A stretch of DNA of 33,457 nucleotides from Bacteroidales bacterium (GTDB taxonomy: Bacteria > Bacteroidota > Bacteroidia > Bacteroidales > UBA932): the NCBI GenBank assembly GCA_017454335.1, contig JAFTDE010000002.1, positions 1 to 33,457 on the forward strand. The letters run 5' to 3'. The notes under the pieces were generated by a model. That model worked only from the letters and a program-made list of their open reading frames with translations. It was not told where the DNA came from and did no database searches. Shown here piece by piece: positions 1 to 33,457 of this stretch. Position 1 is the first letter of the stretch. Each line of letters starts with the position of its first letter. A program made the translations under genes and the position numbers.

Positions 1-2030
1 CCAAGCCGCAGAAGTCCGGTGCTTCCGGCGCCGAGATCATCGAGAACCCGATCATCTCCAACCTGAAGGAAGGTATGACGGTGCTCGAGTACTTCATCTC
101 CACGCACGGTGCCCGTAAGGGTCTGGCCGATACCGCCCTGAAGACGGCGGACGCCGGTTACCTGACGCGCCGTCTGGTCGACGTCTCCCACGATGTGATC
201 ATCACCGAAGAGGATTGCGGTACGCTCCGCGGCCTGATCGCCACCGCGATCAAGAACAAGGACGAGATCGTCGAATCCCTCGGCGAACGCATCCTGGGCC
301 GTACCACCGTGCACGACATCTTCAACCCGCTGACCGGAGAACTGATTCTCCATGCCGGCGAGGAGATCCGGGAGAAGGAAGCCGAGCTGATCGACTCGCT
401 GCCGATCGAACAGGTCGAAATCCGTTCGGTGCTGACCTGCGAGAGCCGCAAGGGCGTCTGCGCCAAGTGCTACGGACGCAACCTGGCGACCAGCCGCATG
501 GTCGAGAAGGGCGAAGTGGTCGGCGTCATCGCCGCCCAGTCCATCGGCGAACCGGGTACCCAGCTGACCCTGCGTACCTTCCACGTCGGTGGTACCGCCT
601 CCTCCGCCGTCGCTGATTCGTCCATCGATTCCAAGTACAACGGCCGCCTCGCCTTCGAGGAGCTCCGTACCATCCAGCGCGTCACGGACAGCGGCGCGAC
701 CGAAGAGGTCGTCGTCAGCCGCATGGCCGAACTGCGCATCGTGGACGAGAACACCGGCATCACCTTCTCGCAGTATGACATCCCGTACGGATCCATCCTG
801 TACAAGAAGGACGGCGACAAGGTCGTCAAGGGCGACCGGATCTGCGAGTGGGATCCGTACAACGCGATCACCATCGTGGAGAGCGCCGGCAAGCTGGTCT
901 TCGAGAACATGATCGAAGGCGTCACCTTCAAGAAGGAAGCCGCCGACGAATTCGCGATCAGCACGGACAAGGTCATCATCGAATCCAAGGACAAGACCAA
1001 GAGTCCCGCCATCAACATCCTTGACTCCAAGGGCCACAGCATCAAGCAGTTCAACCTGCCTGTGGGGGCCCACGTCATGGCTGAGAACGGCAGCAAGGTC
1101 AAGGTCGGCGACGTCATCATCAAGATCCCGCGCGCCATTGGCAAGTCTTCGGATATCACCGGCGGTCTGCCGCGTGTCACCGAACTCTTCGAGGCCCGCA
1201 ATCCGTCCAACCCCGCCATCCTCTCCGAGATCAACGGCGAGGTCGTGATGGGCAAGGTCAAACGCGGCAACCGCGAGATCACGATCCGCAACAAGTCCGG
1301 CGTCGAGAAGCACTACCTCGTACCGCTCACCAAACAGATCCTTGTCCAGGAGAGCGACTACGTGCGTGCCGGCTTCCCGCTGTCCGACGGCGGCGTCTCC
1401 CCGACCGACATCCTGAACATCCTCGGTCCGGTCAAGGCCCAGGACTACATCGTCAATGAAGTCCAGGCCGTGTACCGCCTGCAGGGTGTGAAGATCAATG
1501 ACAAGCATTTCGAGATCATCGTGCGCCAGATGATGCGCAAGGTCGAGATCACCAACCCGGGCGACACCGAATTCCTCCAGGAGGAACTGGTGGACAAGTG
1601 GAAATTCATGGACGTCAACGATGCCATCTTCGGCAAGTACTACGTCATGAGTCCGGGCGATTCCCAGCGTTACGCCGACGGTGACATCGTGAATGCCCGC
1701 GAACTGCGCAACGAGAACGACTCGCTGCAGCGTCAGGGCCTCAAGCCGATGGTCACCCGTCCCGCCGAGCCGGCAACGGCCCGCCTGGTGCTGCAGGGTA
1801 TCACCCGCGCCGCCCTCAAGACCGAGAGCTTCATCTCCGCAGCGTCCTTCCAGGAGACCACGAAGGTTCTCAGCGAAGCCGCCATCCGCGGCCGCGTCGA
1901 CCACCTCGAAGGCCTCAAGGAGAACGTCATCTGCGGTCATCTGATCCCGGCCGGAACGGGTCTGAGCGAATACCAGGACCTGATCGTCGCCCACAAGGGA
2001 GACATGGCCCAGGAACTCGAAGCCCTGTAA
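1..2030 (+). CDS. rpoC: DNA-directed RNA polymerase subunit beta' (C-terminal part, 5' truncated by window)
   Basis: This is the C-terminal portion of the largest catalytic subunit of RNA polymerase. The open frame runs in from the left edge (codons from base 3), so the start lies outside the window and about 675 residues are present, roughly half of the length expected in this phylum. Visible landmarks are the trigger-loop region ([20 protein letters not shown], starting at 78 minus one codon), the second zinc site with its cysteines in [11 protein letters not shown], and the nearby block [17 protein letters not shown]. The C-terminal barrel-sandwich segment and the region ending in QELEAL follow. 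The gene ends at a TAA and is followed within 30 bp by a strong terminator, consistent with the end of an rpoBC operon. The frame is intact and ordinary. Confidence 0.98.
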
Positions 2031-2055
2031 CCCGGACCCGGATTCTTCCCATTTT

Positions 2056-2099
2056 GTGGACTACTCGTTGTCACATGTACACGAGTAGTCCACTTTTTT
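2056..2099 (+). terminator. Rho-independent terminator of the rpoC operon
   Basis: A perfect 13-bp inverted repeat (GTGGACTACTCGT at 2056-2068 and its complement at 2081-2093) encloses a 12-nt loop and is followed directly by six T (2094-2099). It lies 25 bp after the rpoC stop and just before the next start codon at 2117. Confidence 0.9.
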
Positions 2100-2101
2100 C
2101 G

Positions 2102-2109
2102 TATCTTTA
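2102..2109 (+). promoter_or_regulatory. Possible -7 element for the rhamnosidase gene
   Basis: TATCTTTA differs at one base from the Bacteroidota -7 consensus TAnnTTTG. It sits 7 bp before the chosen start codon, immediately after the terminator. No clear -33 TTTG was found at 19-20 bp upstream, because that space is occupied by the terminator hairpin, so the assignment is weak. Confidence 0.3.
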
Positions 2110-2116
2110 CCCTGTT

Positions 2117-4708
2117 ATGAGAACCAACTTCCCTTCCATTCTTGCTATTGCGATAGCACTGGTCTTCGCCGCAGGGTGCGGCCGGAGCGAGACAAAGACG
2201 GCCGGCGTCCGTACGGACGCCCTGGATGATGCCGCCTGGAACGAATCGATCTGGATTTCGGTGGTGGACGCACCGGTCGTACACGGTAATCCCGGCGGGC
2301 AGAATGCCCGGGCAGCCGACGGAGCCAACTGGTTCCTGTCGACCGTCCGCAATGACGCCAAGGTGGTCCGCGCCACCTGGATGACGGCCGGGCTGGGCGT
2401 CTATGAACTCTATGTAAACGGACGGCCCATCGGGGAGGAGGTGCTCAAACCCGGTTTCACCCACCGCGAGAAGACCAAACTGTCCTTCACCTACGACGTG
2501 ACCGGTGCGTTCAACACCCGCAGCGGGGCGGAGAACGTCCTTTCCGTCCAGGTAACCCCCGGCTGGTGGGCGGACAAGGTCAACTCCCCTTCCCGGGGAG
2601 ACGGCATGATCGGGCACAAGTGCGCCTTCCGCGGCGTGCTGGAGCTCTGCTACGCAGACGGCAGCACCCGCCGCTTCGGCACCAACCTGCAGGACTGGAA
2701 GGCGGGAATCGCCGGTCCGGTCAAACACGCAGCCATCCTGGACGGCGAGGAGTACGATGCCCGGGAACTGCCGGGATACGCTACGCCGGAGCTGCTCAAG
2801 ACCCCCGAAGAGAACAACGAATTCCCTGGCAGGATCTTCCCGTCCGAGGGCGCCGAGGTGTATCTGCGCCGGGATATCGCCCTTGCACCGGTCCAGGCCT
2901 ATGTCTGGGAAGGCGTGGAGAACGCCTCCAAGGAAGAATACGGCAAGGTGGTGGTGCTGCGCAGCTATTCCGACGGACAGGAAATGACCCTCAAGCCCGG
3001 CGAGACCCTGGTCGTCGATTTCGGGCAGAACTGCGCTGCCGTGCCTGAATTCGTGTTCCGCGCAGCGGAAGGGACGAAACTCACCTGCCTCCCCGCCGAA
3101 ATCCTCAACGACGGCAACGGCGCCGAGAGCCGCGGCATGGACGGCCCCGAGGGCAGCTGCCACCGCCGCAACCTCCGCACCCCGGATTTCGGGATGATCC
3201 TAAGCTACACCTTCGGTCCGGACAAGGGCTATGCCACCTATTATCCGCACTGCACGTTCTTCGGATACCGTTATGTTTCCATCACGGCCGACGCCGAGGT
3301 GAACATCCGCTCCATCCGCAGCCTGCCGGTGACCTCGCATTCCGTCGATATGGAAATCGGCCACATCACCACCGGCAACGAGCTGGTGAACCGGCTGATC
3401 GCCAATACCCTCTGGAGCCAGCGCTCCAACTACCTGTCCATCCCGACCGACTGCCCGCAGCGCAACGAACGCCAGGGCTGGACCGCGGATACCCAGGTGT
3501 TCTGCGAGACCGGCACTTTCTTCGCCAACACCGACGCTTTCTTCCGCAAATGGATGCGGGACATGCGCGATTCGCAGAGCGCGCTCGGCGGTTTCCCGGG
3601 CGTCGCGCCGACCGGCCAGTACGGCGACGAGATGATGCGTCTGGGCTGGGCCGACGCCGGCGTGATCGTTCCCTGGACCATCTGGAAGCAGTTTGCCGAC
3701 ACCGACATCATCAACGAGAACTGGGAGGCGATGGAACGCTTCATGAACCATGTGGACGAAACCTGCTATGACCACAACGCGCTGATCGCGGAAAACGAGA
3801 ACTACCAGTGGGCCGACTGGCTGAGCTATGAACCCCTGGAGAGCCGCGGGAACGGTGCGTTCACCCAGGACAAGGCCGGACGCCGGATCCCGCTGCCCGA
3901 GGCTGTCGTGTACTGGAATTTCCTCGGGGCGTCATACTGGGCGACGGACGCTGCGATGATGCGCGACATGGCCGCCGCCACAGGCCGGGACGCTGCCCGT
4001 TTCGAAGACATGGTTACCCGCGCCAAGGCCTACCTCCGGAAAAACTTCCTCAATGCGGACGGCACGTTCAAGACCGCCATCCTGAACACGATGCAGACCC
4101 CGGCCCTGTTCGCCCTGCGGAACGGCCTGGTCGAGGGCAAGGCCCGCGAGGACATGATCGCGCGGCTGAAAGCGAACTTCCGCGACCACGGCAATTGCCT
4201 GCAGACCGGATTCCTCGGGACCTCCATCCTGATGGCCACGCTGACCGACAACGGCATGTCGGACATCGCCTACGAGCTGTTGTTCCAGCGCAAGAATCCC
4301 AGCTGGCTGTACTCCGTGGACAACGGCGCCACCTCGATGTGGGAACGCTGGAACAGCTATACCTTCGAGTACGGCATGGGGCCCAGCAACATGAACAGCT
4401 TCAACCACTACGCCTACGGATGCGTGTGCCAGTGGATCTGGGAAAGCGCCGCCGGCATCGCAGCGGACACGGCCGCGCCAGGATTCCGGCACATCATCAT
4501 GAAGCCGGTCCTGGACAAGCGCCTGGGATCGCTGGAGGCCGAATACCAGTCCGCCGCCGGTTTGATCAAGAGCGCCTGGAAGTACGAGGGCGACAGCTGG
4601 ACCTGGGATTTCACCATCCCTGAGGGCGCCACGGCCTCCGTCACCCTCCCGGGAGGAACCGAAGCGAAGGAATACGGCGCCGGCAGCTACTCCGTGAGCG
4701 GGAAGTAA
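2117..4708 (+). CDS. Alpha-L-rhamnosidase-like glycoside hydrolase (GH78 type), lipoprotein
   Basis: This is predicted to cleave terminal alpha-L-rhamnose from plant or microbial glycans at the cell surface or in the periplasm. The start at 2117 was chosen because it opens a lipoprotein signal (MRTNF... with lipobox FAAGC, lipidated Cys at residue 21); an earlier in-frame start at 2054 would lie inside the terminator. The 863-codon length suits the family. N-terminal beta-sandwich domains lead to an (alpha/alpha)6 barrel with the signature PTDCPQRNERQGW, in which Glu451 is the likely general acid. Further along are ADW, GATSMWERWNS and SFNHYAYG, followed by a C-terminal beta domain. No SusC/SusD pair or other glycan genes flank it, so it appears solitary. 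Substrate specificity is inferred from family only. Confidence 0.88.
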   Translation: MRTNFPSILAIAIALVFAAGCGRSETKTAGVRTDALDDAAWNESIWISVVDAPVVHGNPGGQNARAADGANWFLSTVRNDAKVVRATWMTAGLGVYELYVNGRPIGEEVLKPGFTHREKTKLSFTYDVTGAFNTRSGAENVLSVQVTPGWWADKVNSPSRGDGMIGHKCAFRGVLELCYADGSTRRFGTNLQDWKAGIAGPVKHAAILDGEEYDARELPGYATPELLKTPEENNEFPGRIFPSEGAEVYLRRDIALAPVQAYVWEGVENASKEEYGKVVVLRSYSDGQEMTLKPGETLVVDFGQNCAAVPEFVFRAAEGTKLTCLPAEILNDGNGAESRGMDGPEGSCHRRNLRTPDFGMILSYTFGPDKGYATYYPHCTFFGYRYVSITADAEVNIRSIRSLPVTSHSVDMEIGHITTGNELVNRLIANTLWSQRSNYLSIPTDCPQRNERQGWTADTQVFCETGTFFANTDAFFRKWMRDMRDSQSALGGFPGVAPTGQYGDEMMRLGWADAGVIVPWTIWKQFADTDIINENWEAMERFMNHVDETCYDHNALIAENENYQWADWLSYEPLESRGNGAFTQDKAGRRIPLPEAVVYWNFLGASYWATDAAMMRDMAAATGRDAARFEDMVTRAKAYLRKNFLNADGTFKTAILNTMQTPALFALRNGLVEGKAREDMIARLKANFRDHGNCLQTGFLGTSILMATLTDNGMSDIAYELLFQRKNPSWLYSVDNGATSMWERWNSYTFEYGMGPSNMNSFNHYAYGCVCQWIWESAAGIAADTAAPGFRHIIMKPVLDKRLGSLEAEYQSAAGLIKSAWKYEGDSWTWDFTIPEGATASVTLPGGTEAKEYGAGSYSVSGK

Positions 4709-4721
4709 CGCCTGTTTAATC

Positions 4722-4752
4722 TTTGTGTTTTTCCAAAAAGTATATATCTTTG
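4722..4752 (+). promoter_or_regulatory. Bacteroidota-type promoter of the toxin-antitoxin operon
   Basis: A -33 box TTTG (4722-4725) and a -7 box TATCTTTG (4745-4752) are separated by exactly 19 bp, a full match to the Bacteroidota primary-sigma consensus. The antitoxin start codon follows at 4770. Confidence 0.75.
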
Positions 4753-4767
4753 CGAAAAAGATATATA
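4741..4767. promoter_or_regulatory. 11-bp palindrome over the -7 box, likely antitoxin operator
   Basis: TATATATCTTT (4741-4751) and its perfect inverted copy (4757-4767) are separated by GCGAA. The left arm contains most of the -7 box. Type II toxin-antitoxin operons are commonly autoregulated through such sites, so a dimer of the encoded ribbon-helix-helix-like antitoxin binding here is a reasonable inference; it is not shown by sequence alone. A short RNA hairpin in the 5' leader is the alternative. Confidence 0.6.
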
Positions 4768-4769
4768 CA

Positions 4770-5033
4770 ATGGAAACTGTGACAGTCAAACGGAAACTCA
4801 TCGACTTGAAAGGTCCTGTCGTGGAGGCGCTCTCGCTTCAAGCCCACCGGCAGGGTGTTTCTCTCAAAAAATACATCGAACTGGTGCTGGAGCGGGATGC
4901 CCTCCAGCACCAATCCGAGTTGGCCAGACATGCCACGGATCCACGCATTACGGGATTGATCGGGATAGCCAGGCCGGCCTTGAAGAAAGTGGACCCGGCG
5001 GACGACCGCGCACAATACCTTCTTTCAAAATGA
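4770..5033 (+). CDS. Antitoxin of a PIN-type toxin-antitoxin pair
   Basis: This is an 87-residue protein resembling the small antitoxins that precede PIN toxins in Bacteroidota. The N-terminal part (METVTVKRKLIDLK, then ALSLQAHRQGVSLKKYIELV) fits a short beta strand followed by two helices, as in ribbon-helix-helix/CopG-like DNA-binding proteins. The C-terminal part (about residues 50-87) is probably the flexible toxin-binding tail. ATG at 4770 was preferred over an upstream GTG at 4725 that would lie inside the promoter. Its stop overlaps the toxin start in an ATGA motif (5030-5033), implying translational coupling. Its promoter carries a palindrome that it probably binds. Confidence 0.72.
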   Translation: METVTVKRKLIDLKGPVVEALSLQAHRQGVSLKKYIELVLERDALQHQSELARHATDPRITGLIGIARPALKKVDPADDRAQYLLSK

Positions 5034-5482
5034 AACCCCGCTTGTTTCTGGACACCAATGTCCTGCTGGATATCCTGCTGGAACGGCCAGGATACGAGGA
5101 TGTGTTGGAGATCCTGCAGATGGGGTCGGATGGGAAAGTGGCCCTCTGTACTTCATTCCTGTCCATGGCCAACATTGCATACCTCCTCCGGAAAGAGTTC
5201 CATGGAGGGATCCTGCTGCCTACATTGAAACAGATTTCGATCCTTGTGGAAATCCTGCCCATGGACAACGATCAACTTCAACGTGCAATGATGTTGGAGG
5301 GGTCGGACTTCGAAGACATTTTGCAGGCTGTCTGCGCCCATGGCGCAAATTGCCAGACCATCATCACCAACAACAGAAAAGATTTCGCGCTACAGCCCGG
5401 GCTGCTAGCCGATTGGTCCTCTCCAGAAGTCCTATCGCCCCGGGAATTCAAAAACCGTATCATGGATTTGGGCATTTTTTGA
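5030..5482 (+). CDS. PIN-domain toxin (VapC-like predicted ribonuclease)
   Basis: This 150-residue PIN-domain protein is predicted to act as a metal-dependent RNase that stalls growth when freed from its antitoxin. The opening LFLDTNVLLD supplies the first acidic residue (Asp8) plus Asn10 and Asp14. A second acidic cluster lies at Asp93/Asp96 (GSDFEDILQ), and IITNNRKDF near residues 111-119 matches the conserved late PIN block with Asp118. The usual mid-domain Glu near residue 45 is not obvious (the segment reads SFLSMANIAY). The gene starts within the antitoxin stop codon and ends shortly before its own terminator. The cellular RNA target cannot be deduced. Confidence 0.82.
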   Translation: MKPRLFLDTNVLLDILLERPGYEDVLEILQMGSDGKVALCTSFLSMANIAYLLRKEFHGGILLPTLKQISILVEILPMDNDQLQRAMMLEGSDFEDILQAVCAHGANCQTIITNNRKDFALQPGLLADWSSPEVLSPREFKNRIMDLGIF

Positions 5483-5510
5483 GGTTAAGGACTGTTTGTT
5501 ATTGTCCACT

Positions 5511-5544
5511 AATCGGGCGCACACACATCTGTACGCCCGATTTT
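5511..5544 (+). terminator. Rho-independent terminator after the toxin gene
   Basis: Inverted repeat AATCGGGCG (5511-5519) and CGCCCGATT (5534-5542), with a further two pairs possible inside the loop, runs into TTTT. It lies 28 bp past the toxin stop and closes the two-gene unit. Confidence 0.75.
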
Positions 5545-5594
5545 ATGTTTTTCCATCGGCATGATATATACATCTCTCCGGCATCTTGTCATTA

Positions 5595-5625
5595 TTGTTT
5601 TCTGGCTTGTGCTTTATTATATTTG
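5595..5625 (+). promoter_or_regulatory. Bacteroidota-type promoter of the propeller lipoprotein gene
   Basis: TTG (5595-5597) and TATATTTG (5618-5625) are spaced by 20 bp in a strikingly AT-rich stretch. The start codon at 5664 follows about 38 bp after the -7 box. The rest of the interval 5545-5663 shows no gene. Confidence 0.6.
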
Positions 5626-5663
5626 TATTAAAAGATTAACCTATAATTCCGGCACAATAATCC

Positions 5664-6677
5664 ATGTCCTTTCTACGATTATCTACTTTTTCCTTGCTGG
5701 CCCTCCTTATTGTCTCATGTAATAATAATATAGGAGATTTTACCTTGTCAGACTTTCGGGATGATTTACTATCGCCAGTTAATTCATCGATCTCCCTAGA
5801 GGAATTGTCTCTTGATCCCGCAAGGATGATTTACCATCCGGCAGGCTTTTTGATTATCGCCGGGAATAGTGAAAAAACCTTATTGTCCATCCTTGATCTA
5901 AGTTCTGGCAAGATTCAGAAAATCATCAACAAAGGGAGAGGCCCAGGAGAATTACTGGGTATCTGGTTAATCAACCTTGCGGGGGAAGAACTTGTGCTAC
6001 ATGGTCTTGATGAGCGAAAAATACTTCATCTTGCACTAGGGAAAGACCGTCTTTTTTTTATCAAAAAAGAGCTTATCGTGCCGGAATACTATGGACGGAT
6101 CATTCCTTTTAAAAATGGTTATGTTGGACTGCCCATGCAAAAAGAGGGCACAATTATGTGTGTTCTTGATTCCACAGCTAAAGTAATTTCAACCATTCCG
6201 TATCCAGATTATTATTCTAGGAACGGCATTCCCGGCAACAACTCTGTTTATCAGTGTAATATCAATTGTGATTCCGGGAAGGATCGCATCATAGTGAGCT
6301 ACAAGTCTATTCCATTTCTCGACACCTATAATTCCTCTGGATCCCTTATCGCTCATCGCCAAGGACCAGAACTGTTTGAATGGTCTCTTTCCCGAAAAGA
6401 AATCGGTGGCGGAGCGCATATCTACTTGCAACAGCCGTCAATTCGGACATACAATCGTGGTATTATCCTCCCGGATCATTCATGGATGACACAGTATTAT
6501 CCAGTGGGAGAAAAAGGAACAACTTACTTGCTATGGTTCGACCCGTCAGGCAAACCATTAAAAAAATATCTCCTTCCGGAACAGGCCGGGCTTTATAGCG
6601 TTGATTGGACTTCTCGTCGTTTATATTTGGTCGTCTCAGAACATGAGCGTCCATCTTTGAAAGTCTATTCTTTCTGA
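5664..6677 (+). CDS. 6-bladed beta-propeller lipoprotein (GRGPGE family)
   Basis: This 337-residue predicted lipoprotein has a signal peptide ending in LLIVSC (Cys19). It contains the signature KGRGPGELLG (residues 90-99), typical of a Bacteroidota family of TolB-like 6-bladed beta-propeller lipoproteins, and repeated strand patterns throughout. Family members are envelope proteins of unknown ligand; no catalytic residues can be named. Base composition is clearly more AT-rich than that of the housekeeping genes on either side, which suggests an accessory or recently acquired region. The next gene, another lipoprotein, begins 59 bp downstream in the same direction. Function is unknown. Confidence 0.7.
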   Translation: MSFLRLSTFSLLALLIVSCNNNIGDFTLSDFRDDLLSPVNSSISLEELSLDPARMIYHPAGFLIIAGNSEKTLLSILDLSSGKIQKIINKGRGPGELLGIWLINLAGEELVLHGLDERKILHLALGKDRLFFIKKELIVPEYYGRIIPFKNGYVGLPMQKEGTIMCVLDSTAKVISTIPYPDYYSRNGIPGNNSVYQCNINCDSGKDRIIVSYKSIPFLDTYNSSGSLIAHRQGPELFEWSLSRKEIGGGAHIYLQQPSIRTYNRGIILPDHSWMTQYYPVGEKGTTYLLWFDPSGKPLKKYLLPEQAGLYSVDWTSRRLYLVVSEHERPSLKVYSF

Positions 6678-6736
6678 AATCTCTTTTGACTACTTTTTCT
6701 ATTTTTCGTGGATCACATTCTAAAACAACTGATACA

Positions 6737-7288
6737 ATGCGCGCATTTTTATTGTTAACTCTCACATGTATCTCTTTTCTTTTCGTTGGATGCAAGAAGG
6801 AAGACATCCCTTCCGAGTATGCAAACATTTTTAACGGGAAGGATAAACGAGCGATGGCTCCGGTTGACCTTTCTTCGAAGGATGATTTTGGAGTTTTTTT
6901 CCATAGCGGGGATTTTTCTACTCTCGCAAATGCTGTTTTGCGAGAGTATTATTCAGACGCACAGGTCGGCCATGCGGTTGTACTTAATGATGCACGTTAT
7001 CTTAAAGGCATTGAAAAGAATGGGGTAGTTTATCACTGGCCGGATATCAATTTCAATAGATATTCTTTGCTCATAGGAGAAGTCGCCGCGAATGGGGTTT
7101 TGTTGCAGGAACAACGTATTATTGTTTCTGACGGTGCGGTTATTCTCTACTTGCGTTTTGTTAAAAATTCATGGACACTTTCATACACAGGTGAATCCGT
7201 ATGTTTTGGAGCACTATATGAAAAAGTACCTGATGGGCCGGTAGAGATTATCAAATGGATTGATCAATCCGAAGAAGTAAACCGTTGA
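6737..7288 (+). CDS. Hypothetical lipoprotein, unknown function
   Basis: A 183-residue protein whose start at 6737 was chosen because it opens a clean lipoprotein signal (MRAFLLLTLTCISFLFVGCK, Cys19). The mature part seems to be a small beta-rich domain: a region rich in alternating hydrophobics around YSLLIGEVAANGVLL is followed by a C-terminal block VCFGALYEKVPDGPVEIIKW. I have an impression of similar C-terminal blocks in other small Bacteroidota lipoproteins but cannot name the family. It is AT-rich like its upstream neighbour. Its stop at 7288 touches the following gene's earliest possible start (TTG at 7285), so it may be co-transcribed with the regulator downstream. Confidence 0.6.
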   Translation: MRAFLLLTLTCISFLFVGCKKEDIPSEYANIFNGKDKRAMAPVDLSSKDDFGVFFHSGDFSTLANAVLREYYSDAQVGHAVVLNDARYLKGIEKNGVVYHWPDINFNRYSLLIGEVAANGVLLQEQRIIVSDGAVILYLRFVKNSWTLSYTGESVCFGALYEKVPDGPVEIIKWIDQSEEVNR

Positions 7289-7329
7289 CCCAATCGCAGC
7301 TTCCGTTTTATTGTAGAAAAGAAACAAAA

Positions 7330-8985
7330 GTGTCTGTGGTCAGGCGGATAGTAAATCAATGTATCATCTTTCTCTGCGTCCTCCTGTGCGCCTGCGGCGG
7401 CGCTCAGGAGGCGCGGCGTGTCCGGGCGGGGCTGGATGATGTGGCCTCCTATATCAATGACCGGCCGGACAGTGCGTTGGCGGTGCTGCGCGGGATCGAC
7501 AGTGAGTCCCTGCTCTCCCGGAAAGACCGGGCGCGGGCCGCGCTGCTGCACAGCATCGCGCTGGACAAGTGTTACGTTGATATTACTTCGGACAGCATCC
7601 TTGCTCCGGCGCTGGCGTATTACCGGCACCACGGAAGTGCCAATCAAAGACTGAAAGCCCGGTACTACCGTGCCGTGCTGGCCCGGAATGCCGGGGACCG
7701 CGACACGCAAATGGCATGGCTGGTGGAGGCGGAGCGCTTTATTCCCCGGGCCCGGGACCCGGAGATGGCAGGTTTCGTCTATGCCGCCAAGCGGGAACTC
7801 TACCTGGATCTGCTGGATACGGAGAATGCCTATGAAAATGCGTTAAAGGCGGTGACCGCATTCCGGGACAGCAAATCCCTTTCCAGATATAACAATGCCG
7901 TTACCAAACTGGCAGCCATATGCCAAATGCAACATAACGTCGATGAGGCAGCTGTCTGGATTGATACCCTACGGGCCAGATGGGGTCAACTGACCCCAAA
8001 ACAACGAGGGACAGCGTATACGGTTCTACTGAGCCAGGCTGACACACTTACACCGCATAAGATCCCGGACATAATCATGGATTATCTGGATGACATTCAG
8101 GACTCCTCTATCGTTCAGTGGGTGTTCCTGGCGGATATTTTACAGCGCCAGGGATTGATGGATAAGGCTAAGGACGCCCTCCACCTCGCCCTGATCTATG
8201 GGCAAGTGAATGAGCAGGATCCGGTTTACCTGCTGACGGCCTACAGGATCCAGCAGGTTTCCGGGAATTTCCAGGCAGCGGACAGCCTGTACTACTGTTA
8301 CAACACCGAAATGGAGGGGAGACGAAGCCGCGCCATCCACAGTGAAGCACGCTTCTCCCAGGAACGGGAGCGATTCAGGCAACATAACAAACGCATCACC
8401 AGTATCGGTTTCGCTGCGGCGGGCATTCTCGTCATCGCCGCTGTCATCCTGATCTCGCGACGCAGGCGGAAAGAGATACTTTCCAACACACAACTGAGTG
8501 AACACTTGGATACAATTTCCAGACAGGATAAGGAATTACAGAAAGACAGACGCATCATCCGCCAGCAGGAAGAAGAATTGAAACAACAGCGGCAATACAC
8601 GACTCATCTGGAGCGTCATCTGCCCGCATTGTTTGCCGCATACGCCAATCACATACGGTCAACCCTCCCTAACCAGAAAAAAGATCCCACCATACAAGGA
8701 ATCATTGAAGACAGGAGCCAGTTCCTCTCTGATCTTGAGGCGTTTTATCTGGAGCACATCCCCGGCACGGATATCCTAATAAAAGCAGGACTCTCCCAAC
8801 GTGAACGGGAAATCTGCTATTTGTTCTGCCTGGGCCTGAGCGGCAAGGAAATCCTGTCCTATCTGGAATTCAATAATCCGGCTTCTTTCTATAATATCAC
8901 TTCTTCTATCCGTCACAAACTGGGAATGGATCAATCAAATGAAGACCTTGACGCTTTTCTTCGCGATTTATTGTTATCTTCGTAG
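7330..8985 (+). CDS. Membrane-anchored TPR protein with C-terminal LuxR-type helix-turn-helix
   Basis: This is a predicted membrane-bound regulator of 551 residues. From the N-terminus it has a lipoprotein-like signal (lipobox LCAC, Cys22) and helical repeats of TPR type to about residue 340. A single transmembrane helix at about 356-375 is followed by an RRRRK stop-transfer, then a charged coiled coil at about 380-425. A LuxR-like HTH occupies about 488-535 (LSQREREICYLFCLGLSGKE ... SIRHKLG). The layout implies that a periplasmic TPR domain senses something and an inner DNA-binding domain responds. GTG at 7330 (or 7336) was chosen because it places the signal peptide at the N-terminus; a TTG at 7285 overlaps the upstream stop as TTGA. 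Targets are unknown; the adjacent lipoprotein genes are candidates. Confidence 0.75.
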   Translation: MSVVRRIVNQCIIFLCVLLCACGGAQEARRVRAGLDDVASYINDRPDSALAVLRGIDSESLLSRKDRARAALLHSIALDKCYVDITSDSILAPALAYYRHHGSANQRLKARYYRAVLARNAGDRDTQMAWLVEAERFIPRARDPEMAGFVYAAKRELYLDLLDTENAYENALKAVTAFRDSKSLSRYNNAVTKLAAICQMQHNVDEAAVWIDTLRARWGQLTPKQRGTAYTVLLSQADTLTPHKIPDIIMDYLDDIQDSSIVQWVFLADILQRQGLMDKAKDALHLALIYGQVNEQDPVYLLTAYRIQQVSGNFQAADSLYYCYNTEMEGRRSRAIHSEARFSQERERFRQHNKRITSIGFAAAGILVIAAVILISRRRRKEILSNTQLSEHLDTISRQDKELQKDRRIIRQQEEELKQQRQYTTHLERHLPALFAAYANHIRSTLPNQKKDPTIQGIIEDRSQFLSDLEAFYLEHIPGTDILIKAGLSQREREICYLFCLGLSGKEILSYLEFNNPASFYNITSSIRHKLGMDQSNEDLDAFLRDLLLSS

Positions 8986-9007
8986 GATAAACCGTTGAGA
9001 GAAAACG

Positions 9008-10534
9008 ATGAGACAACTCCTGCTGACCAATACCCTTTCGCACCGGAAGGAAGCCTTCGTCCCGATCCATCCGGGACATGTCGGAATGTATGTCTGCGGC
9101 CCGACCGTATACGGTGACGCGCACCTCGGACACGCCCGTCCGGGCGTCACCTACGATGTCCTGGCCAAACTGCTGCGCCACCTGGGATACCAGGTCCGTT
9201 ACGTTCGCAACATCACCGATGTCGGCCACCTCGAGCATGACGCGGACGAAGGCGAGGACAAGATTGCGAAGAAAGCCCGCCTGGAGCAGCTGGAACCGAT
9301 GGAGGTCGTCCAGGCCTACACCTTCCGCTACCACGAGGCGATGCGGGAGCTGAACGTCGCGCCGCCCTCGATCGAACCGCGCGCCTCGGGCCACATCATC
9401 GAACAGATCGAAGCGGTCAAAAAGATCCTGGACGCCGGATACGCCTATGTCAGCAACGGCAGCGTCTATTTCGACGTCGAGAAATACAACCGCGACCACC
9501 ATTACGGAATCCTGTCCGGCCGCACCCTCGAGGACACCCTCGAAGGCACCCGCAGCCTGGACGGTCAAAGCGACAAGAAGGCCCCGTACGACTTCGCCCT
9601 GTGGAAAAAGGCCGAGCCGGAGCACATCATGCACTGGCCTTCCCCGTGGAGCGAAGGGTTCCCTGGCTGGCACCTGGAGTGCTCGGTCATGGGCGAGAAG
9701 TACCTCGGAACGGACTTTGACATCCACGGCGGCGGCATGGACCTGATGTTCCCCCACCACGAGTGCGAGATCGCCCAGAACGTCGCCGAGCGCGGCACGC
9801 AGGGCGTCCACTACTGGGTCCACAACAACATGATCACCATCAACGGGCAGAAGATGGGCAAGTCCCTGGGCAACTTCATCACCCTGCCGCAACTGTTCGC
9901 GGGCGACCACCCCAAGCTGGACCGCGCCTACAGCCCGATGACGATCCGTTTCTTCATCCTCCAGGCCCACTACCGCAGCACGCTGGACTTCTCGAACGAC
10001 GCCCTGCAGGCAGCGGAGAAAGGCCTGCGCCGCATCACCCAGGCCGCGGCCGACCTGTTCGCGATGGCAGGGGCCCAGCCCCGCCTCTTCCCCTACGGGC
10101 AGGAGGAATACGCCGTGGCACCGGACAGCTGCCCGGCCACGACAGCGGAAATCAAGGCCCTCTGGGAGGGCATCTACGACGCCCTGTGCGACGATCTCAA
10201 TACGCCGGTCGCCCTGTCCCACCTGTCCGAGGCGGTGCGCCTGGTCAACACGGCCAAGGACGGCAAGATATCCCTGTCGAAGGGCGATCTGGACACGCTC
10301 ATGCAACTGTTCAACGACGTGGTCTTCGGCGTGCTGGGCCTGCGTCCGGAAGGAGCGGAAGGCGGGAAGAGCCACGAGGTGATCGACGGCCTGATGGGCA
10401 TGGTGCTGGAGCAGCGCGCCGCCGCCAAGGCCGCCAAGGACTGGACCACCTCCGACCACATCCGTGACAGCCTGAAGGCGCTGGGCATCACGGTCAAGGA
10501 TACCAAGGACGGCGCCGAATGGAGCATCGGATGA
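9008..10534 (+). CDS. cysS: Cysteinyl-tRNA synthetase
   Basis: CysS charges tRNA-Cys with cysteine using ATP in the cytoplasm. The 508-residue protein has the class I HIGH motif as HLGH (39-42), a zinc ligand at Cys30, and further ligands in WHLECSV and FPHHECE. The second class I signature appears as KMGKS (282-286) instead of KMSKS, a substitution I regard as usual in this phylum. The C-terminal region shows the helical bundle that follows the catalytic core (DDLNTPVAL, then the [17 protein letters not shown] block). It begins 22 bp after the TPR/LuxR gene, and its stop overlaps the next gene as ATGA (10531-10534), so cysS and xth are translationally coupled. A weak -7-like TATCTTCG lies at 8975-8982. 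Confidence 0.97.
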
Positions 10535-11280
10535 AACTCTTTTCCTGGAATGTGAACGGCCTGCGGGCCGTCGCCGGCAAGGGATTTGCCGATATTTTCA
10601 TCGGGCAGGACGCGGACTTCGTGTGCCTGCAGGAGACCAAGCTGCAGGCAGGCCAGATCGACCTGGAATTCCCGGGATACACATCCTACTGGAATTACGC
10701 CGACAAGAAAGGCTACTCCGGAACCGCCATCTACACCCGCCACACCCCACTGGGCGTCAGCTACGGGATCGGCATCGACGAGCACGACCACGAAGGGCGC
10801 GTCATCACCCTGGAGATGCCCGACTGGTATCTGGTGAACGTCTATACCCCCAATTCGCAGGACGGGCTGCGCCGGCTGGATTACCGCATGCAGTGGGAAG
10901 ACGCTTTCCGCGCCTATCTGGGCGGCCTCGCCCGCAGGAAGGGCGTGCTGGTCTGCGGGGACATGAACGTCGCACACTGCGAGATCGACCTCAAGAATCC
11001 GGACACCAACCACTTCAACGCCGGTTTCACCGACCAGGAGCGCGCCAAGATGGACGAACTGCTGGCAGCCGGTTTCCATGACACCTGGCGGGAAAGGAAT
11101 CCCGAAGAAGTGAAATACTCCTGGTGGTCTTACCGGATGCGCGCCCGCGAGCGGAACGTCGGGTGGAGAATCGATTACTGGCTGGCCTCAGACAGCGCCA
11201 TGCCGCTCGTTACCGGCGCGGACATCCTCAACGACATCTACGGATCGGACCACTGCCCCGTCACGCTGACGCTGGACTAG
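10531..11280 (+). CDS. xth: Exodeoxyribonuclease III / AP endonuclease
   Basis: A 249-residue member of the ExoIII (EEP) family, which incises DNA at abasic sites during base excision repair and has 3'-phosphodiesterase activity. The catalytic set is visible: NGLRA (9-13), Glu35 in LQETK, Tyr105 in NVYTPN, Asp144 and Asn146 in [17 protein letters not shown] (211-220), and Asp240-His241 in GSDHCPV. The start at 10531 overlaps the cysS stop as ATGA; an in-frame ATG at 10519 is possible but would lengthen the overlap and precedes the conserved beta strand. The stop codon overlaps the stop codon of the convergent M64 peptidase gene. Confidence 0.95.
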
Positions 11281-12515
11281 TCCGTATAGAAGCGGATCAT
11301 TTTCGTCAGGGCGTCCTGGCAGACCGGGCAGAAGCGCGGGAAGGAATTGGTCTGCATCCGGCAGTCGCGGCTGCCCCGCCAGACCCCCTTGGACTGGTAT
11401 CCTCCCCCTTCGTAAAGCCCTACGCCGTCCCGGCCCAGCAGCTCTTTCCACTTGCTGTCGAAGTCGGCCTGCGTCGTGATGTTGGGCTCCCAGGGCTCGA
11501 CGTCGGGATAATAGAGTTCCGTGTACTGGTCGTCGTAGAAATACTCGTCTGCCAGGCCGCCGAAGCTGTGCCCGAACTCATGGACGACCACCGGACGGAA
11601 AGCCGGATGGTGCGCGGCGGTCAGCGTATAGGAGTTGTAGATGCCGCCTCCGCCGTAGTTGTCCGTGTTCGCGAGGATGATGACATGCTCGTACGGAACG
11701 CCGGCCAGGCTCTCATGCAGCCTTTTCAGATGGAGCGTGGTCAGGTAGCGGTCCGAATAGAAGGTATCGAAGGACGATCCCAGCGCCGTATCCACCCACA
11801 AGCCCTGCTGGGGGATGCTGACTCCGCTCTCGCGCGAAGGCAGGCCGACGGCGACGAAGTTGAAGCGCTTCGCCAGGGCCTTGAAGGGCTCGTGCGACAG
11901 CAGGGATTCGACGGCGGCCTGGGCGTCGGCATAGAAAAGTTCCATCTCCTCTCCGGTATAGCCTTCCGAAACGATCGCCACGTCTATGCACCGGGACGCC
12001 GGACCGTTGCGGAGCAGGTAGCGGTGCTCCGGCACCGTATGCCCCGCCGGGCGGATCAGGATGTCGTCGGGATCGACGGGATGGGTCAGCGAAGCCGCGA
12101 CCCGGTCATGGAAATCGTAGAGTTCCACCGTGATGTCCACGGGCACCGCAGGCATCGGCAGCTGGAATACATTCTCGAAGCTCTTGCGCACGCGGGTGGC
12201 CTCTTCGGTCGCCTGCCATTCCTGGAACAGGGTCGAGAAGGACATGCGGTACAGGACCAGCCCGTCTTCGCGGCGGGTCATGCGGACCTGGCCGTTGCCG
12301 CGCAGGGGCACCTGGTCCATCCGGCGCATCCTTCCGGCCCAGCCGGGGGTGCGCAGCAGTTCGTCCACCGCGATGACACAGTCCTTGTCCGTTCCGGAAA
12401 AGCTGTACTGCACCACCAGCGTGGCGTTCTTGAAGCGGTCCGCGGGCAGGCTCTGGCCGGGCAGCGACAGGGCCGCCGCCAGCAGCAGGCAAGCTGTCAA
12501 CAGGATTCTTCTCAT
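11277..12515 (-). CDS. M64-family metallopeptidase (IgA peptidase-like), secreted
   Basis: This 412-residue predicted exported zinc peptidase resembles the M64 family (named after a clostridial IgA protease and common in gut Bacteroidota). A signal peptide occupies about residues 1-21 (MRRILLTACLLLAAALSLPG). The N-terminal beta domain is followed by the catalytic part. It shows VAIVSEGYT (179-187), TDNYGGGG (284-291) and the zinc site HEFGH (312-316) with the downstream GLADEY (320-325). A late cysteine pair (CPVC) near the C-terminus resembles the family's final motif. Its start overlaps the upstream DUF368 stop as ATGA (12512-12515). Whether it cleaves immunoglobulin is not known; many members of the family have unknown substrates. 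Confidence 0.85.
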   Translation of the reverse strand: MRRILLTACLLLAAALSLPGQSLPADRFKNATLVVQYSFSGTDKDCVIAVDELLRTPGWAGRMRRMDQVPLRGNGQVRMTRREDGLVLYRMSFSTLFQEWQATEEATRVRKSFENVFQLPMPAVPVDITVELYDFHDRVAASLTHPVDPDDILIRPAGHTVPEHRYLLRNGPASRCIDVAIVSEGYTGEEMELFYADAQAAVESLLSHEPFKALAKRFNFVAVGLPSRESGVSIPQQGLWVDTALGSSFDTFYSDRYLTTLHLKRLHESLAGVPYEHVIILANTDNYGGGGIYNSYTLTAAHHPAFRPVVVHEFGHSFGGLADEYFYDDQYTELYYPDVEPWEPNITTQADFDSKWKELLGRDGVGLYEGGGYQSKGVWRGSRDCRMQTNSFPRFCPVCQDALTKMIRFYTD

Positions 12516-13414
12516 TGCGTCTCCTTTTTGTTCCGGGCGCCGAGGCTCTCCAGCGCGACAACCAGGGCCACCCCGGCCAGGGCGCAGATGACGGCGCCGG
12601 GGATCTGCAGGGCCACGGGATCAACGGCGCCGGTACGCAGCAGCTGGGCGGCGCGGACGGCCTCCATGTCGGCCCAGGGCCACACCCGGACCAGCGAACC
12701 CAGCACGAAACCCACCAGCACCAGCATGGTCTGCCGCTCCCAGCGCGCCAGCAGCCAGTGCAGCAGCTTGGCGAAGGCCAGCAGCCCGACGACACAGCCC
12801 AGCGCGAACACCAGCAGCACCGGGACATTCAGCGTACTGACGGCATCCATCACATAGTCGTACTTGCCCATGATGATCAGCACGAAACTGCCGGAAACAC
12901 CCGGCAGGATCATCGTGCAGACGCTGACGGCGCCGCAGATGAACAGGAACCACATGCTGTCCGGGGTCTGGGTCGGGGACAGGGTGCATACGAGGATGCC
13001 CAGGGCGATGCCGCCCAGGGTCAGCAGCACATCCCGGATTCCCCATCCCTTGATGGCCCGGAGCATGTAATAGGCCGATGCGAGGATCAGTCCGAAGAAG
13101 AAGGCCCAGGTCATCACCGGATAGTGGCCGAGGGCCCAGGTCATGAGCTTGGCCAGCGAGAAGATGCTGACGACCAGGCCGACGAACAGCGCCAGCAGGA
13201 AGGGTCCGTGGATCCGGGTCCAAAAGGCCTTGAAGCGGCCGTGCAGCAGGTCCTGCCAGGTCTGGGCGTCGGTCAGGGCGCTCAGCGCGTCCACGATATC
13301 GGAATAGATGCCGGTCAGCAGGGCGATGGTGCCGCCGGACACGCCCGGAACGACGTTTGCCGCACCCATGCCGAAGCCCTTCAGGGCTGTCATCGAAAAA
13401 TCTCTGGGAGTCAT
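12512..13414 (-). CDS. DUF368 membrane protein, probable undecaprenyl-phosphate translocase
   Basis: A 300-residue polytopic membrane protein of the DUF368 family. It carries two related re-entrant-type motifs, ANVVPGVSGGTIALLTGIY near residue 20 and MILPGVSGSFVLIIMGKYDY near residue 170, an internal repeat characteristic of the family. Established work on DUF368 (PopT) and DedA proteins shows that they return undecaprenyl phosphate across the cytoplasmic membrane to recycle the lipid carrier of cell-wall synthesis; assignment of this member to that role is by family. It overlaps both neighbours by ATGA motifs (13411-13414 upstream, 12512-12515 downstream). Confidence 0.88.
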   Translation of the reverse strand: MTPRDFSMTALKGFGMGAANVVPGVSGGTIALLTGIYSDIVDALSALTDAQTWQDLLHGRFKAFWTRIHGPFLLALFVGLVVSIFSLAKLMTWALGHYPVMTWAFFFGLILASAYYMLRAIKGWGIRDVLLTLGGIALGILVCTLSPTQTPDSMWFLFICGAVSVCTMILPGVSGSFVLIIMGKYDYVMDAVSTLNVPVLLVFALGCVVGLLAFAKLLHWLLARWERQTMLVLVGFVLGSLVRVWPWADMEAVRAAQLLRTGAVDPVALQIPGAVICALAGVALVVALESLGARNKKETQ

Positions 13415-13887
13415 TGGATCTGATTCAGTAATTGGGTCATGGTCTTGAATACGATGATCGCCGATTCGCAGACATCCCTGCGGTCTTTGATCACGAGGTC
13501 ATAGGTTCCGCCGGGCAGCTGCACCCGGCCGACCTTGAAGCGGGCGGGGCTGGACACGGCGGCGAAGGCGGAAGCAAAGCTGTCCGGAGCGGCGAGCGAG
13601 ATGAACAGGTCCTCCGCCTCGTCGGGACCGGCGTTCCGGCCCGGACGGCGCATCCGGCCATACCAGTTCAGGTCCTGCGGCTGCGGGCTGAGGATGCGCA
13701 GCTCGATGCCCCTTCCGGCGAAGAATTCCCGGACCTGGTCGGAGAGCACCCCCACCGCCTGGGTGGAGGCATCGATATACACGACGGCCCGCCGGATCCG
13801 GTCCAGCGGCAGGATGCCCGTCGGGACCGTACTGGCATGCTTGCGGAGCGCATGCCGCTGGACCAGTCGTTTCAGCGGATCAGGCAT
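13411..13887 (-). CDS. DUF6913-like hypothetical protein
   Basis: A 158-residue cytoplasmic-looking protein without signal peptide or membrane helices. The order of features (basic helix PLKRLVQRHALRK, strand AVVYIDAS, DLNWYGRMR, DLFISL, ARFKVGR, YDLVIKDRR) resembles a Bacteroidota-specific family I know as DUF6913, whose function is not established. ATG at 13887 gives an 8-bp overlap with the upstream kinase gene; an alternative upstream start at 13938 would give a 59-bp overlap and adds a segment unlike the family. The stop overlaps the DUF368 start (ATGA). Translational coupling with a carbohydrate/nucleoside kinase and a lipid-carrier transporter is visible, but no functional link is known. 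Confidence 0.55.
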   Translation of the reverse strand: MPDPLKRLVQRHALRKHASTVPTGILPLDRIRRAVVYIDASTQAVGVLSDQVREFFAGRGIELRILSPQPQDLNWYGRMRRPGRNAGPDEAEDLFISLAAPDSFASAFAAVSSPARFKVGRVQLPGGTYDLVIKDRRDVCESAIIVFKTMTQLLNQIQ

Positions 13888-14887
13888 CGGCAGGCGTATT
13901 GGCAGCGATGAGTTCACGGATTTCCTGCTTGGCGTCACGCCAGCGCGGGATGTCGATCTTGGTACCGATCACCTCGACCACCTTGGCCGCGATGATGGAC
14001 CCGACCTCGCCGCAGACCTTCAGCGGCATGCCCAGCGAATGGGCGTACAGGAACCCGGCGGCATAGGTGTCTCCCGCTCCGGTGGCGTCGATGGCCTTGC
14101 CCGGCCAGGCCGGGATGCGGTATTTCTCGTCGCCGGAACGCACCCAGCTGCCGTCCTTGCCGATCTTGACCACAGCGATCCGGCAGGACTTGGCGATCTC
14201 GTCCAGGGCCTGTTCGGGATCCTCGAACTTGGTGAACTCGCGCGCTTCACTCTCGTTGGCGAAGACGATGTCCACGTAGTTCTCGACCAGGTCGTGCAGG
14301 AAGGCGTCGTTCGATACGACGACGTTGTACGAGGCCATGTCGATCGAGATGATGCATCCGGCTGCCTTGGCCATTTCGACCGCGCGGCGGATCAGGGCCT
14401 GGTTCTGGACCAGGTATCCCTCGATGTGGAAATAGTCGTATCCCGCGAAGAACTCGGGCCGGAGATCCTCGGGGACCAGCTCCAGCGCGGCGCCCAGATA
14501 GACGGCGAAGGTCCGCTCGGCATTGGCGCCGGTGATGAACACCATCGAACGGCCGGAGGAGTTCTTCCCCTTCAGCAGGGTGCATTTGACTCCGTACTGC
14601 TCTTCATCGCTCTGGAACAGGTGGCCCAGCTCGTCGTCGCCGACCTTGCCGATGAAGGCGGACGGCATCCCGAAGATGGAGGTGGCGGTGATCGTGTTCG
14701 CCGCGGAGCCGCCGGCCACGTAGTGGACGCCCAGCGGTTTGAGCGAGGTCCAGATCTTGTCGCCGGTCTCCATGTCCACGTGCTGCATGCTTCCGCGCGG
14801 CAGGTGGTACTGGTTCAGGAGGGTATCGTCCGGCAGGATGGCCAGGATGTCGGTCAGGGCGTTGCCGATGCCAAGGATGGATTTCAT
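13880..14887 (-). CDS. PfkB-family kinase, adenosine kinase-like
   Basis: A 335-residue ribokinase/PfkB-family sugar or nucleoside kinase. The family pattern is complete: GNALTDI near the N-terminus, the di-glycine substrate site VAGGSAANT (58-66), KVGDDELG (81-88), and the C-terminal anion-hole signature DATGAGDTYAAGF with catalytic Asp273. The overall pattern (GSMQHVD, then FHIEGYLV, then FANESEAREF) is most like bacterial adenosine kinase-like members, but the substrate cannot be fixed. ATG at 14887 begins the first beta strand MKSILGIGNA; a longer in-frame start at 14914 overlaps the divergent promoter region. It heads a four-gene minus-strand chain ending in the M64 peptidase. Confidence 0.85.
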   Translation of the reverse strand: MKSILGIGNALTDILAILPDDTLLNQYHLPRGSMQHVDMETGDKIWTSLKPLGVHYVAGGSAANTITATSIFGMPSAFIGKVGDDELGHLFQSDEEQYGVKCTLLKGKNSSGRSMVFITGANAERTFAVYLGAALELVPEDLRPEFFAGYDYFHIEGYLVQNQALIRRAVEMAKAAGCIISIDMASYNVVVSNDAFLHDLVENYVDIVFANESEAREFTKFEDPEQALDEIAKSCRIAVVKIGKDGSWVRSGDEKYRIPAWPGKAIDATGAGDTYAAGFLYAHSLGMPLKVCGEVGSIIAAKVVEVIGTKIDIPRWRDAKQEIRELIAANTPADA

Positions 14888-14911
14888 AATCGTTTTGTGG
14901 TGTTTATCCAT

Positions 14912-14919
14912 CAAAAATA
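14912..14919 (-). promoter_or_regulatory. Possible -7 element for the pfkB-family operon
   Basis: On the minus strand TATTTTTG matches TAnnTTTG, 24 bp before the kinase start. No convincing -33 TTTG is found at 19-20 bp; the nearest TTAG is at 22 bp. The interval is AT-rich and divergent, which supports a promoter in general. Confidence 0.35.
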
Positions 14920-14942
14920 ATCAAAATAATCGGTATTATGAC

Positions 14943-14950
14943 TAACTTTG
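14943..14950 (+). promoter_or_regulatory. -7 element for the flippase-like gene
   Basis: TAACTTTG fits the consensus TAnnTTTG and ends only 6 bp before the ATG at 14957, implying a very short leader or leaderless message. No clear -33 partner is seen. Confidence 0.4.
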
Positions 14951-14956
14951 CGCCCT

Positions 14957-15931
14957 ATGAACGAGAAGATCCGTCAAATACTCAAATATGTCGTGACCGC
15001 GCTGCTGGCCGTATTCTTCATCTGGCTGGCGGTACGCAAAATCGAATGGGCCGAGTTCTGGCAGGGCCTGACGCAGACCCGCTGGGGATACATCGTCCTG
15101 TTCCTGATCGCCTCGGTCGTGGCGCTGGTGTTCCGCGCCTTCCGCTGGCAGAAACTGCTCCAGCCCCTGGAGCCGGACACGAAGGTGATCCGGACCTGGG
15201 ACGCCACGAACGTGGGGAACCTGGCCAACGTGGCCCTGCCGGGCGTGGGCGAACTGCTGCGCTGCGGCATGGTCACCTCGCCCCGCGCCACCTACGACAA
15301 GGTCCTGGGCACGGTGCTGATGGAGCGGATCTGGGACGTGCTGGCCATCGTCGTGCTGTTCGTCGTCGCGCTCGCCCTGAAATGGAACGAGTTCGGCAGC
15401 TTTTTCCAGGACACGATCCTCGCGCCTGCCTCCGGCCGGCTGAGCCTGTGGTGGATCGCCGTCATCGTGCTGGCCGTGGGCGCCGCGGCCGTCTGGGCCG
15501 TCTTCCACTGGCGGCACAGCAACAAACTCTGCGGGCGGATCGCCGCAGCGGTCAAGGGCATGCTGGAAGGGGTCGGGACCTTTTTCAAGATGGATCACAA
15601 ACTGCGCTTCGCCCTGTACACCGCCGGACTGTGGCTGATGTACATCCTGATGAGCTATTTCGGCCTGAAGGCCATTCCGGCCCTCAGCCACCTGGGATTC
15701 ATCGACGCCCTGTTCATCTCGGCGGTCGGCAACATCGCCTCCGTCATTCCGGTTCCCTCCGGAATGGGGCCCTACCACTACCTGGTGATGGTGACCCTGG
15801 GCAGCCTGTATGCCTGCACCAGCGAAATCGGCCTGCTGTACGCCGTGCTCTGCCACGAGACGCACGCCATCCTGATCATCCTGCTGGGTGTCATTTCATA
15901 CATCCATCGCGGAGTAAGAAAGAAAAATTGA
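14957..15931 (+). CDS. Flippase-like integral membrane protein (LPG synthase TM domain / UPF0104 family)
   Basis: A 324-residue polytopic inner-membrane protein related to the transmembrane part of lysylphosphatidylglycerol synthase. The family pattern is visible: an N-terminal helix pair, FRAFRWQKLL, then NVGNLANVALPGVGELLRCG with the conserved Glu-Leu-x-Arg, followed by about six more hydrophobic helices and PVPSGMGPYHYL near residue 270. It has no MprF-like soluble aminoacyl-transferase domain, so lipid aminoacylation is unlikely; a lipid or polyprenyl-linked substrate transporter is plausible but unproven. ATG at 14957 was chosen over a TTG at 14948 that falls inside the -7 element. It is divergent from the pfkB-family kinase and is followed by a tRNA gene. 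Confidence 0.8.
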   Translation: MNEKIRQILKYVVTALLAVFFIWLAVRKIEWAEFWQGLTQTRWGYIVLFLIASVVALVFRAFRWQKLLQPLEPDTKVIRTWDATNVGNLANVALPGVGELLRCGMVTSPRATYDKVLGTVLMERIWDVLAIVVLFVVALALKWNEFGSFFQDTILAPASGRLSLWWIAVIVLAVGAAAVWAVFHWRHSNKLCGRIAAAVKGMLEGVGTFFKMDHKLRFALYTAGLWLMYILMSYFGLKAIPALSHLGFIDALFISAVGNIASVIPVPSGMGPYHYLVMVTLGSLYACTSEIGLLYAVLCHETHAILIILLGVISYIHRGVRKKN

Positions 15932-15932
15932 C

Positions 15933-15940
15933 TATCTTTG
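15933..15940 (+). promoter_or_regulatory. -7 element of the tRNA-Arg promoter
   Basis: TATCTTTG is a full -7 consensus and lies directly after the stop codon of the flippase-like gene, with the tRNA starting at 15963. No good -33 match was found at 19-20 bp. A GC-rich near-palindrome (15945-15959) occupies the short 5' leader. Confidence 0.45.
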
Positions 15941-15962
15941 CATTCCCCTCCCGGGGAGGAAT

Positions 15963-16039
15963 GGTTCCGTAGCTCAGTTGGATAGAGCAACAGCCTTCTA
16001 AGCTGTGGGTCCCGAGTTCGAGTCTCGGCGGAATCACCA
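15963..16039 (+). tRNA. tRNA-Arg (anticodon UCU)
   Basis: A complete cloverleaf can be drawn. The acceptor stem pairs GGTTCCG (15963-15969) with CGGAATC (16029-16035), including one G-U pair. The D stem is GCTC/GAGC, the anticodon stem ACAGC/GCTGT encloses loop CTTCTAA with anticodon TCT (15997-15999), and the T stem CCGAG/CTCGG surrounds TTCGAGT. Discriminator A16036 is followed by an encoded CCA (16037-16039). It reads AGA and AGG codons, which are rare in the GC-rich genes of this window. Confidence 0.96.
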
Positions 16040-16061
16040 ACCACAAAACCACAACGCACAT

Positions 16062-16086
16062 GCGCCCGGCCGAAGCCGGGCGCTTT
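16062..16086 (+). terminator. Strong GC hairpin after tRNA-Arg
   Basis: A perfect 9-bp stem GCGCCCGGC (16062-16070) and its complement (16075-16083) closes on a 4-nt loop and is followed by TTT. Read on the minus strand the loop is the stable TTCG tetraloop, so the same hairpin could also help end the convergent 14-gene minus-strand unit, although no T tract follows in that direction. A second small hairpin (16095-16110) lies just beyond. The interval 16040-16155 holds no gene. Confidence 0.65.
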
Positions 16087-16155
16087 CCGTTGGTCCCGGA
16101 TTGATCCGGGATGGACTCGCCGTGTCTCAGCGCCCCCGCAAAGACCCGGGGCTTG

Positions 16156-17232
16156 TTACGGGAACAGCACGAAGGCGGGGAGGCTGGCGGGGATGTCGTT
16201 GTGCGTATCGCTCAGCAGACCGGTCTTCGCATCGCGCTCGAAGACCTGGACGATGTTGCTGTCCATGCAGGCGCACAGCAGGTACCGTCCGTTCGGGCTC
16301 AGGGCGAAGTGGCGCGGGTGCAGCCCGGTATTCGCATATCCCACACGGGTCAGCAGGCCATCAGCATCCACGCTGAAGATGGCGATGCCGTCGTTCTTCA
16401 GGCGGTTGCTGGCGTAGAAGAACTTTTCGTCCGGGCTGAAATGGATATCGGCACTCCCCTGCGCATCCACATCGTCGCAGCGAATCACCTGGAGGGTCTC
16501 CAGACGGCCGTCGGCGTAGACGAACACCGTCACTTCCCCGGACAGTTCCCCGATCACATAGACCCGGTCGCCCGCGGCGTTGAAGATGATGTGGCGGGGA
16601 CCGGTGCCGGGCCGGACCGGGGTGTAGGGATCATCAATCATCTCCAGGCGCTGGCCGTCGATCCGGAAGGTGATGAGGCGGTCGGCACTGAAGTCCGTGA
16701 CCAGCGCATACTTGCCATCCGGCGTAAACACAGCGCAGTGCACGTGCGAGGCGGCCTGGTTGGGATGCGGGCCGCAGGCCGTTCCCGGGAAAGACTGGCT
16801 GCAGGGCTGCAGGCTGCCGTCAGCGGCCAGGGGGAACACGTCCAGGCTGCCGCCGGCATAGTTGGCCGCCAGCACGATCGACCCGTTGGTCGCCACATAG
16901 CAGGGACCGATCTGGGCCGTATTGACAAAATCCAGATGGACCAGCGCACCCGTCTCAGGATCGTAGGAGAAACGCTCCACACCGTCTTCCGGCGTCTTGT
17001 TCTGGTTCGAGGCGAAAAGGGTATGACCGTCCGGACCGGGCAGCAGGAAGGAAGGGTTCGCGGCACGCGTCAGCGTCTCCAGCGTCCATTTCCCCGCGTT
17101 CTGGTCGAAGCAGTAGGTATAGATACCCTCGCTGCTCTCCCGTGTGTAGGTTCCGATGTACAGGCGGACAGCATCTTCGTGCACGCCGCAGGATGTGAGG
17201 ATTGCCATAACTAAAACAAAAAGTTTCTTCAT
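16156..17232 (-). CDS. Lactonase-family beta-propeller lipoprotein (6-phosphogluconolactonase-like)
   Basis: A 358-residue seven-bladed beta-propeller of the lactonase family (related to YbhE/Pgl). It starts with a lipoprotein signal (MKKLFVLVMAILTSCG, Cys15), followed by YIGTYT, the characteristic first strand of the family. Conserved blocks include NPSFLLPGPDG, LAANYAGGSL, HVHCAVFTPDGKYALVTDF, GTGPRHIIFN and LHPRHFALSPNGRYLL. Because it is predicted to be exported and lipidated, a cytoplasmic pentose-phosphate role is doubtful; hydrolysis of an extracytoplasmic lactone or a binding role is possible. It begins 11 bp after the rnfA stop and is therefore probably the last gene of the same transcription unit. 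Confidence 0.8.
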   Translation of the reverse strand: MKKLFVLVMAILTSCGVHEDAVRLYIGTYTRESSEGIYTYCFDQNAGKWTLETLTRAANPSFLLPGPDGHTLFASNQNKTPEDGVERFSYDPETGALVHLDFVNTAQIGPCYVATNGSIVLAANYAGGSLDVFPLAADGSLQPCSQSFPGTACGPHPNQAASHVHCAVFTPDGKYALVTDFSADRLITFRIDGQRLEMIDDPYTPVRPGTGPRHIIFNAAGDRVYVIGELSGEVTVFVYADGRLETLQVIRCDDVDAQGSADIHFSPDEKFFYASNRLKNDGIAIFSVDADGLLTRVGYANTGLHPRHFALSPNGRYLLCACMDSNIVQVFERDAKTGLLSDTHNDIPASLPAFVLFP

Positions 17233-17243
17233 CGATATTAACC

Positions 17244-17849
17244 TTACACGATTCCGGAGAATCCCAGGAACGCCATCGCCATGATACCTACGGTAATCAT
17301 CGCGATCGGCAAGCCCTTGAAGGCCTTCGGAACCTCGTTGGCAGCCAGGTGCTCGCGCATGCCCGCGAAGAGGATCATCGCCAGGCCATAGCCGAGCGAA
17401 GTGGCCAGGGCGTACACCGTGGCCTCACCGAGGCCCATCATGTGCGCAGCGCCCCCGCCGAACGAGAACTCCTTGGTCACGACGTTGATCGCAACGCCCA
17501 GCACGGCGCAGTTGGTGGTGATCAGCGGCAGGAAGATGCCCAGCGCCTGGTACAGGGACGGGGAAATCTTCTTCAGCACGATCTCGACCGTCTGCACGAG
17601 GGCCGCGATGACCAGGATGAACACGATGGTCTGCATGAACTTGTCCAGCCCGAAGGGCACCAGCAGGTACTGGTTGATCAGGTAGGTGACCACCGTCGCC
17701 AGCGTGATGACGAAGCAGACGGCACCGGACATGCCCGTCGCCGTGGAAAGCTTGTTGGAAACGCCCAGGAACGGACATACACCCAGGAACTGGGCCAGCA
17801 CGATATTGTTGACGAATATCGCCGAAATGATGATCAGGAAGTATTCCAT
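17244..17849 (-). CDS. rnfA: Rnf electron transport complex subunit RnfA
   Basis: RnfA is a 201-residue integral membrane subunit of the ion-pumping ferredoxin:NAD+ oxidoreductase. It forms a pseudo-symmetric pair with RnfE and helps hold the membrane iron-sulfur centre and ion path. The sequence begins MEYFLIIISAIFVNNIVLAQFLGVCPFLG, shows six hydrophobic helices, and includes TNCAVLGVAI, with the conserved cysteines Cys25 and the one in TNCAV. The length is normal. The start is 5 bp after the rnfE stop. It is the last structural gene of the rnf set. Confidence 0.95.
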   Translation of the reverse strand: MEYFLIIISAIFVNNIVLAQFLGVCPFLGVSNKLSTATGMSGAVCFVITLATVVTYLINQYLLVPFGLDKFMQTIVFILVIAALVQTVEIVLKKISPSLYQALGIFLPLITTNCAVLGVAINVVTKEFSFGGGAAHMMGLGEATVYALATSLGYGLAMILFAGMREHLAANEVPKAFKGLPIAMITVGIMAMAFLGFSGIV

Positions 17850-17854
17850 AAGCC

Positions 17855-18439
17855 TTACTTTTTAGCGAGTTTGTTGAAAAGGACCATCAGGTAGCCCAGC
17901 ACCAGGAAGGCGCCGGGAGCCATCACGAACGCAAGGATACCGTCACCGGCGATGAACTTCCAGCCGAAGATGGAACCGCTGCCCAGGATCTCGCGGACGA
18001 TGCCGATGACCGTCAGGGTCAGGGTGAAGCCGATGCCGATTCCGATGCCGTCCAGCGCGGAATCCCCGACGGAATTCTTGCTGGCGAAAGCCTCGGCGCG
18101 GCCCAGCACGATGCAGTTCACGACGATCAGCGGGATGAACAGGCCCAGGGTCGCATAGACATCCGGCGTGAAAGCCTGCATCAACAGCTGCAGCAGCGTC
18201 ACGAAGGTCGCGATGACGACGATGTAGGCCGGGATGTGCACCTTGTCGGGAACGACCGGAGCGATCAGCGAGATCACGATGTTCGACAGGATCAGCACGA
18301 ACATCGTCGCGAGCCCCATCTCCAGGCCGTTGACGGCCGACGTGGTCGTCGCCAGCGTCGGGCACATGCCCAGCACCAGGACAAAGGTAGGATTCTCCTT
18401 GACGAGACCTTTGGTGATCAGGGAAAGTTTGTTTGCCAT
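17855..18439 (-). CDS. rnfE: Rnf electron transport complex subunit RnfE
   Basis: A 194-residue polytopic membrane subunit, paralogous to RnfA. It opens with KGLVKENPTFVLVLGMCPTLA, the usual RnfE signature, and carries VNCIVLGRAEAFAS near residue 110, with conserved cysteines in both positions. Six helices are predicted. The start is 3 bp after the rnfG stop, and rnfA begins 5 bp past its own stop. The order G-E-A matches other Rnf operons. Confidence 0.95.
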   Translation of the reverse strand: MANKLSLITKGLVKENPTFVLVLGMCPTLATTTSAVNGLEMGLATMFVLILSNIVISLIAPVVPDKVHIPAYIVVIATFVTLLQLLMQAFTPDVYATLGLFIPLIVVNCIVLGRAEAFASKNSVGDSALDGIGIGIGFTLTLTVIGIVREILGSGSIFGWKFIAGDGILAFVMAPGAFLVLGYLMVLFNKLAKK

Positions 18440-18442
18440 AGC

Positions 18443-19015
18443 CTATTCCTCCTTGTCTTTTTGAAGCGTTGCAACGAGTTCGGCAGCATTGGACACAGCC
18501 AGGGCATAGGCACGGGAGGTGATGGTCGATGCCGTAATGGCATCCAGGTCACCGCCGTCCTTGCGGACTTTCAGCTGTTTCGACCGGGTGTCGAATCCGC
18601 GGAACTGGGAAATGAAGCGCTGGTCCGAGGTGCACTTGGCGCCCAGGCCCGGCGTTTCGCTGTGCGAGAGGACCTCGACCGCATAGACCTGGCCGTCTGG
18701 CGTGATGCCGGCCAGAAGGGTCAGCGGACCGCCGAACCCGATCGTGCTGGTCTTGACCGCCCAGCCCAGGGGCTGGCCGTCGCGGGAGCTCTCGTAGTAT
18801 TCGTATTTCTGGCCGCCGAACTCGGCGGTCTTCGCGTCGGAGATTTCGCCGCCCTCGGGCAGCACCTTGGAAATGGCTGCGACCAGGGCCTTGCGGGCCG
18901 CCTGTTCGATCGGTTCCGCCGTCACGGCATACACGCCGGCCAGCAGGGCCGAGCACACCAGGCAGATCGCGGTCAGGCAGAGCGCCATGTTGACGAGATT
19001 GGATTTTGCCGCCAT
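18443..19015 (-). CDS. rnfG: Rnf electron transport complex subunit RnfG (FMN-bearing)
   Basis: A 190-residue subunit with a single N-terminal membrane helix (about residues 8-30) and an extracytoplasmic FMN-binding domain. FMN is attached through a phosphoester bond to Thr, placed here by ApbE-type flavin transferase. The attachment motif reads DAITASTITS (158-167), with Thr164 as the likely site; it departs from the common SGAT core. GLGAKCTS (124-131) is the other conserved block. The gene begins 2 bp after the rnfD stop. No apbE gene is in the window, so flavinylation must be encoded elsewhere. Confidence 0.93.
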   Translation of the reverse strand: MAAKSNLVNMALCLTAICLVCSALLAGVYAVTAEPIEQAARKALVAAISKVLPEGGEISDAKTAEFGGQKYEYYESSRDGQPLGWAVKTSTIGFGGPLTLLAGITPDGQVYAVEVLSHSETPGLGAKCTSDQRFISQFRGFDTRSKQLKVRKDGGDLDAITASTITSRAYALAVSNAAELVATLQKDKEE

Positions 19016-19017
19016 AC

Positions 19018-19986
19018 CTATGCCCTCCCGTACTTTTTCTGATGGAACGCCATGTTCAACAGCGGAACGAAGCAGTTCATGATCAGGATTGCGAAACTCA
19101 TTCCCTCGGGGTACGATCCGAAATAACGGATCATCATCACGATCAGGCCGATGCCCACACCGAAGATGACCCCGCCCCAGGTGCTCATCGGGGACGTGAC
19201 ATAGTCCGTCGCCATGAAGCAGGAGCCGAGGATCATGCCGCCGGTCAGCAGGTTGAAGGCGGGACCCGTGAAGGTCATCGGGTCAGCCAGGTAGAAGATG
19301 CCGGAGATCAGGGCCACGGTGCCGAAAATGGACAGCGGGATCCACGGCTTGACGACCTTGCGGATCAGCAGGTACGCGAATCCGACCAGCAGCGCGATGC
19401 TGGAGATCTCACCGGCCGAACCGCCGATGTCGAAGAACAGCGAGGTGTCCAGCGGATATCCGAGCGCCTGCAGCGCCTCCATGCCGCCTTCGCCGTACAC
19501 ACCCAGCAGGGTGGCGCCGGAAATGGCGTCCGTCGTGTGGATGAATCCGGGGGCCGCGGTCCAGTCGGTCATCTGCTGCGGGAAAGAGATCAGCAGGAAG
19601 ACACGGCCGGCGATGGCCGGGTTGAACAGGTTCTGGCCCAGGCCGCCGAAGGACATCTTCACGACGCCGATGGCGAACAGGGCGCCGATCACGGCGATCC
19701 ACCAGGGCGTCGTCGAAGGCAGGTTCATCGCCAGCAGCAGGCCGGTGACGGCCGCGGCGCTGGGGGTGAACAGTTCGGCACGCTTGAACAGGAACTTGGC
19801 GATCAGCCACTCGATCAGCACACAGGACACGACGCTGACGGCCAGGATCATCAGTTCAGACCATCCGTAGAAAAGGATGGAAACGATGACGGCCGGCATC
19901 AGCGCGATGATGACATCCACCATGATCGACGTGGTGGAGCGTTTCGCGTGGATGTGCGGAGAGGGGGAAACCAACATTTTTTCCAT
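19018..19986 (-). CDS. rnfD: Rnf electron transport complex subunit RnfD (FMN-bearing)
   Basis: A 322-residue membrane subunit with about nine to ten helices. It begins with SPSPHIHAKRSTTSIM, a typical RnfD start. The covalent FMN site is DAISGATLLG (153-162), with Thr159 as the attachment residue; NLPSTTPWWIAVIG and FNPAIAGRVF are further conserved blocks. The start at 19986 lies 6 bp after the rnfC stop. It forms part of the membrane core that couples electron flow to Na+ or H+ transport; which ion is used cannot be told from this. Confidence 0.95.
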   Translation of the reverse strand: MEKMLVSPSPHIHAKRSTTSIMVDVIIALMPAVIVSILFYGWSELMILAVSVVSCVLIEWLIAKFLFKRAELFTPSAAAVTGLLLAMNLPSTTPWWIAVIGALFAIGVVKMSFGGLGQNLFNPAIAGRVFLLISFPQQMTDWTAAPGFIHTTDAISGATLLGVYGEGGMEALQALGYPLDTSLFFDIGGSAGEISSIALLVGFAYLLIRKVVKPWIPLSIFGTVALISGIFYLADPMTFTGPAFNLLTGGMILGSCFMATDYVTSPMSTWGGVIFGVGIGLIVMMIRYFGSYPEGMSFAILIMNCFVPLLNMAFHQKKYGRA

Positions 19987-19992
19987 CGTATG

Positions 19993-21345
19993 CTATTTTT
20001 TTACATTTCTGGATCTGATGATACCCAACACCTGGCCCTTGGACTGGCGGATGTAGTCCAGCAGCGGGATGTTGGCGGGACAGCTGTACAGGCAGCAGCC
20101 GCATTCGATGCAGTCCTGCACCGCATTCTTCTCCAGGCCGTCGAGGTCGGCGACCCGGGTCAGACGGTACAGCAGGAACGGCTCGAGGCCCATCGGGCAG
20201 GCGTCGGCGCAGCGGCCGCAGCGGATGCAGTATCCGGCTTCCTGGCGGCGGGTCTGGTCTTCGGACAGGTACAGAATGGCCGAAGTACCCTTGACGGTCG
20301 TGGCCTCCAGGTTGGAGATGGCCTTGCCCATCATCGGACCGCCGCTGATAATCTTGGCGGCCTGCTGCGGGCGTCCGCCGGCCACGCCGATGATGTACGA
20401 CAGCGGCATGCCGATGCGGAAAAGGTAGTTGTGCTGCATGCTGACCGGCACGTCGTCCCCCGTCACCGTCAGGACGTTGGTGATGAGGGGCTTGTTCTTC
20501 TGGACCGCCTCGTAGACGGCCAGCGAGGTACCGACGTTCTGCACGACGGCGCCGACATCGATCGGCAGGCCGCCGGAACGCACCTGACGGTGCATCACGG
20601 CATCGATCAGCTGTTTCTCGCCGCCCTGCGGGTATTTCTTCTTCAGGACCTGGACGCTCATGTCCGGGAATCCCAACTCGGAGAGCGCAGCGCGCATCGC
20701 CGCGATGGCTTCGGGCTTGTTCTCCTCGATGCCCACAACGCAGCGGCAGCCGCCCAGCACCTTCTGCATGATGGCCGCACCGACGAGGATCTCGCGCGGG
20801 CGCTCCAGCATGATGCGGTGGTCGCTGGTCAGGAAGGGTTCGCACTCCGTGCCGTTCAGGATCAGGCACTCGGCCACCTTGCCTGCGGGCGGGTTCAGCT
20901 TGACATGGGCCGGGAACGTCGCGCCGCCCAGGCCGACGACGCCGCCCATCTGGATTTTCTTCAGGATTTCCTCCCGGTCTTCGGGTATCTCCTTGACCAG
21001 CTTGTCGCTCCGGTCGATCCCGTCCATCCAGACATCTCCCTCGACCGCAATTTCGACGTGGGTCTGGAAGTTGCCGGCGAGGTCCTTGCGGGGTCCGATC
21101 GATTTGACGGTCCCGGACACCGGGGAGTGGACGTAGGCGGAGATGAAGCCGCCGGGCTCGGCAATCACCTGGCCGACCTTGACGAAGTCGCCCACCGTGA
21201 CGACCGGCTTGGCCGGAGCACCCAGGTGCTGGGCCATGGACACATAGACAACGGGCGGCAGCGGGAGCGTCTCGATGCGGCACTCGCGGGCCAGCTTGCT
21301 GTCATTCGGGTGAACGCCACCCATGGAAAAAGTCAACTTAGCCAT
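19993..21345 (-). CDS. rnfC: Rnf electron transport complex subunit RnfC (NADH-binding)
   Basis: A 450-residue peripheral subunit that reduces or oxidises NAD(H), related to the 51-kDa subunit of complex I. The N-terminal part has the RnfC barrel-sandwich region (SPVSGTVKSIG). The nucleotide/FMN-binding region shows GLGGATFPAHVKL (138-150) and LILNGTECEPFLTSD (161-175). Two 4Fe-4S motifs follow: CIRCGRCADACP (Cys373, 376, 379, 383) and CIECGCCLYSCP (Cys412, 415, 418, 422). The start at 21345 overlaps the rnfB stop by 8 bp; an internal ATG at 21324 is less likely. The protein lacks the long Ala/Lys-rich tail seen in some proteobacterial RnfC. Confidence 0.96.
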   Translation of the reverse strand: MAKLTFSMGGVHPNDSKLARECRIETLPLPPVVYVSMAQHLGAPAKPVVTVGDFVKVGQVIAEPGGFISAYVHSPVSGTVKSIGPRKDLAGNFQTHVEIAVEGDVWMDGIDRSDKLVKEIPEDREEILKKIQMGGVVGLGGATFPAHVKLNPPAGKVAECLILNGTECEPFLTSDHRIMLERPREILVGAAIMQKVLGGCRCVVGIEENKPEAIAAMRAALSELGFPDMSVQVLKKKYPQGGEKQLIDAVMHRQVRSGGLPIDVGAVVQNVGTSLAVYEAVQKNKPLITNVLTVTGDDVPVSMQHNYLFRIGMPLSYIIGVAGGRPQQAAKIISGGPMMGKAISNLEATTVKGTSAILYLSEDQTRRQEAGYCIRCGRCADACPMGLEPFLLYRLTRVADLDGLEKNAVQDCIECGCCLYSCPANIPLLDYIRQSKGQVLGIIRSRNVKK

Positions 21346-22267
21346 TGGTCACCTCCTTTTTTTCAGCCTCTTTGGCCGCTGCCGCAAGTTCGGCAGCCTT
21401 GGCCTTGCGGTCGGCGATGCGTTTCTTGATCCCCTCCCGGTCGAGCGGCTTGGGGAAATTCACCCCGTGGATCGCGCCGGTCGGACAGACGGCCTCACAT
21501 TCGCGGCAGAGCTTGCACTTGGTGAAATCGATGTATGCGACATTGTCCGTCACCGTGATGGCGTCGTGCGTGCAGGTCTTGGCGCAGAGGCCGCAGCCGA
21601 TGCAGGCTGCCGCGCAGGCCTTCTTGGCCACGGGACCCTTGTCCTTGTTGACGCAGGAGACGAACATGCGCATGCCGCGCGGACCCTTGTTCCGCAGTTC
21701 GATGATGTGCTTGGGGCAGGCCTTGACGCAGGAGCCGCAGGCGGTGCACTTGCTCTCGTCCACGACGGGCAGGCCGGTTTCGGGATCCATCGAAAGGGCT
21801 CCGAACTGGCAGGCCGCGACGCAGTCGCCGCAACCCAGGCAGCCGAAGGGGCAGAGCGTGTCACCACTGTACAGGGCCGCCTTGATCCGGCAGGACGCGG
21901 CGCCGTCGTACTCGTTGGTGCGCGGGCGGTTCTCACAGCTGCCGTTGCAGCGGACCACCGCCACCTGCGGGGCTTTTTCCTGGATCTCATACCCCAGGAT
22001 GGCAGCCACCTTCTTCATCACTTCATTGCCGCCCACCGGACAGAACTGGCTGTCCAGGTTCGGCGCCTTGACCGCGGCATCCGCGAAAGCACGGCAGCCC
22101 GCGAAACCGCAGCCGCCGCAATTGGCACCGGGCATCACCTTTTCGACTTCGTCGATCCGGGGATCCTCCTCGACCCGGAACTTCTTCGCGATGAAGAAGA
22201 GCATCAGGGCGAGGACCAGACCCAGCAACGAAAGGATCACGACAGTCCAAATAATGGTATTGGTCAT
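21338..22267 (-). CDS. rnfB: Rnf electron transport complex subunit RnfB (ferredoxin-like)
   Basis: A 309-residue iron-sulfur subunit that accepts electrons from ferredoxin. An N-terminal membrane anchor (about residues 5-27) is followed by the Fes-type 4Fe-4S motif with Cys50, Cys53, Cys58 and Cys76. Four further ferredoxin-type motifs follow: CPFGCLGCGDCVAAC (139-153), CTACGSCVKAC (174-184), CIGCGLCAKTC (222-232) and CKLCRECEAVC (251-261). The C-terminus is Lys/Ala/Glu-rich. The ferredoxin-type domains separate this from Na+-NQR, which has no RnfB. It overlaps the preceding rseC-like gene as ATGA (22264-22267) and rnfC by 8 bp. Confidence 0.97.
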   Translation of the reverse strand: MTNTIIWTVVILSLLGLVLALMLFFIAKKFRVEEDPRIDEVEKVMPGANCGGCGFAGCRAFADAAVKAPNLDSQFCPVGGNEVMKKVAAILGYEIQEKAPQVAVVRCNGSCENRPRTNEYDGAASCRIKAALYSGDTLCPFGCLGCGDCVAACQFGALSMDPETGLPVVDESKCTACGSCVKACPKHIIELRNKGPRGMRMFVSCVNKDKGPVAKKACAAACIGCGLCAKTCTHDAITVTDNVAYIDFTKCKLCRECEAVCPTGAIHGVNFPKPLDREGIKKRIADRKAKAAELAAAAKEAEKKEVTNG

Positions 22268-22683
22268 ATCTGTTTAATGAAAAATGAATAATCATTCTGC
22301 AGGCGGGAGCGCAGCAGGTACACCGCCAGGTAGTACAACGCGACCAGGCCGATGGACACCAGCCCGGCGGCCAGTTCGCCCAGGCCCAGCGCCGTCAGCG
22401 CCACGATCCCGGCGATCAGCACGACCAGCGGGATGACGTAGGCGATCCAGACCGCCTTGTATCCCATGGTCTTGCGCAGGCACACCTCGACTTCCTGGCC
22501 CACGGACCAGTCCCCCAGGGTGGTCGGGACCTGGACGGCCTTCTTCTGCACCTCCGCCAGGCCGCACAGGCCGGCGGCGTGGCAGCTGCCGCAGGCGGAC
22601 GCCGAGACGATCTCCACCGTCGTGAACTGCGGGGTGATCTCCACGATGCGTCCGGTATGTGAAACGACGTCGTTCGAGCGCAT
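22264..22683 (-). CDS. RseC/MucC-family membrane protein (SoxR-reducing system type)
   Basis: A 139-residue protein of the RseC/MucC family. An N-terminal small beta domain carries a cysteine cluster ACGSCHAAGLCG (Cys31, Cys34, Cys40), and two transmembrane helices follow at about residues 75-118. In proteobacteria, RseC works with Rsx (an Rnf homologue) to reduce SoxR; in Bacteroidota a relative is regularly found just before rnfB, so a role as an accessory or maturation factor for Rnf is inferred. It lies 7 bp after dnaB and overlaps rnfB by ATGA. No SoxR gene is visible here. Confidence 0.85.
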   Translation of the reverse strand: MRSNDVVSHTGRIVEITPQFTTVEIVSASACGSCHAAGLCGLAEVQKKAVQVPTTLGDWSVGQEVEVCLRKTMGYKAVWIAYVIPLVVLIAGIVALTALGLGELAAGLVSIGLVALYYLAVYLLRSRLQNDYSFFIKQI

Positions 22684-22690
22684 AATCTCT

Positions 22691-24175
22691 CTATAGGAAC
22701 TCGGGAGGGATGCCGTCGGCGAAATCCGGCTGGTTCATCCGGGATTCCGTCACCGTTCCGAGCGCCTTGGCCAGCAGGGCGTCCTCCTCTTCCATGAAGC
22801 GGATCTGGTCGCTCTTGAACAGCATGTTGATGTCGGCAGTTTCTCCGTTCCTGTGCTTGGCTATGATAATCTGTGTCTTGTCGCGATCCTCCGCATTCTC
22901 GGACAGTCCGATGTAGTCGGGCCTGTGGATGAACAGCACCATGTCGGCGTCCTGTTCGATGGATCCGGATTCCCGGAGGTCGCTCAGCTGTGGTTTTCCG
23001 CTGCCGCCCGTCCGCTGGACCGCCTGCCGCGACAACTGGGACAGGGCGATGATGGGGACGTTGAGTTCCTTGGCCGTAGCCTTGAGGGTACGCGAAATGG
23101 CGGCAACTTCCTGCTCGCGCATACCCTTGAGTTCCGTCGGACCCTGCATCAGCTGGAGGTAGTCCACCACGATCAGGCGGACGCCCTTGTTCTTGACCAG
23201 GTTCTTGGCCTTGGTCCGGAACTCCATGATCTGCATGCCCGGCGTATCGTCGATGTACAGCGGCGCCCGGCTGAGGTCGCGCAGCTTGTACTCGAGCTGT
23301 TCCCATTCGAAATCCTCCAGCTTGATGCCGCCCTTGATCTTGTCCGCGCTCAGGCCGGACTCCGAGGTCATCAGACGCTTGGCCAGCTGGATGGCGGACA
23401 TTTCCAGGGAGAAGAACGCGACCGGCATGTGGTGGTCCACCGCCGCGTTGCGCGCCAGGTTCAGCGCGAAGGCGGTCTTACCCACGGAAGGACGGGCGGC
23501 CAGGATGATCAGGTCCGAAGGCTGCCAGCCCATCGTGATGCGGTCGATCGACACGAATCCCGACGGCACGCCGCTCAGGCCCGTGTTGGACTGCATCTCC
23601 TGGATGCCGGCCAGGGCCACGTTGATGACCGATCCGATCTCCTGGATCTCCCGGCGGACGTTGCTCTGGATGGCGTCGAAAACCCGGGTCTGGGCCTTGT
23701 CGATCAGGTCGTCCACCTTGACCGTATCGTCGAACGAATCCCGCAGGATGTCGTACGAAGCGGTGATCAGGTCGCGCTGGATGGTTTTCTGCTTGAGAAT
23801 CTTGATGTAGTATTCCATGTGGGCCGCGGACCCGACCTTCTCGGACAGGTTCGCCAGCACCACCGGACCGCCGACCGCCTCCAGGCGGTCCATTTCCTTG
23901 AGTTTGGCGCTGACCGTGATGATGTCCACGGAGACATGCTCGGTCACCAGCGAGGCCATGGCCTCGAAGACCATCTTGTGGCGGGGATCGTAGAAGCAGC
24001 CCGGTTTGAGCTCTTCCATCGCCTGGTCCACGCAGGAGGGCTCCAGCAGCATCGCACCGAGGACAGCCTCTTCAACATCAAGAGCCTGAGGGGGTTTGTT
24101 ACCCATCTCAAGCCCAAGATTCTCGAGGTTGACCCCCTCTTTCTTGCGGGTGGTGCGTGTGCGGCCGTCAGCCAT
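22691..24175 (-). CDS. dnaB: Replicative DNA helicase
   Basis: DnaB is the hexameric helicase that unwinds the replication fork. The 494-residue protein has the N-terminal all-helical domain (PPQALDVEEAVLGAML, about 28-43), a linker helix, and the RecA-like C-terminal domain. The Walker A motif is ARPSVGKT (227-234), Walker B lies in LIVVDYLQLM (Asp338), and ALSQLSRQ and DLRESGSIEQDAD are the expected late motifs. No intein interrupts it. It starts 4 bp after the zinc-ribbon gene and is followed after 7 bp by the rseC-like gene, so it is embedded in the rnf run. Confidence 0.97.
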   Translation of the reverse strand: MADGRTRTTRKKEGVNLENLGLEMGNKPPQALDVEEAVLGAMLLEPSCVDQAMEELKPGCFYDPRHKMVFEAMASLVTEHVSVDIITVSAKLKEMDRLEAVGGPVVLANLSEKVGSAAHMEYYIKILKQKTIQRDLITASYDILRDSFDDTVKVDDLIDKAQTRVFDAIQSNVRREIQEIGSVINVALAGIQEMQSNTGLSGVPSGFVSIDRITMGWQPSDLIILAARPSVGKTAFALNLARNAAVDHHMPVAFFSLEMSAIQLAKRLMTSESGLSADKIKGGIKLEDFEWEQLEYKLRDLSRAPLYIDDTPGMQIMEFRTKAKNLVKNKGVRLIVVDYLQLMQGPTELKGMREQEVAAISRTLKATAKELNVPIIALSQLSRQAVQRTGGSGKPQLSDLRESGSIEQDADMVLFIHRPDYIGLSENAEDRDKTQIIIAKHRNGETADINMLFKSDQIRFMEEEDALLAKALGTVTESRMNQPDFADGIPPEFL

Positions 24176-24179
24176 GGAA

Positions 24180-24995
24180 CTACTCCGGATTGACGATGAT
24201 GCGGCCGCAGTGCTCGCAGATGACGAGGCGCTTGCCGGATGCGATGTCGATCAGGCGCTGCGGGGTGATGCTGTTCAGGCAGCCGCCGCAGGAGTCGCCG
24301 TTCTTGACGGCGACCACGGCCAGGTGGTTGTGCTTGCTGGCGCGGATGCGCTCGTAGGCGCTCATCGTACGGGCGTCGATCTGGGCGGCGCAGGCTTCGC
24401 GCTGGTGGCTCAGTTCGGTCTCTTCCTTGGCGGTGGACTCGACGATCGTGGCCAGCTCTTCCTGCTTGGCCTTCAGGTCCTCCTCACGGATCGTGATGCG
24501 GTCGGTGATCGCCTCGATGTCGCGCTTGCGGTCCTCGATGGCGTAACGGGCCTCGTTGATGTTCTTCTCGGCGATCTGGCGCAGCAGACCCAGGTTCTCG
24601 AGCTCCTTGTTGATGGAATCGTACTCGCGGCTGTTGGAGATGTTCTCCAGCTGCTTCTGGTATTTGTCGATTTCCCCGTCCAGTTCGACAATCTGGTGCT
24701 TGTTGGCTTCGATGGAGTTGTGATACTCTTCGATGACTTCCTTGAGGTGCGCGATCTTGCCCTGGAAACCGGCAATCTCGTTCTCGAGGGCGGCGACTTC
24801 GCCGGGCAGCTCGCCACGGAGCTGGACCAGTTTCTCAATCGCGTTGTCGGCGGCCTGCAGCTGGTACAGGATCTTCAGTTTGTCATGGACGCTGGTTTCG
24901 GTATCTGCAAATGTCTTCTGCAGCGAAACGAAGGTTTCGCGCTCGTCGATCGGAGTCTCTACCGCTTTTTTCTTGGTTTTCGTACTGGTAGCCAT
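24180..24995 (-). CDS. Coiled-coil protein with C4 zinc ribbon (DUF164 type)
   Basis: A 271-residue cytoplasmic protein with a long antiparallel coiled coil (about residues 40-205, rich in Glu, Lys, Leu and Ile) and a C-terminal zinc ribbon with four cysteines: Cys236, Cys239 (CGGC) and Cys260, Cys263 (CEHC). The family is widespread and is thought to bind nucleic acid, but its role is not settled. The Lys/Thr-rich first 20 residues may be disordered. It lies between the Nif3-like gene (8 bp) and dnaB (4 bp). Confidence 0.88.
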   Translation of the reverse strand: MATSTKTKKKAVETPIDERETFVSLQKTFADTETSVHDKLKILYQLQAADNAIEKLVQLRGELPGEVAALENEIAGFQGKIAHLKEVIEEYHNSIEANKHQIVELDGEIDKYQKQLENISNSREYDSINKELENLGLLRQIAEKNINEARYAIEDRKRDIEAITDRITIREEDLKAKQEELATIVESTAKEETELSHQREACAAQIDARTMSAYERIRASKHNHLAVVAVKNGDSCGGCLNSITPQRLIDIASGKRLVICEHCGRIIVNPE

Positions 24996-25003
24996 ATCGT
25001 TTC

Positions 25004-25804
25004 TTAGAAATAATATACTGGATTGCTGTTCTTAATATTGTCGCTGATATGAATTGCAAAGTTAGGAAAATTTTTCCTTAATACTGTAAGGAAAACCTCC
25101 ACAATCTCCACCTCGCTCTCAAAGTGTCCGATGTCGGCCAGCATGAAGTCCGCGGGGGTGAAAAAGTAGTGGTAGGAGATGTCTCCGCACAGGTACAGCT
25201 GGGCTCCGGCGGCACGGGCGGCATCGATCAGCGAAGACCCCGATCCGCCGCACATCGCCAGTGTCCGGACCGGGATGTCCACCGGCCGGGACGTGCGCAT
25301 GACGCGCAGGCCGAAGCGCTCCTTGACCAGCTCGATCGCCTCGCGGGCGGACAGCGCCTGCGGCAGATCGCCCACGACGCCGAATCCGATGCTCTCCCCG
25401 GGCACGTCGCTGCGGACCCCTTCCGGGGCGAGGATGCGCACGTGCTGCAGGCCCAGCCGGCGGGCCATCGCCCCGCTGACGCCCGCAATCACGCGGTCGG
25501 CGCTGGTATGGGCCGCATACACCGCGACCCCGGCGCGCACGGCGCGCCAGATCGCCGCGCCGGTCGGGTCGTCGGGCCCGACGCTGCGGACCGGATGGTA
25601 CAGCAGCGGATGGTGGTTGATGATCATGTCACAGCCCCGCCGCACGGCCTCGTCGACCAGTTCGGGGGTGCAGTCGAAACCCAGCAGGATGCCATGGACC
25701 TCCTGGTCCGGCGATCCGATCTGCAGCCCGGTGTTGTCCCCGGGCTTCTGCGCATCGAAAGGCGCAAACGCCTCAACGGCGCGGATGACGTCCCGGACTT
25801 TCAT
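25004..25804 (-). CDS. Nif3-like dinuclear metal centre protein, short form
   Basis: A 266-residue member of the Nif3/YbgI family, which forms toroidal hexamers with a two-metal site in each subunit; the true substrate is debated. Metal ligands are visible at His64 and His65 (INHHPLLY), Asp103 (AAHTSAD), and His227 with Glu231 (DIGHFESE). The length fits the short YbgI form, without the extra central domain of the roughly 360-residue versions. The last 25 codons are noticeably AT-rich and contain a possible promoter for the next gene. It overlaps the MerR gene as ATGA (25801-25804). Confidence 0.88.
   Translation of the reverse strand: MKVRDVIRAVEAFAPFDAQKPGDNTGLQIGSPDQEVHGILLGFDCTPELVDEAVRRGCDMIINHHPLLYHPVRSVGPDDPTGAAIWRAVRAGVAVYAAHTSADRVIAGVSGAMARRLGLQHVRILAPEGVRSDVPGESIGFGVVGDLPQALSAREAIELVKERFGLRVMRTSRPVDIPVRTLAMCGGSGSSLIDAARAAGAQLYLCGDISYHYFFTPADFMLADIGHFESEVEIVEVFLTVLRKNFPNFAIHISDNIKNSNPVYYF
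25057..25064 (-). promoter_or_regulatory. Possible internal -7 element before the zinc-ribbon/dnaB/rnf genes
   Basis: On the minus strand TAACTTTG matches TAnnTTTG inside the AT-rich 3' end of the Nif3-like gene, about 60 bp before the next start. No good -33 box was seen. An A/T palindrome (ggaaaaatttttcc type, 25065-25078) lies just upstream. Confidence 0.35.
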
Positions 25805-26118
25805 AAGGCCTGCTTGATTTCAACCAGTTGGGCGCGGATGGCCTTGAGCGAATCCAGCGCCTTGACGGATTTGTCCACCTTGCTGCGGTCGGCGGCCAGC
25901 TGGCGGGCGGCGCCTTCGAGGGTCAGGCCCTTCTCCTTGACCAGGAAATGCACCTGCTTGAGGGTTTCGATGTCCTCGCGGGTGTACTGCCGGTTCCCCT
26001 TGGCGGTGCGCTGCGGTTTCAGCAGCCGCGGGAACGAATTCGTCCAGAAGCGGACGAGCGAGATGCTCTCCCCGAGTTCCGCGGCGACTTCGCCAATCGA
26101 ATAGTACAACTTCGTCAT
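25801..26118 (-). CDS. MerR-family transcriptional regulator
   Basis: A 105-residue protein with a winged helix-turn-helix of the MerR type: YSIGEVAAELGESISLVRFW (6-25), wing residues KGNRQYTREDIETL, and a C-terminal helix. There is no cysteine-based metal site and almost no effector domain, so this is a minimal form. Similar short MerR proteins sit beside M23 peptidase genes in many Bacteroidota. It starts 5 bp after the M23 gene and overlaps the Nif3-like gene (ATGA). The target is unknown. Confidence 0.88.
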   Translation of the reverse strand: MTKLYYSIGEVAAELGESISLVRFWTNSFPRLLKPQRTAKGNRQYTREDIETLKQVHFLVKEKGLTLEGAARQLAADRSKVDKSVKALDSLKAIRAQLVEIKQAL

Positions 26119-26123
26119 AGTAT

Positions 26124-27074
26124 TTAATCCATTGATTGTTCCGTATTCACCGCCATGAAGAGCATGTTGGAATACTCTTCGGGCGAGACGGCCCCGAACA
26201 GGTAATTGATCGGGTCCATGTATTCGTCGTTCCGCAGCACCTCGTAGTGCAGGTGCGGGGCGTAGGAACTGCCGCTCATGCCCACCGAACCGATCCGCGC
26301 GCCCTTCCGGACCTTCTGCCCCTCTTTCACGGCAATGTCGGACAGGTGCGCATAGCGGGTCTTGTATCCGCCCGCATGCGTCAGTTCGATCAGGTTCCCC
26401 TGGCCCCGGGACGAGCGCGTCACCTTCGAGACGGTCCCGTCGGCCGTGGCCAGCACGGACGCCTCCTGGGGGGCGATCAGGTCCAGCCCGTTGTGCTGGA
26501 CATAGGCCTTATAGAAGGGATTGATCTTCTGGCCCCGGGTCGCGCCCACCTGCGGGTAGGAGATATCCTCCAGCGGCAGGGCCATCGGCGGCATGACCGC
26601 GGAGTCCCCGGCGGCCGCCAGGAAGATCTTCCGGAAAGCCTCGTCCACCCGGGCGGAGCGCTCCGTCAGCTGGATGGACTTGTCCCGCGTGTATCCGAGC
26701 AGTTCCGCGTCGGGCAGGGTATCGCTGGCGAAGAGGAAATCCAGCGAACCGATCGGATCGACATTCGGGGCGTCGGTATGGAAAATCTGCCTGTAGATCT
26801 CGTCGTCCTTGACCTGCAGGCCGGTGATGCCGTCCCGGATCAGCTGTTCCTTGGGCTCCAGCAGCGGATAGGTCTTCTCGTACATCCGGATTTCCCGGCG
26901 CAGCCTGCGTTCGGTCTCGGTGCTGAGGAACAGGGACAGCACGAAGTAGATGGCGACGGTCAGGGACACCGTCGTCAGCAGGAACAGCAGCAGCCGCCTG
27001 ACAAGGCGCCAGATCCGCAGGGGGGCCTGCTTGAAACTGAAACTGCCCCGGTCGAACACATACTTCGGACTCAT
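26124..27074 (-). CDS. M23-family membrane-anchored peptidase (second of tandem pair)
   Basis: A 316-residue LytM-type endopeptidase with an N-terminal cytoplasmic stretch, one membrane helix (about 28-50) and a helical segment before the catalytic domain. The zinc residues are His194 and Asp198 (HNGLD), and His243 (YAHL) and His276 (HLHYEV) complete the site. M23 enzymes cut peptide cross-bridges in peptidoglycan. The segment before the first ligand diverges from the usual FGxRxDP-type sequence that the upstream paralogue retains. Its start overlaps the upstream paralogue as ATGA (27071-27074). Confidence 0.88.
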   Translation of the reverse strand: MSPKYVFDRGSFSFKQAPLRIWRLVRRLLLFLLTTVSLTVAIYFVLSLFLSTETERRLRREIRMYEKTYPLLEPKEQLIRDGITGLQVKDDEIYRQIFHTDAPNVDPIGSLDFLFASDTLPDAELLGYTRDKSIQLTERSARVDEAFRKIFLAAAGDSAVMPPMALPLEDISYPQVGATRGQKINPFYKAYVQHNGLDLIAPQEASVLATADGTVSKVTRSSRGQGNLIELTHAGGYKTRYAHLSDIAVKEGQKVRKGARIGSVGMSGSSYAPHLHYEVLRNDEYMDPINYLFGAVSPEEYSNMLFMAVNTEQSMD

Positions 27075-28108
27075 TGCCCCACCGTGCGCCTCCTCCGCAG
27101 GATTTCGCCGGTCGTGGTACGTTTGCCCGCCTCGGTTTCCGCTTCGCGTTTCTCCACCATGGCCTGGTACTCCTCCCGGGAAATCGACATGTCCATATAG
27201 TTGTACGGATTGATCGCGGCGCCGCGAAGCAGCACTTCGTAGTGCAGGTGCGGGCCCGTCGCCTTGCCGGACTTGCCGACCGTCCCGATCAGGTCGCCGC
27301 GATGGACCTGCGTCCCCACCCCGACTTCGATCGTGTTCAGGTGCGCGTAGCGGGTCTCATAGCCGAATCCATGGTTGATGATCAGCTCGTTGCCATATCC
27401 GGTGAACTGGTATTTCGCGCTGGTGACCACCCCGTCGCCGGTCGCATACACCGGGATGCCGATGATGCCGGAGGTCGAGAAGTCCTGGCCCGAATGGAAG
27501 CGGGTACCGCCGTAGACGGGGTCCGTCCGGTATCCGAAGGGGCTGGACAGCTGGACCCTGCCGGGATCGGGGCACAGCGGCGGGACGGCCGGGATGCAGG
27601 CGATCATGTCGCCCGCCTCGCGCGAGACCGTGCCGACTTCGTCCAGGGCCCGGCTCTGCAGGTACACCCGCTTGGTCAGCACGTCCATCCGCCGGATGGT
27701 GCTCTTCAGGTTGGCGTTGGCGCCGAAATCGTCCAGGTAGGCGTAGCGGTTCACCCCGCCGAAGCCCGCCTGCTTGACATTTTCGGGAATGGGATCCAGG
27801 CCGAAGATCGAACGGTACACGTCGTCGTCCCGGTCCTCGATGCCGCCGAGGGTCTCTTCGTACAGGTCCAGCTGGCGGTTCATGACCTCCATCCGGGATT
27901 CCCACTCGGCATGGACCTTCCGCAGGTGTGCCGTCTTCGGCAGTTCCAGCCCCAGCACCGAGGTGTACATCCAGAAATAGAACCAGACCAGACCTAGGCC
28001 CAGCAGCGTCAGAACGGCATACAGCAGGATCCGGAGGGACCTGGGTTCCTCCTTGATTTCGTACATCAGGGTCTCCGGATTGACGATATATTTGCCGAAT
28101 CGTGCCAT
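27071..28108 (-). CDS. M23-family membrane-anchored peptidase (first of tandem pair)
   Basis: A 345-residue LytM-type peptidase. After a cytoplasmic N-terminus (MARFGKYIVNPETL) come one membrane helix (about 27-47) and a coiled-coil segment (about 60-95). The catalytic domain has SPFGYRTDPVYGG, HSGQD (His205, Asp209), YAHL (His256) and HLHYEV (His289). The set is complete, so it is probably active on peptidoglycan cross-links. A good Bacteroidota promoter precedes it, making it the likely first gene of the long minus-strand run. Confidence 0.9.
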   Translation of the reverse strand: MARFGKYIVNPETLMYEIKEEPRSLRILLYAVLTLLGLGLVWFYFWMYTSVLGLELPKTAHLRKVHAEWESRMEVMNRQLDLYEETLGGIEDRDDDVYRSIFGLDPIPENVKQAGFGGVNRYAYLDDFGANANLKSTIRRMDVLTKRVYLQSRALDEVGTVSREAGDMIACIPAVPPLCPDPGRVQLSSPFGYRTDPVYGGTRFHSGQDFSTSGIIGIPVYATGDGVVTSAKYQFTGYGNELIINHGFGYETRYAHLNTIEVGVGTQVHRGDLIGTVGKSGKATGPHLHYEVLLRGAAINPYNYMDMSISREEYQAMVEKREAETEAGKRTTTGEILRRRRTVGQ

Positions 28109-28119
28109 AAGCAGGACCG

Positions 28120-28148
28120 CAAATATACTAATTTTTAGCGAATTGCAA
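28120..28148 (-). promoter_or_regulatory. Bacteroidota-type promoter before the M23/rnf gene run
   Basis: On the minus strand TTG (28148-28146) and TATATTTG (28127-28120) are separated by 18 bp, close to the 19-20 bp optimum. The -7 box lies 11 bp before the M23 start at 28108. The 54-bp interval is AT-rich compared with the genes on both sides. Confidence 0.55.
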
Positions 28149-28162
28149 GGCCTTATCTAAAG

Positions 28163-28804
28163 TCAGGAGAGGATGACCAGCACCGGGGCCTCATGGGACA
28201 GGGCCAGGGTGATCACGTCGCGGTCCGCCCGGTTGAGCGATGCCTTCCACCAATTGTCCAGGCAGACTCCGTCCGTGGGCCAGTGCAGGCCTTCGGAGCG
28301 GATCTGCAGCGTCGGATCGGCCGTGAACAGCGATACGCTCCGGCCCTGGCCGACATGCAGGGTCGCATCGGACGAGACGGCGAACGCAGTCGTGTAATCC
28401 GACACCATTTCGACCCGGATGCCGCGCGACGAGAGGCGGAAACGCCGCTCGTACTCCATCAGCAGGGAATAATTCGCCAGGGTGTGGTCCTCGCGCCGGC
28501 CCGAAGCGCCCAGGATGGTGATGCGTTCCGCGTCCGGCCAGCGTTCCATCACGAAGGTGAAGGCCTTGGTCAGGTCGTTGGTTTCCTGCTCGGCCACGCG
28601 GACCTTTTCGCCGTGGAAACGGCCCAGGGCCCGGCTGCAGACCGAATCCATGTCCCCGATCACCAGCTCCGGGACGATGCCGTGCCGCTCCAGCGTCCCC
28701 AGCGCGCCGTCACAGCAGACCAGGTGGTCCGCACTGCGCAGCAGGTAGCGGGGGTATTCCGTCCGCGGAAAGGATCCCGCGGCGACGATGACGACGGTAC
28801 TCAT
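28163..28804 (-). CDS. Thiamine pyrophosphokinase
   Basis: A 213-residue enzyme that transfers pyrophosphate from ATP to thiamine, giving thiamine diphosphate. Recognisable blocks are CCDGA (30-34), GDMDS (50-54, GDFDS-like), ETNDLTKAF (74-82) with Asp77 and Lys80, and GASGRREDHTLAN (99-111). The C-terminal half holds the beta-rich thiamine-binding domain, with SEGLHWP as a conserved turn. Its start overlaps the stop of the upstream lptG-fmt fusion as ATGA (28801-28804). No thiamine riboswitch is seen before it. Confidence 0.93.
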   Translation of the reverse strand: MSTVVIVAAGSFPRTEYPRYLLRSADHLVCCDGALGTLERHGIVPELVIGDMDSVCSRALGRFHGEKVRVAEQETNDLTKAFTFVMERWPDAERITILGASGRREDHTLANYSLLMEYERRFRLSSRGIRVEMVSDYTTAFAVSSDATLHVGQGRSVSLFTADPTLQIRSEGLHWPTDGVCLDNWWKASLNRADRDVITLALSHEAPVLVILS

Positions 28805-31251
28805 AGGCGGGATTTGGCGATTTCCGCCCTGGACGTGCCCGGGGTGCAGACATAGGACTGCGGATCACGGAATCCCAGCAGGAATTCGTGCACCGCCATG
28901 CGTTTCTTGCCGGACAGCTGGACCTCCAGCAGGGACAGGGCGCCGTCCGCGGTGGCGACGGCCAGATAGGACTTGCCGTCGGAAAGGACCGTTCCGGGAG
29001 CCGCACTGACTCCTTCCATCACCTCGGCGCGGAAGACCTTCAGGGCGAGCGGCTTCACTTCCTCTCCCTCCGCCGGGACGGCGGGGACCAGTTCGGTGAA
29101 GGCCGCGGGATAGGGACTGAGGCCGCGGATGAGGTTGTACACGGCCGTCGTGGCGTCGTTCCAGTCGATGTGGCACAGCTCGCGCGTCAGTTTCGGCGCC
29201 TTGCGCAGCACCTCGTCGCCCTGGATGAACGAACGCTGGACGCGCGTCTCGACGTTGTTCTCCAGCAATCCGGCCACGGTATCGACGACCAGGGCCGCAC
29301 CCAGGGACATCAGGGCGTCATGCACGTCCCCGGCCGTATCCTTGGGACCGATGCGGTGCTCCTGGCGCAGGATGATGCCGCCCGTATCCATGTTGTGGTC
29401 GATCATGAAGGTGGTGACGCCCGTCAGGCGTTCGCCGTTGATGACGGCCCAGTTGATCGGAGCCGCGCCGCGGTACTGCGGCAGCAGGGCGGCGTGCAGG
29501 TTGAAGGTGCCCAGCTTGGGCATCGCCCAGACCTCCTCGGGCAGCATCCGGAAAGCCACGACGACGAACAGGTCCGCCTTCCAGGCCCGCAGCTGCTCCA
29601 GGAATTCGGGGTCGCGGAGCTTAAGCGGCTGCAGTACGGGGATGTCGTGCTGGACCGCATACTGCTTGACTGCGCTCTCATTCACCTTCAGGCCGCGTCC
29701 GCTGGGCTTGTCCGCCACCGTCACGACGCCGACCACCTTGTACTTGCGCTTGATCAGCCAGTCCAGCGGCATGACCGCGAACTCGGGCGTGCCCATGTAG
29801 ACGATGCGGGGTTTGTGGAAGATGGCGCGGATGCGGCTCTTGATCCTTCGCCACCAGATCTTGATGCTGTCCATGTTCACGAATTCGGCATCCAGCATCG
29901 CCCGCCGGGTCAGCACCAGGCCGATCGCAAGCAGCACGACGCAGGCAATGAACGCGCCGAACCAGGCGCTGGAAGCACCGTCGCGGGCCAGCTTGTTGCC
30001 CGAGATGTCCACCACCCAGTACAGGACGAAGAACAGCACCGAAATGATGGCGCTGATGCCCAGTCCGCCCTTCTTGATCAACACGCCCAGCGGCGCCCCG
30101 ACGAAGAAGAGGATGAAGCAGGCGAGGGCCTGCGCGAATTTCTTCCACAGCTCCACGTCCACGCGGCGGACATAGTAATACTGTTCGTACACGCGTTGGC
30201 CGAAACTGGACACGGTCGCGACGTACTGGCGCGAATGGTCCGCGGCCTGGCGGTACGCCTGGGCCTTTTCGTCCAGGTTTGCGTATTCCCCGAACCCCTC
30301 GGCGCGGAACAGTTCCGTCAGGTTGCAGTGGAGCGCGGTGTCCAGCTGGTTCCGCTGGGTCAGCTGGAAGGCATGGTGCAGGTATTCCGCCTCCTTCTGG
30401 GTTTCTTCGTTGATGATGGCGAACAGCGAATCATGCGCCCCGACCAGCTGGGCGAAGGTCTGCGATTTGGCCTGGTCGCCGAAACGGGTCGAATCGGAAC
30501 GCTCGAAGGCGTAGTGGGCCAGCTGGATGATCAGCTCCTGGCGGTGGAAGTCCACACGCTGCAGCTGGAGGGTCGTGTCGTTGTAGGACATGTTGTTGTC
30601 CTCCTGGTAGCTGGACCCGTCGAACATCGTGAAGGTCAGGTAGTCCTTGCCCTTGGACATCTTCATCAGGGCGGAATCCGCCATCATGATGGAGGTGTTG
30701 CCCTTGTTGCCGGAGTGGTCGTACACCAGCACGTTGTGCATCATGCCGGTCTGCTTGTCCTGGCTCTCCACGCGCAGGATGTAGCCCTCGATGCCGTCGT
30801 AGAAGACCCCGGAGGGGATTTTGATCTCCTGCTTGGTCCGGCTGATGTCGTCCCGGAGCGTGAAGATCTCGTTGTAAGCCTTGGGCACCAGGTTGTTGCC
30901 CACGAAATAGGCGGCGACGCTGATGAAGACGGACGCGACCATGATCGGCACCATCACCCGCGCGACGGACACGCCCGCCGAGCGGATGGCCATCAGTTCG
31001 TTGTTCTCGCCCATCTGCCCCAGGGTCATCGTGGACGCCAGGAGCGTGGCCAGCGGCAGCGAAGTGGGCAGGATCGAGCAGGCGCCCCAGAACATGAATT
31101 CCAGGATGACCCGCAGACCCAGGCCCTTGCCGACAAGATCATCGATGTACACCCACAGCAGCTGGACCGCCAACACGAACACAACCACCGCCAGGATCAG
31201 GAAAAATGGTCCCAGGAAGGATTTCAGGATGAACTTGTCGAGTCTCTTCAT
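28801..31251 (-). CDS. In-frame fusion: LptF/LptG-family permease + methionyl-tRNA formyltransferase
   Basis: One uninterrupted 816-residue frame joins two normally separate proteins. Residues 1-455 are a YjgP/YjgQ (LptF/LptG) permease, the membrane part of the ABC machine that extracts LPS from the inner membrane: three N-terminal helices (about 10-35, 52-75, 98-118), a large periplasmic beta region, and three C-terminal helices (about 373-392, 398-416, 428-447). A basic linker (about 448-481) leads to methionyl-tRNA formyltransferase (482-816), which formylates initiator Met-tRNA. It has VYMGTPEFAV, FNLHAALLPQYRGAAPINW with Asn584 and His586, and Asp622 in NMDTGG, so the catalytic triad is present. 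The permease C-terminus should face the cytoplasm, which fits an active Fmt domain. An internal ATG at 29874 (Met460) could also release separate Fmt. It starts 3 bp after alaS. Confidence 0.88.
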   Translation of the reverse strand: MKRLDKFILKSFLGPFFLILAVVVFVLAVQLLWVYIDDLVGKGLGLRVILEFMFWGACSILPTSLPLATLLASTMTLGQMGENNELMAIRSAGVSVARVMVPIMVASVFISVAAYFVGNNLVPKAYNEIFTLRDDISRTKQEIKIPSGVFYDGIEGYILRVESQDKQTGMMHNVLVYDHSGNKGNTSIMMADSALMKMSKGKDYLTFTMFDGSSYQEDNNMSYNDTTLQLQRVDFHRQELIIQLAHYAFERSDSTRFGDQAKSQTFAQLVGAHDSLFAIINEETQKEAEYLHHAFQLTQRNQLDTALHCNLTELFRAEGFGEYANLDEKAQAYRQAADHSRQYVATVSSFGQRVYEQYYYVRRVDVELWKKFAQALACFILFFVGAPLGVLIKKGGLGISAIISVLFFVLYWVVDISGNKLARDGASSAWFGAFIACVVLLAIGLVLTRRAMLDAEFVNMDSIKIWWRRIKSRIRAIFHKPRIVYMGTPEFAVMPLDWLIKRKYKVVGVVTVADKPSGRGLKVNESAVKQYAVQHDIPVLQPLKLRDPEFLEQLRAWKADLFVVVAFRMLPEEVWAMPKLGTFNLHAALLPQYRGAAPINWAVINGERLTGVTTFMIDHNMDTGGIILRQEHRIGPKDTAGDVHDALMSLGAALVVDTVAGLLENNVETRVQRSFIQGDEVLRKAPKLTRELCHIDWNDATTAVYNLIRGLSPYPAAFTELVPAVPAEGEEVKPLALKVFRAEVMEGVSAAPGTVLSDGKSYLAVATADGALSLLEVQLSGKKRMAVHEFLLGFRDPQSYVCTPGTSRAEIAKSRL

Positions 31252-31254
31252 GCG

Positions 31255-33457
31255 TCAGATCTTGGCCTTGAGGGCCTCCAGCGCCTGCTGCAGGCCGTCG
31301 GGGTTCTTGCCGCCCGCCGTCGCGAGTCCCGGCTGGCCGCCGCCACCGCCCTGGATGAAGCGGGCGGCTTCGCGGATGTCCGCGCCGGCGTTGCGGCCGG
31401 ATGCGACCAGGTCGTCGGAGTACATCAGCATCAGCTGCGGCTTGCCGTCGTGCAGGTAGGCGGCGACCAGGGCCGTCCCCTTCAGCGCTTTCTGGAGCGA
31501 CAGGGCGGCGTTGCGCAGCATGCCCGGATCGGCGTCGATGCCCAGGCTGCGGTCGAAGACGATGCACTTGACACCGTTCAGTTCCTGTGCGCTCTCGGTC
31601 AGGCGGCGGGCCAGTTCGGCGGCCCGCGCCTTGGCGAATTCCTCCGCCTGCTTCTTGAAGGAAGCGTTGTCCTCGATGAGCTTCTGGATGGCGAAATTCA
31701 GGTCCGGTGCGTTGTTGAAGAAGGCACGGGCCGTCTTCAGCACGCCCTGCAGGCCGCAAACGAAGTTCTCGGCCTCTTCGCCGGTCACGGCCTCGATGCG
31801 GCGGATGCCCGCTGCGATCGCGGACTCGCTGAGGATCTTGAAGAAACCGATCCGGCCCGTGGAGGCGGTATGGCAGCCGCCACAGAGCTCGACGCTGGGG
31901 CCGAAGCGGACCACGCGGACACGGTCGCCGTATTTCTCACCGAACAGCGCGATGGCGCCCATTTCCCGGGCTTCGTCCATCGTGGCGTCGCGGCGCTCGT
32001 CCAGCGGGAAGTTCTCGCGGATCAGGGCGTTGACGCGGCGCTCGACGGCCGCGATCTGCTCGTCGGAGAGTTTCTCAAAGTGGGAGAAGTCGAAGCGCAG
32101 GCCCTTGTCGTGGACGTACGATCCCTTCTGCTCGACATGGGTGCCGACCACCTCGCGCAGCGCCTGGTCCAGCAGGTGCGTGCAGCTGTGGTTGTTGGCG
32201 ATGCGCTGGCGGCGTGCGGCGTCCACCTCCAGGGTGAAAGGCGCCGTGCAGTCCGCAGGCAGCCGCTCGGCGATATGCACCGTCAGATTGTTCTCCTTGA
32301 CCGTATTCAGGATGGCGATGCGCTCGCCGTCTGCGCCCACGATCCAGCCGGTGTCCCCGATTTCACCGCCCATCTCGCCGTAGAACGGCGTGCGGTCGAA
32401 GACCAGCTGCAGCATCTGGCGGTTCTTCTGGACCACCGTGCGGCTCTTCAGCAGGGTGGCTCCGGGAACGGTCAGTTCGTCGTAACCGACGAAGACGGAC
32501 TCGCCCTCGGCGTACTCGGTCCAGTCACCGAACTCGTTGGCGGTGGCGTTGCGGGCCCGGTCCTTCTGCTGCTTGAGTTCCGCCTGGAAGCCGTCCTGGT
32601 CCACGGTGTAGCCATTCTCGGCCGCGATCAGTTCGGTCAGGTCGATCGGGAATCCGTAGGTGTCGTACAGCTTGAAGGCGTCGGCGCCGGCGATGACCTT
32701 GCTGTCCCGGCTGCGCGCCATGCACTCGTCCATCAGGCGGATGCCGCGGTCCAGCGTGCGCAGGAAGGCCATTTCCTCTTCACGGATGACGTTCTCGATC
32801 AGCGGCTGCTGTGCGGCGATCTCGGGATAGGCTTCGCCCATGTCCGCGACCAGCTGCGGAACCAGCCGGCACAGGAAGGGTTCGGTGAATCCGAGGAAGG
32901 TGTATCCGTAACGGACCGCCCGGCGCAGGATGCGGCGGATGACATATCCGGCCTTGACGTTCGAGGGCAGCTGGCCGTCCGCGATGGAGAAGCTGATGGC
33001 GCGGATGTGGTCCGCGATGACGCGCATCGCGACGTCCGTGCGCTCGCTCTCGCCGTAGCGGTGGCCGCTGAGTTCCCCGATCTTGCCCAGCATGCCGGTG
33101 AAGACGTCGGAGTCATAGTTGCTGTTCTTGCCCTGCAGCACGGCGCAGAGGCGCTCGAAACCCATGCCGGTGTCGATGTTCTTGGCCGGCAGCGGTTCCA
33201 GGTGGCCGTCCGCCATGCGCTGGAACTCCATGAACACGAGGTTCCAGATCTCGATCACGTGCGGGTCGGACTGGTTGACCAGGTCGCGCCCCGGGATGCC
33301 GCTCGCCTTCTTTTCCTCGGCGGAGCGGATATCGATGTGGATTTCGGAGGACGGACCGCAGGGGCCGGTGTCTCCCATTTCCCAGAAATTGTCGTGCTTG
33401 TTGCCCAGGATGATGTGGTCCTCGGGAAGATGTTTCAGCCAGGCTTCCTTCGCCTCC
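31255..33457 (-). CDS. alaS: Alanyl-tRNA synthetase (C-terminal part, 5' truncated by window)
   Basis: AlaS charges tRNA-Ala and hydrolyses mischarged Ser- or Gly-tRNA. The gene enters from the right edge in frame; 733 residues are present and roughly the first 140 are missing. Visible parts are the end of the class II core (NFWEMGDTGPCGPSSEIHID), ADHIRAISFSIADG, the tRNA-recognition helices with VIRRILRRAVRYG, and the editing domain with HSCTHLL (32170-32190) and CGGCH (31870-31884, often CGGTH elsewhere). The C-terminal oligomerisation domain with its glycine-rich GGGGGQPGLATAGG follows. It ends 3 bp before the permease-Fmt fusion, so the three genes probably form one operon. Confidence 0.97.
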   Translation of the reverse strand, partial: EAKEAWLKHLPEDHIILGNKHDNFWEMGDTGPCGPSSEIHIDIRSAEEKKASGIPGRDLVNQSDPHVIEIWNLVFMEFQRMADGHLEPLPAKNIDTGMGFERLCAVLQGKNSNYDSDVFTGMLGKIGELSGHRYGESERTDVAMRVIADHIRAISFSIADGQLPSNVKAGYVIRRILRRAVRYGYTFLGFTEPFLCRLVPQLVADMGEAYPEIAAQQPLIENVIREEEMAFLRTLDRGIRLMDECMARSRDSKVIAGADAFKLYDTYGFPIDLTELIAAENGYTVDQDGFQAELKQQKDRARNATANEFGDWTEYAEGESVFVGYDELTVPGATLLKSRTVVQKNRQMLQLVFDRTPFYGEMGGEIGDTGWIVGADGERIAILNTVKENNLTVHIAERLPADCTAPFTLEVDAARRQRIANNHSCTHLLDQALREVVGTHVEQKGSYVHDKGLRFDFSHFEKLSDEQIAAVERRVNALIRENFPLDERRDATMDEAREMGAIALFGEKYGDRVRVVRFGPSVELCGGCHTASTGRIGFFKILSESAIAAGIRRIEAVTGEEAENFVCGLQGVLKTARAFFNNAPDLNFAIQKLIEDNASFKKQAEEFAKARAAELARRLTESAQELNGVKCIVFDRSLGIDADPGMLRNAALSLQKALKGTALVAAYLHDGKPQLMLMYSDDLVASGRNAGADIREAARFIQGGGGGQPGLATAGGKNPDGLQQALEALKAKI

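What the first reader, a model, noticed from the sequence alone, without database searches (positions are those of the whole stretch)
28801..31251. LptG-type LPS permease fused in frame to methionyl-tRNA formyltransferase
The sequence shows one open frame in which a six-helix YjgP/YjgQ permease (residues 1-455) continues through a basic linker into a full Fmt domain with its Asn584/His586/Asp622 set. Both halves look intact. By established topology the permease C-terminus is cytoplasmic, so the enzyme would be tethered at the inner membrane at the LPS export complex. A link between translation initiation (alaS is 3 bp upstream) and envelope export is unusual and I know of no described system. 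Inference: either physical coupling, or a processed or dual-start gene in which Met460 (29874) also gives soluble Fmt.
Basis: partly seen in the sequence, partly recalled or inferred. Interest (0 to 1): 0.72.

Follow-up and report, generated by a model that had tools for sequence, protein, structure and literature searches.

The report
Lipid exporter fused to initiation enzyme
In one bacterial family, a membrane protein that exports outer-membrane lipid and an enzyme that prepares the tRNA that starts proteins are encoded as one long protein, and this joining appears to have happened at least three separate times.

Summary
Window 28801-31251, minus strand, is one 816-codon frame: LptF/LptG permease (7-450), a basic linker, and a complete methionyl-tRNA formyltransferase (Fmt, 482-797).

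It is not an assembly error. I read 43 distinct fused genes, this one included, in nine genera of one family. Linker codons in 15 related pairs are under purifying selection (pN/pS 0.26). One fused clade is rejected (AU p 8.6e-10; 7.5e-5 without g39); at least three changes are needed. Other genera keep two genes head to tail, often nearly touching, several with the same flanks.

No second Fmt was found in the window's genome (78.8% complete); in 6 of 22 fused genomes the fused gene is the only formyltransferase domain found. Deformylase is present in 24 of 24.

Most likely: a bifunctional protein holding Fmt at the inner membrane, arising when neighbouring genes merged. No conserved internal start was found. 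The permease scores closer to LptF than LptG. Functional coupling is possible, not shown. Eight capped paper searches listed no description.

The parts
28801..31251 (-). LptF-like permease / methionyl-tRNA formyltransferase fusion gene, 816 aa
   Evidence: same architecture in 43 distinct fused genes, this one included
29902..31233 (-). LptF/LptG permease domain (residues 7-450); 444 residues aligned to a 353-position profile, so about 90 residues are inserted
   Evidence: PF03739 1.5e-74; AF2 and Foldseek to LptB2FG chains
29809..29880 (-). linker, about residues 458-481, predicted helix 460-478; net charge +5 in the last 30 residues before the Fmt first strand
   Evidence: pN/pS 0.26 in linker codons of 15 pairs from g22, g31, g32, g33 (none from the window's genus)
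28861..29808 (-). complete methionyl-tRNA formyltransferase domain (residues 482-797)
   Evidence: TIGR00460 228.2 bits, cut-off 201.5; Foldseek best hit a Fmt crystal structure, 36% identity, TMt 0.89
31255..33456 (-). alaS, cut off by the window and contig end; its stop lies 3 nt upstream of the fusion ATG
   Evidence: alaS match upstream on the same strand in 43 of 44 fused loci
28163..28804 (-). thiN (thiamine diphosphokinase), start overlaps the fusion stop by 4 nt
   Evidence: thiN match on the same strand in 36 of 44 fused loci, flank lengths limited

Best explanation
The gene makes one bifunctional protein. The N-terminal half is an LptF-like subunit of the lipopolysaccharide exporter in the inner membrane. 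The C-terminal half is the only methionyl-tRNA formyltransferase found in the cell, hanging on the cytoplasmic side from the permease's own basic tail. It arose from gene order: neighbouring lptF and fmt (in some relatives still with ribBA between them) came to touch or overlap, and small indels or stop losses then merged the frames, at least three times in this family. Shown: the intact joined frame, its conservation, constraint across the linker, no second Fmt found, presence of deformylase, more than one origin. Inferred: loss of ribBA, the mutations that merged the frames, that the full-length protein accumulates uncut, that both halves work while joined, and that any benefit is no more than fixed 1:1 expression. 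The confidence is for the tethered bifunctional protein; the rivals on selection and cutting partly overlap it.
For: Intact domains and catalytic positions. 43 distinct fused genes in 9 genera, no stop at any junction. Linker pN/pS 0.264 (692 codons) against 0.178 for the permease and 0.184 for Fmt. Linker net charge +3 to +9 in 43 of 43. In one search the genomes with a joined match have a single match at 1e-30, except G107 (gene split over two contigs), G215 and G221 (two matches, not resolved). The fused gene is the only PF00551 hit in 6 of 22 fused genomes, five of g1 and one of g32, listed 98-100% complete. Peptide deformylase in 24 of 24. Second LptF/LptG paralog in 23 of 24. Split genera with the two genes adjacent, -16 to +27 nt from stop to Fmt match, several with the same flanks. 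ribBA (recognised by eye) between them in one locus each of g23, g24, f8 and f24 and two of f93. Tree and AU tests.
Against: No protein-level data: proteolytic release of Fmt cannot be excluded. AF2 pTM is only 0.49, so the relative placement of the halves is not resolved. Counting changes cannot tell gain from loss, and several forks are open. One locus of another family (G038) has the two genes adjacent without ribBA, so ribBA loss is not specific to this family. The Foldseek match of the permease half has high rmsd (about 6-17 A over full length). The window's genome is only 78.8% complete. One of 15 pairs (L015/L111) has linker pN/pS above 1, on very few changes.
Confidence: 0.8

Rival explanations
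1. The fusion was kept by selection because it couples initiator-tRNA formylation with LPS export, for example by local initiation at the membrane or a growth-linked signal between the two.
For: At least three changes on the tree and one clade rejected; the outgroups are split and parsimony does not require a reversal; the fused state holds across the read loci of whole genera (g1 13 of 13, g22 12 of 12, g32 8 of 8, g31 5 of 5); linker constrained.
Against: In split genera the genes already touch or nearly so, which makes repeated fusion mutationally easy without benefit. The linker varies in length and sequence. Fused genes were read in only 9 of the 25 genera sampled.
Confidence: 0.15
2. A processed precursor: the chain is translated whole, then cut in the linker, releasing soluble Fmt.
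For: Linker rich in basic residues with no fixed sequence; many g22 genes have an extra stretch such as GSTDG..LSR.
Against: No conserved cleavage motif seen by eye; linker constrained at the protein level; predicted helical.
Confidence: 0.12
3. Dual-start gene: internal initiation also makes soluble Fmt.
For: The window has Met452 and Met460; 23 of 43 fused genes have some ATG within 25 codons of the Fmt first strand.
Against: Positions scatter; 20 of 43 have no ATG and 10 of 43 no ATG, GTG or TTG there, while 29 of 34 split loci keep an ATG within 15 codons (4 of the other 5 have GTG or TTG). The longer window used for the fused set makes an ATG more likely there by chance.
Confidence: 0.07
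4. Assembly or binning artefact, or a lost stop in one draft genome.
For: Window and most relatives are draft genomes with many contigs.
Against: 43 distinct fused genes in nine genera, at about 45-65% identity to the window's, each with an open junction.
Confidence: 0.01

Closest known systems
Methionyl-tRNA formyltransferase (Fmt; TIGR00460; 1FMT/2FMT)
   Same: Both Pfam domains, catalytic positions, GRG insertion loop, fold.
   Different: Elsewhere a separate protein of about 315 aa; here the usual start codon is not kept and it is the C-terminal half of a membrane protein.
LptF/LptG permeases of LptB2FG (PF03739)
   Same: Family domain over cut-off, fold class, basic tail after the last helix.
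   Different: Below the LptF and LptG equivalog cut-offs; about 90 inserted residues; carries an enzyme on its C-terminus.
ArnA, bifunctional formyltransferase of the lipid A modification pathway (function recalled)
   Same: A formyltransferase domain inside a bifunctional envelope-pathway protein; sequence and fold similarity.
   Different: ArnA acts on a sugar nucleotide (recalled) and its formyltransferase domain is N-terminal; here the domain is Fmt and C-terminal to a permease.

Membership tests
Fmt (TIGR00460) | score over the equivalog cut-off | tested here: met
   228.2 against 201.5 bits
Fmt (TIGR00460) | catalytic Asn/His/Asp (roles recalled) | tested here: met
   N584, H586, D622 in the at-least-90% list
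Fmt (TIGR00460) | C-terminal domain and GRG-containing insertion loop (tRNA-binding roles recalled) | tested here: met
   Formyl_trans_C 76.7 bits; loop aligned to 1FMT
Fmt (TIGR00460) | formylates Met-tRNA(fMet) | not testable with these tools
   indirect: no other Fmt found in the genome, deformylase present
LptF/LptG (PF03739) | family domain over cut-off | tested here: met
   251.6 against 27.9 bits
LptF/LptG (PF03739) | fold of LptB2FG permeases | tested here: met
   Foldseek best 1.2e-11; ranks 1-29 are chains of LptB2FG-type structures (5x5y and 5l75 recalled as such), but high rmsd
LptF/LptG (PF03739) | second permease partner in the genome | tested here: met
   G000:C6, 363 aa; the gene before it looks like tgt by eye
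LptG equivalog (TIGR04408) | score over cut-off | tested here: not met
   120.2 against 240 bits
LptF equivalog (TIGR04407) | score over cut-off | tested here: not met
   150.3 against 230 bits, though better than LptG
LptB2FG exporter | LptB, LptC, LptA, LptD in the genome | not tested
   no search run

The most novel reading that the evidence does not exclude
Repeated fusion and fixation reflect selection: the LPS exporter serves as a membrane dock for initiator-tRNA formylation, so that initiation of membrane or envelope proteins, or growth-rate sensing, is physically coupled to outer-membrane supply.
Probability: 0.12. Interest if true: 0.85.

Novelty: new variant of a known kind. Interest (0 to 1): 0.5.

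Why it matters
Two housekeeping activities from unrelated processes are tied into one polypeptide, apparently several times in one bacterial family, with no second Fmt found. Fused and unfused genera with similar gene order form a natural experiment: they allow a direct test of whether tethering an enzyme to a transporter is neutral or selected, and of whether initiator-tRNA formylation can all be done from the membrane.

Tried and rejected
Looked for the fusion outside the family. The phylum scan (395 genomes) had none but the window's genome at 1e-115. A fusion reported as two pieces could escape both. G038 (another family), G218, G198, G118 and G130 looked fused by the tool's open_frame_aa column, and G085, G212, G224 and G152 were reported as one match with stops inside; the DNA shows one or more stop codons between the genes in all nine, so they are counted as split.

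Tried to name the organism: the genome-contig scan gave only one Fmt hit, in a Muribaculaceae MAG, and the kinship of that genome is not told. The taxon is not named.

Dropped before the tree: L077 (Fmt cut by contig end), L090 (N run) and loci with no fmt in the stretch fetched; 81 rows remained. They were thinned to 51 by genus, then L091 (long branch) and the duplicate L015 were left out, giving 49. L101, cut by a contig end, was kept among the 43 fused genes. Not every genome was read at the junction: of g20 8 loci and of g30 5 were read, and G215, G221 and G142 (incomplete joined matches) were not. For g36 and g40 no fmt lay in the permease stretch fetched; in G064 (g40) the two genes lie on different contigs.

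Literature: eight answered searches, listings only, several capped at 10-20 rows; no paper was opened. None of the listed titles or abstracts concerns an LptF/LptG-Fmt fusion.

Full report
OBSERVATION. The named stretch is one open frame on the minus strand, 31251 (ATG) to 28801, 816 aa. Pfam finds LptF_LptG at 7-450 and both Fmt domains at 483-657 and 687-794. The Fmt part passes the NCBIfam equivalog cut-off (228.2 against 201.5 bits). N584, H586 and D622 are in the at-least-90% conserved list over 41 rows, and the GRG-containing insertion loop aligns with E. coli Fmt. AlphaFold2 gives mean pLDDT 82 with a helix at 460-478 between the halves, but pTM 0.49, so their mutual placement is not known. 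Foldseek matches the Fmt half to Fmt crystal structures (best hit 36% identity, TMt 0.89) and the permease half, folded alone, to LptB2FG chains with high rmsd.

NOT AN ARTEFACT. In the genus, 22 of 25 genomes show the joined match; of the other three, two hold only a fragment and one has no hit beyond the paralog. In the family sample all 19 genomes of the genus are joined. I read the DNA of 44 fused loci (43 distinct genes, one of them the window's own) in nine genera: g1 13, g22 12, g32 8, g31 5, g33 2, g18 1, g19 1, g21 1, g39 1; none has a stop at the junction. In 15 related pairs from g22, g31, g32 and g33, pN/pS is 0.178 for the permease, 0.264 for the linker (692 codons) and 0.184 for Fmt. 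The pairs share members, so they are not independent; the linker bounds were set by a simple motif rule; and one pair (L015/L111) has linker pN/pS above 1 on very few changes. The junction looks translated and constrained.

ORIGIN. Of five loci read outside the family that hold both genes, four have ribBA (recognised by eye, no model run) between them (L099; L097, L098, L100, of which L097 and L100 have further genes too). The fifth, L091 of G038, has the genes adjacent, 39 nt from stop to Fmt match, without ribBA. Within the family g23 and g24 keep ribBA between (L083, L082). In the split loci of g20, g26, g27, g28, g30, g34, g35, g38, g41, one g39 and one g18 the two genes lie head to tail, -16 to +27 nt from stop to Fmt match; in g37 it is 20 and 32 nt after a longer permease. 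alaS lies upstream on the same strand in 43 of 44 fused loci and thiN downstream in 36 of 44 (flanks limited); all split loci read of g20, g26, g27 and g38 have both, while those of g30 and g41 show neither. On a careful tree of 49 rows (768 columns of the two domains, linker columns mostly left out) the fused state needs at least 3 changes (bootstrap range 3-5; one change in 0% of bootstraps). Holding all fused rows as one clade is rejected (p-AU 8.6e-10), also without g39 (7.5e-5). The clearest case is g39, where L059 is fused and its sister in the tree L088 is split. In g18, L054 is fused and L073 split, but their fork is open. Counting changes does not tell gain from loss; all outgroup rows are split.

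FUNCTION. A query with the joined protein finds in the window's genome only this gene, the permease paralog and two weak formyltransferase matches (the genome is 78.8% complete). In 6 of 22 fused genomes examined the fused gene is the only PF00551 match; the others have additional formyltransferase frames of 195-378 aa, which I did not classify. Deformylase is present in 24 of 24 genomes, and a second LptF/LptG in 23 of 24 (the exception, G099, is 80% complete). So formylation is probably in use and must come from this gene, tethered or cut. The LptF/LptG C-terminus is cytoplasmic (recalled). The last 30 residues before the Fmt first strand are net basic in 43 of 43 (+3 to +9), much like the tails of the split permeases by eye.

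INTERNAL START. Methionines in the linker are scattered. Of 43 fused genes, 20 have no ATG and 10 no ATG, GTG or TTG in the 25 codons before the Fmt first strand, whereas 29 of 34 split loci have an ATG within 15 codons. Met460 of the window is not a conserved start.

PARTNER. The permease scores 152.6 bits with the LptF model and 122.5 with LptG; the paralog (next to a gene that looks like tgt by eye) scores 173.4 with LptG and 128.5 with LptF; all are below cut-off. I therefore call it LptF-like.

VERDICT. A real, widely conserved and repeatedly evolved fusion of two housekeeping genes, most simply explained by merging of close neighbours, with the enzyme working from the membrane. Functional coupling is open. 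None of eight paper searches listed a description (listings only).

Noticed in passing
L082, L083, L084, L085, L086, L087, L094, L095, L096: In other genera of the family (g23, g24, g36, g37) and other families of the order the same permease is about 120-165 aa longer at its C-terminus (605-648 aa from the match start); no Pfam hit over cut-off in that part in the five scanned.
   Followed up: partly
window 26124-28108: Two M23 peptidases in tandem, overlapping by 4 nt, downstream of thiN on the same strand.
   Followed up: no
G062, G081, G098, G112, G217, G055: No formyltransferase domain (PF00551, E up to 0.001) besides the fused Fmt in these genomes listed 98-100% complete, so no PurN was found: perhaps another purine route or a purine need.
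   Followed up: no
L060-L067 (g20, g30) and L091 (G038): Permease and fmt lie in the same frame, separated only by one or more stop codons and a few codons: possible pre-fusion states.
   Followed up: partly
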